From the NCBI GenBank assembly GCA_026002855.1, contig BPGD01000001.1, positions 2,612,001 through 2,676,000 on the forward strand: a stretch of 64,000 nucleotides of DNA. The letters are read 5' to 3'. This DNA comes from Bryobacteraceae bacterium (lineage in GTDB: Bacteria; Acidobacteriota; Terriglobia; Bryobacterales; Bryobacteraceae). The translations under genes were made by a program, and so were the position numbers. The notes below the pieces were generated by a model, which was not told the DNA's origin, ran no database searches, and worked only from the letters and a program-made list of their open reading frames with translations. This document shows positions 1 to 64,000 of this stretch, in pieces (positions within the stretch are counted from its first letter, which is position 1; each line of letters opens with the position of its first letter).

Positions 1-867
1 GGCACGGTGAGCGCGCTGTTCTGGTTTGTCGGCCTGATTCCGGATCTGGCCACGCTGCGCGACCGCGCCGCCACGCCGCTGCGGAAGAGGATTTACGGGC
101 TGCTGAGCCTCGGCTGGCGCGGCTCGGCCACGCAGTGGCGCCACTATGAGCTGGCCTATCTGCTGCTGGCGGGCCTGTCGACGCCGCTGGTGCTTTCGGT
201 GCACTCCATCGTTTCGTTCGACTTCGCCACCTCGCTGCTGCCCGGCTGGCATACGACGATCTTTCCGCCGTACTTTGTCGCCGGCGCCGTCTTCAGCGGC
301 TTCGCCATGGTGGTGACGCTGATGACGCTGGCCCGCTGGGTGTACGGGCTCGAGAACCTGATCACGATGAAGCACCTTGAAAACATGTGCAAGGTGATGC
401 TGGCCACGGGCATGATCGTCGGCTTCGCCTATGGGACGGAGTTCTTCATCGCCTGGTACAGCGCCAACCAGTATGAGCGGTTCATCTTTCTGAACCGCGC
501 CTTCGGCCCCTATGCCTGGGCCTACTGGTCGATGATCACCTGCAATGTCATCGCGCCGCAGTTTTTCTGGTTCAAGCGGTTCCGCACGTCGATTCCGGCG
601 ATGTTCATCCTGTCGATCTTCATCAACATCGGCATGTGGTTCGAGCGCTTCGTGATCATCGCCACATCGCTGCATCGTGATTTTCTGCCCTCGAGCTGGG
701 GCTATTTCCGGCCCACCTGGGTCGACATCGGCACCTATGCCGGAACCTTTGGCCTGTTCCTGACGCTGTTCCTGCTGTTTCTCCGCTTCCTGCCCTCGAT
801 TGCCGTGAGCGAGGTGAAGGGCGTGCTGCACCAGCAGGTCAGCGCCGCACACGGAGGGAGCCACTGA
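1..867 (+). CDS. actC: Alternative complex III membrane subunit ActC (5' end missing)
   Basis: NrfD/PsrC-family integral membrane subunit of alternative complex III, which oxidises quinol and passes electrons to cytochrome c or directly to an oxidase. The frame is open through base 1, so only the last 288 residues are present; full-length ActC is usually well over 400. At least seven hydrophobic helices are visible, with charged loops such as [15 protein letters not shown] and the [10 protein letters not shown] stretch that is typical of the family near the quinol site. The stop shares one base with the actD start (TGATG), which implies translational coupling. Gene order actC-D-E-F confirms the assignment; actA and actB should lie upstream of the window. 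Confidence 0.88.
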
Positions 868-1454
868 TGCTGGAAGCGGTCCTGAGCCGGCTGGGCCTGC
901 CCGGCTACGAGCCCGAGGCGGCGCGGCCGAAAGTTTACGGCGTCATCGGCGACTTTGACACGCCGGAGGACCTGCTGCGCGCCATCCGCACGGCGCGCGC
1001 GGCGGGCTACACGCGGATGGAAGCGTTCTCTCCTTTTCCGATCCACGGCGTCGACGAAGCACTCGGCGCGCCGCGCAGCCCGCTGGGCAGGATCGTCATC
1101 GTCTTTGCGCTGCTCGGGCTGGCGGGCGCGGTTCTGTTGCAGTGGTGGACCGGCGCGGTCGACTACAAACTGGTGATCGCCGGCAAGCCGCTGTTCGCCT
1201 TCGAGCCCTCAGTTCCCATCATGTTCGAGCTGGCGGTGCTGCTGAGCGCCTTCGCCACCGTGCTCGGCATGTTTCACCTGAACCGCATCCCGACGTATTA
1301 CCACCCGTTCTTCAACTATTCGAAACACGGCGGCGCGAGCAACGACCGGTTTCTGCTGGCCATCGAGGCCACCGACCCGAAGTTCCGCGCCGACGAGGCG
1401 AAGCTGTTTCTGGATTCCTGCGGAAGCCGCCACACGGAGATCGTTGAAGCATGA
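867..1454 (+). CDS. actD: Alternative complex III subunit ActD (DUF3341)
   Basis: 195-residue membrane subunit of alternative complex III. The N-terminal soluble part (about residues 15-65) has the family pattern with GDFDTPEDLLRAIRTARAAGY and a KxEAFSPFP-like segment (MEAFSPFPIHG). Two transmembrane helices follow, at roughly 72-93 and 110-137, then a short cytoplasmic tail with NRIPTYYHPFF. ActD has no known redox cofactor and is thought to be structural. GGAGGGAG sits just before the start, and the gene overlaps actC by one base and actE by four (ATGA). Confidence 0.9.
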   Translation: MLEAVLSRLGLPGYEPEAARPKVYGVIGDFDTPEDLLRAIRTARAAGYTRMEAFSPFPIHGVDEALGAPRSPLGRIVIVFALLGLAGAVLLQWWTGAVDYKLVIAGKPLFAFEPSVPIMFELAVLLSAFATVLGMFHLNRIPTYYHPFFNYSKHGGASNDRFLLAIEATDPKFRADEAKLFLDSCGSRHTEIVEA

Positions 1455-2068
1455 ACGCCGCCGTCCGCCGTCCTGCCGCTGCCGCGCTGCTGGCGCTGTC
1501 CTCCGTCCTGCTGGGCGCCTGTTCGAACTTTCCATCGCGCCAGCCGCCCATCTGGGTCTGGTGGGACATGAAGAAACAGGACAAGTACAAACCGCAGGCC
1601 GAAAGCGCGTTTTTTGCCGACGGCCGCGCCGACCGCACGCCGGTCGCGGGAACCATCGCGCAGGAGCTCTACCGGCCGGACAGGGCCTTTTCGACGGGCA
1701 TCGCGCCCGACGGCAATTACGTGGCACAGAACCCGCTGCCCATCACCAGAGAGACGCTTCTCCAGGGCCAGCGCAAATTTGACATCTACTGCGCGCCGTG
1801 CCACGACCGGACCGGTTCCGGCCGCGGCATTGTGCCGGCAAAGTCCGTCTGGGTGCCCGGGAACCTGCACGATGAGCGGATCGTGAACTTCGTCGATGGC
1901 GAGCTCTACCACGTGATCACCAATGGCCGCCGCTCGATGCCCGGCTACCGTTTCCAGATCTCCGAAAAGGACCGCTGGGCCATTGTCGCCTACGTCCGCG
2001 CGCTTCAGCGCGCCTGGCGCGGCACGATGGCCGACGTGCCGGCGGAACTTCAGGGCAGGGTGAGATAA
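1451..2068 (+). CDS. actE: Alternative complex III monohaem cytochrome c ActE (lipoprotein)
   Basis: 205-residue lipid-anchored c-type cytochrome. The signal peptide ends in a lipobox (LLGAC, Cys about 24). One haem site CAPCH is at residues 114-118, and the likely axial methionine is M163 in SMPGY. The early PP-x-W-x-W-W-D-M segment is typical of ActE. It should carry electrons from the Act complex toward the caa3 oxidase encoded downstream. The ATG overlaps the actD stop as ATGA. Length and single haem fit ActE. Confidence 0.9.
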   Translation: MNAAVRRPAAAALLALSSVLLGACSNFPSRQPPIWVWWDMKKQDKYKPQAESAFFADGRADRTPVAGTIAQELYRPDRAFSTGIAPDGNYVAQNPLPITRETLLQGQRKFDIYCAPCHDRTGSGRGIVPAKSVWVPGNLHDERIVNFVDGELYHVITNGRRSMPGYRFQISEKDRWAIVAYVRALQRAWRGTMADVPAELQGRVR

Positions 2069-2084
2069 CCGCGAGGCAAGAGGC

Positions 2085-3284
2085 ATGGCCCGACACACTG
2101 AACACGCATCGGAAAGCTACTTCCTGAAGCCGGAGGCCTGGAGCGCCGTGCGCAACTCGTTGGCGCTGGTGGCGCTGGTCTCCTGGCTGGCCGCGGCCGC
2201 GGGTTACGCGGTGGACCGGAACCAGTTCTTTTTCTCGTATCTGGTCGCCTTCGCCTGGTTCGTTTCGGTCTCGCTCGGAGCGCTGTTCTTTGTCATGGTG
2301 CAGCATCTCACGGGCAGCGCCTGGAGCGTCACGGTGCGGCGGCTGATGGAGAACATGATGCGCACGGTGCCGCTGGCCTTCCTGGCGATCGTGCCCGTCT
2401 TTTTCGGCATCCACTCGCTCTATGAGTGGTCGCACGCGGAGGCGGCGAAGGATCCCCTGCTCAGCCAGAAGCTGGGCTATCTGAACGAACCGTGGTTCGT
2501 CATCCGGGCGTTCATCGCCATCGCGCTCTGGAGCCTGTTCGCGCTGCGGCTGTACGGAATCTCGCGGCGGCAGGACGAGACGGGCTCGATCGAGTTTACC
2601 CGCGCGGCGGCACGGTGGAGCGCGCCCGGCACGGTGGTGCTGTTCCTGACGGCTTCCATGGCGAGTTTCGACTGGGTGATGTCGCTGGAGCCGCACTGGT
2701 GGTCCACGATGTTTGGCGTCTACTTCCTGGCCGGCGGCGCGGTCGGCTTCATGGCCACCCTCATTGCCGTCTGTCTCGGGCTGCGCTCGGCCGGTTATCT
2801 GACGCAGTCGATCCGCGAAGAGCACTACCACGACCTTGGCAAGTGGCTTTTCGCGCTGACCACGTTCTGGGCCTACGTGACGTTCTCGCAGTACATGCTC
2901 ATCTGGTACGGCAACCTGCCGGAAGAGACCTTCTGGTACTGGAAGCGGTTCCAGGGCACGTGGAAGGCCTTCGGGCCGATCCTCGTCTTCGGCCACTTCA
3001 TCATTCCGTTCTTCACGCTGCTGCCGCGCGCCAACAAGCGCAACCTGAAGCTGCTGGGCTTCTTCGCCGGCTGGATGATGCTGATGCACTACTGTGACCT
3101 GTACTGGCAGATCATGCCGGTGCTGCACCCGAAGGGCTTGGCGCTGCACTGGCTGGACCTGGCCGCGTGGCTCGCCGTGGGCAGCGCTTACGGACTGGTT
3201 TTCTGGACGGGGCTGCGGGAGAAGCCGCTGGTGCCGGTAGGCGACCCGCGGCTCGAGCAGTGCCTCGCGTTCCACAACGTGTAA
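2085..3284 (+). CDS. actF: Alternative complex III membrane subunit ActF
   Basis: 399-residue polytopic membrane protein, the second large membrane subunit of alternative complex III (quinol:cytochrome c oxidoreductase quinone-binding subunit 2). About ten hydrophobic segments are visible, with recognisable pieces such as YLVAFAWFVSVSLGALFFVM near the N-terminus, SFDWVMSLEPHWWSTMFGVYF in the middle and FSQYMLIWYGNLPEETFWY before the last helices. It is preceded by an AAGAGG-type ribosome site and lies 16 bases after actE, so it is part of the same operon. Confidence 0.9.
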   Translation: MARHTEHASESYFLKPEAWSAVRNSLALVALVSWLAAAAGYAVDRNQFFFSYLVAFAWFVSVSLGALFFVMVQHLTGSAWSVTVRRLMENMMRTVPLAFLAIVPVFFGIHSLYEWSHAEAAKDPLLSQKLGYLNEPWFVIRAFIAIALWSLFALRLYGISRRQDETGSIEFTRAAARWSAPGTVVLFLTASMASFDWVMSLEPHWWSTMFGVYFLAGGAVGFMATLIAVCLGLRSAGYLTQSIREEHYHDLGKWLFALTTFWAYVTFSQYMLIWYGNLPEETFWYWKRFQGTWKAFGPILVFGHFIIPFFTLLPRANKRNLKLLGFFAGWMMLMHYCDLYWQIMPVLHPKGLALHWLDLAAWLAVGSAYGLVFWTGLREKPLVPVGDPRLEQCLAFHNV

Positions 3285-3299
3285 GGAGGATGGCATCGC

Positions 3300-3776
3300 A
3301 TGTCTGAAGTCAAGCCGCCGCTGGATCCAACCGCGCCGGACACGGCCATCTTCATTGATGAGATCGACTATGACCACCGCGACGCCCGCGCCGGGCTGAT
3401 CGCCGCCGTCAGCGCCGGCATCCTGATCCTGCTGGTGGTGATGATCGTTGGCGTGTACTGGCTGTATGTGGTGACCTACCAGCGGATCGATCAGCAGGTC
3501 TATTCCGGCGCGCCGAGCCGCGAGCTGCTCGCCATCCGCGAGCGCGAGCAGGAGAATCTTCATCGCTACAGCTTCATCGATAAAGAAAAGGGCATCGTGC
3601 GCATCCCGATTGACCGGGCCATGGAGATTCTCGCCGCCGATTACGCCGCGGGCAAAGTGAGCTACAACACGAAGACTTACCCGGCAAAGCCGGAACCGCC
3701 CGGCGGCGCCGCCGGTGGGGACAGCGCGGCCGCGCCGGCGCCGTCCGCGCCTGCGCAGACCGCGTCGAAGCAGTGA
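3300..3776 (+). CDS. Single-helix membrane protein between actF and SCO, function unknown
   Basis: 158 residues. An acidic N-terminal stretch is followed by one transmembrane helix (about residues 35-60), then a periplasmic part with the motif HRYSFIDKEKGIVRIPIDRAM (about 84-105), and an Ala/Pro-rich tail that looks disordered. I recall similar (Y/W)-x-D-x-(E/K)-KGIVRIPI(D/E)RAM motifs in small proteins next to cytochrome oxidase genes of other phyla, but cannot name a characterised member. A strong AAGGAGG lies about ten bases before the ATG. Its place between actF, SCO and cox suggests a role in assembling or linking the Act and Cox complexes; that is inference. Confidence 0.8.
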   Translation: MSEVKPPLDPTAPDTAIFIDEIDYDHRDARAGLIAAVSAGILILLVVMIVGVYWLYVVTYQRIDQQVYSGAPSRELLAIREREQENLHRYSFIDKEKGIVRIPIDRAMEILAADYAAGKVSYNTKTYPAKPEPPGGAAGGDSAAAPAPSAPAQTASKQ

Positions 3777-3783
3777 GGAGACG

Positions 3784-4614
3784 ATGATTATGCGCCGCAC
3801 CCTCCCCGTTCTGCTGGCCGCCCTGGCGGCCGCGGCGGCCGTGTGGGCGCAATTGCCCGCGCATCAGACGCCGCCTGAGCTTCAGGGTGTCGGCATTGAG
3901 GAAAGGCTCGGCCAGCGGATCGATCTGTCGCTCGAATTCATCGGCGAGGACGGCTACCCGCACGCGCTGCGCGAATACTTCTCCCGCGGCAGGCCGGTGA
4001 TCCTGAATCTTGTTTATTACTCGTGCCCAATGCTGTGCTCGCTGGTCCTGAACGGGCAGGTGGAGGCGCTGCGGGCCATTCCCCAGACGGCCGGCCACGA
4101 ATTCGAGATCGTCACCGTCAGCATCGACCCGACCGAAAGCTACAAACTGGCGTCGTCGAAAAAGGCCGCCTATCTGGCCTCGTACGAACGCAGCAACCAG
4201 GGCTGGCACTTTCTGGCCGACTACCAGAACAACGTGGCGAAGCTGGCGGAACAGGTCGGCTTCCGCTACCGATGGGACGACCGCACGAAGCAGTACGCGC
4301 ACGCGGCCGCCATCATGGTTCTTTCGCCTGACGGGATGGTGAGCCGGTACCTCTACGGGGTGCGTTTCCGGCCGCTGGATCTTAGGCTGGCGCTGGCCGA
4401 GGCCGCCGAAGGCCGCACTGGCGTCACCGACCGGGTGCTGCTGTACTGCTTCCACTACGACCCGGCCGCCCGCAGCTACACGCTGGTGGCGATGAACATC
4501 ATGCGCGCCGGCGGCGCGCTGGCGCTCGTCGTGCTCGGCCTCGCCCTGTACCATTTCTGGCGGCGCGAGCGAATGGCGGCTTCAACCCACAGGAACATGG
4601 TGACTGCGAAATGA
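3784..4614 (+). CDS. SCO1/SenC-family copper chaperone
   Basis: 276-residue copper chaperone for assembling the CuA site of cytochrome oxidase subunit II. A signal peptide (LPVLLAALAAAAAVWAQ) is followed by a thioredoxin-like domain with the copper-binding CPMLC motif (C81, C85) and the conserved distal histidine H173 in YAHAAAIMVLSPDG. A C-terminal transmembrane helix (about 241-258) is an extra anchor seen in a subset of the family. The ATG at 3784 is chosen because GAGGAG lies just before it; an earlier in-frame ATG would run through the previous gene. It overlaps coxB by four bases (ATGA). Confidence 0.9.
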   Translation: MIMRRTLPVLLAALAAAAAVWAQLPAHQTPPELQGVGIEERLGQRIDLSLEFIGEDGYPHALREYFSRGRPVILNLVYYSCPMLCSLVLNGQVEALRAIPQTAGHEFEIVTVSIDPTESYKLASSKKAAYLASYERSNQGWHFLADYQNNVAKLAEQVGFRYRWDDRTKQYAHAAAIMVLSPDGMVSRYLYGVRFRPLDLRLALAEAAEGRTGVTDRVLLYCFHYDPAARSYTLVAMNIMRAGGALALVVLGLALYHFWRRERMAASTHRNMVTAK

Positions 4615-5552
4615 ACTGGTTCCGAGATTTTCTTCTGCCCCGCGGGGCGTCCACGCTTGTCGGCGAGACGGACGGGCTGTTCCTGTTCATCACGCTGCTG
4701 ACGGTGTTTTTTTTCTTCTTCAACGGCGCGCTCATCCTCTATGCGGTGAAGCGCTGGCGGCGCCGTTCGGAGAAGGAAGTAACGCCGCACATCACCCATG
4801 ACACGCGCCTGGAGCTCGTCTGGAGCCTGATCCCGCTCGTCGTGGTCATGCTCATTTTCTTCTGGGGCTTCCGCGGCTACGTGAAGGCGTGGGTGGCGCC
4901 CAACGAGTCGATGGAGATCATCGTCACCGGCAAGAAGTGGGTGTGGGAATTCGAGTACCCCGACGGCACCCGCACGCTGAACGACCTGCATGTGCCGGTC
5001 AACCAGCCGGTGAAGCTGGTGCTCACGGCCGAGGACGTGATCCACAGCTTCTACATCCCCGAGTTCCGGCTGAAACGCGACGCCATCCCCGGCCGCTACA
5101 CGGAGCTGTGGTTCACCGCGACGAAGCCGGGCATCTACCAGGTGTTCTGCGCCGAATACTGCGGCAAGGGCCACTCCGACATGCTGGCGCGCATCTTCGT
5201 GGACACACCCGAGCAGTATGAAACGTTCCTGCGCGAAGGCGACGAGCAGGTGCGCAAGATGCCGCTGAAAGAGCTCGGCCGGCTCGTGTGGGAAAACAAG
5301 GGCTGCGCCACCTGCCATTCGCTCGACGGCACCCGCGGGCAGGGGCCGTCCTGGAAGGGCATCTGGGGCCACAAGCAGCGCGGCGCCGACGGGAAGGAAT
5401 ACCAGGTGGACGCCGACTACATCCGGCAGTCGATCCTCGCCCCGCAGGCGGTGGTCGTCGAAGGCTACCAGCCGATCATGCCGACCTACCAGGGCCTGCT
5501 GCGCGAGCGCGAAATCCTGGGCGTGATCGAGTTCATCAAGGATTTGCAGTAA
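4611..5552 (+). CDS. coxB: Cytochrome c oxidase subunit II with fused cytochrome c domain (caa3 type)
   Basis: 313 residues. Two N-terminal transmembrane helices (about 20-45 and 65-87) are followed by the CuA cupredoxin domain with H145 ([11 protein letters not shown]), C180, C184, H188 and M191 in [14 protein letters not shown]-terminal cytochrome c domain has haem site CATCH (232-236) and a probable axial Met in PIMPTYQG. This subunit receives electrons from ActE or the Act complex and delivers them through CuA to coxA. All copper ligands are intact. Confidence 0.95.
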
Positions 5553-5568
5553 GGAAGGGAGGCTGACG

Positions 5569-7221
<1,653 letters not shown>

Positions 7222-7245
7222 AGACAGAAGCGAGAGTCAGCTACC

Positions 7246-7920
7246 ATGAGTACCCTCACGTCTTCCGCGCATCCGCATGCTGACCACGGCCATACGCCGT
7301 TTCTCCAGCACCACTTCCGCGAGATGTCCCAGCAGTTCGATGCCGCCAAGATCGGCATGTGGCTGTTTCTCGTCACCGAGGTGTTGCTGTTCGGCGGCCT
7401 GTTCGTCGGCTACGGCATCATGCACGCCCGCCATCCGGAGGCGTTCATGGCCGCCCATCATCACCTGGACCGCACGCTGGGAGCACTGAACACGGTCGTG
7501 CTGCTCATCTCCAGCTTCACGATGGTGATGTCGGTGTGGGCGGCGCAGACGGACAGGAAAAAACTGCTGATCCTGTTCCTGCTTCTTACGCTGATGTGCG
7601 CCGGCGTATTCATGGTGGTGAAATATTTCGAATACAGCCACAAATTCCACGAGGGGCTGCTGCCCGGCAAATATTATTCCCACAAGGGCGACACCGTGCC
7701 GGGGCAGTTCATGTTCTTCAGTTTTTATTTCATGATGACCGGCCTGCACGGCATCCACGTGCTCGCCGGGATGGTGGCCATCACATGGCTGCTGGTGCGC
7801 GCCATCAAGGGCCATTTTTCCAGCGAATATTACTCGCCGGTCGAAATCACCGGCCTGTACTGGCACCTGGTGGATCTCATCTGGATCTACCTGTTCCCGC
7901 TGATGTACCTGATTTCGTAA
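7246..7920 (+). CDS. coxC: Cytochrome c oxidase subunit III
   Basis: 224-residue subunit III with five predicted helices. The N-terminal helix KIGMWLFLVTEVLLFGGLF, the TGLHGIHVLAGM segment and the final YWHLVDLIWIYLFPLMYL are characteristic. This short form lacks the first two helices of mitochondrial subunit III, as usual in caa3-type enzymes. It lies 24 bases after coxA; the leader before it has only a weak GAGAG ribosome site. Confidence 0.94.
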   Translation: MSTLTSSAHPHADHGHTPFLQHHFREMSQQFDAAKIGMWLFLVTEVLLFGGLFVGYGIMHARHPEAFMAAHHHLDRTLGALNTVVLLISSFTMVMSVWAAQTDRKKLLILFLLLTLMCAGVFMVVKYFEYSHKFHEGLLPGKYYSHKGDTVPGQFMFFSFYFMMTGLHGIHVLAGMVAITWLLVRAIKGHFSSEYYSPVEITGLYWHLVDLIWIYLFPLMYLIS

Positions 7921-7936
7921 GGAGGCCCGCGCATCC

Positions 7937-8335
7937 ATGGCACACCTGAATGAACACACCCATCCGGTCACTCCTCCAAAGACGTACGCGCTGGTGCTTC
8001 TGGCGCTGCTCGTGCTCACGTTCATCACCGTGCAGGCTTCCTACATTGACTTCGGCCCCTGGAACACGGTCGTGGCGTTGGTCATCGCCTCAGCCAAAGG
8101 GTCGCTGGTGGCGCTTTTCTTCATGCACCTGCGGCATGACCGCTTCAATGCGGTAATCTTCGTGGGCGGGTTGCTGTTCCTGGCGATTTTCCTCATCTGG
8201 ACGCTGTTTGACATTGCCAACCGTCAGCCGGTTCTTCCCAGCAATCTGAAGACGCCGATCCAGGAGTTTCCCGGCGCGCCGCTCAACGGTCCGGTGCGGC
8301 CCAGCACTGGCCAGCCGCGCGGCACGGCTCAATAG
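7937..8335 (+). CDS. Cytochrome c oxidase subunit IV (CtaF/CoxD-like)
   Basis: 132-residue membrane protein with three helices (about 15-35, 44-65 and 74-95) and the segment ASAKGSLVALFFMHLRHD, typical of bacterial oxidase subunit IV. The C-terminal 35 residues are Pro-rich and probably disordered. AAGGAGG overlaps the coxC stop and serves this gene. It is the last gene of the operon and is followed by a hairpin. Confidence 0.88.
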   Translation: MAHLNEHTHPVTPPKTYALVLLALLVLTFITVQASYIDFGPWNTVVALVIASAKGSLVALFFMHLRHDRFNAVIFVGGLLFLAIFLIWTLFDIANRQPVLPSNLKTPIQEFPGAPLNGPVRPSTGQPRGTAQ

Positions 8336-8343
8336 CGCATTCG

Positions 8344-8365
8344 GGGGCAGTGTAGGCGCTGCCCC
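8344..8365 (+). terminator. Probable terminator of the act-cox operon
   Basis: Seven-base perfect stem GGGGCAG (8344-8350) and CTGCCCC (8359-8365) with an eight-base loop, ten bases after the last cox gene. The downstream bases are only moderately T-rich, so it may be an imperfect intrinsic terminator or a 3' stabilising hairpin. The next gene is convergent. Confidence 0.5.
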
Positions 8366-8427
8366 TCCTGCGCCTTCATTTCTGCTGTTTCGGATCCTCG
8401 CCGCGCGGCGGTTTCCACGTCCCTGGT

Positions 8428-10194
8428 TTAATCCAGCGGAATCTCCCTCAGCTCCACTGTCGTCTGCTCGCCCGCTTTGAGCCTGACGGGAATTCCCTCA
8501 CGAGCGACCTCTTCCAGATAGGACAGATCCGCCAGCCTCGTTCCATCGGCCGCGCAGGCGCCCGCCAGCCGGTATTCGCCCGGTGCCACCGGAAAGAAAA
8601 CCGCCTGTCCGGCAGAATCCATCTCGCGGATCGAGAACACCGGCCCCAGAACACGGCGGGCAGGGTCATACAGGACGGCGAACCAGGGAGCACAGGCTTC
8701 TGCCGGTTTTCCCGCCGATGAGCGAATCACGGTGAGGCGCGCGCCGTCAGTGCGAAGCGTGATTGTCACCTGTTCAGAGCTTCCTTCCGCCAGCACGACG
8801 CCGTCCTTGGCATCCGTGCCAAAGCTCGTCCGGATGGCAGCCGGATACAACTGGTTCAATGCCTGGCCCGTCACGGAAAGGACGTAGCGCCCGGAATGGC
8901 CCGCCTCCATCTGAAACGCACCATCCGGCCCAATCTGCGCCAGGGGACGCCCGTATTCGGCGTAATAAGCCCGCATCATCAGGCCAACCTGCTGAAGCCA
9001 CGGGCCGGCATTTTCGGCATCTGGACCTTCAACGACAATCCTGCCGCGAAGCACCGCCGGGGGCCGGAAATGTAGCTCCAGATCCTCCACGTCGCGCTCC
9101 GTCAAGTCCACTTCTGCCGAAGCGTACAGCGTCAGACGCGGATTGTCGGGCGTCCCCAAATATGTCGCCGAAAGCTCATACCGCGCCGGAGGCATTCCTT
9201 CGACGTGGATCTTGCCAGGCTGCGGACGCAGACGGGTTTGACGCATCATCTGGGGCTGCCATTCCGAGTCCGCCAGACGGATTGTGAGAATCAATTGTTC
9301 AGCGGTACGGCCGTCGGGCAGCATAGCTTGGCCACGGATGCTTCGCGCCGGCACGATCGGCAGCCGGATACGGATGTCTCTCAGCTCCTGTCCCGGAGCC
9401 AGCGTGAGCACCTGTGCCTGTTCCGGCCGTTGAGCATTCGGGTACAGGAGCGGCGCATGGACCCTTCCTGACTGGGCCGTCATCATCGAGCCAGCTGTGG
9501 GGGGCAATGCCTGAAGAATGTACCGGCCCGGCAGGATGCCGCTTATGCGGAACTCTCCACGGTCGTCGGTCGTCGCCGGCGGCCCGCCCGGCGTCCAACG
9601 GAGCCACCGGTCCACCCAGGTCTGCCGGAGGAGCGACACCAGCACGCCCTGCACCGGTTCGTCTTCCTCATCGACGACGCGGCCGCTCACAACGGCGAGC
9701 GGCGCCAGCGCATAACGCAGGCCGCGCACCGGCGCGCCGCCCTTCACTTCAATGAGCCAGGGAGAAAAGCCCGGCCGCATGACGTCGGGCGTCATGCTCT
9801 GCCGCTGAAGGAGGACCCGGTACGTGCCCTCTGGAACATTTTCCAGCCGGAATGTTCCGTCGGCCGCGGTGACCGCCGCCAGCGGCGCCGTGCCCGCTGC
9901 CGGCATGGGCGGCGGAGGGAACAGCCGCGCCGCGGCTCCTGTGTCCGGATCGGTCCTGGATCGCCACGGCACGAGCAGAACCTCGGCTCGCCGGACCGGC
10001 TCGCCCGTCAGCGCGTTCAGAATGACACCTTCGACTGCCGCGCCTTTCCGCGCTGACGCTTCCTGCGCCGGCACGGACCCGGCGATCACGAAAAGCGTGA
10101 ATAAGCGGATCCACCCCAGCGCGGCGTGGCCGCTCCGCCGCCGGAACGTTCCGGACCGCGCCCGGGGAACGCACTGCATGTTGTGGGCTGCCAT
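8428..10194 (-). CDS. Secreted protein with carboxypeptidase-regulatory-like repeats
   Basis: About 588 residues from ATG 10194; an upstream in-frame ATG at 10251 would add 19 residues. A basic N-terminus precedes a hydrophobic export segment (LFTLFVIAGSVPAQ). At least three Ig-like carboxypeptidase-regulatory modules are visible, beginning VEGVILNALTGEPVRRAEVL, VSGRVVDEEDEPVQGVLVSL and VLRGRIVVEG. No peptidase catalytic residues are seen. Such proteins are abundant in Solibacter-like genomes, where they are thought to be surface carbohydrate- or protein-binding scaffolds. Function is not known. Start uncertain: neither candidate has a clear ribosome site. Confidence 0.75.
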   Translation of the reverse strand: MAAHNMQCVPRARSGTFRRRSGHAALGWIRLFTLFVIAGSVPAQEASARKGAAVEGVILNALTGEPVRRAEVLLVPWRSRTDPDTGAAARLFPPPPMPAAGTAPLAAVTAADGTFRLENVPEGTYRVLLQRQSMTPDVMRPGFSPWLIEVKGGAPVRGLRYALAPLAVVSGRVVDEEDEPVQGVLVSLLRQTWVDRWLRWTPGGPPATTDDRGEFRISGILPGRYILQALPPTAGSMMTAQSGRVHAPLLYPNAQRPEQAQVLTLAPGQELRDIRIRLPIVPARSIRGQAMLPDGRTAEQLILTIRLADSEWQPQMMRQTRLRPQPGKIHVEGMPPARYELSATYLGTPDNPRLTLYASAEVDLTERDVEDLELHFRPPAVLRGRIVVEGPDAENAGPWLQQVGLMMRAYYAEYGRPLAQIGPDGAFQMEAGHSGRYVLSVTGQALNQLYPAAIRTSFGTDAKDGVVLAEGSSEQVTITLRTDGARLTVIRSSAGKPAEACAPWFAVLYDPARRVLGPVFSIREMDSAGQAVFFPVAPGEYRLAGACAADGTRLADLSYLEEVAREGIPVRLKAGEQTTVELREIPLD

Positions 10195-10440
10195 GACGAA
10201 ATTTCTTTCGGGAGCCGACAAACGCCCTGCCAATTCCAGCGGAAATGCCATGGCATTATTTCGCTCGTTGAGGTTGAAGTCAACCGGGAAACACCAGCCG
10301 CATGGACGGTGGGCGGCATGCGCCTCCTGAAGAGCCGGTTTCCTCGCTGCTCCAGGTCTGCCTCAGCGGTGGCTGGAAAAGCCAGCCTTGTGCGGAGTGG
10401 CATGAAGCAGCGACAAGGTAAGAAAAAACCAGGAGGGGTA

Positions 10441-10517
10441 TGGTCGGGGCGGCAGGATTTGAACCTGCGACCCCCTGCGCCCAAGGCAGGTGCGCTACCA
10501 GGCTGCGCCACGCCCCG
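10441..10517 (-). tRNA. tRNA-Pro (anticodon UGG)
   Basis: Cloverleaf on the minus strand: acceptor stem CGGGGCG/CGCCCCG, anticodon stem CCTGC/GCAGG enclosing loop CTTGGGC (anticodon TGG), T-arm GGTTCGAATCC, and an encoded CCA 3' end (10441-10443). The wobble-U anticodon can read several proline codons. A TAGAAT hexamer at 10541-10536 upstream is a likely -10 box. Confidence 0.97.
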
Positions 10518-10535
10518 ACCGTGCGTGCTTCTTCA

Positions 10536-10541
10536 ATTCTA
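10536..10541 (-). promoter_or_regulatory. -10 box of tRNA-Pro
   Basis: TAGAAT on the minus strand, 18 bases before the mature tRNA 5' end, which allows a short 5' leader. It matches the hexamer seen before several protein genes here. No good -35 was seen. Confidence 0.5.
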
Positions 10542-10659
10542 AAACACCGGTTCAGGCCGCGCCGTGCGTGGGGGCGGTGTCGGCGCCGTCGAGCGTTGGT
10601 GCCCGAGACGGCGCGCTCCGGCCCGCCCCCTCCGGCGCGGAAACCGGTCACAACACGGT

Positions 10660-10689
10660 GAGACACGGTTCCGTGCGGCATGGTATAGT
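10660..10689 (+). promoter_or_regulatory. Promoter of tRNA-Asp
   Basis: TATAGT (10684-10689) with a partial -35 match GAGACA (10660-10665) at 18-base spacing. The predicted start near 10696 gives a leader of about 12 bases before the tRNA. Confidence 0.5.
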
Positions 10690-10708
10690 GAAAGTGTCCG
10701 CGGAGTGC

Positions 10709-10785
<77 letters not shown>

Positions 10786-10858
10786 TTTTCATTTCTGCTG
10801 AGTCCTCCATCCCCTCCCCGAAGTTCCCGCCGCTGTTCCCACGAAAACCCCCATCGAT

Positions 10859-12277
10859 TCACAGGGGCGGTGTCGGACGTTCCGCGCCAGTCAGGCCGAG
10901 TCCCGGCCAGTTCGGGTCCGCCTCCGGATTTGGTTGAGGCAGCCGCGCGCCGGCCTGCCGAAGCCAGCTGTGAAGCGCCAGGCCCAGTCTGCGTGCAAGG
11001 GCAGGCTCGCGCCCGGCGAGGTTCCGCTGCTCGCCGGGATCATTGCGGAGGTTGTAGAGTTCGCGGCGTTCTCCAGCGTAAAACTCGATCAGTTTCCAGT
11101 CCCCATCGCGGACCGCGCTGGCGGGTTCGCCGCCCTGATTCGAGTAATGCGGATAGTGCCAGAACAGGGGCCGGGACGGCAGCGGCCGGCCTTCGAGCGC
11201 CGGCACAAGGCTCAGGCCGTCCACCCCACGCGCACGCAGCCCGGCGGCCTCGCATAGGGTCGGACAGAGGTCGATGCTGGCGACCGGCGTCTCGATGGAG
11301 ATCCCGCCGCGTGCGACTCCCGGCCACCGGACGATCAGCGGCACGCGGATGCCACCCTCATACACATGCCCCTTGCCGGCCCGCAGCGGGGAGTTGTCCG
11401 TCACGCGCTCCGTGGACCTGCCCTCAAAGCAGAGCCCGCCATTGTCGCTGGTGAGGATGACCATCGTGTTGCCGGCCAGCCCGTTTTGTTCCAGCGCCGC
11501 CATCACGCGGCCCACGCTTTCGTCGAACGTCTCCACCATGGCGGCGTAGACCGGATGGTAGCGCCCCTGCGCGCGGACGCGGTGTTTTTCGACAAGCGTC
11601 TCGGGCGCGCCGAGCGGGATGTGCACGGTGAAGTGAGCCAGCAGCAGAAAAAACGGATTCTGGCGGTTTTGTTCGATAAACGCGATTGCGGCGTCCGTCA
11701 GCTTCTCGGTGAGAAAGTCGCCCTCGCTCCCTTTCAGCCCGGGAAGATCGAACGGCCCGAAGTAAGGCCGGGGCCCGGGCGGCGGGCTTCCGCTGGCGGT
11801 GCCGCCGATGTTGAGATCGAACCCCTGGTCAGTGGGCAGAAAGCCCGGGCCGCCCAGGTGCCACTTGCCGATGCTCGCTGAGCGATAGCCGAGCGGGCGG
11901 AGCCGCTCGGGGATCGTCGTCTCGTCGAGCGCCAGTTGCCGCGGCACGGCCGGAGTGATGAGCGGCCCGCGCTCAGGCCAGCGGCGGCCGGGGATCCAGT
12001 CCGTCACGCCCGTGCGGGCCGGATATTTCCCGGTCAGGATGCTGGCGCGCGTCGGCGAGCAGACGGGCGCGGCCGCGTAGCTGTGCGTGAAGCGGACGCC
12101 CTCGGCGGCCAGGCGGTCGATGTGCGGGGTGGAAAAATACGGGTTGCCGTAACAGGCCAGGTCGCGCCAGCCGAGATCGTCAGCAAGGATCAGGACGATG
12201 TTCGGACGCGACCGCTGCCGCGGCGCGCCCACGAGCGCGCCCCCTGCGGCGGCGAGGAATTCGCGTCGGCCCAACAT
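10859..12277 (-). CDS. Sulfatase (type I, formylglycine-dependent)
   Basis: 472 residues. A Tat-like signal (GRREFLAAAGGALVG) is followed by the sulfatase core. Metal-binding DD is in LILADDLGWRD, and the formylglycine motif is CSPTR with C73 as the residue to be converted. TSDNGG and the late GDWKLIEFYAGERRELYNL segment are typical of the arylsulfatase A branch. It hydrolyses sulfate esters, probably of sulfated sugars; the exact substrate cannot be read from sequence. A formylglycine-generating enzyme is needed and none is in the window. TAAATT ends six bases before the ATG and no ribosome site is present. Confidence 0.92.
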   Translation of the reverse strand: MLGRREFLAAAGGALVGAPRQRSRPNIVLILADDLGWRDLACYGNPYFSTPHIDRLAAEGVRFTHSYAAAPVCSPTRASILTGKYPARTGVTDWIPGRRWPERGPLITPAVPRQLALDETTIPERLRPLGYRSASIGKWHLGGPGFLPTDQGFDLNIGGTASGSPPPGPRPYFGPFDLPGLKGSEGDFLTEKLTDAAIAFIEQNRQNPFFLLLAHFTVHIPLGAPETLVEKHRVRAQGRYHPVYAAMVETFDESVGRVMAALEQNGLAGNTMVILTSDNGGLCFEGRSTERVTDNSPLRAGKGHVYEGGIRVPLIVRWPGVARGGISIETPVASIDLCPTLCEAAGLRARGVDGLSLVPALEGRPLPSRPLFWHYPHYSNQGGEPASAVRDGDWKLIEFYAGERRELYNLRNDPGEQRNLAGREPALARRLGLALHSWLRQAGARLPQPNPEADPNWPGLGLTGAERPTPPL

Positions 12278-12283
12278 GGCTTC

Positions 12284-12289
12284 AATTTA
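12284..12289 (-). promoter_or_regulatory. -10 box placing the sulfatase start at the transcript start
   Basis: TAAATT on the minus strand ends six bases before the sulfatase ATG. Normal -10 to +1 spacing would put transcription initiation at or next to the A of ATG, a leaderless arrangement. No Shine-Dalgarno sequence is present. Confidence 0.5.
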
Positions 12290-12312
12290 CCCCGCGCCAA
12301 CTGCCCCGGCGT

Positions 12313-13263
12313 CTACAGTGCGGCCAGCGTCTCCAGGTCCACGTTGCCGCCGCTGAGGACGATGCCCACCCGGCGGAACGAGCCGGGGAGCTTGCCGGCG
12401 AGCACTGCCGCCGCGCCGACGGCGCCGCTCGGCTCCACCACGAGCTTCATCCTGGTGAGGATGAATTTCGCCGCCTCGCGGATCTCCTGTTCGCTCACCA
12501 GGAGCACGCCGTCGACCAGCCTCCGGATGATGGGGAAGTTCCACTGTCCCGGCTTCGTCGTTCGAAGACCGTCGGCGATGGTGGCCGGCGGGGCGATCTC
12601 CACCGGCTCGCCCCGCTGGAGCGACAGCCAGTAATCGTTGGCGATCTCCGGCTCGACGCCGAAGACGCGAATGTCCGGCCTCAGCGACCTGGCGGCAATG
12701 GCGCAGCCGGCCAGCAGCCCGCCGCCGCCCAGGCAGACGACGAGCGCGTCCAGGTCCGGCTGCTGCTCCAGCAGCTCCAGCGCGCATGTGCCCTGGCCGG
12801 CGATGATCCAGGGGTGATCGAATGGCGGGACCAGCGTGGCGCCGGTCTCGGCGGCGATCCGCCGCCCGATCTCCTCGCGCGACTCCCGCAGCCGGTCATA
12901 CAGGACGATGCGCGCGCCCTGGGCGGCCGTGGCCTCGACCTTCGAGCGGGGCGCGTCCTGCGGCATCACCAGCGTGGCGGCGATGCCCGCGTGACGCGCG
13001 GCGATGGCCACCGCCTGCGCGTGGTTGCCGGACGAATAGGCCACCACGCCGCGCCGGCGCTCCGCTTCCGGCATCGAAAAGATGAAATTCGCCGCGCCGC
13101 GGATCTTGAAAGCTCCGCCTTTTTGCAGGTTTTCGCACTTGAAGAACGCCTGAATTCCCGCTTTTTCGTCGAAACTGCGCGAACGCCATACTGGCGTGCG
13201 CTGCGCAAGCGGCGCAATGCGTTCTGCCGCCTGCCGGATCGTATCCAGAGTGATTTCTTCCAT
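12313..13263 (-). CDS. Threonine dehydratase/serine racemase-like PLP enzyme
   Basis: 316-residue fold-type II PLP enzyme. K53 in KGGAFKIRGA is the Schiff-base lysine, YSSGNHAQAVA is the substrate loop, and LGGGGLLAG binds the PLP phosphate. There is no C-terminal ACT regulatory domain, so it resembles catabolic threonine dehydratase or serine racemase rather than biosynthetic IlvA. It probably deaminates L-threonine/serine to the 2-oxoacid. Its start codon shares one base with the stop of the upstream dehydrogenase (TGATG), implying coupled translation. A 2-oxoacid product next to a 2-hydroxyacid dehydrogenase suggests a joint pathway, by inference. Confidence 0.88.
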   Translation of the reverse strand: MEEITLDTIRQAAERIAPLAQRTPVWRSRSFDEKAGIQAFFKCENLQKGGAFKIRGAANFIFSMPEAERRRGVVAYSSGNHAQAVAIAARHAGIAATLVMPQDAPRSKVEATAAQGARIVLYDRLRESREEIGRRIAAETGATLVPPFDHPWIIAGQGTCALELLEQQPDLDALVVCLGGGGLLAGCAIAARSLRPDIRVFGVEPEIANDYWLSLQRGEPVEIAPPATIADGLRTTKPGQWNFPIIRRLVDGVLLVSEQEIREAAKFILTRMKLVVEPSGAVGAAAVLAGKLPGSFRRVGIVLSGGNVDLETLAAL

Positions 13264-14192
13264 CAATAGCCGGCTTTCTTGTCGACCAGGTTCCGCAGCG
13301 GCTCGCCGCGCGTGAAGCGGTCGAAGTTGTCCACGAAGAGCTGCATGGCCTCGTCGAGCCAGGTGGGCGTATTGTCGGCGCAGTGCGGGCTGAGCAATAC
13401 GTTGTCCATGGCCCACAGGGGATGGTCCGGCGGTAGCGGCTCTTCGGTGTAAACGTCCAGAACCGCGCCGCGGATGCGGCGCTCGCGGAGGGCCTCGAGC
13501 AGCGCCTGCTCGTCGACCACCGGACCGCGGCCCACGTTGATCAGCACCGCGTTCGGCTTCATCCGCCGGAACTCGGCCTCGCCCACGAGCCCGCGCGTCT
13601 GTTCGGTAAGCGGGGCGCTCACCAGGATGTAGTCGCTCTGTTCGATGATCTCGTCGAACTCCTCCCGGGGAGACAGCCGCCCCACGCCGACGACCTTCAT
13701 TCCGAAGGCCGCCGCCAGCGCCGCCGCAGCGCGCCCGATGGAACCGTGGCCAATGATGCCAAGGCGCTTCCCATGGAGCTCTTCCACCACGAATTTCTCC
13801 CAGCGCCGCTCGTGCTGCTGGCGCCGCATCCGGCAGATGTCCTTGGCGAACCAGAGCATGCCGGCGATGACGAACTCGGCCAGCGAGCGCGCGAAGACGC
13901 CGCGCCCGTTGGTCAGCATCACCGGACTTTCCAGCAGGGCGGGGAAGAGAAGTCCGTCGAGCCCTGCCCAGAGCACGTGAACCCACTTGAGCCGCGGGGC
14001 CATCAGGAACACCTGCTCGAACAGCTCGCGCGGCGCCGCCCCCACCAGCATCACATCGGCCTCGGGCGCCAGGTTCTGGAAAGCTTCCGGGACGAGTCCC
14101 GCGGCGATGCGCGTGTTGGGAGGCAGCCGTTCCAGCCACCGCAGATGGGGGGCGGCCGGATCGTTCAGCACAAGCAGCGTGTGGCTTTTCAT
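13263..14192 (-). CDS. D-2-hydroxyacid dehydrogenase (NAD-dependent)
   Basis: 309 residues of the D-isomer-specific 2-hydroxyacid dehydrogenase family. The NAD-binding GHGSIG turn lies in the central Rossmann domain (about residue 140). Catalytic Arg is in NVGRGPVVDEQAL, Glu in DVYTEEPLP and His in LSPHCADN. It interconverts a 2-oxoacid and a D-2-hydroxyacid; specificity is unknown. First gene of a two-gene operon with the PLP enzyme. Confidence 0.92.
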   Translation of the reverse strand: MKSHTLLVLNDPAAPHLRWLERLPPNTRIAAGLVPEAFQNLAPEADVMLVGAAPRELFEQVFLMAPRLKWVHVLWAGLDGLLFPALLESPVMLTNGRGVFARSLAEFVIAGMLWFAKDICRMRRQQHERRWEKFVVEELHGKRLGIIGHGSIGRAAAALAAAFGMKVVGVGRLSPREEFDEIIEQSDYILVSAPLTEQTRGLVGEAEFRRMKPNAVLINVGRGPVVDEQALLEALRERRIRGAVLDVYTEEPLPPDHPLWAMDNVLLSPHCADNTPTWLDEAMQLFVDNFDRFTRGEPLRNLVDKKAGY

Positions 14193-14264
14193 GTCTTGCT
14201 ATTCAGGATAAACCGGCGGCGCGTCCGTGTTGCCGCGGCGGCCGCGGTACGGGAAACTGAAAAC

Positions 14265-14936
14265 GTGAGCGAGTTCTGCACCTGTGGCGCGAAGCTCGTG
14301 GAGGGCGCCCTGTTCTGCCACCGCTGCGGCCGGCCCGTCCGCGAGCCGGCGCCGGCGGAGCCGGATGAGCCCGCGGCGCAGGAGGAGTCCGCCGCGGCGC
14401 CCGCAGCCCCGCCCGCTGGCAAGGGTCCGGCGCCGGAGCCCGAAAGCGTCTCCTTCCAGGGCGGGACCGCGGTGCGCGTGGGCTTTCTGGTGGCGGTGCT
14501 GGTTCAGTTGGCCTCCACGCTGAGCGCGCTGGCCGGAGCCTCCATCCTCATGCCATTGCTGCTGCTTGGCGGGGGGTTCTATGCGGCGGTGCTGTACATG
14601 CGAAGGACGGGTTCGCCGCTCACCATCATCGAAGGCGCCCGCGTGGGATGGATCACCGGCATCTTCACCTTTGTCATCGCCACGGTGTTCTTCACCGCCG
14701 GCATGGCCGCGCTCACCGCCAGCGGCGACCTCGGCAGGGCGTGGGAGGAGAGCCTTCAGAAAATGAATCTCTCCTCGGAGGCCATCGAAAAGTTCCGAAA
14801 GATGATTTCCGACCCGAAAACCTTCGCCTTTACCCTGATCGCCGGGCTGATTTTTCAGTTCTTTTTCCTGACCATCTTCTGCTCGCTCGGCGGAATGCTC
14901 GGCGCGCGCCTGCGCAGCGGCCGCCATCTGTCCTAG
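14265..14936 (+). CDS. Zinc-ribbon membrane protein, unknown function
   Basis: 223 residues from GTG 14265, the first start of the zinc-ribbon frame outside the divergent gene. The N-terminal ribbon has CxC and CxxC pairs (FCTCGAKL and FCHRCGRP), then an Ala/Pro/Glu-rich linker (about 25-60), then four hydrophobic helices forming a DUF4199-like or similar membrane module (not certain). Such zinc-ribbon plus membrane proteins are common and uncharacterised. Its last four bases overlap the convergent EamA gene. Divergent from the dehydrogenase, with 72 bases between starts. Confidence 0.75.
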   Translation: MSEFCTCGAKLVEGALFCHRCGRPVREPAPAEPDEPAAQEESAAAPAAPPAGKGPAPEPESVSFQGGTAVRVGFLVAVLVQLASTLSALAGASILMPLLLLGGGFYAAVLYMRRTGSPLTIIEGARVGWITGIFTFVIATVFFTAGMAALTASGDLGRAWEESLQKMNLSSEAIEKFRKMISDPKTFAFTLIAGLIFQFFFLTIFCSLGGMLGARLRSGRHLS

Positions 14937-15823
14937 CGGTTGTCCTGGATCCTCTTCACGATCCCCACGCCGGTGAAGATGACCGCCATCGCCAGCGCCT
15001 CCCGCCAGCCGAAGGGCTCCCGGTAGAAGACCCAGCCGAGGATCACCGCCACCACCGGATTCACATAGTTGTACAGCGAGACCACGGCCACGGGCAGCCG
15101 CTCCAGCGCGACAACGTAGCTCGAGTAGCCGACGATGGATCCGAAGGTGACCAGGTAGAGGAGGGCAGCGAGTCCGCGGGGAGAAAAGTGGATCTCGCCC
15201 GGAAACAGCAGCGCGAGGGGAACGAAGGCCAGCCCGGCGGCCAGTTGCTGGACGCCCCCGGCGACGATCGGATGCGCTTTCGCCGGCAGGCGCTTCTGGA
15301 GCAGCGAGCCCAGCGACCAGCTTGCGCAGCCAGCCTGAAGCACCAGCGCTCCCTGGATCATGGCCGCACCGGCGGCGCCGCCCGCCAGGGCGCCGGGCCC
15401 CACCAGCAGCCCCACGCCCAGCAGCCCGATCAGCATGCCGGCCAGCGTCGGCCCGTGCAGAGGCTCGCGCGGCGGCAGCAGCGCGTTCAGGCCCACCATC
15501 CAGAACGGACTCACGGTGATAATGAGCGCTGCCATGCCGCTGGGGATCCAGGTCTCGGCCAGCACCAGCGCGCCATTGCCCAGGCCGAGAATCATCACGC
15601 CGTAGAGCGCCGTCAGCGCCAGTTCGCGCCCGCGCGGCAGCCGGGCTCCCATCGCGATCGCGCCGAGCAGAAGGATGCTGCCAGAGAGCAGGAACCGCAC
15701 CGCCACCAGCGTCATCGGCGGCCACATTTCGAGAGCCATCCGGATGCCGAGGTAGGTGGTGCCCCAGAAAAAGCAGACCGAAATCAGCGCCGCATAGGCC
15801 CAGAATTGCGGAGAGCGCCTCAA
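14933..15823 (-). CDS. EamA/DMT-family transporter
   Basis: 296 residues with ten predicted helices arranged as two EamA repeats (about 8-140 and 155-292). Signature pieces include SVCFFWGTTYLGIRMAL at the start and YNYVNPVVAVILGWVFYREP in the second repeat. Drug/metabolite exporters of this family move amino acids, metabolites or drugs; the substrate cannot be predicted. The start is TTG 15823; TAATCT ends six bases before it and there is no ribosome site. Confidence 0.9.
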   Translation of the reverse strand: MRRSPQFWAYAALISVCFFWGTTYLGIRMALEMWPPMTLVAVRFLLSGSILLLGAIAMGARLPRGRELALTALYGVMILGLGNGALVLAETWIPSGMAALIITVSPFWMVGLNALLPPREPLHGPTLAGMLIGLLGVGLLVGPGALAGGAAGAAMIQGALVLQAGCASWSLGSLLQKRLPAKAHPIVAGGVQQLAAGLAFVPLALLFPGEIHFSPRGLAALLYLVTFGSIVGYSSYVVALERLPVAVVSLYNYVNPVVAVILGWVFYREPFGWREALAMAVIFTGVGIVKRIQDNR

Positions 15824-15829
15824 ACGGAC

Positions 15830-15835
15830 AGATTA
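15830..15835 (-). promoter_or_regulatory. -10 box of the EamA gene (leaderless arrangement)
   Basis: TAATCT on the minus strand, ending six bases before the TTG start. It lies 22 bases from the divergent TAAAAT box of the sugar kinase, so the two promoters share their upstream DNA. Confidence 0.45.
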
Positions 15836-15857
15836 GCACCGCCTCGCCGGTTCACGA

Positions 15858-15863
15858 TAAAAT
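15858..15863 (+). promoter_or_regulatory. -10 box of the sugar kinase (leaderless arrangement)
   Basis: TAAAAT ends six bases before the TTG start at 15870. An ATG at 15862 is followed by an in-frame stop after three codons, which supports the TTG. No Shine-Dalgarno sequence. Confidence 0.5.
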
Positions 15864-15869
15864 GACGCG

Positions 15870-16802
15870 TTGATCCTCACGCTGACAGCCAACCCGGCCA
15901 TCGACCGCAACGTGACAGTGGACCGGCTTGTGTTCGATGACCGCGCCTACATTCTCGACACCCGGAAATCGCCAGGCGGCCGCGGCATCAACGCCTCCTG
16001 CGTGATCCACGCCTATGGCGGCCAGACGCTGGCCATCGCGATCTCCGGCGGGAAGGCGGGCCGGCAGTTTGAGGAGTATCTGTCCTGTTGCGGATTCCCG
16101 TGCGAGCTGGTGCGCATCCGCAGCGAGATCCGCATGAACCTGACGATCTCGGACCGCCACGGGCTCACCATCAAGCTGAACGAGATCGGCCCCGAACTCA
16201 GCCCGGCCGAGGTCACGCGCCTGGAGAAGGCAGTGCGGGCCCGACTGAAGGGTTCGTCATGGCTGATGCTGTGCGGAAGCCTCCCGCCGGGCGTTCCGGC
16301 TGACTTCTATGCCCGCCTGATCCGCGCCGCCGAAGAGGCGGGCGTCCAGACGCTGCTCGATGCTGATGGCGACCCGCTGGAGGCGGCGCTGGAAGCGAAA
16401 CCTACCGTGGTCACGCCGAACCAACAGGAAGCCGAGCGCCTGCTGAACCGGGCGCTGTTGACGCGCGTGCATTTTCTGGAAGCGGCCGAGCGGATCCGCG
16501 GCATGGGGGCCCGCAACGCCGTGCTCTCGCTGGGCGCCCGTGGCGCCGTGGGCGCCTTTGAGGACGGCTCGGTGTGGCAGGCCGTGCCTCCGCGCGTTGA
16601 CGCGCTCTGTCCCATCGGGGCCGGCGACGCGCTGGCCGCTGCTTATGTCTGGGCGCTGACCCGCGGGACGACGAAGCCGGAAGCGTTGCAATGGGGCGTT
16701 GCCGCCGGCACGGCCTCGGCCCGGCTGCCGGGCGTGAGCTTCGCCACGCTGGAGCAGACGCGCGAGATCTTCGACCGCGTCACCGTTCAGCGCGCCGCCT
16801 GA
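15870..16802 (+). CDS. PfkB-family sugar kinase, 1-phosphofructokinase/LacC type
   Basis: 310 residues. It opens LTLTANPAIDRNVTVDRL, the form found in 1-phosphofructokinase (FruK), tagatose-6-phosphate kinase (LacC) and PfkB. KSPGGRGINAS is the sugar-binding GG motif and PIGAGDALAAAY contains the catalytic GAGD near residue 250. It phosphorylates a sugar phosphate at the 1 or 6 position. No PTS or fructose operon is adjacent, so the substrate is unclear. Start TTG at 15870. The last 16 bases overlap the convergent small membrane protein. Confidence 0.88.
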   Translation: MILTLTANPAIDRNVTVDRLVFDDRAYILDTRKSPGGRGINASCVIHAYGGQTLAIAISGGKAGRQFEEYLSCCGFPCELVRIRSEIRMNLTISDRHGLTIKLNEIGPELSPAEVTRLEKAVRARLKGSSWLMLCGSLPPGVPADFYARLIRAAEEAGVQTLLDADGDPLEAALEAKPTVVTPNQQEAERLLNRALLTRVHFLEAAERIRGMGARNAVLSLGARGAVGAFEDGSVWQAVPPRVDALCPIGAGDALAAAYVWALTRGTTKPEALQWGVAAGTASARLPGVSFATLEQTREIFDRVTVQRAA

Positions 16803-17077
16803 TCCGGCGGCGTGGATTCGCGGCCAGGCTCCTGTTCTGAATCCGCTGATTCCTGCTTTCTGCCCTTCCCCAGCAGTCCGTGGGGCTTGATCCAGTACAC
16901 AAGCGCCATGCCAGAGATGACGCCGAGCATCAGGAAGGTCGCCACCGAGCCGATCACCAGATAGTCAAGCCGGGTTCGCGGCGCCGGCGTCAGCCGCAGG
17001 CCCAGTGCCACCGCCAGCGCGAAGGTCGCCACGGCGGCGCAGACAACGGCCAAGACGTTCTTTGCCGCAGTGCTCAT
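16787..17077 (-). CDS. Small two-helix membrane protein, unknown
   Basis: 96 residues with two hydrophobic helices (about 7-27 and 41-63) and a charged Glu/Ser/Pro tail. No family recognised. It starts with ATG 17077, preceded at eight bases by TAGAAT, and it overlaps the 3' end of the sugar kinase by 16 bases tail to tail. Coding status is supported by the clear membrane pattern and promoter box only. Confidence 0.65.
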   Translation of the reverse strand: MSTAAKNVLAVVCAAVATFALAVALGLRLTPAPRTRLDYLVIGSVATFLMLGVISGMALVYWIKPHGLLGKGRKQESADSEQEPGRESTPPDQAAR

Positions 17078-17085
17078 CGGCTCTG

Positions 17086-17091
17086 ATTCTA
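17086..17091 (-). promoter_or_regulatory. -10 box of the small membrane protein
   Basis: TAGAAT on the minus strand, eight bases before ATG 17077; short or absent leader predicted. Confidence 0.45.
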
Positions 17092-17141
17092 GCAGGCCGT
17101 GGAAATGGTGCCCTCGGGGCGGCGGGGATTTCCTCGGGCGG

Positions 17142-17831
17142 CTAGTCGTATTTTTCGGCGAGGATCTGCTTCCTGTCGAAGCCGCGCTGTTTCAGCATGG
17201 CTCGTACCTCATCCACCATCTCCTTCATTCCACAGATGTAGACGTCCAGGCCGCTTCTCCCGCCGAGAGCGTCGTCGAGGTGCGCCTGCACCCGGCCGAC
17301 CCTCCCCTGCCAGCCAGGCGATGGCCGGGTCAGTGTTGGCAGATAGCGGAAGCGCGGGTTGCCGGCCGCGAGCCGCTCGAATTCTTCCCGATACAGGAGC
17401 CCCTGCTCGTATCGCGCGCCAAACAGCAGCGTGATGCTGGCGCCGCTGTCCACGACTTCAGGCGCCTGAAGGTAGGCGCGGAACGGCGCGATGCCGGTGC
17501 CCGTTGCCACGAGCACTGCGTCGCGAAACGGGCGCCGGGGCGTGAAGTAACCGAGCGGCCCCTGCATCTCGACCCTTCCGCCGGGCTCCAGGGCAAACAG
17601 CCACGGCGAGAACAGCCCCTCCCGCACGCGGTTCAGGCAAAGCTCGAAGCGGTTGCCGCTCGGCAGCCCGGCCAGCGAGTAGGCCCGGGTCACCCTGCGG
17701 CCGTTCACTTCGCCACGGAATGAGACGAACTGCCCGGGTTCGGCGCGAAGCTGGGCCACTTCCGGGACTTCAAATACGAAGTGGCGCACCTCCGGCGCGA
17801 TTTCCGTGTACGAAACCAGAACGGCGTCCAT
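17142..17831 (-). CDS. Ferredoxin/flavodoxin-NAD(P)H reductase-like flavoprotein
   Basis: 229 residues. FAD-binding RAYSLAG (RxYS motif, about residue 49) and the G-rich GPLGYFT are followed by the NAD(P)-binding half with VATGTGIAPFRAYL and the C-terminal VYICGMKEMVDEV. It transfers hydride from NAD(P)H via FAD to a one-electron partner. No iron-sulfur domain is fused. The partner could be a ferredoxin or a monooxygenase; none is adjacent. It is 65 bases downstream of the small membrane protein on the same strand. Confidence 0.88.
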   Translation of the reverse strand: MDAVLVSYTEIAPEVRHFVFEVPEVAQLRAEPGQFVSFRGEVNGRRVTRAYSLAGLPSGNRFELCLNRVREGLFSPWLFALEPGGRVEMQGPLGYFTPRRPFRDAVLVATGTGIAPFRAYLQAPEVVDSGASITLLFGARYEQGLLYREEFERLAAGNPRFRYLPTLTRPSPGWQGRVGRVQAHLDDALGGRSGLDVYICGMKEMVDEVRAMLKQRGFDRKQILAEKYD

Positions 17832-17854
17832 GCGATCCTACCGGATCGGATGCG

Positions 17855-18490
17855 TCAGATGATCAGGGGATTCGGCTGCCGGGCCGTCCGTGCCGGCAAC
17901 AGCGAAAACAGGCTGGTGAGAAACGCCTTTCCCCTGCGCCGACGGTTATTCGTCTGCCAGGCCATCCGCTGCCAGAAAACCAGGGCGCCGAACACGTCCT
18001 GGTCGCGGATGGCGTGTACGCCGGTCTTCTGGGCGGCCCGTTCGCGCGCCGCCTCCATTTCCTTACGGAAACGGTCGGCGATGGCCGCGGCGATCAGGTT
18101 TGAGGGGCGCGTTTCGTAAATCAGACCGCTAGCCGACGTCCGGTACGTCCGCGTGAGAGCCTCAAGCGCGTCCCGAAGGTCGCTGTCCACGGCGCCCGGG
18201 GCCTCCGTCGCCGCCAGAAGCAGAAAGTGTCCGGCCAGCAAAACAAGTGAATCGTGCTCACGGAGCCAGTGCGAGCTGATCTCCACATCGGCGTGGGGCA
18301 GCGTTGCGGGATCCGGCTCGGGGATTTTCTCGTGCTGGCGCGCCTCGACGAGATGGGGGCAGTCGAGCGGGCAGTCGATGGTCTCTTCCCGCTGCGAACC
18401 GCAGCAGACGGCGCAGATGTCGCGCCCCAGCGCCGGGCAGGCGCGGCGCGGCGGCCTCGACTCGCACAGGCAGCATTTGGCGCGCGGCAT
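17855..18490 (-). CDS. Cysteine-rich putative metal-binding protein
   Basis: 211 residues. The N-terminal 45 residues carry ten cysteines (CCLC, RACPALGRDICAVCCG, CPLDCPHL), consistent with two zinc or Fe-S sites. The rest is mainly helical and contains VLLAGHFLLLAA and two basic stretches. I recognise the ACPALGR-x-IC-xx-CCG pattern as recurring in acidobacterial hypothetical proteins but know no function. The ATG at 18490 is chosen because the Cys motif starts directly after it and TACGAT lies seven bases before. Only 24 bases separate it from a divergent gene. Confidence 0.78.
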   Translation of the reverse strand: MPRAKCCLCESRPPRRACPALGRDICAVCCGSQREETIDCPLDCPHLVEARQHEKIPEPDPATLPHADVEISSHWLREHDSLVLLAGHFLLLAATEAPGAVDSDLRDALEALTRTYRTSASGLIYETRPSNLIAAAIADRFRKEMEAARERAAQKTGVHAIRDQDVFGALVFWQRMAWQTNNRRRRGKAFLTSLFSLLPARTARQPNPLII

Positions 18491-18497
18491 GATTTTT

Positions 18498-18507
18498 ATC
18501 GTATCAT
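18498..18507. promoter_or_regulatory. Overlapping divergent -10 boxes
   Basis: Plus strand: TATCAT (18502-18507) ends seven bases before ATG 18515. Minus strand: TACGAT (18503-18498) ends seven bases before ATG 18490. The two hexamers share two bases, and each gene's -35 region falls inside the other gene's coding sequence. Partial -35 matches TTGGCG (18477-18482, plus) and TCGACG (minus) both sit at 19-base spacing. Confidence 0.5.
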
Positions 18508-18514
18508 CGGGCCG

Positions 18515-18679
18515 ATGAAGGCCGTCGATATCTACCTGAAAGTGGAGACCGACCTCGACGAAAGCGAGAATCCCCAGAAATTCGCCGCTGAACTTTGCCG
18601 CGCGCTCGAGCGCATCTATGGCGTGCGGCGCGCCGAAGTGATGAGCCTGCACGAACACGAGCCGCGGGCAAGCGCTTAG
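18515..18679 (+). CDS. 54-residue conserved-looking small protein
   Basis: 54 residues beginning MKAVDIYLKVETDLDESENP; acidic, predicted beta-alpha, with a helical part KFAAELCRALERIYGVRRAEVMS. I think similar 50-60-residue proteins occur in acidobacterial genomes, but no function is known to me. The reading frame starts directly after a promoter box and has the GC-rich third-position bias of its neighbours. It ends 13 bases before the convergent dGTPase stop. Confidence 0.65.
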   Translation: MKAVDIYLKVETDLDESENPQKFAAELCRALERIYGVRRAEVMSLHEHEPRASA

Positions 18680-18692
18680 GATCCGTGTCGTT

Positions 18693-19805
18693 CTACCGCA
18701 GCAGCCTGGCGGCGGTGCGGCGGAAATAGCCGTCCGTCATTCCCGCAATGTAATCACAAACCACGCGGTGCACCGGGAAATGCTCGAGTCTTTTCTGGTG
18801 ATTTTCCGGTAATTCCTCCGGATGATCCATGAAAAACTCGAACAGGGCGCCGATCTGTTCCGTTGCGTGGCGGCGCTCTTCGGCCAGCATCGGGATGGAA
18901 TACAGGTGGTTGAACAGAAACCGCTTCAGCCCGCGGTTCACCTCCGCCGCTTCGGGCGTCATGCCGGCCAGCCGAGGCAGCCGCCGCACGTCGTCCACCG
19001 TGGCGGCGCCGCTTGCTTCGGCGTTCGCCGCAGTGCCTTCGATCAGCGCCGTGGCCAGCAGGTCGATGAGCCGCCGCACGGATTCGAAAAAGATCTCGCG
19101 CTCGCCGGCGGCGGGAAACGCGCGGCGCAGCCCGTCGATGATCGCCTGGTAGCCGGGAACTTCCGCCGCGATCTGTTCCATCGTGAACAGGCCCGCGCTC
19201 CAGCCGTCGTCGAGGTCCGCCGTATTGTAGGCGATCTCGTCGGCCAGATCGATCAGTTGCGCTTCCAATGGCGGCCGCAGTCCGGGAAGGAATTCGTCGA
19301 GCTCGGGATTCTCGCCGGGCTCGAAATCGCGCGAGTGTTTCACGATTCCCTCGCGGACCTCGAACGTAAGGTTCAGTCCGGGGAAGCGCGCGTAGCGCTG
19401 CTCGAAGGACTCCACCAGCCGCAGGGCGTTGACGTTGTGGTCGAAGCGCTCCCCGTAACGGCGCATCTGCCGGTCGAGCGCCTCCTCGCCGGAGTGGCCG
19501 AACGGCGGATGTCCGATGTCGTGCGCCAGGGCCAGCGCCTCTGTCAGGTCCTCGTCCAGCCCGAGCACGGACGCCACCGTTCGCGCGATCTGCGTGACCT
19601 CGATCGTGTGGGTCAGTCGGTTGCGGAAGTGGTCGCTGAGCCGTTCGCTGAAGACCTGCGTCTTGTCTTCCAGCCGCCGGAAGGCGCGGGCGTGAACAAT
19701 GCGGTCGCGGTCGCGCTGGAATTCGTTACGGTACGGGTGAGGGGGCTCCGGATGGCGGCGCCCCCGCATGGCTGTGTGCGGGAAGCGGAGCCGCGAAAGC
19801 CTCAC
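18693..19805 (-). CDS. dgt: Deoxyguanosinetriphosphate triphosphohydrolase-like HD protein
   Basis: 370 residues of the HD-domain dNTPase family, which cleaves dNTPs to nucleoside and triphosphate. Metal ligands: His in LTHTIEVTQIA, HD in LALAHDIGHPPFGHSGEEAL, and a later Asp in LIDLADEIAYNTADLDDG. The C-terminal DYIAGMTDGY is diagnostic. The N-terminus has RNEFQRDRDRIVHARAFRRL, also typical. Starts with GTG at 19805 in a GTGA overlap with the TPR gene stop. Confidence 0.92.
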   Translation of the reverse strand: MRLSRLRFPHTAMRGRRHPEPPHPYRNEFQRDRDRIVHARAFRRLEDKTQVFSERLSDHFRNRLTHTIEVTQIARTVASVLGLDEDLTEALALAHDIGHPPFGHSGEEALDRQMRRYGERFDHNVNALRLVESFEQRYARFPGLNLTFEVREGIVKHSRDFEPGENPELDEFLPGLRPPLEAQLIDLADEIAYNTADLDDGWSAGLFTMEQIAAEVPGYQAIIDGLRRAFPAAGEREIFFESVRRLIDLLATALIEGTAANAEASGAATVDDVRRLPRLAGMTPEAAEVNRGLKRFLFNHLYSIPMLAEERRHATEQIGALFEFFMDHPEELPENHQKRLEHFPVHRVVCDYIAGMTDGYFRRTAARLLR

Positions 19806-20512
19806 GTGCCCTGCTTGCGGCTCATTTCCGTCAGCAGCGTGCCGGCCGCACGACCCACCGCGCCGGGCCGCGTCTGCAACGGCGTGACCAGTTTGCGCGC
19901 TTCCTCAGGGCGCGACTTCATGAGCAGTCTGGCCAGTTCCAGCGTTGCCTGTTCTTTCGTGACCAGCACGGTCGGCCGGTCCATCAATCCGCGCAGCAGC
20001 TTTTCGGCGTCTCCCGTTCTGCCCTGCAACGCGTAAAGCTGGGCCAGCGAAAGCCTGGCGAGCGAAGCATATTCGCGGCTTGCCTTCTCGGAAGCTTCTT
20101 TCAGGTAGCGTTCGGCTGCGGACAGGTCGCCTTGATCGGCGGCATTGGCGCCCAGCAGGTAGGTTGCGATGGCGGCCTCGTCCGTGCCGGGATACTTGCG
20201 AATGAGCTCATTACAGCCCTTGACGATGGCGTCGTTCTTTTCCTGCTCCGTTCGGAATGCCTTGAATTCGGCCGGCGGAGGATCGATGACCGGTGCGTTG
20301 TAGATTTCCAGTACGGTGGCCAGCGCCGTCTGACGCTCCGCCTTCTTCGCGCGCATCCAGGCGTAGCCGGCGCCGGCGAGAATCAGAATGACCAGCGCGA
20401 TGGAGCCGTAACGGATGAGCGCCTGGCGGTGCTCTTCGAGGAAATGTACGGTCTGACCGACTTCCTCCACAAACCGGTCGGTCTTCAATTCATGCCTGGT
20501 CAGTCGGTCCAC
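19802..20512 (-). CDS. TPR-like membrane-anchored protein (YfgM-like)
   Basis: 236 residues. A cytoplasmic N-terminus, one helix (about 36-53, ALVILILAGAGYAWM) and a periplasmic part with three or four TPR-like helical pairs (for example AAIATYLLGANAADQGDLSAAERYLKEASEKA). Resembles YfgM/ancillary SecYEG-associated proteins, but no sequence-specific mark proves that. GTG 20512 is preceded by GGAG at about eight bases. Coupled to dgt. A TATTTG about 30 bases upstream may be its -10. Confidence 0.8.
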   Translation of the reverse strand: MDRLTRHELKTDRFVEEVGQTVHFLEEHRQALIRYGSIALVILILAGAGYAWMRAKKAERQTALATVLEIYNAPVIDPPPAEFKAFRTEQEKNDAIVKGCNELIRKYPGTDEAAIATYLLGANAADQGDLSAAERYLKEASEKASREYASLARLSLAQLYALQGRTGDAEKLLRGLMDRPTVLVTKEQATLELARLLMKSRPEEARKLVTPLQTRPGAVGRAAGTLLTEMSRKQGT

Positions 20513-20590
20513 AATGTTTCTCCAGTGCTCAAATACTTCAGTTTAACATGCACGGCTTTGGCGTCCCGCGGCCGGCAGGAATCAACGACA

Positions 20591-22621
20591 ATGGTGATTA
20601 CAGCCCGGAGATCCGCCATGGATTCAGTGTGGTTTGAGAACGTGAACCGCCGCGTCACCCGCCGGACGGTTTCGGTGGCCGCGGCCACCCGGCAGAGCCT
20701 GGCCCAGGCGTGCACGCAGTCGCTCGAACGCGCCGGCGAGGCGCTGCTCGATCTCCAGAAGCCGGAAGGATACTGGTGCGGCGACCTGCTGGCCGATACA
20801 ACGCTCGAATCCGACTACATCCTGCTTCAGCTCTGGCTGTACCCGCCGGACGCCACCGGGTGGCATCCGCCCACGCTGGAACGCGTGCGCAAGGCGGCGC
20901 GCTCCATCCTGCGCCGGCAGTTGCCCGACGGCGGCTTTGACATTTACCCTGGCGGTCCCGCCGACCCGAGCGCCAGCGTGAAGGCCTACGCCGCGCTGAA
21001 ATTGGCCGGGATCGATCCTGAAAGCGCGGAAATGCAGCGCCTTCGCGACTGCATCCTCCGTCTCGGCGGCGTGCAGGCGGCCAACAGCTACACCAAGATC
21101 AACCTGAGCCTCTTTGGGCTCTACCCCCGCGAGCACGTGCCGACCATCCCGCCCGAGCTCGTGCTGCTGCCCGGCGGCGTGCTTTACGAGATGTCTTCGT
21201 GGACGCGCGCCATTGTCGTTCCGCTCTCGATTGTGCAGTCGCGCGGCGGCACGCGCCCGGTGCCTCCGGGCTTCCATCTGAACGAGATCATCGCTCCGGG
21301 GAAAAGCTTCCGGTTGCCGCGGCGGGACAAGCTCTCGTTCCTGTTTCTCGGCATCGACCGGGGACTGAAAATCTGGCAGGACCGTGGCAATGCGCGAGTG
21401 AAGAACGCGGCCATCCGGGCGGCGGAAAAATGGCTGATCGATCACACGCGCTGGAGCGAGGGGCTGGGCGCCATCTACCCCTCGATGATGTACCTGATCA
21501 TGGCGCTGGACGCGCTCGGTTATCCGCGCGACCACCCCGATCTGGTCGACGCCATCCGGCAATTTGACGCGCTGCTCACTGAACGCGGCGACGAGTTCTA
21601 CTTCCAGCCCTGTTTTTCGCCCGTCTGGGACACTGCCTACGCCGCTTTTGCCCTGGGCGAGATGGGTCAGGCGCCGCCGGAGAGGCTGCGGCTCGCCGCC
21701 GACTGGCTCATCGCGCGCGAGGTGCGCCACAAGGGCGACTGGAGCGTGAAGCGGCCGGACCTTGAGCCCTCCGGCTGGGCCTTCGAGTTCGCCAACGAGC
21801 ACTACCCGGACATCGACGACACCGCCATGGTGCTGCTGGCGCTGTTGCACGCAAAGGCCAGCGACCCGGAGGCCCAGGCGCGTTGCGAGCGGCGCGCCGT
21901 CAACTGGCTGCTGGGCATGCAGTCCAAAGACGGCGGCTGGGCAGCCTTTGACGTCGACAACGACTGGCAGCTCCTCAACAAGGTGCCCTTCGCCGATCAC
22001 AATGCCATGCTCGACCCCACCTGCCCGGACATTACCGGGCGCGTACTGGAGTCGCTGTGCCGCCGGGGCCTTGTCCACTCTCACCCCGCCATCCGCCGCG
22101 GGGTTGAATACCTGCTCAGCACTCAGGAGCGGAACGGGAGCTGGTATGGGCGGTGGGGAGTCGATTACATCTACGGCGCCTTCCTGGCCATGCGCGGACT
22201 CCGCTATTCGGGCGCGCCCGGCGTGTTGGAAGCCGTCCGGAAGGCGGCCCGATGGCTGGCCGCCGTGCAGAATCCGGACGGCGGTTGGGGCGAAAGCTGC
22301 GCCAGTTACGCGGTCGACCACTTCGTGCCCGGCCCCAGCACGCCGTCGCAGACGGCCTGGGCGCTGCTCGGCCTGCTCGCTGCCGGCGAGTCCTATTACG
22401 ACGGCGTGCGCCGCGGCATCGAGTACCTCATTGAGACGCAGCAGGCAGACGGGACCTGGAAAGAGGACCTGGCCACGGGCACCGGTTTCCCGAACGTTTT
22501 CTACCTGCGCTACACGCTTTACAGCAAGTACTTCCCGATTCTCGCCCTCACGATGGCCCGCCGCGCGCTGGGTCAGAACGAAGCCGCCGTGCTGCATGCC
22601 GCCGGCGGCCTGGCGAGCTGA
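20591..22621 (+). CDS. shc: Squalene-hopene cyclase
   Basis: 676 residues from ATG 20591; ATG 20618 (667 residues) is equally possible, with GGAG before it. Membrane-associated cyclase that turns squalene into hopene/hopanol. The catalytic acid motif DIDDTA is at residues 407-412 and several QW repeats are visible (LPDGGFDIYPG, SKDGGWAAFD, ERNGSWYGRWG, NPDGGWGESC, QADGTWKED). Length matches the family. Squalene-making hpnCDE genes are not adjacent, but a polyprenyl synthase lies at 38726. Confidence 0.96.
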   Translation: MVITARRSAMDSVWFENVNRRVTRRTVSVAAATRQSLAQACTQSLERAGEALLDLQKPEGYWCGDLLADTTLESDYILLQLWLYPPDATGWHPPTLERVRKAARSILRRQLPDGGFDIYPGGPADPSASVKAYAALKLAGIDPESAEMQRLRDCILRLGGVQAANSYTKINLSLFGLYPREHVPTIPPELVLLPGGVLYEMSSWTRAIVVPLSIVQSRGGTRPVPPGFHLNEIIAPGKSFRLPRRDKLSFLFLGIDRGLKIWQDRGNARVKNAAIRAAEKWLIDHTRWSEGLGAIYPSMMYLIMALDALGYPRDHPDLVDAIRQFDALLTERGDEFYFQPCFSPVWDTAYAAFALGEMGQAPPERLRLAADWLIAREVRHKGDWSVKRPDLEPSGWAFEFANEHYPDIDDTAMVLLALLHAKASDPEAQARCERRAVNWLLGMQSKDGGWAAFDVDNDWQLLNKVPFADHNAMLDPTCPDITGRVLESLCRRGLVHSHPAIRRGVEYLLSTQERNGSWYGRWGVDYIYGAFLAMRGLRYSGAPGVLEAVRKAARWLAAVQNPDGGWGESCASYAVDHFVPGPSTPSQTAWALLGLLAAGESYYDGVRRGIEYLIETQQADGTWKEDLATGTGFPNVFYLRYTLYSKYFPILALTMARRALGQNEAAVLHAAGGLAS

Positions 22622-22662
22622 TGGGCGAGCCAGGAAAGCGGACTTGCGGGTCGGCAAACGGC

Positions 22663-22668
22663 TAGAAT
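22663..22668 (+). promoter_or_regulatory. -10 box of tpiA (leaderless arrangement)
   Basis: TAGAAT ends six bases before the tpiA ATG; no ribosome site lies between. The nearest -35 resemblance, TTGCGG, is too close (13-base spacing). Confidence 0.5.
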
Positions 22669-22674
22669 CGAATC

Positions 22675-23427
22675 ATGCGCACACCGCTCATTGCCGGCAA
22701 CTGGAAAATGTACAAGACGCCGGCGGAAACCAGAGAATTCTTTGTCCGCTTCCTGCCGCTGGTGGAGAAATCCACCCACGCCGATATCGCCATCTGCCCG
22801 CCGTTTATCGACATTCCAGCGGCGGTCGAGGTGGCTTCCGGCAGCCGCGTCGGCATTGGCGCGCAGAACTGTTTCTGGCAGAACAAGGAGGGAGCCTTTA
22901 CCGGCGAGGTAACGCCGGCCATGCTGAAGGCTGCCGGCTGCCAATATGTGATCATCGGTCATAGTGAGCGCCGGCAGTACTTCGGCGAGACCGACGAAAC
23001 GGTGCTCCAGCGGACGCGCGCGGCGCTGGAGGCGGGCCTGACGCCCATCGTCTGCGTGGGGGAGTTGCTCGAGGAACGCGAGGCCGGCCGCACAAACGAA
23101 GTCCTGCAACGGCAGTTCGAGGGCGGCATTGCGGGATTAAGCGCGGAGGAGTTTTCGCGCATCGTCATTGCCTATGAGCCCGTCTGGGCCATCGGCACCG
23201 GCAAGGTGGCCACGCCCGAAACGGCCGAAGACGCGCACCGCTTCCTGCGCGGATTGGCCGAGGCGAAATATGGGAAGCAAGCCGCTGCGGCGCTGCGAAT
23301 TCTCTACGGCGGCAGTGTGAAGCCGGACAACATCCGGGGCCTGATGGCGCAGCCGGACATCGATGGCGCACTCGTCGGCGGCGCCTCGCTCAAGCCGGAA
23401 GATTTCGCGGCCATCGTGAATTTCTAG
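22675..23427 (+). CDS. tpiA: Triosephosphate isomerase
   Basis: 250 residues, normal length. Interconverts dihydroxyacetone phosphate and glyceraldehyde 3-phosphate in glycolysis. Catalytic Lys in NWKMYK, His in IGHSERR, Glu in AYEPVWAIGTG; phosphate-binding YGGSVKPDN and GALVGGASL near the end. It is 53 bases after shc and has its own apparent promoter. The usual secG neighbour is not seen downstream. Confidence 0.98.
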   Translation: MRTPLIAGNWKMYKTPAETREFFVRFLPLVEKSTHADIAICPPFIDIPAAVEVASGSRVGIGAQNCFWQNKEGAFTGEVTPAMLKAAGCQYVIIGHSERRQYFGETDETVLQRTRAALEAGLTPIVCVGELLEEREAGRTNEVLQRQFEGGIAGLSAEEFSRIVIAYEPVWAIGTGKVATPETAEDAHRFLRGLAEAKYGKQAAAALRILYGGSVKPDNIRGLMAQPDIDGALVGGASLKPEDFAAIVNF

Positions 23428-23672
23428 GCGCCTGTCGGGCTTGATCGGCCCGGAGGTTGCGCTGGACCCAGGCCCGCCTGGATTGTATTGGCCGGCGGAG
23501 AAAACGCGGGCTCGGCCGCAAGCCTGGCTGATCCGGATTTCGTGTTCCGGCGGAATTCCATCGGCACGCCGGCGTGACGCATGGGAGGAGCGGAAGAAGC
23601 GATCTCCACGGTGCTGGCGGTTCTGAAGCGCGTGCCGCCGGCGGCGGATCGCAGCAACCGCCGGCCGCCGGA
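23428..23672. other. Intergenic region between tpiA and the Hsp70-like gene
   Basis: 245 bases between convergent genes. It holds two weak hairpins, CGGGC/GCCCG (23436-23452) and CCAGGC/GCCTGG (23468-23481), neither followed by a T-run. A 31-codon frame (23581-23676) shows no recognisable protein. No gene is supported. Confidence 0.5.
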
Positions 23673-25274
23673 CTAACCCTCGCCTCCCGATCTCGAAGCC
23701 CGGCGCCGCTTGCGCACCGCGGGTTGAGTGCGGCGGATCGTCTTCTGCGCCGAGGCCCACTGGCCGAGGCGGTATTCGCGGTGGTACCCGGCGGTGAGGT
23801 TGAAAATGACGACGGTGACCGAGCCGCCGGAGTCGACCATGTAGGCTTCCTCGATCCATTGCCGCGCCGCCTCCGGACTGCGCTCCACGGCGATGTTTTC
23901 AAGGTCAGCGACGCTGGCAAGCCGGGGATCAAACGGGAACCGGATTTCGTCCCAGGCGGTAATGTCGCCGGCCGGCTCGCCCGAGGGCGTGCGGTGGGAG
24001 CATTCCAGGTAACGGAAGTGTCCGATGTTGTGCACCGGCGAATACCGGCGGGTGCGTTTGATCGGAGAAGCCCCGGGCGCGGGGAGTTCCAGGCCCTGCT
24101 CAAACAGAGGATCAAACACGACGGCGCGGCCCCCTTCGGCCTCGCGCCAGACGCCGAAGAAGCGCGTGAAGCGCTCGCGAAGCACCGCCGGCGCGTGGGC
24201 CGAGGCCTGGATGGCCAGGCCGATGGCCGTGGCCGAGCGGGTGTAGGCGGAGCGCTTGACGCGGCGGCCGAAGCGCTCGCGCAGCAGGCGGCTCACCAGC
24301 GGCAGCTCACTGGCGCCGCCGGTGACATAGAGGGTGATGGGCGCGGTCTGCGGTGCGCGCTCGAGCAGGTCCTCGGTGGCGTGCAGCGTCTCTTCCACAA
24401 GCGGCGTTAGTTGCTCGTAATACTCCGCCACGGGGACGGAGACAAGCGGCCAGCCCGGGCGCACGCGGTCCAGGTCAATCATCAGCCGGCGCGTGTTGGG
24501 ATGAAGCGCCTCTTTCTTTTCCCGGCATTCCTCGAGCAGCAGAAATTCTTCCGCCTGCGAAAGCGAGGGGCGCTCGGCGGAGAGTCCCGCCTTTTCCAGC
24601 GCCAGGGCAGCGAGTACGTCGTCGAAATCGTCGCCCCCGAGCGTCGGAATGCTCTCGGTGGCCTCGACGACATGGGTGTTTCCATCGCGGTAGACCAGCG
24701 AAGCGTCAAATGTGCCGCCGCCGAGATCGTAGACGAGGATCCGCTGGGGCGCCGACAGGCCCTCCTGGCTGGTGCGATGCGTGTATTCGATGCTGGCCGC
24801 CGAAGGTTCGTTCAGCAGGCCCAGCACACGGAAGCCCGCGGCGCGGAAGGCCTCCGCGGTGAGGAAGCGCTGGTTGGAGTTGGCGTTGGCGGGAACGCCC
24901 AGCAGCACCTCGAGCGTGGCCGCGCCGCGGCGGGGTAGCGAGGATCTCTCAAGCAGCGCATTCTTCAGCCAGACGAGCAGCTCTTCGAGCAGTGTGGCCA
25001 GGCGGACGGACTGGCCGGCGAGCTCGACGAGCGTCTCCGGCCCCGAAGAAGCAAGCACGCGCTTGATGGACCGCAGCACGGTGACGCCGTCAACGCCCTG
25101 CGCGGCCCAAGCGTCCCACCCGTAGAGGCGGCGCCCTTCCTGAACCGCGATCAGCGGGGGCGCCCATTCGCGGGCCGCGCCATCGGGGCACTCGAACGAC
25201 ACCACCGGAAAGTTGCCGCGGTCGGCTGCGGCCGCAACGATGCGGGTGGTGCCGAAGTCGATGCCAAGGCGCAT
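23673..25274 (-). CDS. Hsp70-family (DnaK-like) ATPase with atypical C-terminus
   Basis: About 533 residues. N-terminal Hsp70 ATPase motifs: phosphate-1 GIDFGTTRIVAA, phosphate-2 VYDLGGGTFDASL and adenosine-binding VTGGASELPLVSRLL. The C-terminal 150 residues do not resemble the canonical substrate-binding domain or lid; they have a beta-rich part (NIGHFRYLECS) and end in a basic tail (VRKRRRASRSG). No dnaJ or grpE is nearby. Probably a specialised Hsp70 paralogue. ATG 25274 is preferred over GTG 25280 because TAATAG ends five bases upstream. Confidence 0.88.
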   Translation of the reverse strand: MRLGIDFGTTRIVAAAADRGNFPVVSFECPDGAAREWAPPLIAVQEGRRLYGWDAWAAQGVDGVTVLRSIKRVLASSGPETLVELAGQSVRLATLLEELLVWLKNALLERSSLPRRGAATLEVLLGVPANANSNQRFLTAEAFRAAGFRVLGLLNEPSAASIEYTHRTSQEGLSAPQRILVYDLGGGTFDASLVYRDGNTHVVEATESIPTLGGDDFDDVLAALALEKAGLSAERPSLSQAEEFLLLEECREKKEALHPNTRRLMIDLDRVRPGWPLVSVPVAEYYEQLTPLVEETLHATEDLLERAPQTAPITLYVTGGASELPLVSRLLRERFGRRVKRSAYTRSATAIGLAIQASAHAPAVLRERFTRFFGVWREAEGGRAVVFDPLFEQGLELPAPGASPIKRTRRYSPVHNIGHFRYLECSHRTPSGEPAGDITAWDEIRFPFDPRLASVADLENIAVERSPEAARQWIEEAYMVDSGGSVTVVIFNLTAGYHREYRLGQWASAQKTIRRTQPAVRKRRRASRSGGEG

Positions 25275-25279
25275 GAACA

Positions 25280-25285
25280 CTATTA
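25280..25285 (-). promoter_or_regulatory. -10 box of the Hsp70-like gene
   Basis: TAATAG on the minus strand, five bases before ATG 25274. It would overlap the alternative GTG start at 25280. Lacks the final T of TANNNT, so weaker than the others. Confidence 0.35.
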
Positions 25286-25566
25286 GGGTAACTCCCGCGG
25301 TTTTCTGGCGCTTGTGCTGGTGCGGTTGGCGCAGCGGCGCAGGACAGGATCAGGTCCGGGAGCCGGCATCGCAGCCGGAAAGACGTCGCACGCCGTCAAT
25401 GCCGCGAGCGAAGATCTCAGGGCCTGCCCGTGCCGCTGCATTCGGGCGGGCGGCGGCTCCGGCAGAGGACTGATCCGCTCCTGTCATGAATTTGGCGTCG
25501 CCGCATCCGCGCGGGCGCGCGGCCCCAGCGACACGGTGTGCCGGTGCGAGACCCTCAGGGAGATAA

Positions 25567-25588
25567 CTGGGGATATCTGGGGATATCT
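25567..25588. repeat. Tandem 10-bp direct repeat CTGGGGATAT
   Basis: Two perfect, adjacent copies (25567-25576 and 25577-25586) followed by CT. The preceding bases (AGATAA) resemble part of another copy. The period is about one DNA helix turn, as for side-by-side protein binding sites. Confidence 0.6.
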
Positions 25589-25606
25589 GCGGGGGCGCGC
25601 GGCCCG

Positions 25607-25638
25607 AAAAAAAGGAGGGCCTGCCTCGGGGCAGGCCC
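25607..25638 (-). terminator. Intrinsic terminator of the two-component operon
   Basis: On the minus strand: perfect nine-base stem GGGCCTGCC/GGCAGGCCC with a four-base loop (25617-25638), then TCC and seven Ts (25613-25607). It lies 74 bases after the response-regulator stop. Confidence 0.85.
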
Positions 25639-25711
25639 TTTCGGAAGGTGCCTCCACGCACCATGTGCGGGGGCGCGATGGAACGGCCCATATTGGCGTT
25701 TGCGGCTTCGA

Positions 25712-26377
25712 TCAGGCCAGATTCGGGATCTTGATGATCTTCTTCTGGATGGCGTACTGCACAAGCTGGGCCTTGTTGTGAATGTCCAGCTTGCGCATGA
25801 GGTTGAACTTGTGGGCTTCCACGGTCTTCACGCTGAGGTTGAGGTCGCAGGCGATTTCCTTCACCGAGTTGCCTTCGGCCAGCAGTTTCAGCACCTCGCG
25901 CTCACGGGTGGTCAGCGTGGCGAAGCGAGGCATCCTGTTGGCGGACTTGATGCGGGAACGGAAGTCGTCGACGAGCTGCGAGAGCATGCGCGGGCTGAGG
26001 TAGCTGCCGCCGCGGCAGACGTCGCGGATGGCATTGGTCAACTGTCCGGCGGGGCTGTCCTTCAGCACGTAGCCGTTCGCGCCGACCTCCATGCCTTCGA
26101 CCAGGTAGTCCTCATCGTCGTACATGGTCAGTATGAGGACTTTCGTCTCCGGCCGGTTTTTCTTGATCTGACGGGTGGCCTCGAAGCTGCTGAGGCCGGG
26201 CATTCCGATGTCCATCAGCACCACGTCCGGGCGCAGTTCGGCAGCTTTCTCCACCGCATCGGCCCCGTTGGCGGCCTCGCCCACGACCTCCATGTCGGGT
26301 TCGGAGGCGATTAGTTGACGGATGCCCTGCCGGAACAGCGTATGGTCATCGGCCAGCAGAATCCGGATCTTTGCCAT
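25712..26377 (-). CDS. NarL/FixJ-family response regulator
   Basis: 221 residues. Receiver domain (4-120) with acidic pair D10/D11, phosphoacceptor D56 in LMDIGMP, Thr in ILTMYDD and Lys in YVLKDS. LuxR-type DNA-binding domain at about 150-212 (LTTREREVLKLLAEGNSVKEI and LSVKTVEAHKFNLMRKL). Target genes unknown. GGAG lies nine bases before the ATG. It follows the histidine kinase on the same strand with 45 bases between, so they form one operon ended by the terminator at 25607-25638. Confidence 0.95.
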   Translation of the reverse strand: MAKIRILLADDHTLFRQGIRQLIASEPDMEVVGEAANGADAVEKAAELRPDVVLMDIGMPGLSSFEATRQIKKNRPETKVLILTMYDDEDYLVEGMEVGANGYVLKDSPAGQLTNAIRDVCRGGSYLSPRMLSQLVDDFRSRIKSANRMPRFATLTTREREVLKLLAEGNSVKEIACDLNLSVKTVEAHKFNLMRKLDIHNKAQLVQYAIQKKIIKIPNLA

Positions 26378-26422
26378 ATTCTCAACTCCAAGCCGTGAAA
26401 CCTGATACCTCGTAGCCTCGCT

Positions 26423-28165
26423 TTACCTGCTTCGGCGCTTCTTCCTGCCGGCGCGGCCAGGAGTCTCAGCTCCGGCCGTCTCCTGCCGGGCCGTCTCCGG
26501 GCCGGCTGGCAGGGGCAGAACTACCCGGATTCTCGTTCCGGGCTTCCTGCCGGTTCCGGCAGGCGCTCCAGCGCGTTTCTCGGCCTGATTCTTTGCCGGA
26601 GCAGCGCCGCGCGGCTCGCCAAACTCCCTGACACTCTCAACTTCCAGAACGCCTCCGAGCAGGGCCACGCGCTCCCGGAGCCCGGACAAGCCGTAGCATT
26701 CCTGCCTCGAAAAGGCTTCCTCGACATCGAAGCCGACTCCATCGTCCTCGATGTCCAACCTCAACACTCCATCGGCAATTTCCACCGAAAGGTTTACATG
26801 GGAGGCGCGCGAATACTTGGCGGCGTTGTTGAGGGCCTCCTGAACCAGCCGGTAGACAATGAGTTCCACTTTCCGCGGCAGTTCGAGCTTGCGCGGGATC
26901 TGCACCCGCACTTCGGCCGGATGCATCTGGCGGAAGCGGGCTGCCAACTGGCGCAGGGCCGCAGCCAGGCCCATCTGCTCGAGCACCGCCGGACTGAGGG
27001 CGCTGATCAGGCGGCGGATTTCGAGGATGCTGTGCTCGACCGTCTCCCGCAGCTCGCGCAGCTTCGCCTGCAGCGCCGGGTCCGCGCCGGCCGTTTGCTG
27101 CTCGAGCATTTCCAGCTGAAGGCGCGTGTACAGCAGCGACTGGCCCGCTTCATCGTGCAATTCGCGGCTGATGCGGCGCCGCTCGGCTTCCTCCACCTCC
27201 ACCATGTGCTCGGCCAGACGGCGGATCTGCCGCTCGCGTTCGGCCAGCTCCTCCAGCAGCCGGGCCTTTTCGGCCGCCTCCCAGCACCGCGCCGCGGCAT
27301 CCTCGAGCAGCGTCAACTCCCGCGGCAGCCACTCATACGGTTTGGGAAAGGCGAATTGGAGAACCCCCTTGACCGCGCCCTCCTCGAGCATCGGAACCGA
27401 CCACACGGACACATACTTTTCGGCCCAGCCCTGGCCGAGGATCGCTTCCACCCCCGGACCGCTTTTCTCAAGCACCTGCGGACGGCCGAGCCGCCTGAGG
27501 GCCGTCGCCGAAGGCGAGACCCTCGCTCCCTTCCAGCCGGCGGCGCCCGCCGCCGCCACCCATATGCCGTCCGCCTGACGGACAAAAATTCCGGCCTCGG
27601 CAGCGCCGGTGTAGCCACGGAGGATTTCGAGCGACCTCTCCCAGAGAACGTCCAGGCTTCGTGACTCCGTTTGGGCGCGGAACAGCGCATAAAAAGTCTG
27701 GCTTTCCGCCTCTCGCACCTGGTAGTAGGCGTCATTCAATGTCAGCACCACCAGGAAGTGCAGTTGGTTGCGCGCCCACCGCAGATCGGCCTCGCGTTGC
27801 CGGAAACGACTCGCAATCTCCTCGTCCAGCAGACGGTCGAACTCCCGGAGGGCGGCGACCACCTGTCCGGGGGCAAGGTCCAGTTTCGCCAGCCGGCGGC
27901 CGCGGTAGCGGACCTGTTCGAGAAAGTCGGGCAGCGGCCGCCCGGCGGCCAGCATCTGCCCGGCCGCGCCCGGGGTGATCTCGACCAGCGACGCCGCCTG
28001 GGCGGCGCTGTAACCCAGCTCGCTCAGCCGACGGCGGAACCTGCGATCCAGTGCCGCCCAGCGCCCGGCCAGGGCCTGCGCCATCCACACCAATTGCGCC
28101 TGCATCTGGTGGGTGAGCCCGGCGGCCGCCTCCGCCAGCGCTCCAAACTGCGGCGCTCCTTCCAC
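26423..28165 (-). CDS. NarX-type sensor histidine kinase, cytoplasmic
   Basis: 580 residues from GTG 28165. No transmembrane helix is evident. An N-terminal helical region (1-165, unassigned), a GAF-like domain (about 170-300), a coiled coil (300-330), HisKA_3 with phosphorylated H337 (RRISRELHDE), and HATPase_c with N-box VQEALNNAAKYS, DIEDDGVGFD and GLSGLRERV. Between the G2 box and the last strand there is a 40-residue Ala/Gly/Lys-rich insertion (about 515-545). The signal is probably internal. Partner is the downstream regulator. Confidence 0.92.
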   Translation of the reverse strand: MEGAPQFGALAEAAAGLTHQMQAQLVWMAQALAGRWAALDRRFRRRLSELGYSAAQAASLVEITPGAAGQMLAAGRPLPDFLEQVRYRGRRLAKLDLAPGQVVAALREFDRLLDEEIASRFRQREADLRWARNQLHFLVVLTLNDAYYQVREAESQTFYALFRAQTESRSLDVLWERSLEILRGYTGAAEAGIFVRQADGIWVAAAGAAGWKGARVSPSATALRRLGRPQVLEKSGPGVEAILGQGWAEKYVSVWSVPMLEEGAVKGVLQFAFPKPYEWLPRELTLLEDAAARCWEAAEKARLLEELAERERQIRRLAEHMVEVEEAERRRISRELHDEAGQSLLYTRLQLEMLEQQTAGADPALQAKLRELRETVEHSILEIRRLISALSPAVLEQMGLAAALRQLAARFRQMHPAEVRVQIPRKLELPRKVELIVYRLVQEALNNAAKYSRASHVNLSVEIADGVLRLDIEDDGVGFDVEEAFSRQECYGLSGLRERVALLGGVLEVESVREFGEPRGAAPAKNQAEKRAGAPAGTGRKPGTRIRVVLPLPAGPETARQETAGAETPGRAGRKKRRSR

Positions 28166-28429
28166 GTCCCTTGTATCGGCCAGGCTTTTGTCAGGCTTTA
28201 GACGGATGTTCGCCTCAGGGCTTTTTCTGCAAAGAACCGTCGAAGGCCGAAGTCCGGCACTACACTCTTACGTGCGCAGTGAGTTTTCTGCATCCGGTTG
28301 TTAGTGTTTGCTATCTTTAGAGGTGGGCGAATCGTTTCCAGCCTGGCGAGTTCGTGGTTGGAATCCACGGAACTTTGCAGAACAAATGGCGGTTTGCGAG
28401 CGTCTCATACAGGCAGGAGAACAGTTGCA
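28166..28429. other. Divergent promoter region, kinase / adaptor genes
   Basis: 264 bases between divergent starts. Possible -10 boxes for the adaptor are TACACT (28261-28266) and TATCTT (28312-28317), neither with a convincing -35. A TTTTTCTGC sequence recurs in part as TTTTCTGCA about 60 bases later. No gene is supported here. Confidence 0.4.
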
Positions 28430-29851
28430 GTGAAGCGCAAGTGGAAGTGGATGATTGGCGTGGGCCTGGTGCTGGCGGTGGCCGGCGGGATCTATGCCAA
28501 GGTGAAGATCAGCCAAAATGGCGTGGTGACGGTCCAGACGGGCAAGGTGGTCCGGCAGGACCTGGTGAGCGTCGTCACCGCCTCGGGCGAAATCAAGCCC
28601 CGCAATTATGTCAACATTGGCGCCAACGTCATGGGGCGCATCGTCGAGATCTACGTGAAGGAGGGCGACCGGGTCCGCAAGAACCAGGTGCTGGCGCGGC
28701 TGGAGTCCGTGCAGGCGCAGGCGGACTTGCAGGCGCAGCAGGCGGCGCTGAACTCGGCGCTGGCCGAATCGGCCGCTGCCGAGGCGGGACTGAGGGCGAT
28801 GGACGAAAATCTGCGCACGGCTGCGGCCAGCGTCGACCGGGCGCGTGCTGAGATGGAGAAGGCACGGCTGGACTACGAGCGCGCGGAGAAGCTGCTTCAG
28901 GATAAGCTTGTGGCCCGTCAGGAGTACGAGGCCAAAAAGTCCCAGTATGAGGCACTGACGGCGGCGTTGCGCGAAGCCGAGGCGCGGCTGGCGCAGATGA
29001 AGGCGCAGCGCGAGCAGACGGCCGCGCAGCTGGCGGCGGCGCAGCGGCGCGTGGCACAGGTGCGTGCCACGGTGGAACGCTTCAGCGACGTGCTCCAGAA
29101 GCACAGCGCCATTTCGCCGATCGATGGCATTGTCACCAACCTGCCGGTGCGCGTGGGCGAAACGGTGGTGCCCGGCGTGCAGAACTCGGCTGCCTCGCTC
29201 ATCATGACGATTGCCGACATGAGCGTGATCACCGCCGAAGTCAAGGTGGACGAGACCGACATTGTCAACGTGAAGCTGGGCCAGGTGGCCGACGTCACCA
29301 TCGACGCCATGCCGAATCGCGTCTTCAAGGGCCATGTCATTGAAATCGGCAACACCGCGATCCTGCGCTCGAGCGGCCTGGCGGCCAGCCAGAGCGCCGT
29401 CTCCAGCCAGGAGGCGAAGGACTTCAAGGTGGTGATCGCGCTCGATAACCCGCCCGACGAGGCCCGCCCGGGCCTGAGCTGCACGGCCAGGATCGTGACG
29501 GCGACGCGCGAGAAAGTCCTCTCCATTCCGATCCAGGCGCTCACCGTGCGCCAGCGCGGCGACCTCGAGCCGGAGCGCAAGGACGGTAACGTCCAGGCGG
29601 CCGCCAACGCCGATCCAGAGAGACAGAAAAAGCTGAAGGAAGAATTGCAGGGCGTCTTCGTCGTCCGCAACGGGGTGGCGGAGTTCCGCGAGGTGAAGAC
29701 CGGCATCACGGGCGCGACCGACATCGAGGTGCTCAGCGGGCTGAAAGAAGGCGAGGAGATCGTCATCGGCAGCTATAAGGCGATCCGGACCCTGAGAAAT
29801 CAGGCGAAGGTCAAGGTGGACAACAAGGCGCCGGCGCGTGTCGAAAGCTGA
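28430..29851 (+). CDS. MacA-like efflux periplasmic adaptor (HlyD/RND family)
   Basis: 473 residues from GTG 28430, which has GGAGA at a good distance. N-terminal membrane anchor (about 7-22), barrel-sandwich/lipoyl half (NIGANVMGRIVEIYVKEGDRV), a long coiled-coil hairpin (about 95-215, rich in Ala/Glu/Arg heptads), second lipoyl half (ISPIDGIVTNLPVRVGETV) and beta-barrel (AEVKVDETDIVNVKLGQ). It should link an inner membrane transporter to an outer membrane channel. A 25-residue charged insertion is near 385-410. Same operon as the following ATPase. Confidence 0.9.
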   Translation: MKRKWKWMIGVGLVLAVAGGIYAKVKISQNGVVTVQTGKVVRQDLVSVVTASGEIKPRNYVNIGANVMGRIVEIYVKEGDRVRKNQVLARLESVQAQADLQAQQAALNSALAESAAAEAGLRAMDENLRTAAASVDRARAEMEKARLDYERAEKLLQDKLVARQEYEAKKSQYEALTAALREAEARLAQMKAQREQTAAQLAAAQRRVAQVRATVERFSDVLQKHSAISPIDGIVTNLPVRVGETVVPGVQNSAASLIMTIADMSVITAEVKVDETDIVNVKLGQVADVTIDAMPNRVFKGHVIEIGNTAILRSSGLAASQSAVSSQEAKDFKVVIALDNPPDEARPGLSCTARIVTATREKVLSIPIQALTVRQRGDLEPERKDGNVQAAANADPERQKKLKEELQGVFVVRNGVAEFREVKTGITGATDIEVLSGLKEGEEIVIGSYKAIRTLRNQAKVKVDNKAPARVES

Positions 29852-29887
29852 CCGGGCGCGCAGAGCGGGCAATGAGAGAATAGGACC

Positions 29888-30637
29888 ATGGCAACAGCGG
29901 CACTCAGCGACAAGATCGCACTGGGCGAGGAGCTCCGGCGGAACAACATCGTCATCCGCACCTACAATCTGTGGAAGACGTACATCATGGGCGACCAGGA
30001 GATCCACGCTGTTTCGGGCGTCGACCTGGAGATCCGGCGCGGCGAATACGTCGCCATCATGGGCCCCTCAGGTTCGGGCAAGTCCACGCTGATGAACCTG
30101 ATCGGCTGCCTGGACACGCCCACCCGGGGCGACTATTACATCAACGGGCAGCTTGTCAGCGACATGGACGATGACGAGCTGGCGCGGATCCGGAACAAGG
30201 AGATCGGCTTCGTCTTCCAGACGTTCAACCTGCTTCCCCGTGCGACGGCGCTGCACAATGTCGAACTGCCGCTGATTTACGCCGGCATGCCCGCGCACGA
30301 GCGCATCGAGCGCGCCAAACAGGCCCTGAAGCTGGTCGACCTCGAGCAGCGCATGTACCACAAGCCGAGCGAGCTCAGCGGTGGCCAGCGGCAGCGCGTC
30401 GCCATCGCCCGCGCGCTCGTCAACAACCCCTCGATTCTGCTGGCCGACGAGCCCACCGGAAACCTCGACTCGGCCACCAGCGCCGAGATCATGGCGCTGT
30501 TCGACCGGCTGCACCAGCAGGGCAACACGATCGTGCTGGTGACGCACGAACGCGACATCGCCGAATACGCCCACCGCATCGTCACGATCCGCGACGGCAA
30601 GATCCACCGCGACGAGCCCAACCCGCACCATCACTGA
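29888..30637 (+). CDS. ABC transporter ATPase, MacB/LolD type
   Basis: 249 residues. Walker [10 protein letters not shown] (59-67), Q-loop [11 protein letters not shown], signature [15 protein letters not shown], Walker [15 protein letters not shown]-loop VLVTHE. The pattern matches the MacB/LolD/FtsE group. It has a 20-residue N-terminal extension before the usual first strand. It follows the adaptor by 36 bases, but no permease follows; instead a convergent gene overlaps its last seven bases. Confidence 0.94.
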
Positions 30638-32019
30638 GCCGGGCCGGTTCTTCTGTAGATCCGGTAGCCGGGCAGGACGGCGTCGAGCCGGTAGCCGGGC
30701 ATCCAGGGCCCAAGGAAATTCCGCGCGTCCAGCCGCGGGTTGTAGGGTCCCAGGCCGTCGGCGATCCATGCGGGCCGCGGGCCTCGCAACAATTCTCTCC
30801 GGTTTTGTTCCGCCCACCGTGGAAACGCCGGTTCGGCCGAAATCAGATGCCGGTCGGCCAGCACCCCGGTGAGCGGCTGCGAATCGAGATACCGCGTTCC
30901 GGCGCGAAGGCCGGTCAGCGGAAACAGCTCCGGACGGTAGCCCCAGACAAGCAGCGTATCGCCGGCGCGCGCCTGCACGCCCAGCCACGCGGCGGCCTGG
31001 CGCGAACTGTCAAACATCGCGAGGTCGGCCCACGGTTCGCCGCGCGCGACGGCTAGGTAGCGCGGCCCAAACCGCGCCGCGGGGATCAGCAGCAACAGCG
31101 CCAACAGCACTGCCCGCCGCGCGGGCAGGAGCGTGAAGCCCCGCGCCGCGAGCAGGACAAGCGGCGGGACCAGATGGAAGTAGTAGCGGGGAAAGAATCG
31201 CAGGCCGACCGCAACGGCGGCCAGCGAGATCAGCAGCCACAGGCCGCGGCGGACGTCTCTCTGCTTCCACACGGCATAGAGCCCCGCGCCGGCGATGGCC
31301 GCGTGAAAGCCGGCCCAGTTCAGGGTGCGGCGCGCGAACTCCAGCCACGGGGTGCCCGCCAGCGGCGTGCCTGCGTAGGCGGCGCCCCACACCCACACCT
31401 GCTGCCAGTAGTCTTTCAGCGCGCCCGCAGCGGCCAGCCAGAGGGCGCCCGGAAGAACCGGCGCGAGGAATCCGGCCAGCAGCCGCGGCCAGGCACGCCA
31501 CTGCCACAGCGCGCAGGCGGCGAGGAAGAACAGCGCCTTCACGTTCAGGGCGAAGGCGATGCCGCACAGCAGCCCGGCCACGAGCGGGCTGCCTGAGGCG
31601 GCCGCGGCCACCGCCGCGAAGTGCAGCGGCACGGCCAGCAGGTCCGGCGTCAGCGCCAGCACGGCGGAGTGGACATAGAAGGTGAAGCAGATGGCGGTGA
31701 GTCCGGCAGCCCACAGCTCTTCTCCGCGGCCGCCGCCAAAGGCGCGGGCGGCGCGGGCCGCGCTCCAGGCGGCCGCAAGCACGAAGGCGGCGCCCAGCAG
31801 CCGCAGCGGCCATCCCGGTTGGGCCCCGGCCAGCAGATACAAGGCCGGAAACAGGGGCGGCTTGTCGAACCAGAGGTCGCGGTACAGCAGGCGGCCGTGG
31901 AGCATTTCGGCGGCCGCGGCCAGCGGGTAGCCCTCTTCGACCCACACCACCCGGAGATGGCACAGCCGGGGCACGAGCGCCAGGACGAAGATCGCCAGCC
32001 AGACCACGGGGCGCGCCAT
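30631..32019 (-). CDS. GT-C glycosyltransferase (ArnT/GT39-like membrane protein)
   Basis: 462 residues with about ten helices. The first luminal loop has [21 protein letters not shown] and [12 protein letters not shown], as in the dolichyl/undecaprenyl-phosphate-sugar dependent mannosyltransferase and ArnT families, with acidic residues likely at the active site. A C-terminal soluble part is about 120 residues. It probably adds a sugar to a lipid or protein outside the cytoplasm; acceptor unknown. The ATG at 32019 has a CACAAT seven bases before and GAGGGC. Confidence 0.8.
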
Positions 32020-32062
32020 GCCCTCGATTGTGCCGCGAACTCGCGCGTCTCCGCCAACCTTG

Positions 32063-32068
32063 TAGGCT
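32063..32068 (+). promoter_or_regulatory. -10 box of rluD (leaderless arrangement)
   Basis: TAGGCT ends six bases before GTG 32075. A GGAG between them is only two bases from the start, too close to act as a normal ribosome site. Confidence 0.4.
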
Positions 32069-32074
32069 GGAGTC

Positions 32075-33010
32075 GTGGTTGTGTTTACGGTGGAGCCCGG
32101 GGAGGCGGGCCAGCGGCTGGACCATTTCCTGGCGGCGAAGATGCCTGAACACAGCCGGTCGCGCATTCAGGCGTGGATTGAAGAGGGCCGGGTCCGGGTC
32201 AACGGCGTCGTGAAAAAGGCGTCGTGGAAGGTGCGCGCGGGCGAGACGGTGGAGGCCGAGCCGGCCGCGCCGCCCCCGCTGCGGGCATTCCCGGAAGAGA
32301 TCCCGCTGGACGTTTTGTACGAAGACGAGGCGGTGGCGGCCATCCACAAGCCCGCCGGGCTCGTGGTCCACGCCGGCGCCGGCCGCGCCTCCGGAACGCT
32401 CGTCAATGCGTTGCTGGCCCGCTACGGGCGGCTCTCTGAAACGGGCGATCCGCTGCGGCCGGGCATCGTCCACCGGCTCGACAAGGGAACCAGCGGCGTG
32501 ATCCTCGTCGCGCGCACGGATGCAGCGCACCGCGCCCTGGCGGCCCAGTTTGCCGCGCGCACTGTAGAAAAGGTGTATCTGTCGTTGGTGGAGGGCCGAG
32601 TGGCGCAGGAGGCGGGCGTCATCGACCGCCCCATTGAGCGCGACCCGGCGCGGCGCACACGCATGACCGCCCGCACCGGCCGCGGCCGCGCGGCGCACAC
32701 GGAGTTCCGCGTGCTGGAACGCTTCGAGCGGTTCACGCTGCTTGAGGTGCGGATCCGCACGGGGCGCACGCATCAGATCCGCGTGCATCTGGCCTCGATG
32801 GGACATCCGGTCGTCGGCGACACGCTTTATGGGGCGGCGGCGCGGCCGGCGGGGCTGGAGCCGCTGGGCCGGCCGTGGCTCCACGCCTGGCGGATCGGGT
32901 TCACTTCGCCGGCCACCGGCGAACGCGTGGTGGTGGAGGCGCCGGTGCCCGAGGAGCTGGAACGCTGGAAACGGCTGCTCGCGTCTGCCCATAATGGAGG
33001 CAGGAAATGA
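32075..33010 (+). CDS. rluD: Ribosomal large-subunit pseudouridine synthase, RluD type
   Basis: 311 residues. N-terminal S4 RNA-binding domain (about 10-60, LDHFLAAKMPEHSRSRIQAWI) and RluA-family catalytic domain with HRLDKGTSG, catalytic D136, then the GRTHQIRVHLASMGHPVVGD segment. It makes pseudouridines in 23S rRNA. The exact site cannot be set by sequence alone; RluD is the best match of the family. Start GTG 32075. Overlaps the next gene by four bases. Confidence 0.92.
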   Translation: MVVFTVEPGEAGQRLDHFLAAKMPEHSRSRIQAWIEEGRVRVNGVVKKASWKVRAGETVEAEPAAPPPLRAFPEEIPLDVLYEDEAVAAIHKPAGLVVHAGAGRASGTLVNALLARYGRLSETGDPLRPGIVHRLDKGTSGVILVARTDAAHRALAAQFAARTVEKVYLSLVEGRVAQEAGVIDRPIERDPARRTRMTARTGRGRAAHTEFRVLERFERFTLLEVRIRTGRTHQIRVHLASMGHPVVGDTLYGAAARPAGLEPLGRPWLHAWRIGFTSPATGERVVVEAPVPEELERWKRLLASAHNGGRK

Positions 33011-33927
33011 AGCGACGCCAGTTCGTGCCGGCCCTCGTCCTGGCAGCCCCCGCGGTTCGCGCGGCCTTCGCGCAGCCGCCTGTGCCCACGGACGAGACCA
33101 TCAAGCTTGAGGTCACCCGCGTGAACCTTTTGTTCACGGTGACGGACCGCCGCGGCCGCTTCGTCAACAACCTCACCAAAGACGACATTGACGTCATCGA
33201 GAACAAACGCCGGCAGAACATCATCGAGTTTGTCAGCGAGTCGAACATCCCGCTGCGGATCGCGATGCTGATCGACGTCAGCAATTCGATCCGTCAGCGC
33301 TTCCGCTTCGAGCTGGAGGCGGCGGGCGAGTTCCTCGAACGGGTAATCCGCCCCGGCGTGGACAAGGCGCTGATTTACGCCTTTCACACCGAGCCGGAGC
33401 TGATCCAGCCGCTCACGGACGACACCGAACTGCTGGCCAGGAAACTCCGCGAGCTGCGTCCCGGCGGCGGCACCGCGATGTATGAAGCGCTGTATCTGGC
33501 CTGCCGCGATCATCTGATGGCGGACCAGCCGCTGCACAAGTACCGGCGCGCCGTGGTCATCATCGGCGATGGCGAGGACAACTCTTCGCGCTACACGCGG
33601 GACCAGGCGCTTGAAATGGCTTATCGCGCCGAGGCCGTCATCTACGCGATCTCCACGAACATGACGCGGCAGGAGACCGACGGCGACCGGGTGCTGAAAT
33701 ATTATGCGCGCGAGACGGGCGGCCAGGCCTTCTTCCCGTTCAAGGCCGAAGACCTCGCGCAGGACTTTGAGAACATCGCCAACGAGCTGCGCTCCCAGTA
33801 CAGCATCCTGTACCGGCCCGACCCGCTCGTCACCGACGGCCGTTTCCATCCGGTGGAACTGCGCGTGCGCGGCCGCAAGGACCTGTTCGTGCGCGCCCGC
33901 CGCGGCTACTACGCGCCGAAGCTATAG
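33007..33927 (+). CDS. Exported VWA-domain protein (VWFA-related, acidobacterial type)
   Basis: 306 residues. A Tat-like signal (MKRRQFVPALVLAAPAVRAAFAQ) is followed by a beta-rich segment (VNLLFTVTDRRGRFVNNLTKDDI) and a von Willebrand A domain with an intact MIDAS start DVSNS (about residues 90-95). It ends LRVRGRKDLFVRARRGYYAPK. This family is expanded in Acidobacteriota; its role is unknown, perhaps metal-dependent adhesion. GGAGGCAGG precedes the ATG. Co-transcribed with rluD, which looks accidental. Confidence 0.88.
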   Translation: MKRRQFVPALVLAAPAVRAAFAQPPVPTDETIKLEVTRVNLLFTVTDRRGRFVNNLTKDDIDVIENKRRQNIIEFVSESNIPLRIAMLIDVSNSIRQRFRFELEAAGEFLERVIRPGVDKALIYAFHTEPELIQPLTDDTELLARKLRELRPGGGTAMYEALYLACRDHLMADQPLHKYRRAVVIIGDGEDNSSRYTRDQALEMAYRAEAVIYAISTNMTRQETDGDRVLKYYARETGGQAFFPFKAEDLAQDFENIANELRSQYSILYRPDPLVTDGRFHPVELRVRGRKDLFVRARRGYYAPKL

Positions 33928-34065
33928 CGGGACGCTCCGGGGTCTCCGCCTGCCGGAGGGCGGCCGGAACGCGCCTGCAGAGAGGATCCCATGCCGGCAG
34001 GGCCCTGTGTGCCGGCCGCGGGCCCAACACTCTGCGCGGCAATGCGGCCGCGGAAGCCGGCAGGG

Positions 34066-34071
34066 CATAAT
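34066..34071 (+). promoter_or_regulatory. -10 box of the sirtuin operon
   Basis: CATAAT ends five bases before TTG 34077, with no ribosome site. It is one mismatch from TATAAT. Leaderless start predicted. Confidence 0.4.
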
Positions 34072-34076
34072 GAGAT

Positions 34077-34814
34077 TTGACCCCCGACATCGCCATCCAA
34101 CAGGCCCGCCAGTGGCTTGAAGAGGCGACGCGTGTCGCCGCGCTCACCGGTTCGGGCATCTCGGCCGAAAGCGGGATCCCCACCTTTCGCGGCGCCGACG
34201 GCCTGTGGCGCCGGCTTCGCGCCGAGGAGCTGGCCACGCCGGAGGCCTTTGCGCGCGACCCGAAACTCGTCTGGGAATGGTACGACTGGCGGCGGGCGTT
34301 GATCGCGCAGGCCCGGCCCAACCTTGCCCATTACGCGCTAGCCGCGCTCGAACAGCGGCTCGGGGACCGTTTCATGCTCATCACGCAGAACGTCGATGGA
34401 CTGCACAACCGCGCCGGCTCGCAGCGCGTGCTGAAGCTGCACGGCGACATCTGGTGGACCCTGTGCACCGCGTGTCAGGACGTGCGGTCTGACTTCCGCG
34501 TGCCGCTCCCCGAGCTGCCGCCGCGGTGTGAGAAGTGCGGCGGAATGCTCCGGCCGGCGGTGGTCTGGTTTGGCGAGCCGCTTCCCGAGCGCACCTGGCA
34601 GCAGGCGGAAGAGGCCGTGCGCGCCTGCGACGTGCTGATCGTCGCCGGCACCAGCGCCGTCGTCTACCCGGCGGCGTCGCTCGCGCCGCTGGCGAAACGC
34701 CACGGCGCGCGCATCATCGAAGTCAATCTGGAGGACACGCCACTGAGCAGCCTCGCCGATCTCGCGCTGCGGGGCGCCTGCGGCGAGCTGCTTCCGCGAA
34801 TCATCGAATCATGA
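34077..34814 (+). CDS. NAD-dependent protein deacylase (sirtuin, class III / CobB-like)
   Basis: 245 residues. NAD-binding GSGISAESGIPTFRGADG, catalytic His in LKLHGD after TQNVDGLHNRAG, and a four-Cys zinc site (CTAC and CEKC). Y69 and R72 (WYDWRR) match the Tyr/Arg pair that recognises succinyl- and malonyl-lysine in SIRT5 and CobB, so it may remove acidic acyl groups. Starts TTG at 34077; an ATG seven bases upstream is out of frame. Overlaps larC by four bases (ATGA). Confidence 0.93.
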   Translation: MTPDIAIQQARQWLEEATRVAALTGSGISAESGIPTFRGADGLWRRLRAEELATPEAFARDPKLVWEWYDWRRALIAQARPNLAHYALAALEQRLGDRFMLITQNVDGLHNRAGSQRVLKLHGDIWWTLCTACQDVRSDFRVPLPELPPRCEKCGGMLRPAVVWFGEPLPERTWQQAEEAVRACDVLIVAGTSAVVYPAASLAPLAKRHGARIIEVNLEDTPLSSLADLALRGACGELLPRIIES

Positions 34815-35962
34815 AAATCGCCTACTTCGACCCCTTTTCCGGCATCGCCGGGGACATGACCGTCGCCGCCCTGATTGACGCCGGCGCCGATGCGCAGGCC
34901 CTGTTCGATGCCCTCGACTCGCTCGGCACCGGCGCCCGCTTCCGCGCCGAAAAGGTGAAGCGCCGGGGCATTGCCGCCACGCATTTCACGGTCGAACACG
35001 AGGACCAGAAGAAGCACCGCCATCTGCCACAGATCGTGAAGATGATCGAGGGCTCGCGGCTGGCCGACCACGCGAAACAGAACGCCATCCGGGTGTTTGA
35101 GGCGCTGGGCGCCGCCGAGGCGGAGGTGCACGGCGTATCGATCGAAAAGGTGCATTTCCATGAAGTGGGCGCAGTGGACTCGATCTGCGACATCGCCGGC
35201 GCCTGCCAGGCGCTGGAGATGCTGGGCGTGGAAGCGGTCCATTCGGCCCGCGTCAACACCGGCAGCGGCGCCATCGAGGCCGAGCATGGCGTGATGCCGG
35301 TGCCCACGCCGGCGACGGCGCTGCTGCTGAGGGGCGTCCCCGTCTACGCGCGCGGGCCGGAGACCGAACTCACCACGCCCACCGGAGCCGCGCTGCTGGC
35401 GGCGCTGTGCCGCGGCTTCGGCCCGATGCCCCCAATGACCATCGAACGCTCGGGCTTCGGCGCCGGCTCGAAAGACTTTCCCGGCATGGCCAACGTGCTC
35501 CGCGTACTCATCGGCACGGCGAGCGGCGCGCGCGAGGCCGCCCTGGTCACGGTGCTTGAAGCCAATGTCGACGACGCCACGCCGGAGCTGCTCGGCCACG
35601 CCATGGAGCGCCTGCTGGAGGCCGGCGCGCTGGACGTCACGCTCGAGCCGGTTTACATGAAGAAGCAGCGACCCGGCGTGCGGCTCAGCGTGCTGGCCGC
35701 GCCCGAAGATCAGGAGCGCCTGGTGGCGCTGCTGTTTGAAGAGACAACCACCATTGGCGTCCGCTTCTGGCAGGCGGAACGGCGCGTGCAGCCGCGCACG
35801 ACGGTGGCAGTGGAGACGCCGTTCGGCAGGGTGCGGGTGAAAGTGACCCCCTCGGGCAGCGCGCCCGAGTTCGAAGACTGCCGGCGGCTGGCCGCCGCCT
35901 CCGGCCGGCCCGTGAAAGAAATCTACGCGGCCGCCATCGCGGCCTACAGGAATTCTCAATGA
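34811..35962 (+). CDS. larC: Pyridinium-3,5-bisthiocarboxylic acid mononucleotide nickel chelatase LarC
   Basis: 383 residues, covering both LarC1 and LarC2 parts in one frame (in Lactobacillus plantarum they are joined by a frameshift). Recognised by KIAYFDPFSGIAGDM at the start, HEVGAVDSICDIAGAC, the TPTGAALLAAL segment and TTTIGVRFW near the end. It inserts nickel into the NPN cofactor of lactate racemase-type enzymes. larB, larE and larA are not in the window. Lies between the sirtuin gene and metG with four-base overlaps on both sides. Confidence 0.93.
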   Translation: MKIAYFDPFSGIAGDMTVAALIDAGADAQALFDALDSLGTGARFRAEKVKRRGIAATHFTVEHEDQKKHRHLPQIVKMIEGSRLADHAKQNAIRVFEALGAAEAEVHGVSIEKVHFHEVGAVDSICDIAGACQALEMLGVEAVHSARVNTGSGAIEAEHGVMPVPTPATALLLRGVPVYARGPETELTTPTGAALLAALCRGFGPMPPMTIERSGFGAGSKDFPGMANVLRVLIGTASGAREAALVTVLEANVDDATPELLGHAMERLLEAGALDVTLEPVYMKKQRPGVRLSVLAAPEDQERLVALLFEETTTIGVRFWQAERRVQPRTTVAVETPFGRVRVKVTPSGSAPEFEDCRRLAAASGRPVKEIYAAAIAAYRNSQ

Positions 35963-37917
35963 GCGAGAAGTTTTACATTACGACTCCCATCTATTACGTC
36001 AATTCGGCGCCGCATCTGGGCACCGTATATTGCACGCTGGCTGCGGACACGATCCGCCGATACCAGGCGATGCTCGGGAAACGAACGTTGCTGGTCACCG
36101 GCAGCGACGAGCACAGCCAGAACGTCGAGCGCGCCGCCAAAAAGAAGGGCCTGTCTCCCTACGATTTTTCCACCGAGCTGGCAGCGGAATTCCAGCGGGA
36201 ATGGGATCTTTTCGGCATCCCGTACCGCTTCATCCGCACCTCCGATCCGCGTCATCACGAGACCGTCCAGTGGCTGTTCGAGCGGTGCCGCGCCAACGGC
36301 TTCATCGAGAAGGGTGCCTACACCGGTCAGTACTGCTTCAACTGCGAGCTCTACGTGAACGACGCCGGCCCCGGCGACCCCTGCCCGGACTGCCAGCGGC
36401 CGACGGAGACGGTCACCGAGGAAAACTATTTCTTCAAGCTTTCGAAATTCGAAAAAGCCCTGCTTGAATTGTACGAAAAGCAGCCGGATTTTGTCGTGCC
36501 GGATTACCGGATGAACGAAATCATTTCGTTCGTCCGCGGCGGCCTCCGCGACCTGTCCATCACCCGCTCCAACCTCCAGTGGGGCATTCCGGTGCCGGTC
36601 GAGGGCCACCATGTTTTCTATGTCTGGTTCGACGCGCTCATCAGCTACCTGACGGCGGTGCGCGAGGAAGACTGGTGGCCCGCCGACGTCCACCTGATTG
36701 GCAAGGACATCCTGCGCTTCCACGCCATTTACTGGCCGGCGTTCCTGATGGCGGCGGACCTGCCGCTGCCGCGGCGCATCGTCGCTCACGGCTGGATTCT
36801 CAAGGATTCGGTGAAGATGTCGAAGTCGCGCGGCAACGTGGTGCGGCCCGAGCCGCTGCGGCAGGTGATCGGCGCCGATCCGCTGCGCTACTTCCTGCTG
36901 CGCGAAATCCCCTTCGGCCAGGACGGAAACTTCAGCTACGACGCGCTGATCACGCGCCTGAACGCCGACCTGGCCAACGGCCTGGGCAACCTCGTCTCGC
37001 GCACGCTGACGATGATCCGCCAGTACCGCGGCGGAAAGATCCCGGCGGGTACGGCGGACACGGCCATCCGCGCGCAGGCCGAGGAGACGGTCCGCGGCTG
37101 GCGCGCCTCGTTCGACGGCTTCGAGTTCCACCGCGGGCTGGAACAGCTCTGGTCGCTGCTGGGCGCGGTGGACAAGGCGATCGTCGCCTACCAGCCGTGG
37201 ATCCTGGCCAAACAGCAGGACGCCGAAAGCCAGGCGAAGCTGGACACGATCCTTTCGACCTCGGCCGAGGTGATCCGCATCGCCGCGGTTCTGCTGGCCC
37301 CGGTGATGCCGGCGGCCGCGCAGAAAATCTGGTCGCAGCTCGGCATGGCCGGCATCGTGGAAAGTGAGAGGCTGGACCGGCTTGCCTGGGGCGGCATTGC
37401 GAAGGACCAGCCCATCGGCGAGGTGGAGGCGGTGTTCCCGCGGCTGGACATGGTGAAGACGATCGCGAAGATCGAGGAGATCGACGAGGCCGAAGCGGCG
37501 CGCATTGACGCGCTGCTCGGCAGGGCGCCCGAGGCCGCGCCGCAGCCTGCGGCGTGGCAACGGCCCGAGGGCGTGCCGCCCCTGGAGCCGGAGATCACGA
37601 TTGAGGATTTCGCCAGGGTTGACCTGCGCGTGGCGAAGGTGCTTTCGGCCGAACGCATCAAAGGCGCCGACAAGCTGCTGCACCTGACCGTCGACGCGGG
37701 CGAGGAAAAGCCGCGCACCATCGTGGCGGGCATCGCCCAGCAATATGCGCCGGAGCAGCTCATCGGACGCAAGGTGGTGATCGTGGCCAACCTGGCGCCG
37801 CGCCGGCTGCGCGGGCTGGTCTCGCAGGGAATGATCGTGGCGGCGTCGCTCGAAAACGGCCCGCCCGTGCTGGTGGGTCCCTGGGAAGACGTCCCGGCCG
37901 GGGCGAGGCTCAAATGA
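35959..37917 (+). CDS. metG: Methionyl-tRNA synthetase
   Basis: 652 residues. Class I signature PHLGTVY, Cys-rich knuckle (YCFNCEL and CPDCQRP), KMSKS at 286-290, anticodon-binding helices (about 370-500), then a linker and a C-terminal tRNA-binding (Trbp111-like) domain starting IEDFARVDLRVAKVL (about 545). Charges tRNA-Met. Overlaps larC by four bases and tatD by four, so the four genes form a tightly coupled operon. Confidence 0.97.
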   Translation: MSEKFYITTPIYYVNSAPHLGTVYCTLAADTIRRYQAMLGKRTLLVTGSDEHSQNVERAAKKKGLSPYDFSTELAAEFQREWDLFGIPYRFIRTSDPRHHETVQWLFERCRANGFIEKGAYTGQYCFNCELYVNDAGPGDPCPDCQRPTETVTEENYFFKLSKFEKALLELYEKQPDFVVPDYRMNEIISFVRGGLRDLSITRSNLQWGIPVPVEGHHVFYVWFDALISYLTAVREEDWWPADVHLIGKDILRFHAIYWPAFLMAADLPLPRRIVAHGWILKDSVKMSKSRGNVVRPEPLRQVIGADPLRYFLLREIPFGQDGNFSYDALITRLNADLANGLGNLVSRTLTMIRQYRGGKIPAGTADTAIRAQAEETVRGWRASFDGFEFHRGLEQLWSLLGAVDKAIVAYQPWILAKQQDAESQAKLDTILSTSAEVIRIAAVLLAPVMPAAAQKIWSQLGMAGIVESERLDRLAWGGIAKDQPIGEVEAVFPRLDMVKTIAKIEEIDEAEAARIDALLGRAPEAAPQPAAWQRPEGVPPLEPEITIEDFARVDLRVAKVLSAERIKGADKLLHLTVDAGEEKPRTIVAGIAQQYAPEQLIGRKVVIVANLAPRRLRGLVSQGMIVAASLENGPPVLVGPWEDVPAGARLK

Positions 37918-38711
37918 ATGCTGCGCTCATCGACACGCACTGCCATCTGGACGCACGCGCCTTTGACGCGGACCGCGAGGCCGTCATCGAACGCGCCCGT
38001 GCCGCAGGCGTCATGAGGATGGTCGCCATTGGAACGGGCGACGGCCCGCCGGATCTGGAGGCCGGTATCCGCCTGGCCGAGCGCCATGCGTTTCTGGACG
38101 CCACCGTCGGCGTGCATCCGCACGACGCGTCCAAGGCGGGCGAAGACACATGGGCGGAGCTGGCCGCCCTCATGGGACATCCGAAGGTCGTGGCGGTGGG
38201 CGAGATCGGGCTGGACTACCACTACAATTTCTCACCGCCCGAAGTGCAGCGCGCCGTATTCATCCGCCAGATGGAGCTGGCGCGCGAGGCGCGCCTGCCC
38301 ATCATCATCCATACTCGCGAGGCATGGCAGGACACGGTGGAGCTGATCCGCCGCCACTGGCCGCCGGAGCTGGGGGGCGTCTTCCATTGCTTTTCCGGCG
38401 GGCCGCGGGAAGCGGAAGAGGCGCTGGCGCTGGGGTTCCACGTGAGCTTTTCGGGCATCGTGACGTTCCCCAGGGCCGTGGACGTCCAGGAGGCTGCGCG
38501 GCTTGTGCCGGCCGACCGCCTGCTGGTGGAAACGGACGCGCCCTATCTGGCGCCCGTGCCATACCGGGGCAAGCGCAATGAGCCCGCCTGGGTGGTGGAG
38601 ACCGCCCGCCGCGTGGCCGCCCTGCGCGGCGTGGACCTGGAAGAGATCGCCCGCCTGACCGCAGACAACTGGAGCCGCCTGTGTTTGCAGGGAACCGCAA
38701 CGAATCGCTAA
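37914..38711 (+). CDS. tatD: TatD-family metal-dependent deoxyribonuclease
   Basis: 265 residues, TIM-barrel amidohydrolase fold. Metal ligands: DTHCHLD, VGEIGLDYHYN, IIHTREA, FHCFSGGP and VETDAPYLAPVPYRGKRNEP. TatD is a 3'-5' exonuclease and, with metG, is a common bacterial gene pair. Start ATG 37914 overlaps the metG stop. Confidence 0.96.
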   Translation: MNAALIDTHCHLDARAFDADREAVIERARAAGVMRMVAIGTGDGPPDLEAGIRLAERHAFLDATVGVHPHDASKAGEDTWAELAALMGHPKVVAVGEIGLDYHYNFSPPEVQRAVFIRQMELAREARLPIIIHTREAWQDTVELIRRHWPPELGGVFHCFSGGPREAEEALALGFHVSFSGIVTFPRAVDVQEAARLVPADRLLVETDAPYLAPVPYRGKRNEPAWVVETARRVAALRGVDLEEIARLTADNWSRLCLQGTATNR

Positions 38712-38725
38712 ACTTGAGGCATTCG

Positions 38726-39727
38726 ATGCCTGCCGGAAAGCTGGGCCTGGCCCTGACTGCGCGCGAGCTGACTTCGCTGGTCGCCGAAGACCTGAAACAG
38801 GTGGAGTCCGTTTTCCGGCTGGAATCGATTGGCAGCGTCGATGCGGTTTCCCAGATTGCACGCTACCTCCAGGGAAACGGCGGAAAAAGGCTCCGCCCCA
38901 TTCTCCTGCTGGTGAGCTGCCGCCTGTTCCAGGAGCCGACACCGGAGGCCATCCAGCTCGCCGCCGTGGTCGAGCTGATCCACACGGCGACGCTCGTCCA
39001 CGACGATGTGATCGACGACGCCAAGACGCGCCGCGGCAAGAGTTCCGCCAACGTCGTCTGGGGCAACCAGGTCTCCGTACTGGCCGGGGACTGGCTGTAC
39101 ATGCAGGCCTTCCAGATCGCGCTCCGTCTGCGCCGTTTCGAGATTCTCGATCTGCTGATCACGCTCACGCAGCGCATGGTGGACGGCGAGCTGCTCCAGC
39201 TCGAGCGGCTCGGCCGCATCGACATCACCGAAGCGGACGCGCTGGAACTGATCGACCACAAGACGGCCAGCCTCTTTGCCGCCTGCACGCGGCTGGGCGC
39301 GTTGGCCGGCGGGGCGACGGAGCCGGAACAGGCGATGCTGAGCGAGTTCGGCTGGAACCTGGGCATGGCGTTCCAGATCGTCGATGACATCCTCGACTTC
39401 ACCGCGCGCGAGTCCGTGCTCGGCAAGCCCGTCGGCAATGACCTGCGCGAAGGCAAGGTCACGTTGCCGCTGTGCTATGCGCTGGAGAGCGCCGCCGCCG
39501 AGGAACGGGCCCTGGTGGAGACGGTGCTGGCCGAGCGCGCCTATGCGAGCGTCAGCTTCGAACAGATCCGTTCCCTGCTCGTGCGGCATGGCGGCATCGA
39601 ACGGGCCCGCGCCCGGGCCGCCGACTTCACCGCCCGCGCGCGCACCCTGCTCGAGCAGTTCCCTGACGGCCCGGCGCGCTCCGCGATGGCTGCCGCCACC
39701 GATCTCGTCGCCGACCGCGACCGCTAG
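38726..39727 (+). CDS. Polyprenyl diphosphate synthase (trans-isoprenyl, long-chain)
   Basis: 333 residues. First Asp-rich motif DDVIDDAKTRRG and second DDILDF (in VDDILDFTA); GGKRLRP near residue 52. It extends isopentenyl units, probably octaprenyl or similar, for the quinone side chain that feeds the Act complex, or for other lipids. ATG 38726 chosen; TAAACT ends 11 bases before it and an in-frame TTG at 38714 is the other option. No idi or ubi/men genes are near. Confidence 0.93.
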   Translation: MPAGKLGLALTARELTSLVAEDLKQVESVFRLESIGSVDAVSQIARYLQGNGGKRLRPILLLVSCRLFQEPTPEAIQLAAVVELIHTATLVHDDVIDDAKTRRGKSSANVVWGNQVSVLAGDWLYMQAFQIALRLRRFEILDLLITLTQRMVDGELLQLERLGRIDITEADALELIDHKTASLFAACTRLGALAGGATEPEQAMLSEFGWNLGMAFQIVDDILDFTARESVLGKPVGNDLREGKVTLPLCYALESAAAEERALVETVLAERAYASVSFEQIRSLLVRHGGIERARARAADFTARARTLLEQFPDGPARSAMAAATDLVADRDR

Positions 39728-39730
39728 GGC

Positions 39731-39749
39731 CGCCTGATATCATCAGGGC
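39731..39749. repeat. Short inverted repeat before the 608-residue lipoprotein gene
   Basis: CGCCTGAT (39731-39738) and ATCAGGGCG (39742-39750) form an 8-base near-perfect stem around ATC. TATCAT within it (39738-39743) could be a -10 box 18 bases before ATG 39762. Hairpin, operator or terminator cannot be told apart. Confidence 0.35.
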
Positions 39750-39761
39750 GAAGCCCCGGCG

Positions 39762-41588
39762 ATGCAACGCCGCACTCTTCTCCTGTCTCCGCTTCTGGTG
39801 GCCGGCTGCGGCCGCCGGCAGCAGGACGAATCCGGGTGGCCGGCCAGTCTGGACGAGGCGCTCATCCGGCGGGCGGTGGCGGCGCGCGACCAGCGCTTCG
39901 ATCCCGACTACAACATGCTGCGCGTGTTGCTGGGGCCGGAATACCGCTATCACACGCGGCTTCGCGAATGCCAGGCGCACCCCACGCGGGAATCGCTCGA
40001 ATATGCGCTGTACCTGCTGGAGGAGGGCTCGCCGGAGCGTACCGTGCGCGCCCTGCGGATCCTCGAGCGGGTGCTTCCGCTTCAGGTCGCCGATCCACAA
40101 TCGCGCTGGTACGGGCTTTGGGGCTGGTATCTGGAGGAGCCCCCGGACCGCATGGCGCCGGCCGATTTCAACTGGGCGGATTTCAATGGAGCGCTGCTGT
40201 TGCTCATCGAAATCCGCCACGGATCCGCGTTGCCTGAAGCGCTCCGCCAGCGCGTGCGCGCCGCCATCGGGCACGCGGCCCGCTCGGTGATGCGGCGCGA
40301 CGTGTCCATGTCTTACACCAACATCGCCATCCTCGGCACGTTCGTCACGCTGGCGGCCGGCGAACGGCTTGGGGACGCGGAGCTGACTTCGTACGCGCGG
40401 CAGCGCATCGTGCGGCTCGCCCGGGAAATCGACCGCACCGGAAGCTTCGCCGAATACAATTCGCCCGCCTACGCGCGCGTCTCGCTGGTGAACCTGGCGC
40501 GCATTCGCATGTATGTGCACGACGCGGAAGCCCGCGGCCGCGCGGCGCGGATCGAACGCCGCCTGTGGGAACACCTCGCCGCCCACTGGGACGCGGCGCG
40601 GCTCCAGTTCTGCGGCCCGATGAGCCGCTGTTACTCTACCGACCTCGGCTACCCGCTGTGGCTGGAGAAGGCCCTGCGCGGGCGGCTCCGGCTGGCGACG
40701 CCCGACAACCGCACCGGGGACGATGATGGCGAGACCGCCATTCACGATCTGCGCTGCCCGGAGGACCTCGCCGTTCGCTTCCTCGCGCCGCAGCCGCCGC
40801 ATGAACATCGGGAATGGTATCTCGCCGGGCCGGACACGGCCGGCACGGCGTGGTTTTCCCGCGATTTTTCGCTTGGCAGCGTGAACCGCGGCGACTTCTG
40901 GGTGCAGCGCCGCCCGCTGCTCGGCTACTTCGGGGACGCATCGCGGCCGGCGCGCACCGTCCAGCTCCGCGTCGTCAAGGATGGCTACGACTTCGCCTCT
41001 GCCCTTCTTCACAGCGTGCAGCAGCAGGGCCGCGTGCTTGCGCTCATCAGCTTCCGCGATCCCGGCGGGGACCGCCATGTCTCGCTCGACCCGATCCGCA
41101 ACAGCCGTTTCGAGTGCGGCCGCCTGTTTGCCGAACTGCACGTTTCCGGCCTCCCCGAGGGCTATTCGCACGAGATCCAGGGCTCGAGCCTGCGGCTGGA
41201 CTCGGCGAAGCTGCGGCTGGCCTTTCACCTCATCGGCGGCCGCTTCGGCGCGCGGCAACTGCGGCTGGACGTGCATCCGCATTCAGGCGATCTGACCGCG
41301 ACCATCGACTTCAAGCCGCCGGCCGCGCCGCGCCTGGTGGCCTGGCCGGAGGTGCGCACGGCGTTTGCCGCCGTGGCGCTGGAGCTGGCCGACGCCGGCG
41401 CGCCGCTGGCTATGGAACGGCCTTCTCTGCGGCTCCGCGGCGAAGTGGCCGAGCTCGAATGGGGCCCGCTGTGGCTGCGCGGCCTGGTGCGCGCTGCTCC
41501 GGTGGAGGAGCATGAGCGCGCCTTTGCGGCGCGCATCGCCGGCCAGCCTGCTCCGCTTGTGCGGCTCTCCGAAGAGCGGCTCGCGTGA
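39762..41588 (+). CDS. Large lipoprotein with helical-repeat and beta domains, unknown
   Basis: 608 residues. Signal MQRRTLLLSPLLVAGCG combines an RR start with a lipobox cysteine at 16. The region 30-330 is alpha-helical with repeated aromatic/charged patterns (WADFNGALLLLIEIRH, MSYTNIAILGTFVTLAAGERL, SFAEYNSPAYARVSLVNLARI), resembling an alpha/alpha toroid of heparinase II or a similar lyase; the rest (350-600) is beta-rich. I cannot assign a family or catalytic residues with confidence. No neighbour gives a clear function. Confidence 0.7.
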   Translation: MQRRTLLLSPLLVAGCGRRQQDESGWPASLDEALIRRAVAARDQRFDPDYNMLRVLLGPEYRYHTRLRECQAHPTRESLEYALYLLEEGSPERTVRALRILERVLPLQVADPQSRWYGLWGWYLEEPPDRMAPADFNWADFNGALLLLIEIRHGSALPEALRQRVRAAIGHAARSVMRRDVSMSYTNIAILGTFVTLAAGERLGDAELTSYARQRIVRLAREIDRTGSFAEYNSPAYARVSLVNLARIRMYVHDAEARGRAARIERRLWEHLAAHWDAARLQFCGPMSRCYSTDLGYPLWLEKALRGRLRLATPDNRTGDDDGETAIHDLRCPEDLAVRFLAPQPPHEHREWYLAGPDTAGTAWFSRDFSLGSVNRGDFWVQRRPLLGYFGDASRPARTVQLRVVKDGYDFASALLHSVQQQGRVLALISFRDPGGDRHVSLDPIRNSRFECGRLFAELHVSGLPEGYSHEIQGSSLRLDSAKLRLAFHLIGGRFGARQLRLDVHPHSGDLTATIDFKPPAAPRLVAWPEVRTAFAAVALELADAGAPLAMERPSLRLRGEVAELEWGPLWLRGLVRAAPVEEHERAFAARIAGQPAPLVRLSEERLA

Positions 41589-41602
41589 TGGCGCACCGTG
41601 TC

Positions 41603-43723
41603 TCAGCGCGCGCCGCCGGAGGGCTGGCCCGCTGCACTGCCGCCATTGGGCAGCACCACGAGCGTCATCCGCCGGAAACCCGCCTTCTGGCCGATCCGGT
41701 CGATCACGTTGAGCTGCGCGGTGTACTCGCCCGCGGGCAGTTTCAGGGGCATCTCGATCCAGACGGGCATGGACCGGCTGCGGGAGTCCTTGAACGAGGA
41801 GACCATCACCGGGCGCGACTGGAACACGAGCCGCCCGCGGTAGATCGTCAGCGCCGCGGTCACCGCCGGCTGGGCGTGTGTCTCATCGACGTCAGGATCG
41901 TAGGCTTCGGCGTAGAAGTAGACGGTCTGGCCCTCGCGGAACACGCGCGTCACGCTCGGCAGCAGTTTCTGGTTTTCGCGCACCAGCGGGTGCGTGTCCT
42001 GCTTCTTTGCCAGCCTTTTGTCCGCCACGCCGACCGCTTCGCTCACCGGCACGCGCTGCGCCCCGGCCACGAGAGAACTCAGGCGGACCTCGTCGCGTAC
42101 GCCGTTCAGGTCGGGGATCGTGAAGCGGGTATCAAATGATCCCAGCTTGCCGGTGAGGTTCTCGCGCACCACCATGCGGATCGTATAGGAGCCGGGCGGC
42201 AGCGTGAAACCGGTGTCGTAGATGAGGCTGCGCGAGCCGAGCTGTCCCGCCTTCTGCTCGCGGAGCTGGATCTTGATCGAGTCGCGCACGGTGGCGGCCA
42301 CCGTGCCGCGCGCGTCCTTGACCTGGCCGATGAAATCGAACGTCGTGGTTTCGGTTGAGCCCTGCTTCTTGAGCGGGATTTCCGAGCCAGGGATCTTCAC
42401 GGCGACGGGCACGAAGTACTGGCTGCGTGCGATGCGGAACCAGTCCACTTCCAGCGCAAGCCGCAACTGGGTGACGGGGTCGCCGGCCAGCAGGGCCTCT
42501 TCGAGCTGGCGTTCCTTGTCGAAGCTGGAGAAGGCGGCGAAGTCCTTCTCAGCGAAGTAGCCGCGGCGATAGTCGAGCCTCGCCCGCAGCCGCGCCTGCA
42601 CGGCCGGCGCCAGCTTCACCTCCACGCGGCGGAACTGGCCGTCGCGGCGCGCGTCGCTGGAATAGTAGCCGAGGATGTAATAGCTCTGGATGTCGCGCTG
42701 CGCCCGCTCGATGCCGAGCACGAGATCGTTGGAGTCAAACAGGGCGCGCCCGCCCGTGTCGGCAGCGAGCATTTCAAGCGTGTCCTGTGTGTCAAAGCTG
42801 CGTTGACGCTGCTGGGCCTGTGTCCGTCCGCTGAAAAGACCGGTTCCCGATACGGTGGCTACGGTGGCGGCGCCGCCGGGCGGCTCCGCCTGAAGGCCCC
42901 GCACGTCGACGGGATAAAAGCTCACGTTGGCGCGCACGGCGGCGTTGACGGCGGCATGGAGCTGCGCCTCGTTGTCCATGCCGGTGCGGCTGACGCCCGC
43001 GGTGAAATACACGACTGCCTTCTTTTCCGGCAGCGCCGCGAGCGAGCGCGCCAGGTCCTCCAGCGCGGCCAGCTTGCGGTCCGTGTTGAAGACGTTGAAT
43101 TCGGTGTCATCGGCGGTGAAGGCCGAATCTTCGGCCGTTTCGGCTTCCGTGGCGCCTTCGGCGGCGAGCTCGCTCGCCTCCCCGGTCTGGAACCTGCGCA
43201 CTGCCTGGATCAGCAGGTCCCTGTCATTGGTGAACTCCACCACGGTCTTCAGGCGCGTTCCAAAGGCGGCGATGCGGACCAGGTCCGCCCGAGTCATCTT
43301 GTTGCGGATCCATTCCTCGGCGGCCTCTTTGGCCCGCACCTGCTGCGCTTCGTCCAGCGAGGACCAGTCGAAGAAGAGCACGATCAGGCGGCGGTCGCGG
43401 TAACGCACCGGAAGGACCGCGCCGGACTGTTGCGCCTGCTCTGCCGCTGGCGGCGCGGGCGCCGTTTCAGCCACGGCCGTGGCCTGACCCGCGGCCGGTT
43501 GCTCGATCTGCTGGAACTCGAAGACGCGGATCGCCTGGGGCTTGCCGTTCTCGGTGACGATGAAGTCGTCGCGCGTGAGCCCTTTGACCGGACGGCCCTG
43601 CGCGTCGCGCACGAAAACGGTGACGATGACGAGGTTGGCTGATGTCGTGAAGGTCGGCGTTTCGTCCTGTTTCTGCGCGAGCAGCGCCGCGCACACGGCC
43701 AGGCCGAGAAGAGTGCGTCGCAT
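41603..43723 (-). CDS. Exported VWFA-related protein (706 residues)
   Basis: Signal peptide MRRTLLGLAVCAALLAQ, then VIVTVFVRDAQGRPVKGLTRDDFIVTENG, the usual N-terminal module of acidobacterial VWFA-related proteins, a VWA domain (about 120-330) and a beta-rich C-terminal half (380-700). The MIDAS start is degenerate: FFDWSSLDE keeps Asp and Ser but lacks the last Ser of DxSxS. Low-complexity Glu/Ala patch at about 185-200. Starts two bases after the TonB receptor stop, so probably co-translated with it. Confidence 0.88.
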   Translation of the reverse strand: MRRTLLGLAVCAALLAQKQDETPTFTTSANLVIVTVFVRDAQGRPVKGLTRDDFIVTENGKPQAIRVFEFQQIEQPAAGQATAVAETAPAPPAAEQAQQSGAVLPVRYRDRRLIVLFFDWSSLDEAQQVRAKEAAEEWIRNKMTRADLVRIAAFGTRLKTVVEFTNDRDLLIQAVRRFQTGEASELAAEGATEAETAEDSAFTADDTEFNVFNTDRKLAALEDLARSLAALPEKKAVVYFTAGVSRTGMDNEAQLHAAVNAAVRANVSFYPVDVRGLQAEPPGGAATVATVSGTGLFSGRTQAQQRQRSFDTQDTLEMLAADTGGRALFDSNDLVLGIERAQRDIQSYYILGYYSSDARRDGQFRRVEVKLAPAVQARLRARLDYRRGYFAEKDFAAFSSFDKERQLEEALLAGDPVTQLRLALEVDWFRIARSQYFVPVAVKIPGSEIPLKKQGSTETTTFDFIGQVKDARGTVAATVRDSIKIQLREQKAGQLGSRSLIYDTGFTLPPGSYTIRMVVRENLTGKLGSFDTRFTIPDLNGVRDEVRLSSLVAGAQRVPVSEAVGVADKRLAKKQDTHPLVRENQKLLPSVTRVFREGQTVYFYAEAYDPDVDETHAQPAVTAALTIYRGRLVFQSRPVMVSSFKDSRSRSMPVWIEMPLKLPAGEYTAQLNVIDRIGQKAGFRRMTLVVLPNGGSAAGQPSGGAR

Positions 43724-43725
43724 GG

Positions 43726-46700
43726 CTAGAACCGGAACCTCGCAACAATCTGCACGCTGCGCATCGGGCCGGCCGCCGTGGCCTGCCCGTAGTTGGCGGC
43801 GTTGACCACCGTGCCGTAGCTGGTCAGGTTCGGATGGTTGAGCACGTTCTGCGCCTCCAGCCGCAGCTCCAGCCGCCGCCGCGCGCTTTCGCCGATCTGG
43901 AACGAGCGGCCGAAGCCCGCGTTCAGCACCACGCTGCCCGGACCGGGAATCGTGTTGCGGCCGGCGTTGCCGTAGCGATCCGCCGGCGGAATGGTGAATG
44001 CGGCGGTGTTGAAGTAACCGGCGCCGCTTTTCACGGGCAGTCCGGTGGCATCGGCCCGGGCGTTGCCGGTGGCTCCGGTGCCGCCGGGGTCGGCCACCGA
44101 ACCGAGCACGCGGGCCGTGAGCGGACGCCCGGTGCTGGCGGTCAGCGAGAGGTTCAGGTTCCAGTCGCGGATCGCTGTCGTCCAGCGGTTGCGCTGCCGC
44201 AGCCAGATGCCCGTGGGCCCAAAGGGCGACGTGAACATGCCATTGAACTGGAACTGGTGGCGGATGTCGAAATTCGACAGCCCGCGCTCGGCCCGCAGGT
44301 TGTTCTCGTCCTGCACCACCAGGCTGCCCGTCCCGCCGATGGAGCTGGCGTTGTCGATCGATTTGGAGAACGTATACAGCGCAGACCAACTGATGCCCCG
44401 CCGCATCCGTTTCACCACCCGGAGCTGTCCGGCATGGAAGATGGAGCTGCCCTCGGGGCTGTCATAGGTGAAGCCGGTGGCGTAAGGAATCGGCCGGCGC
44501 AGCTCGCTTGTGGCGGGCGAGCCCGGCGGCGCGCGGTTCGGGATGCGCTGGATGACCAGCGCCGTGCCCTTCGTCCCCAGATATCCGACCTCGAAAACAT
44601 AGCCTCGCACCTCCTGCTGGATGTTCACGTTCCAAGTCTGTGCGTAAGGCGTGCGGTAGTCCGGGTTCACCGCGTAGGAATTCAGGATTGTCTGCGTTTG
44701 CGGTCCGCGGAAGGGCTCGGCCAGCGTCAGCCGGGCCGCCGGCGAGGTGTTGAACGTCGCCGTGGTCGCGAACGGCGGCTGGTAGACGAGCCGCTGCACG
44801 ATCGTGTTGAAGATGCTGGCGTCGTAAAAGATGCTGTAGCCAAGCCGCAGAATCGTCCGCCGCTTCTGGCTCGGCCGCCAGGCGAGCCCGAAGCGCGGCG
44901 CCACGTTGTTCCTGTCCGCGCGGATGAGCCCGTCCGGCACCGGCCCGTACCACGGCCCGGTGCTGCCCGGCGTCACCACGGCCGCGCCGGTGAAGCCGGG
45001 CGCGAGATCGAGGTTAGCCATGCGCCCGTATTTCTCCGTGTAAGGAAGCCAGATGTCGTAACGCAGGCCGGCGTTGACCGTCAGGTTCGGCCGCACCCGC
45101 CATTCGTCCTGAACGAACAGCGCGTAGACGCTCTGCCGCGGGTAGGTGTCCGGCTGGCCGTAGCGCACGCTGCTCTGCTGCACGTAGCCGAGCAGGAAAT
45201 CGGCGAAGTCGTTGCCCGTGCCCTGCACGGGGCGGCCGGCCGCGTCGAGCGCGCTGGTCAGCAGGCCGCCGAAAAAGAGCGTGCCGCGGCCGTTGGGGTC
45301 CTGCAAGGCATTCTGATGGATGCGGATGAATTCGAAGCCCGCGCGAAGCGTGTGGGTGCGGCGCACGATGGTCCAGGCGTCGCTGAAGTCCCAGGTGTGC
45401 ACCGTGCGCCGGGAGCGGTTGCCGTCGATCAGGTCTCCGTAATTGGTGAAATTGAGGTTCGGCGGGCCGAAATTGGCCGGGTCGCGCGAGGCGCCGAGGA
45501 TGCCCAGACGGCCGGCCACATCGTCGCCATAAGCGAAATAGGGGATCAGCGTGTTGAAGTTCCGGTTGTAGCGGGCGCTCACCGTGTGCGTCAGGCGCGG
45601 CGTCAGCGTCTGGCTCCAGTTGACGCTTGTATTCCAGCCGCGGCCGCGGCTGGGGTCGCGCCAGCCGAAAAGCTGGATGTTCTCCGTAGAGCGGCGCTGC
45701 CAGGCAAGCGTGAAGGCGAGCCGGTTGCGCTGGTTGAGCGTGCGGTTCAGCCGGAGGTTCAGGTTATCGGTCGACTGAGGCTGCGCGGCGGAGATCGTGT
45801 AGTTCTGGACCGCGCCGGGGCGGTTGGGCAGCGGGATGAAATCCAGCAGCCCGCGCGCAATGGAGCTGATGCGGGCATCCGGGATGCGGTTGACCGGGAA
45901 CGGCGCGCCGGACAGCGGGTCATAAATCACCGTCGGCCGCAGCGGCGCCGGCGAGGAAAAATCGCCTGCGCGCACGTTCTGGTCCGGCAGCACGGCGAAG
46001 CCGTTGTAGACGCTGTTGCCGCGCGTGGCGTTGTAGTTGACGAAGAAAAACGTGTTATCGGCGCCGAACAGGCGGCCCAGCTTGAGTGGCCCGCCCAGCG
46101 AACCTCCGAAATGCGTTTGCGTGTATTGCGGTTTCTCCACCGGACGGCCGTTGACGCCGTAAGGCGCTGCGTCCAGCGCATCATTCCGCAGGTTGAAAAA
46201 CAGTCCGCCGCGGATCTGCTGCCGGGCGCTCTGGGCTCGGTTGCCAAAGCCTTCGCGCGCCAGCGCTCCGCCGAAGCGTTCCGCAAATTCACGCCGGAGC
46301 TTTTCGCGCTCCTCCGGACTCATGTTGCGGAACTCTTCCGGCGACACCCGCCCCATGCCCGGCCCCATGCCCCCGCCGCGCATGCCTGGCCCGCCGCCCA
46401 TCGGCCCCATGCCCCCGCCACGCATGCCCGGCCCGCCTCCGGGGCCGCCCATTGGACCGCCACCCTGCGGTCCCCCGCCGGGCATCATGCCCGGGCCTCC
46501 TGCGGCCGGCGCTGCGCCCGTCTGTGGTGTTCCCGGCCCGAACGGACCACCCGGGGCCCCACCAGGACCGAACATCCCTGCCATCATTGGCGCGGCGAAA
46601 CCGAATTCAAAGAACCCCGGCCGACCTGCCTCCTGAAGGCCGCGGCTCAGGGAGCCCTGCACCAGGAACGACTCGCCGGCCTCCGAGGTGTCCACGCCGG

Positions 46701-47103
46701 AGACAGCAACCGGCTGGAGCGCCTGGCTGATCTGCGCCTCCAGCGTCTCCACCGCGCCCTGGCCTGCCGCCGCGCCCCTCGCTCCGTTGCGCATCGCGGG
46801 CATCGAGAGCACCAGCTCCAGCCGGCTCCGCTCGCTGCCCTGCACGTTCTGCTTCAGCAGCGGTTCGAAGCCGAACATCCGCACCTCCACGTCCGCCGGG
46901 CCGCTGTCGGCCTCGCGGATGAGGAACGTGCCAGACTCGTCCGTTACGGTCGTCCATTGCTTCTGGTCCTGACGCACGGCGACCACCGCGCCGGGCACCG
47001 GCTTGCCGCGGTAGACCACGCGGCCGGCAACCGGAGGGATGGCTCCCTCGTCAGCGGCCGGCGCCAGGGATGCCAGAGCAGCCAGAAGAAGGCAGAGTCT
47101 CAT
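43726..47103 (-). CDS. TonB-dependent receptor-like outer membrane protein with N-terminal regulatory domain
   Basis: 1125 residues. Signal peptide (LLLAALASLAPAAD), then a carboxypeptidase-regulatory module (VAGRVVYRGKPVPGAVVAV), a plug-like region, a Met/Gly-rich insert (about 195-250) with a 14-residue tandem repeat, and a beta-barrel with many Tyr/Arg-rich strands ending VARFRF (terminal Phe, as for barrel assembly). Acidobacterial OMPs of this kind import large ligands, probably carbohydrates; TonB box not evident. ATG 47103. First of a two-gene unit with the VWA protein. Confidence 0.92.
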   Translation of the reverse strand: MRLCLLLAALASLAPAADEGAIPPVAGRVVYRGKPVPGAVVAVRQDQKQWTTVTDESGTFLIREADSGPADVEVRMFGFEPLLKQNVQGSERSRLELVLSMPAMRNGARGAAAGQGAVETLEAQISQALQPVAVSGVDTSEAGESFLVQGSLSRGLQEAGRPGFFEFGFAAPMMAGMFGPGGAPGGPFGPGTPQTGAAPAAGGPGMMPGGGPQGGGPMGGPGGGPGMRGGGMGPMGGGPGMRGGGMGPGMGRVSPEEFRNMSPEEREKLRREFAERFGGALAREGFGNRAQSARQQIRGGLFFNLRNDALDAAPYGVNGRPVEKPQYTQTHFGGSLGGPLKLGRLFGADNTFFFVNYNATRGNSVYNGFAVLPDQNVRAGDFSSPAPLRPTVIYDPLSGAPFPVNRIPDARISSIARGLLDFIPLPNRPGAVQNYTISAAQPQSTDNLNLRLNRTLNQRNRLAFTLAWQRRSTENIQLFGWRDPSRGRGWNTSVNWSQTLTPRLTHTVSARYNRNFNTLIPYFAYGDDVAGRLGILGASRDPANFGPPNLNFTNYGDLIDGNRSRRTVHTWDFSDAWTIVRRTHTLRAGFEFIRIHQNALQDPNGRGTLFFGGLLTSALDAAGRPVQGTGNDFADFLLGYVQQSSVRYGQPDTYPRQSVYALFVQDEWRVRPNLTVNAGLRYDIWLPYTEKYGRMANLDLAPGFTGAAVVTPGSTGPWYGPVPDGLIRADRNNVAPRFGLAWRPSQKRRTILRLGYSIFYDASIFNTIVQRLVYQPPFATTATFNTSPAARLTLAEPFRGPQTQTILNSYAVNPDYRTPYAQTWNVNIQQEVRGYVFEVGYLGTKGTALVIQRIPNRAPPGSPATSELRRPIPYATGFTYDSPEGSSIFHAGQLRVVKRMRRGISWSALYTFSKSIDNASSIGGTGSLVVQDENNLRAERGLSNFDIRHQFQFNGMFTSPFGPTGIWLRQRNRWTTAIRDWNLNLSLTASTGRPLTARVLGSVADPGGTGATGNARADATGLPVKSGAGYFNTAAFTIPPADRYGNAGRNTIPGPGSVVLNAGFGRSFQIGESARRRLELRLEAQNVLNHPNLTSYGTVVNAANYGQATAAGPMRSVQIVARFRF
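46361..46437 (-). repeat. Tandem 42-bp repeat in the TonB receptor
   Basis: Two near-identical copies, starting at 46361 and 46403 (42-base period), encode GGGPGMRGGGMGP twice. The longer surroundings (about 46350-46520) encode Gly/Met/Pro-rich sequence with few other residues. Confidence 0.8.
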
Positions 47104-47189
47104 GGGGGTTCCCTATGTGGAGACGCCTGGCTGGATGGGCCAGATTACCGCTTCACTGTAAACGAATGTCAAGGAGTTTCCAATGAAGC

Positions 47190-48707
47190 TCACGTCACCG
47201 GTGCCGGATTGAACAGCACGAGGTCGTTTTCGAGGCCGTGTTGCTCCGACCACGTCCTGCGGCCGGAGGCCGTTTCCAGAATGAGCCGGAACAGCGCCCA
47301 GCCGGCCTGTTCGATGTTCATTCCGCCTGCGGCGATGCCGCCGGCGTCGAAGTCGATCAGGTCCGGCCAGCGCCTTGCCAGCGCCGTGCGCGAACTCACC
47401 TTGATCACCGGGCACATGGGCAGCCCATACGGCGAGCCCAGGCCGGTGGTGAACACATGGACGTTCATCCCCGCAGCCAGTTCGAGCGTTCCGCAGATAA
47501 AGTCGCTCGCCGGGCCGGCCAGAAACAGCAGGCCTTTCTTTGTCGCCCGTTCGCCCGGCGCAATGACGCCCTCCAGCGGCGCCGTGCCGGACTTCGCCAC
47601 CGAACCCAGCGCCTTCTCCACCACGTTGACGAGCCCGCCGCGCCGGTTGCCGGGCGTGGGGTTGGCGCTGCGGTCGGCGCCGCCCCGGGCGAGGTAGGCG
47701 TCATACCAGGCGAATTCGCGCTTCAGATCGTCCACGACGTCCGGCGAAGCGGCCCGCGCCGCCAGCAGGTGTGCCGCGTCGCGCACCTCTGTGATCTCGC
47801 TGAAGATCACCGTAGCGCCGGCGCGCACCAGCAGGTCTGAGGCGAAACCTACGGCCGGATTCGCGGTGATGCCGCTGAAAGCGTCGCTGCCGCCGCACTG
47901 CACGCCGACCACAAGATCGGAAGCCGGGCACAGGACACGCCGCCGCGCGTTGAGCCGCTCCAGGCGCTTTTCGGCCATCTCGAGAATGTGCGCGATCATC
48001 TGCTCGAACGACTGATGCTCCGGGTCCTGAAGGCGCATCACCGGGAGCTCCGCGGCCGCCAGAGCAAGCCGCTCCGGCTGAAGCTTCTCGCAGCCGAGGC
48101 TGACGACGAGCAGCTCGCCGCCGAGGTTCGGGTTCAGGGCCAGATGGCGAACCGTGCGGATCGGGATCGCCGCGTCCGGCGCGTCAATGGCCACGCCGCA
48201 ACCGTACGCATGAGTCAGCGCGGCCACGCCATCGACGTTGGGAAACCGCGGCAGCAGCTCTGTGCGGATGCGCTCTACCGCATGCCGCACGATGCCCGCC
48301 ACGCACTGCACCGTGGTTGTCACGCCCAGCACGTTGCGCGTGGCGGCGGTGCCGTCGGCGTTCCGATAGCCCTCCCACGTGAATCCTTCCAGCGGCGCGA
48401 GCGCCCGGGGCGGGCTCTCCGGGCCGCGCAGTGCATCGAGCGGCGGCGGCTCAGGCAGCTCCAGCAGCTCTTCCTGCACGCGCGCGCCTGCGGGGATGTC
48501 CCGCCGCGCTTGGCCAATTACCGCGCCGTAGCGGCGCACGGCCGCGCCGCGCGGAATCGCTTCGATCGCCACCTTGTGGCCCGCCGGCGTGAACTCGTGC
48601 GCAACCGCGCCGCCGGGCAGCGGCGTGCCCGCAGGCAGGCCCTCTTCGGCGGCCGCCACGGCCACGTTGTCTGCCGGATGCACGCGGATCCACTGCGCCG
48701 CGCTCAT
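47190..48707 (-). CDS. garD: Galactarate dehydratase
   Basis: 505 residues of the UxaA/GarD family. It has an N-terminal SAF-like domain ([15 protein letters not shown], residues 1-90) and the large dehydratase domain. Segments such as [51 protein letters not shown] and the ending LFNPAPVT match E. coli GarD closely from memory. It removes water from D-galactarate to give 5-dehydro-4-deoxy-glucarate. Cysteines for the metal centre ([23 protein letters not shown]) are kept. Nine bases downstream of galT, same strand. Confidence 0.93.
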
Positions 48708-48716
48708 GTCTCCAGA

Positions 48717-49769
48717 CTAATCCCTGCCCTCGCGCCGCTGCCGGTAGTGCGTTTCGCTCTGTTCGCGCAGCCGCGCCGCCGCCGTCTCCGGCGTGATGTC
48801 GCGCTGCGGCATCGCCAGCATCTCATATCCGACCAGGAATTTCCGCACCGTCGCCGACCGGAGTAGCGGCGGATAGAAGTGCGCGTGCAGATGCCAGGCT
48901 GCGTTGCGTTCTCCGGCCGGCCGCTGATGAAAGCCGAACGAATAGGGGAACGACACTTCGAACAGGTTGTCGTAGCGCGTGGTGATGCGCTTGAGGATGT
49001 CAGCCAGCGCCGCGCGCTCTTCCCTGGTGAGTTCGTCGATGCCCGTCACCGCGCGCCGGCTCGCCACCATCGTCTCGAACGGCCAAACGGCCCACCAGGG
49101 CACCAGCGCCACGAAGTGCTCGTTGGCGCACACGACGCGCTCGCCGAGCCGCAGTTCGAGCTCGAGATAATCGCCGAGAAGCGTCCGGCCGTGCGCGCGC
49201 CAGTATTCGGTCTGGGATTCGTCCTCGCGCCCTGCCTCGTCCGGCACAATGCTGCTCGCCCAGACCTGGCAGTGCGGGTGCGGGTTCGAACAGCCCATTA
49301 TCTCGCCGCGGTTCTCGAAGATCTGCACGTATCGCAGGAAGGGTTTCTCCATGAGCGTGCGATACTCGTCCACCCAGGTTTCGACCACCGCCTCAAGGTC
49401 CGCCGGCTCCATCTCCGCCATCGTCAGGTCGTGCCGCGGCGAGAAGCAGATGACGCGGCAGACGCCGCGGACGCCTTCGGCCCGCAGCATCGGGTGCGGC
49501 GAGGCGCCGCCTTCGGGCGTGTCCTCGAGCAGCGCCGAAAAATCGTTCGTAAAGACAAATGTTTTTTCGTAATCCGGGTTCCGGCGCCCGCCCGCGCGCG
49601 TGTTGCCGGGGCAGAGGTAGCAGCCGGGATCATAGGCCGGGCGCGTCTCCGGCGGCAGCTTTTCCACCTGCCCCTGCCACGGCCGCTGCGTGCGGTGCGG
49701 CGACACCAGGATCCACTGGCGCGAGAGCGGATTGTAGCGGCGGTGCGGGTGCGTGCGCAGATCGATCAT
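48717..49769 (-). CDS. galT: Galactose-1-phosphate uridylyltransferase
   Basis: 350 residues. Leloir-pathway enzyme transferring UMP between glucose- and galactose-1-phosphate. The active-site triad is HPH in [11 protein letters not shown]. Zinc-binding features: [11 protein letters not shown] near 60 and [22 protein letters not shown] 49769 is chosen because AGGAG lies six bases before; TACGAT (49794-49789) is its likely -10. galK and galE are not adjacent. Coupled to garD. Confidence 0.95.
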
Positions 49770-49788
49770 CGCGGCTCCTGCAATCTCC

Positions 49789-49794
49789 ATCGTA
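49789..49794 (-). promoter_or_regulatory. -10 box of galT-garD
   Basis: TACGAT on the minus strand, 19 bases before ATG 49769. The predicted leader of about 13 bases holds AGGAG, a leadered contrast to the divergent gene. Confidence 0.45.
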
Positions 49795-49827
49795 GGAAAG
49801 CGCGCCGCCGCGCCGCTGCCGCGGCGA

Positions 49828-49833
49828 TATGAT
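49828..49833 (+). promoter_or_regulatory. -10 box of the peptidase-glycosidase gene
   Basis: TATGAT ends six bases before ATG 49840; no ribosome site. Leaderless start predicted, divergent from galT. Confidence 0.5.
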
Positions 49834-49839
49834 CGAGCC

Positions 49840-52800
49840 ATGCGGCTGCCTGCGCTATTTCTTGTCGTGCTGCCCCTGGCGGCGCAGAACACCCCGAAGC
49901 CAACCACCGAAGTCTTTCACGGCGTGGCCGTCACCGAGGATTTCCGCTGGCTGGAAGATCCGGATTCGCCCGAAACACGCGCCTGGATCCAGGCGCAGAA
50001 CGCGCGCACGCAGGCGTTCCTGGCGCGCGTCCCGCAGCGGCCGGCCATCCGGGCGCTCATCGAAAAGCTGTACCAGTACGACCGCTACCCCACCGTCAAC
50101 GGCTACGCCGCCTGGTTTGTGCGCGGCGCGCGCGCCTTCTTCCTGCGGCAGCGCGGCCTGGAAAACCAGCCCGTGCTCCTTGTGCGCGAAAACGGCAGGG
50201 ACCGCGTGCTGCTCGACGCCAACGCGCTCTCGCCCGACGGCACGGCCGCGGTGAACACGTTCTCCATCTCCCGCGACGGGCGGCTGCTGGCCTATGCGGT
50301 GGCGCGCTCCGGCTCGGACTGGGTCACCTGGCGCGTGCGCGACGTCGCCACCGGAAAGGACCTGCCGGACACGCTCGAGTGGTCGAAATTCTCCGGCGCC
50401 GAATGGGACGCCAAAGGCGAAGGCTTCTGGTATGGACGATACCCGCAGCCCAAGCAAAGCGACCGGCTGCGCGCCGTCAACGAGAATTTCACGCTCTATT
50501 ACCACCGCATCGGAACGCCCCAGGCGGAGGACACGGTCGTCTACCGCCGCCCCGACCAACCGCGCTGGAGCTTCACCCCGCACCTGACCAGCGACGGCCG
50601 CTACCTGGTGCTCGAAATCGCGTCCGGCACGGCCGTGGAGCGGCAGATCCACTTCATTGACCTTCAGTCGGCGGACCGCACGCCGAGGCCCGTGGTCGGC
50701 GAATTCCGCTTCGCCTACCGCTTTGCCGGCTCGCGCGGCCCGAAGGTCTATCTGCTGACCAATGACGGCGCCCCTCGCTACCGCGTCGTCGAAGTGGACC
50801 TGCTGAACCCCGACCGCGCCCGCTGGCGCACCGTCGCCGCCGAAACCGGGGACACGCTGCGTCAGGCGCGCGTCGCCGGCAACGAGCTGGTGCTGAACTA
50901 CATGCGGGACGTTTCCGGACTGGTGAAGATCGTGCCCCTGGCCGGCGGCGCGGCGCGCACGGTTCCGCTGCCGCAGAACTCCTCCATCACGCTGGCCGAA
51001 GACTCCTCCAGCATCTTCTCGGTGACCAACTTCACCACGCCGGAAACGCTCTACCGCTGCGAAGCGCAGCTCTGCCGCCCTCTGTTTCCGCAGAAGCTGC
51101 CCTTCGACCCGGCGAAATACGAGACACGCCAGGAGTTCGCTGCCAGCCGGGACGGCACGCGCGTGCCCGTCTACGTCACCCTGCGCAAGGGGATGGCGCT
51201 CGACGGCTCGCATCCGGCCATTCTCTACGGCTACGGCGGCTTCAACATTCCAGTGACGCCGTCGTTCAGCGTGGCCACGATGGCGTGGCTCGAGCGCGGC
51301 GGCGTCTACGCGTCAGCCAACCTGCGCGGGGGCGGCGAATACGGCGAGCCCTGGCACCGCGCCGGCATGAAACAGAACAAGCAGAACGTGTTTGATGATT
51401 TCATCGCCGCCGCCGAACATCTCATCGCGCGCAAGTACACGAACCCGCGTCGGCTGGCCATCCGCGGCGGCTCCAACGGAGGGCTGCTGGTGGGCGCGGT
51501 CGTCAACCAGCGCCCGGACCTGTTCGCCGCTGCCATCCCGGCCGTGGGCGTAATGGACATGCTGCGTTTTGACCGCTTCACCATCGGCCACGCCTGGACC
51601 AGCGAATACGGCTCGCCTTCGGACCCGGACGACTTCCAGGTCCTGCTGCGTTATTCGCCGCTGCACAACATCAGGCCCGGCGTCTCTTATCCGGCGACGC
51701 TCGTCCTCACCGGCGACCACGATGACCGCGTGGTACCCGCGCACTCCTTCAAGTACGCGGCCACGCTGCAAAACGCCCAGGGCGGCGACGCGCCCATCCT
51801 CATCCGCATCGAAACCGCCGCCGGTCACGGCGCCGGCAAGCCGACATCCAAGATCATCGACGAAACCGCCGACGTGCTCGCCTTCCTTCAGGCGGTGCTG
51901 TTTCCGGAGCCTGCGGCGAAGATGTATCCGGTGCGCATCGACCAGGACCGCCTGGCGGGCGCGCCGGACTTTTCCTTTCTGAACCGCCCGCTCACCGACG
52001 AAGACCGCATTACCGTGCGCGATGGCCATTTTGTCGATGCGCGCGGCCGCCGGGTGAAATTCTGGGGCGTCAATCTCGCCTTCGGGGCCAATTTCCCCGA
52101 GCCCGCTGACAGCGTCCGCATCGCGCGCCGCCTGCGCCGCCTGGGCGTGAATCTCGTCCGGCTGCATCATATGGACACGAGCCCGGACGCCGAGCCCGAA
52201 ACCGCGCGCTCGCTGCTCACCACCGGCCCGTACCCGACGCTCAACTCCGTGGCCGTCAAGCGCCTGCGGCTGCTGCTGGACGCGCTGCGCGACGAGGGCA
52301 TCTACGTCAACCTGAACCTTCACGTCGGCTACACGTTCCGTCCGGGCATCGATCCGGTGCCGGATCCCGGATATCCGATTCCCAACCAGTCAAAGCCCGT
52401 CCACATCCTCAACGAGCGGATGGTGGAGTTGCAGTGCGAGTATGCGCGCCGGGTGATCGATGCGCTGCGGCTGAAGGACGATCCCGTCCTCGCAATGGTC
52501 GAGATCAACAATGAGAGCTCGCTGCTGTATTCCTTTCAGACGGGCGCGCTGAAGAAGTACTGGCCGGAGGCCGCGCTCGATGAGGTCATCGCCCGGGACA
52601 AAGCGTATCTGGACCGCATCGCCGCCGCCGTGCGCGAAAAGCTGGGTCCTGCGGTGCCGGTCACCGGTACACAGGTGGAATTCGGCGGCCCCTTCCTCTA
52701 CGACACGCACGCCGCGCTCGACTACATCGACGATCACTTCTACATCGACCACTACAACTTCCCCAACCGCCCCTGGGATCAGACCGACTGGCGCATTCGC

Positions 52801-53844
52801 GATTCCTCCGGCGCCGGCTCCGGCTACCTTCAGTACCTGCACAAGGCCTTCGCGCGCCAGGCGGGCAAGCCGTTTACGGTGAGCGAATTCAACCAGCCGT
52901 ATCCGAACCGGCAGGCGGCCGAGCTCGATCCCACCCTCGCCGCGTTCGCCGCCTTTCAGGACTGGGACGGCGTCATGCACTTCGCCTATTCGCACGGCCG
53001 CAACTGGGACCGCAATGCGCCTTCCGGCTTTGATCTCGACGGCGACTTCACCAAGCTCGCCGCCTTCGGCCAGGCCGCTTACCTCTTCCGCAAGGGCCTG
53101 GTGCGCCCGGCGGAGCGGGAGTTCGTCGTCCCGCTGCCCCGTTCCCTGCGCGAGAAGGCCACCGCGGAGCGGATGCAGTTCCAGTTGGCGCGCTTCTTTG
53201 AAAGCCTTGGGGTGGATCCAAACGTCGCCTTCACGCGGCGCGTCGCCGTGGATCCCGCCGTGGAGACCTCGCCTCCGAAGGCGAAAGAGCAGCCGCCGTA
53301 CCACGCCCAAGGCGGCGACATCAGCTACGATCCCCTGCGTCAGCTTTTTCTGATCCACGCCGAGCAGGCCGCGGGCGTTTTCGGCTTCCTGCTTCAGGAA
53401 CCCGCCAGCGCCGGCCCCATGACGGTGACGCTCGCGCCGGGCTCGCGCGGCTTCGCCGCCCTGTTGCTCACCTCGCTGGACGGCAAGCCGCTCGAGAATT
53501 CCGCCCGCCTCCTGCTGTCGAACCCCGGCTTCACGCTCGGCGAAACGCAGCGGCTCATTCCTTACCGGAAGGACCCGGCGTGGTTCACGCTGGCGCCATC
53601 GGAGGCGCAAAAACCATCTTCACCCTTTTCTGTTTCGGGCCCCGTGAAGATGGAGCTTGTGGACGCGAACGTCGTCCTGCGGTCGCGGGTGGCCGGGCTC
53701 GCCGTCTATCCGCTGGACGGCGCCGGGCGCCGCCAGGCGGCCCTTCCGGTGGAGAAGACGCCGCAGGGCTATCGCTTCCGTCTGAATGCGGAAACGCCCT
53801 GGTACGAGATCACCACCAACCGCCCGCTGCCCGGCGGGCCGTGA
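49840..53844 (+). CDS. Prolyl oligopeptidase fused to a GH5-like glycosidase domain
   Basis: 1334 residues, roughly twice the size of either family. Signal peptide [16 protein letters not shown]. Residues 20-685 are an S9A prolyl oligopeptidase: N-terminal propeller, then [11 protein letters not shown] with nucleophile S545, GDHDDRV (626-629) and H663 in AAGHGAGK. From about 695 begins a TIM-barrel glycosidase: [21 protein letters not shown], acid/base E892 in VEINNES, nucleophile E1016 in [11 protein letters not shown], then a beta-rich tail (about 1200-1334). No stop or frameshift interrupts the junction (near 51890-51925). Likely exported; substrates inferred only. Both catalytic sets look complete. 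Confidence 0.9.
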
Positions 53845-53874
53845 GCGCGGGCCACGCGCGCGGTGCGTCCGGGA

Positions 53875-53880
53875 TAGAAT
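53875..53880 (+). promoter_or_regulatory. -10 box of the GntP permease gene
   Basis: TAGAAT ends nine bases before ATG 53890. A CAGGGCC follows but is no clear ribosome site. Predicted leader of one to three bases. Confidence 0.45.
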
Positions 53881-53889
53881 GGCAGGGCC

Positions 53890-55221
53890 ATGGTCGAGGG
53901 CCCTGCGCTGCTCGTGCTCACGTTCGGCGCGGTGGTCCTGCTGCTGTTGCTGATTCTCCTTTTCAGGCTCCACGCGTTCTTCTCGCTCCTGCTGGTCAGC
54001 ATGGCCCTCGGCCTTGGCGCGGGCATGGGGGCGGCGCGCACGCTGAAATCCATTCAGGCGGGTTTCGGCGATGCGCTCGGCTTCATTTCCGTGGTGGTTG
54101 CGCTCGGCGCAGTGATCGGACGGCTGCTGGAACGCTCGGGCGGGGGCCGTGCACTGGCGGGCTGGCTGCTGGAAAAAGCCGGTGAGCGGCACGCGGTGTG
54201 GGCGGTCTTCTTCGCAGCCTTCTTGGTGGGTCTGCCCATCTTTTTCGAGGTAGGCTTCATCATTCTGGTTCCGTTCGTGTACAGCCTGGCGCGGCAATCC
54301 GGCAGGAGCGTGCTGTATTTCGGGCTGCCGGTGGCCGCGGCGCTCACCGTCACGCACGCGATGGTTCCGCCCCACCCGGCGCCGGCCGCGGCGGCGCAGT
54401 TGCTGGGCGCGGACATGGGCAAGGCGATTCTTTATGGCGTCGCGCTGTCCATCCCGATGGCGCTCGTGGGCGGCATGGGTTATGGCCTGTGGATCGCCCG
54501 GCGGATGCATGTGCCTGTGCCGGAGGCCGCCGTGCAGGAGGCCGAATCCCGCGCCGCAGACCCGCCGCACCCGCTGCTGGCCGCGCTGGTCTTGGTGCTG
54601 CCGGTGCTGCTGATCTTCGCCGCCAGCCTCGCGGGCCATTTCCGTGCCCCTCTTGCGGGCTTCTGGCAGTTCGTTGGCCATCCGTTCACGGCGCTGATGC
54701 TGGCTGCTCTGGTTTCGATCGTGTTCCTCGGCCTGCGGCGCGGGCTCGATGCTGGCGGCGCACAGCGGCTGACGGAAGAGGCCATCAAACCGCTGGGCAG
54801 TCTGCTGGCGATCATTGGCGGCGGAGGCGCGTTCAAGCAGATCATCGTGGACAGCGGCGCCGGCGCCTACGCCGGAAGGCTGCTGGCGGAAAGCGCCGTC
54901 TCGCCGCTGCTGGTGGCCTGGCTGGCCGCCTTCGCGCTGCGCGTGGCGCAGGGCTCGGCCACCGTGGCCATCATCACCGCGGGCGGCATCCTGGCGCCGC
55001 TGGTGCGCGGGCTGCCGGGCTATCCGCCGGAGATCCTGCTGCTGGCGCTCTGCGCCGGCGGCACTGCGCTGTCGCACGTCAACGACGCCGGGTTCTGGCT
55101 CGTGAACCAGTGTCTCGGCCTGAACGTGGCGGACACACTGCGCACCTGGACTGTGATGAAAGTCATCACATCGGCCGTCGGGCTCGCCTGCGTCTTCGCC
55201 CTCCACTGGCTGCTCGGCTAG
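53890..55221 (+). CDS. GntP-family permease (gluconate/sugar-acid:H+ symporter)
   Basis: 443 residues with about 12-13 helices. Family marks include FFSLLLVSMALGLGAGM, FEVGFIILVPFVYSLAR, HAMVPPHPAPAAAAQLLGAD and, near the end, GGTALSHVNDAGFWLVNQCLGL. GntP proteins import gluconate, fructuronate, glycerate or similar; near garD and galT, a galactarate- or gluconate-like acid is plausible. Substrate not provable from sequence. Confidence 0.93.
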   Translation: MVEGPALLVLTFGAVVLLLLLILLFRLHAFFSLLLVSMALGLGAGMGAARTLKSIQAGFGDALGFISVVVALGAVIGRLLERSGGGRALAGWLLEKAGERHAVWAVFFAAFLVGLPIFFEVGFIILVPFVYSLARQSGRSVLYFGLPVAAALTVTHAMVPPHPAPAAAAQLLGADMGKAILYGVALSIPMALVGGMGYGLWIARRMHVPVPEAAVQEAESRAADPPHPLLAALVLVLPVLLIFAASLAGHFRAPLAGFWQFVGHPFTALMLAALVSIVFLGLRRGLDAGGAQRLTEEAIKPLGSLLAIIGGGGAFKQIIVDSGAGAYAGRLLAESAVSPLLVAWLAAFALRVAQGSATVAIITAGGILAPLVRGLPGYPPEILLLALCAGGTALSHVNDAGFWLVNQCLGLNVADTLRTWTVMKVITSAVGLACVFALHWLLG

Positions 55222-55243
55222 ACTGGCGGAGGTGGGACACATC

Positions 55244-57031
<1,788 letters not shown>

Positions 57032-57057
57032 TCCGCGCTGGCCGGCGCGGAGCGCGA

Positions 57058-57063
57058 TAGAAT
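57058..57063 (+). promoter_or_regulatory. -10 box of the NIPSNAP gene
   Basis: TAGAAT overlaps the first in-frame ATG (57062), which would then lie upstream of the transcript. This favours ATG 57074 as the start, ten bases after the hexamer. Confidence 0.45.
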
Positions 57064-57073
57064 GGCCGGCGTC

Positions 57074-57859
57074 ATGAAACGACGCGCTTTTCTAGCCGCC
57101 GGCGCCGGTCTGCCGGCCGCCGCGGCGACGCAATCCTCCATGCAGACTTCTTCACCCGCGATTCTTGAGCTCCGTTATTTCCGCCTGCGCAACACGCTCG
57201 ACAATCAGCGCGGGCGGCTCAGCGAGCATCTCAGCAAGGCGGTTGTGCCCGCGCTGACCCGGGCTGGCGCCGGTCCGGTGGGGCTGTTTGCCAGCTCCAT
57301 CGCGCCGGACTCGCCTTTCCTCCTGCTGCTGGTGCAGCACGCCTCGCTCGCCGCGTTCGAGCAGTGCTGGCAGCGGCTCGCCGCTGACGCAGACCTCAGG
57401 TCCGCCACCGAAGCGCTCTACAAACAGGTGGCGCTGCCCTACCAGCGCATGGACGTCCACCTGCTGCGCGGGTTCCGCAGGTTTCCCTCCATCGAGGCGC
57501 CGCCCTCGGAGGCGGGCCGCGCGTCGCGCATCTTCGAGCTGCGGACGTATGAATCCAACACGCCCGAATCGCTGGCAAGGAAGATCGGCATGTTCGAGGA
57601 CGGCGAGATCAGCCTGTTCCGGAAATTCGGACTCCTGCCGGTCTTTTTCGGCGAGATGATCGCCGGCGCGAAGATGCCGAACCTCACCTACATGGTGGCG
57701 TTTGACAACCTCGCCGCGCGCGAGGCGAACTGGCGCGCCTTCGCCACCAGTCCCGAATGGAAGAAGATGGCCGCCACGCCCGGCCTCAGTGACGGCGAAG
57801 TGGTCTCCAACATCAGCAGCGTGATCCTGGCGCCCGTTGCGGGCTCGATGATCCGGTGA
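57074..57859 (+). CDS. NIPSNAP-family protein, exported
   Basis: 261 residues from ATG 57074. Tat-like signal (KRRAFLAAGAGLPAAAAT), then two ferredoxin-like NIPSNAP repeats, the first starting ILELRYFRLRNT (about 30) and the second IFELRTYESNTPESLARKIGMF (about 150). Family function unknown; one or two copies of this fold are common in acidobacteria and planctomycetes. Overlaps the next gene's possible GTG start. Confidence 0.88.
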   Translation: MKRRAFLAAGAGLPAAAATQSSMQTSSPAILELRYFRLRNTLDNQRGRLSEHLSKAVVPALTRAGAGPVGLFASSIAPDSPFLLLLVQHASLAAFEQCWQRLAADADLRSATEALYKQVALPYQRMDVHLLRGFRRFPSIEAPPSEAGRASRIFELRTYESNTPESLARKIGMFEDGEISLFRKFGLLPVFFGEMIAGAKMPNLTYMVAFDNLAAREANWRAFATSPEWKKMAATPGLSDGEVVSNISSVILAPVAGSMIR

Positions 57860-57864
57860 CAGTC

Positions 57865-59007
57865 ATGCGCCGCGCGGCGATGCTGATTCTTACGGCGATT
57901 CCCGCCCTGGGGCAGCCCCCGCGCGGCTACTCCATCCCGCTCATCGACCTTTCCGGGGAAACGCCCCGGCAGGTGATCGTCGACCGCGAACCTGGCCAGT
58001 ATCTGGGACACCCGACCACGGCGCTGCTCGAAGACGGGCGCACCGTGCTGGCCGTGTACCCGAAGGGCCACGGCCGCGGCGCCATTGTCCTGAAGCGCAG
58101 CCGCGATGGTGGCCGCACCTGGTCAGAACGGCTGCCTGTTCCGGACAACTGGGCCACTTCGCTCGAGACGCCGACCATTCATCGTGTGGTGGACGCGCGC
58201 GGACGGCGGCGGCTGATCCTGTTCTCGGGCCTGTACCCGATCCGCATGTCAGTTTCAGAAGATGATGGCGCGACGTGGACGCCGCTGGCTCCGATCGGCA
58301 GCTTTGGCGGCGTAGTCGCCATGGCGAGCGTCGAACGCCTTCGCGATGGCCGCTACATGGCGCTCTTCCACGACGACGGCCGCTTTCTCCGCGGCAGCGG
58401 GAAGACGGACCGCTTTATCGTCTACAAGACGATTTCCCGCGATGGCGGGCTCACCTGGGGCGAACCCGTGCCGATCCTCTCGCATCCGCAGGCGCATCTG
58501 TGCGAACCGGGCCTCGTCCGTTCTCCCGACGGCCGCCGCATCGCCATCCTGCTGCGGGAGAACAGCCGGAAATTCAACTCGTTTGTCTCGTTCTCCGACG
58601 ACGAGGGCGACACCTGGAGCCAGCCGCGCGAGCTGCCCGGCGCGCTCACCGGCGACCGGCACACGGCCGTGTACGCGCGGGATGGCCGCCTGTTCGTTTC
58701 TTTCCGTGACACCACGCACGAAAGCCCCACCCGCGGTGACTGGGTGGCCTGGGTCGGCCGCTTTGAAGACATCGAGAACGGGCGGGAGGGCCAGTACCGC
58801 GTGCGGCTGATGAAGAACCACAAGGACATGGACTGCTGTTATCCGGGCGTGCTGCGCCTGCCGGATGACACCATCCTGGCGACGACCTACGGGCACTGGA
58901 CTGCGGGCGAGCCTCCTTACATCGTCAGCGTCCGGCTGAAACTGGACGAGCTCGACCGCCGGGTTGGCAAGGGACGGCCCGGCAGGATGCCTTCGTCCAG
59001 GCCCTGA
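57865..59007 (+). CDS. Sialidase-like Asp-box (BNR) protein
   Basis: 380 residues from ATG 57865 (GTG 57856, in the stop overlap, is possible). Signal peptide MRRAAMLILTAIPALGQ, then a six-bladed propeller with at least four Asp-boxes (SRDGGRTW, SEDDGATW, SRDGGLTW, SDDEGDTW). Arginines that could form the sialidase triad are present but I cannot assign them, so it may be a non-sialidase BNR protein. Follows the NIPSNAP gene directly. Confidence 0.82.
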   Translation: MRRAAMLILTAIPALGQPPRGYSIPLIDLSGETPRQVIVDREPGQYLGHPTTALLEDGRTVLAVYPKGHGRGAIVLKRSRDGGRTWSERLPVPDNWATSLETPTIHRVVDARGRRRLILFSGLYPIRMSVSEDDGATWTPLAPIGSFGGVVAMASVERLRDGRYMALFHDDGRFLRGSGKTDRFIVYKTISRDGGLTWGEPVPILSHPQAHLCEPGLVRSPDGRRIAILLRENSRKFNSFVSFSDDEGDTWSQPRELPGALTGDRHTAVYARDGRLFVSFRDTTHESPTRGDWVAWVGRFEDIENGREGQYRVRLMKNHKDMDCCYPGVLRLPDDTILATTYGHWTAGEPPYIVSVRLKLDELDRRVGKGRPGRMPSSRP

Positions 59008-59059
59008 TTCCGGCGGCGCGACTGACTGAATTTGCGCCGGGCCGCGGGCGCCGGTCATC

Positions 59060-59551
59060 GTGAATCATGTGAAGTGCATCCTCGCTCTGTTGCTCGTCCT
59101 CCCATTGGCTGCCAGCCCGCTGCCGCAAGTGGTCGGGGAATCGCTCACAGGACAGAAGATCGTCCTGCCAGACACCCTTCGCGGCCAGCCGGCCGTGGTG
59201 GTGTGGAGCTTTACGCGCGAGGCCGGCGAGAAGGTGGAGAAGTGGGCCGCGCCGCTCGTGCGCGACGGTGTGAATGTCTGGGTGGTTGCGATGATCGAGG
59301 CCGCGCCGCGTCTTCTGCGGCCAATGATCCGTTCCAGCATGCGCCGGGCCTCTCCCGCGCTGCTGCACCCGCGCTTTGTCTGCGCCACCAGCGGCGAGAA
59401 GGCGATGCGGCAGGTCCTGGAGGTCGCCGATGACCGAATTCCCTATCTGATCCTTGTCGACTCCGGCGGCGGCGTCGTCTGGCGCCATGCCGGCCCATAC
59501 AGCGAGGCTGCTCACGGCGAGCTGCTGCGCCGGCTGGCCGGGCTCCGCTGA
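59060..59551 (+). CDS. Secreted thioredoxin-fold protein without active-site cysteines
   Basis: 163 residues from GTG 59060; the nearby ATG at 59067 is out of frame. Signal peptide LLLVLPLAASP, then a thioredoxin/peroxiredoxin-like pattern (QPAVVVWSFTREAG, VNVWVVAMIEAAP, IPYLILVDSGGGVVWRHAGPYSEA). The usual CxxC after the first strand is replaced by FTREAGEKV, so redox activity is unlikely. The only Cys residues lie in the signal region (C6) and FVCAT. Family not certain. Confidence 0.65.
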   Translation: MNHVKCILALLLVLPLAASPLPQVVGESLTGQKIVLPDTLRGQPAVVVWSFTREAGEKVEKWAAPLVRDGVNVWVVAMIEAAPRLLRPMIRSSMRRASPALLHPRFVCATSGEKAMRQVLEVADDRIPYLILVDSGGGVVWRHAGPYSEAAHGELLRRLAGLR

Positions 59552-59569
59552 GCGCCAGTGCAACGGTGG

Positions 59570-59575
59570 TATTCT
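59570..59575 (+). promoter_or_regulatory. -10 box of the DinB gene
   Basis: TATTCT ends seven bases before ATG 59583, no ribosome site. Confidence 0.4.
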
Positions 59576-59582
59576 CCGAAGT

Positions 59583-60185
59583 ATGGCAAGAGTCCACCTG
59601 CTCGCGGCCGCCGTGCTGCTTTCCGCCTGCCAGGCCCAGACGCTGACCCAGGGCGAGCGCGACTACGCCCTCAGCGCGCTGCACGCCTCGCGCAAGCTGT
59701 TTCTGGATTCGGTGAACGGGCTCAGCGAGGCGCAGCTCCGGTGGAAGCCCGACGCAAAGACGTGGTCGGTGATGGAGGTGGCCGAGCACATCGTGGCCAG
59801 CGAGGAGTACATCTCCGGCATGGCGCAGAAGGCGCTCCAATCGCCGGCCGATCCCTCCAGAAAGCGGCCGAATGCGAGGGAGATGGACGCAAAGATTCTG
59901 GCGGGCGTGACCGACCGGAGCCAGAAGGCCCAGGCGCCGGAGGCGCTCGTCCCGAAGGGCCGTTTTCGCTCGATCCAGGAATTGACCGCCGAGTTCCGCC
60001 GGCTGCGCGACCAAAATATTGCTTTCGTGCGCGAGACTCACGCCGATCTCCGCGCCCACTTCGCGCCCTCGCCCGTGGGCGACCTGGATGCGCTTCAGTG
60101 GTACATCTTCATGGCCGGGCACACCGAACGCCACGTGGCGCAGATCCAGGAACTGAAGGCAAACCCGGGCTTCCCGAAGAGCTAG
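59583..60185 (+). CDS. DinB-family protein with lipoprotein-like signal
   Basis: 200 residues. Signal MARVHLLAAAVLLSACQ with a lipobox-like LLSAC, then a four-helix DinB bundle. Putative metal ligands: His in SVMEVAEHIVASEEYI and two in FMAGHTERHVAQI, the normal DinB positions. DinB proteins are usually cytoplasmic thiol-dependent enzymes; an exported form is common in Acidobacteriota and uncharacterised. Confidence 0.88.
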   Translation: MARVHLLAAAVLLSACQAQTLTQGERDYALSALHASRKLFLDSVNGLSEAQLRWKPDAKTWSVMEVAEHIVASEEYISGMAQKALQSPADPSRKRPNAREMDAKILAGVTDRSQKAQAPEALVPKGRFRSIQELTAEFRRLRDQNIAFVRETHADLRAHFAPSPVGDLDALQWYIFMAGHTERHVAQIQELKANPGFPKS

Positions 60186-60198
60186 CGGGCCTGCGGCC

Positions 60199-60666
60199 CT
60201 ACTCTTTTCCGGCGCGGTCTTCCTCGATCGAGAGCGACTTTCGCACCGCGTCCAGCACGCCGTTGAGAAACGGAATCGCCTCGGGCGACGTGTAACGCCG
60301 CGCCAGCTCCAGTGCCTCGTCGATCACGATCGGCGGCGGCGTGCCTACCGTGCCCATTTCGAAGATGGCCATCCGAAGCAGGCAGCGGTCCACGCGGGGC
60401 ATCCGCTCCAGCCGCCAGTTCTCGGCGTGGGCGGCGATCCGCTGGTCAAGCGACTGCACGTCGCGGGCCGTGCCTGTGGCCAGTTCTTCCATGAAGGGAT
60501 CGGGATCCGGCGGCAGGCCGATCTCCTCGCCCGTCTCCTCTTCCCGCTCGGCATGGAAGAGCCAGCGGCGGAACTCCTCCACTGCTTCCTCGATCGGCAT
60601 TTCGCGCACCTCCCACATGTAAAGCACCTGGAGGGCGCGCTGCCTGGACTTGCGCCGCGCGGGCAT
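60199..60666 (-). CDS. nusB: Transcription antitermination factor NusB
   Basis: 155 residues. Helical fold with RQRALQVLYMWEVRE at the N-terminus and the C-terminal IVIDEALELARRYTSPEAIPFLNGVLDAVRK, which is typical. NusB with S10 binds boxA for rRNA antitermination. It lies four bases after ribH, the conserved ribH-nusB pair. Starts ATG 60666. Confidence 0.95.
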   Translation of the reverse strand: MPARRKSRQRALQVLYMWEVREMPIEEAVEEFRRWLFHAEREEETGEEIGLPPDPDPFMEELATGTARDVQSLDQRIAAHAENWRLERMPRVDRCLLRMAIFEMGTVGTPPPIVIDEALELARRYTSPEAIPFLNGVLDAVRKSLSIEEDRAGKE

Positions 60667-60669
60667 CGC

Positions 60670-61149
60670 TCAGCCGGACTGCCGTAGGCCGCGCAGGAGG
60701 TTGGCCATCTCCACCGCGGTCATCGCGGCCTCATAGCCCTTGTTGCCGCCCTTGGCGCCGGCGCGGTCGATGGCCTGCTCCAGCGTGTTCGTGGTGAGCA
60801 CGCCAAAAGCCACCGGCACGCCGGTCTCCAGCGACACTTGGGCCAGGCCCTTGGCCGCCTCGGCGGCAATGTAGTCGAAGTGCGGCGTCTCGCCGCGGAT
60901 CACCGCACCGAGGCAGACGATGGCGTCAAAGCGCTTCTGCCGCGCCAGCACGCTGGCGGCCGCCGGCATCTCCCACGAGCCGGGCACGCGGACAATCTCG
61001 ATGTCGGACTCCGCCGCCCCGGTGCGCTGCAAGGCGTCGAGGGCCCCGGCCAGCAGCCGCTCGGTGACAAAGCTGTTGAAACGGCTCACGATGAGGGCGA
61101 ATTTCAGCCCCCTCGCATCCAGTTGACCCTCAAAGACCTTGTGCGCCAT
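60670..61149 (-). CDS. ribH: 6,7-dimethyl-8-ribityllumazine synthase
   Basis: 159 residues. Makes lumazine from ribityl-aminouracil and dihydroxybutanone phosphate, the penultimate step of riboflavin synthesis. [42 protein letters not shown] (catalytic His) and [19 protein letters not shown] are typical. ATG 61149 gives the family length. No FMN riboswitch is seen upstream and the other rib genes are not here. Confidence 0.97.
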
Positions 61150-61175
61150 ATGGGATAATTGAAAAGCCTCCCTTC

Positions 61176-61181
61176 TATTAC
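61176..61181 (+). promoter_or_regulatory. Possible -10 box of lepA
   Basis: TATTAC ends eight bases before ATG 61190. A GATAAT (61154-61159) is another candidate, giving a leader of about 25 bases. Neither has a ribosome site downstream. Confidence 0.3.
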
Positions 61182-61189
61182 AGCACAGC

Positions 61190-63001
<1,812 letters not shown>

Positions 63002-63004
<3 letters not shown>

Positions 63005-63027
63005 TACTGGCCGCAGGTAAAGTACTA
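63002..63027. repeat. Inverted repeat TAGTACT / AGTACTA
   Basis: TAGTACT (63002-63008) and AGTACTA (63021-63027) separated by 12 bases. The left arm includes the lepA stop codon. It lies 22 bases upstream of the -35 of the PEP-CTERM promoter, so it could be an operator. Confidence 0.5.
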
Positions 63028-63048
63028 AGAAAAATTGACATTGCCCGC

Positions 63049-63077
63049 TTGTGCAGGAATCGTAGTCCGCTTATATT
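63049..63077 (+). promoter_or_regulatory. Promoter of the PEP-CTERM protein gene
   Basis: TTGTGC (63049-63054), 17 bases, TATATT (63072-63077): one of the best sigma-70-like promoters in the window. The predicted start near 63084 gives a leader of about 41 bases with GGGGAGGTG as a ribosome site. Confidence 0.55.
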
Positions 63078-63124
63078 CATGGTATCGGTGCGGAAGGCTG
63101 GAGAAAAGGGGAGGTGTGTCGCCG

Positions 63125-63892
63125 ATGCTTCGGAGGTTGATGCTGGCTGGCGCAGCGGTCCTCCTGCTGTCGACGGCAGGGTGGGGGATTACGATCCCGC
63201 TGAACACGCCCGCTTACGGCGCTTACAGCACCGGGTTCAGCGCCGGCGGAACGTTGCTGACGACGGACGCAGCCCCGGACGGCAACTGGACGTTTTATGC
63301 GGGCAACAATCTGAGTGCGTTGAGCGGGACGCCGATTGGGGCTTGGGTTTTTAACGCGAACAAGCAGCCTCTCAACAACGGCACCTGGGCATCTCCGGGC
63401 ACGAATCCTTCGTCGCAATGGATCAGCCCCACGAGTTCACGCAAACAGGGCGGCCACCTGTCTGCCGTCGACGGCACTTCGTTCATCGCCGTCATGGACT
63501 TCATGACGCCCGGTGCGTCGCAGTTGCCCTCCGGCTGGTCTCAATGGTGGCTGGTGATGTCCGGCTACGTCTGGGCCGACGATACGGTGGCGAGTAACAC
63601 ATACTACTTACTGAACTCTTCGAATCAACCGGTCTATACCGGGACCATCAGCGGCACCGTGTCCGGGACATCTTCCGGCTCTTTCGCTTTTCAGACCTGG
63701 GTCGATCCCGGCGCTACCTACAAGCTTGCCTTCATCCTCCCTAACACGGCGAACACCATAGCCGGTTTCCGGCTCCAGTTCAACGAAGCCTACGTCACCC
63801 CTGAACCCGGCGCCTGGGCGCTGATGCTGAGCGCGGGAGCGGGCCTTGTGTTCGCCTCCCGGCGGTGCCGCGCCAGAAAACCCAAGGCATAG
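63125..63892 (+). CDS. PEP-CTERM sorting-signal protein
   Basis: 255 residues. Signal peptide LMLAGAAVLLLSTAGWG and a beta-rich, Gly/Ser/Thr/Asn-rich body with aromatic residues (SSQWISPTSSRKQGG, WADDTVASNTYYLLNS). The C-terminus has TPEPGAWALMLSAGAGLVF and a basic tail SRRCRARKPKA, the PEP-CTERM anchor recognised by exosortase. Such proteins are exported in organisms that make exopolysaccharide. No exosortase is in the window. Start ATG 63125 with GGGGAGGTG upstream. Confidence 0.9.
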   Translation: MLRRLMLAGAAVLLLSTAGWGITIPLNTPAYGAYSTGFSAGGTLLTTDAAPDGNWTFYAGNNLSALSGTPIGAWVFNANKQPLNNGTWASPGTNPSSQWISPTSSRKQGGHLSAVDGTSFIAVMDFMTPGASQLPSGWSQWWLVMSGYVWADDTVASNTYYLLNSSNQPVYTGTISGTVSGTSSGSFAFQTWVDPGATYKLAFILPNTANTIAGFRLQFNEAYVTPEPGAWALMLSAGAGLVFASRRCRARKPKA

Positions 63893-63900
63893 CCGGCTTT

Positions 63901-63987
63901 TTGCATCGCCTCCCCGTTCCAGTCTCCGGGCCCGTCTGCCCTGTCTCTTTGCGAAAATAGCAAAAGCGCGCAGGGCAGACCATGCAA
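63901..63987. repeat. Nested inverted repeat near the window end
   Basis: GTCTGCCCTG (63934-63943) and CAGGGCAGAC (63971-63980) form a perfect ten-base stem. Inside it TTTGC/GCAAA (63948-63952 and 63960-63964) can extend it, and TTGCAT (63901-63906) and ATGCAA (63982-63987) flank it. No T-run follows; it may be a 3' hairpin for the PEP-CTERM gene or an edge of something outside the window. Confidence 0.5.
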
Positions 63988-64000
63988 TGGAAACCCTCCC

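Follow-up and report, generated by a model that had tools for sequence, protein, structure and literature searches.

This locus raises the question of how two divergent genes with start codons only 24 nt apart are transcribed, and whether the transcription of one of them excludes that of the other. The genes lie in the window analysed here, a stretch of 64,000 nucleotides of DNA from a Bryobacteraceae bacterium, and code for a Cys-rich protein (minus strand) and for a protein of 54 residues (plus strand). A preliminary description had placed two overlapping promoters face to face in the gap, and had suggested that the polymerases would collide there and that the two proteins may be mutually exclusive. 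Direct reading of the gap, GATTTTTATCGTATCATCGGGCCG, confirmed the two starts (ATG 18490 on the minus strand and ATG 18515 on the plus strand) and the 24 nt between them. It also confirmed two hexamers, plus-strand TATCAT and minus-strand TACGAT (18503-18498), which have in common the bases TA at 18502-18503 and which are each exactly seven nt from their own ATG, as had been described. If the minus-strand element is counted as the extended -10 TGATACGAT, the overlap with TATCAT is of five bases. The features are collected in Table 1.

Table 1. Coordinates of the two genes and of the elements proposed between them
Feature	Positions	Strand	Remarks
P0001, Cys-rich protein of 211 aa, CxxC...CP...ICxxCCG...RE...CPxxC	17855..18490	-	C-terminal part mostly helical; no known family
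Divergent intergenic gap, 24 nt	18491..18514		Equal length in 5/5 genus members and in G050 (another genus)
Decamer ATCGTATCAT, proposed interleaved bidirectional -10 region	18498..18507		Invariant in the genus (5/5); ATCGTAYCAT in 37/69 divergent pairs
TGATACGAT, putative extended -10 element of the Cys-rich gene	18498..18506	-	7 nt to ATG; matches in solo loci
TATCAT, putative -10 element of the 54-aa gene	18502..18507	+	7 nt to ATG; kept in some solo loci
P0002, protein of 54 aa, MxRxDxYLKVE...ELCRxLxKxYGVRxAE	18515..18679	+	No known family

Comparison of hexamers with TTGACA gave no good -35 on either strand: at a spacer of 17 nt the match is 1/6 (plus) and 0/6 (minus), and the best matches, 4/6 on each strand, stand at the unusual spacer of 19 nt. 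The -35 regions had been placed inside the codons of the opposite gene; their positions do fall there, but the hexamers resemble TTGACA poorly. Neither a sigma-70 promoter nor a terminator was called by a generic scan of 17500-19500, and by eye no Shine-Dalgarno sequence is visible before ATG 18490 or ATG 18515. Both starts are supported by in-frame stops that stand just upstream of the conserved starts in some relatives (by eye). Could the hexamers have arisen by chance? When random 24-nt gaps were simulated, TANNNT at spacing 6-8 on both strands appeared in 0.26% of them at the AT content of the window, in 1.2% at 50% AT and in 2.9% at 62.5% AT, the gap itself having 13 A or T in 24. Since random gaps yield 0.26-2.9%, a single case of a two-sided TANNNT is weak evidence, and in our view it is conservation that settles the question of chance for the decamer.

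The gene pair and its 24-nt gap are found in four other members of the genus, and likewise in G050. Comparing the gap in relatives had been suggested as a check, and it came out in favour of a conserved structure: all five genus members have the 24 nt, with the decamer identical at 10/10 positions, whereas only 2/14 of the remaining gap positions are invariant and 12/14 vary. Pairwise identity in the gap outside the decamer is 58%, and that of the third codon positions near the two gene starts is higher (73% and 63%). Tested against the rest of the gap together with third codon positions, the invariance of the decamer gave a Fisher P of 8.6e-5, which is nominal, the rows being related to one another. 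A decamer that is invariant within a gap otherwise 58% identical points to a constraint on the decamer and on its distance to both starts.

Two sets of loci were used for the comparison of paired and solo genes. Set 1, from 121 genomes, holds 36 divergent pairs, 51 solo Cys-rich loci and 16 solo small-gene loci; its Cys-rich loci number 87 (92 genomes had a match, and G011, G030, G107, G109 and G113 were left out), and 15 of the 16 solo small-gene loci were counted, L057 being cut by a contig end with its upstream region unreadable. Set 2 consists of the named loci absent from set 1, so that 33 of 80 were left out (the 19 pairs and 13 solo loci that set 1 already contains, and L214, truncated at its contig start); its 33 pairs represent 29 distinct 40-nt upstream stretches, with a few near-copies. 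The pairing of L056 was set by hand from BLAST positions, and four solo loci (L173, L180, L059 and L265) have less than 300 nt upstream, where a more distant partner could be missed. By title, most of the named relatives are Bryobacteraceae, Bryobacterales, Solibacteraceae or simply Acidobacteria; a few with other names (Arcobacter, Acidimicrobiia, Bordetella) seem to be metagenome bins with a wrong label.

ATCGTAYCAT is present in 19/36 pairs of set 1 and in none of its 51 solo Cys-rich loci or 15 readable solo small-gene loci, while set 2 gave 18/33 pairs and 1/14 solo Cys-rich loci. Both sets together thus give 37/69 pairs versus 1/65 solo Cys-rich and 0/15 readable solo small-gene loci; 32/69 pairs have no decamer, and 13 of these 32 carry TAGTATA. 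The nominal Fisher values for the link between pair and decamer are small, but the rows are related, and after correction for relatedness the link is not significant: five independent pair/solo contrasts on well-supported branches, of which about three agree, none disagrees and two show no difference, gave a median p of 0.25 (sign test). On a tree of the 88 rows that have 150 residues or more, whose bootstrap had not settled, the decamer state needs 15 changes, at least eight of them forced by supported branches, against a mean of 28.5 after shuffling. The pair itself persists across gap lengths of about 8 to 140 nt. Separation of the two genes in relatives, named beforehand as an observation that would speak against the proposal, was found in part (set 1 has the Cys-rich gene alone at 51 loci and the small gene alone at 16) and was not found in the five genus members.

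Which half of the decamer belongs to which gene? TACGAT was found in 13/65 solo Cys-rich loci (none in the other 52/65; 90 nt scanned), always as TGNTACGAT (13/13), with C or T at the N in 12/13. TATACT occurs in a further 11 of set 1's 51 solo Cys-rich loci. Solo small genes keep TATCAT in four of the 15 readable loci, at 7-10 nt from the start, where it is preceded by GTCG, AGAG, CCGC and CCGC, never by ATCG, although one differs from it by a single letter. Similarly, ATCG is absent before all eight other TATCATN7ATG sites of the bacterium's own genome that are not repeat copies. The absence of ATCG before solo and other TATCAT sites indicates that ATCG belongs to the opposite promoter. Solo copies that retain a motif retain their own half alone. 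Since TACGAT in solo loci always comes as TGNTACGAT, and TATCAT in solo small genes comes without ATCG, the decamer is best read as both elements, interleaved around a common TA on opposite strands. That each half is the promoter of its own gene agrees with the solo loci that keep one half, but the independent contrasts are few (five).

We propose that the decamer ATCGTATCAT is probably a bidirectional promoter of the sigma-70 type, with two interleaved -10 elements of the 23-bp class and leaderless mRNAs. RNA polymerase, presumably of the housekeeping type, would bind the decamer in one of two orientations. Rightward it would use TATCAT, the transcript of the 54-aa gene beginning with the start codon or with the base preceding it; leftward it would use the extended TGATACGAT, and the transcript of the Cys-rich gene would likewise begin with its start codon or with the preceding base. 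Both mRNAs would then be leaderless in this genus and would be translated as such, and the predicted start sites would be 23-25 bp apart (25 if both transcripts start at the A of the ATG), which is the known 23-bp configuration. Because the TA step is common to both -10 hexamers, the site would be opened by a single polymerase at any one time. Two polymerases would hardly bind together, yet they would not collide, since they move in diverging directions; 'face to face' gave the wrong geometry for promoters that are turned outwards. Mutual exclusion of the proteins does not follow either, since alternate occupancy is not exclusive expression. A study in E. coli reports little basal competition at five of five bidirectional promoters, where weakening one direction barely raised the other, and repression once one direction was strongly activated (PMC12825309). 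Low, steady and joint expression of both proteins is the most likely outcome. The two overlapping promoters of the preliminary description are supported, by the conservation and by the solo genes that keep their own half; the structure is real and conserved and its parts were named correctly, except for their orientation, and the exclusive switch is not supported. The site is best described, as far as its sequence can tell, as a conserved bidirectional promoter with predicted leaderless products.

With N7 on both sides, the -10 spacing puts the predicted +1 at the start codon, as in leaderless genes. Among the 37 decamer pairs, the small-gene start lies 6-7 nt after TATCAT in 34 (counting the second in-frame start where two are close), and the Cys-rich start lies 5-7 nt after TACGAT in 15, farther away in 20 and, in two, no standard in-frame start was found. 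As the Cys-rich start is near TACGAT in 15/37 only, double leaderlessness would be special to some lineages. Genome-wide, TANNATN7ATG was counted 92 times versus 26 for the reversed pattern (seven of the 92 being copies of one repeat), and TANNAT at N13 before ATG 41 times versus 30, an enrichment for the spacing of seven. In a sample of 464 kb, TANNNT at spacing 6-8 precedes 17/317 ORFs, but spacing 18-20 gave 16 matches as well; the sample thus has no unique peak and is not in itself proof of a leaderless class. Leaderless genes were predicted in 3/3 Acidobacteria genomes, with an average of 13.3%, in a published survey (PMC3160421). A count of 16 versus 1 for TATCATN7ATG was discarded as a sign of strong enrichment, inflated as it is by seven of the 16 that are copies of one repeat. 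These near-identical copies (L104, L111, L112, L113, L114, L118 and L119) contain TATCATYCGGGCCATG and inflate pattern counts.

How does this site compare with known systems? As in the bidirectional promoters of E. coli and Salmonella described by Warman, Grainger and co-workers, opposite-strand -10 elements share bases, here the TA of TATCAT and TACGAT, which is conserved in the genus. The predicted spacing of 23-25 bp is within the 7-25 bp of an earlier definition (PMC10268837) and near 23 bp, a common start spacing of such promoters (PMC12825309). It differs from them in that both mRNAs are predicted to be leaderless, the whole gap is of 24 nt and the site has been followed over many genera. 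The closest mapped case is csoR-cueA of Bradyrhizobium liaoningense, with divergent genes whose -10 elements partly overlap, a csoR mRNA mapped by RACE to the A of its ATG and hence leaderless, a 42-nt leader for cueA and a CsoR box covering the -10 region; csoR and cueA are induced together, although competition between polymerases is suspected by the authors when copper is high (PMC5057107). That precedent, in which one side is leaderless, already shows a leaderless mRNA made from a bidirectional promoter; here both sides are predicted to be so, with no known repressor, and the second leaderless side and the evolutionary series would be what this site adds. Leaderless genes with TANNNT about 12 bp upstream, as in Actinobacteria, Deinococcus and Acidobacteria, are alike in their -10 at 6-7 nt before the start and in the lack of a visible Shine-Dalgarno sequence (PMC3160421), although here two such genes stand back to back on one element. 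The EcoRV restriction-modification promoters are also divergent with overlapping core promoters (PMC5333194), but they have a controller protein and their C transcript is not leaderless. No double-leaderless bidirectional promoter was found among the matches listed in the licence-limited literature. Bidirectional promoters are known mainly from single-species start-site maps. The present site, a candidate double-leaderless promoter of 24 bp, offers a family-wide range of natural variants, where a comparison of paired with solo loci reveals each half, and could serve to test whether selection for co-expression, or simply compactness, preserves shared -10 bases.

Other explanations have to be weighed against the bidirectional promoter. 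The locus could be a true either-or switch, at which some activator would promote transcription one way and silence it the other way, the two proteins being made under different conditions. The two bases common to the hexamers make simultaneous occupancy unlikely, strong one-way activation can repress the other direction in E. coli (PMC12825309) and competition is suspected at csoR-cueA (PMC5057107). The basal competition at the five E. coli promoters was nevertheless small, the gap holds no conserved block outside the decamer (12/14 other positions vary in the genus, although the coding flanks could still hold a site), and co-expression would account at least equally well for a pair that persists at gap lengths from about 8 to 140 nt; we thus regard a switch as unlikely.

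The decamer could instead be the binding site of a repressor lying over the shared -10 region, with both genes repressed and induced together, as occurs with the CsoR box. A conserved 10-mer in a short gap would suit this function, and csoR-cueA is a direct precedent (PMC5057107). However, the genome has three copies of the decamer where 1.4 are expected, with no sign of a larger regulon, its halves part when the genes part, and the 6-7 nt to the small-gene start in 34/37 pairs are a constraint of the promoter type, which makes a repressor site even less probable than a switch. The least probable explanation is that a single promoter is real and the other hexamer is the by-product of a longer motif, for instance of an ATCG within the small gene's promoter. 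The decamer is indeed conserved even where the Cys-rich start is 10-48 nt from TACGAT, but a leader of that length is compatible with TACGAT as a promoter. Moreover, TGC or TGT precedes TACGAT in 12/13 solo Cys-rich loci, which hence have no TATCAT, and the four solo small genes with TATCAT all do without ATCG, one by a single letter.

A second promoter form may exist. TAGTATA replaces the decamer in 13/69 pairs, and in all 13 exactly six nt separate TATACT from the Cys-rich ATG, with the small gene at a varying distance, often behind a purine-rich stretch; TAGTATA also reads TAGTAT toward the small gene. By the geometry of these hexamers the starts would be 18 bp apart, which would place them in the 18-bp class, the commonest class of bidirectional promoter. 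It is quite possible, if short of probable, that one gene pair has two promoter forms: ATCGTAYCAT, of the 23-bp class, with a small gene that is nearly always leaderless, and TAGTATA, of the 18-bp class, with a leaderless Cys-rich gene and a leader before the small gene, some lineages including this genus being doubly leaderless. If so, these loci would record a series of natural steps from one promoter geometry to another, the bases held in common differing between them.

Pattern searches also returned matches away from the pair. ATCGTATCATN7ATG gave 17 matches in the 121 genomes against 0 for the control, 12/17 being at this gene pair by position; the others are at G116:C30:11755, G025:C189:1412, G004:C1:2704363, G052:C463:16315 and G085:C1:9264. 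CATN7ANNNTANNNTN7ATG (2 versus 0 for the reversed control in the own genome, 117 versus 44 in the 121 genomes) was dropped as a class marker, the individually checked matches being pair loci and L120. The latter (L120:1501-1530, that is G000:C1:2064510-2064539) is the second two-sided match of the own genome; CATGGTACCTTCTT is kept there in 5/5 genus members, and its flanking genes, named from sequence, are presumably TPR-like and thioesterase-like. As a second promoter of this kind L120 is ambiguous, with a Shine-Dalgarno-like run, AAGAAGG, on the reverse strand before the minus ATG. A distant search for the 50-base stretch in plasmids found nothing.

What are the two proteins? Neither matched Pfam or NCBIfam at E <= 0.1, and the 37 aligned Cys-rich sequences gave scattered weak Pfam matches only. 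The Cys-rich protein had no match among PDB sequences, and its model (mean pLDDT 85.9) had none in the PDB by Foldseek at E <= 0.001. Eight cysteines (C6, C9, C18, C26, C29, C30, C40 and C44) are kept in 37/37 aligned sequences, including that of the window, which suggests that the protein may bind metal. The model of the 54-aa protein (mean pLDDT 91.6) has one helix, residues 20-35. Just downstream of the 54-aa gene and convergent with it, a dGTP triphosphohydrolase (NF002326, above the curated cut-off) is encoded at 18693-19805 on the minus strand, and the sequence coding for its C-terminus also stands beside the small gene in L035, L037, L038, L053 and L057 (by eye). Directly downstream of the Cys-rich gene, at 17142-17831 on the minus strand, flavin/NAD oxidoreductase domains (PF00970 and PF00175) are encoded.
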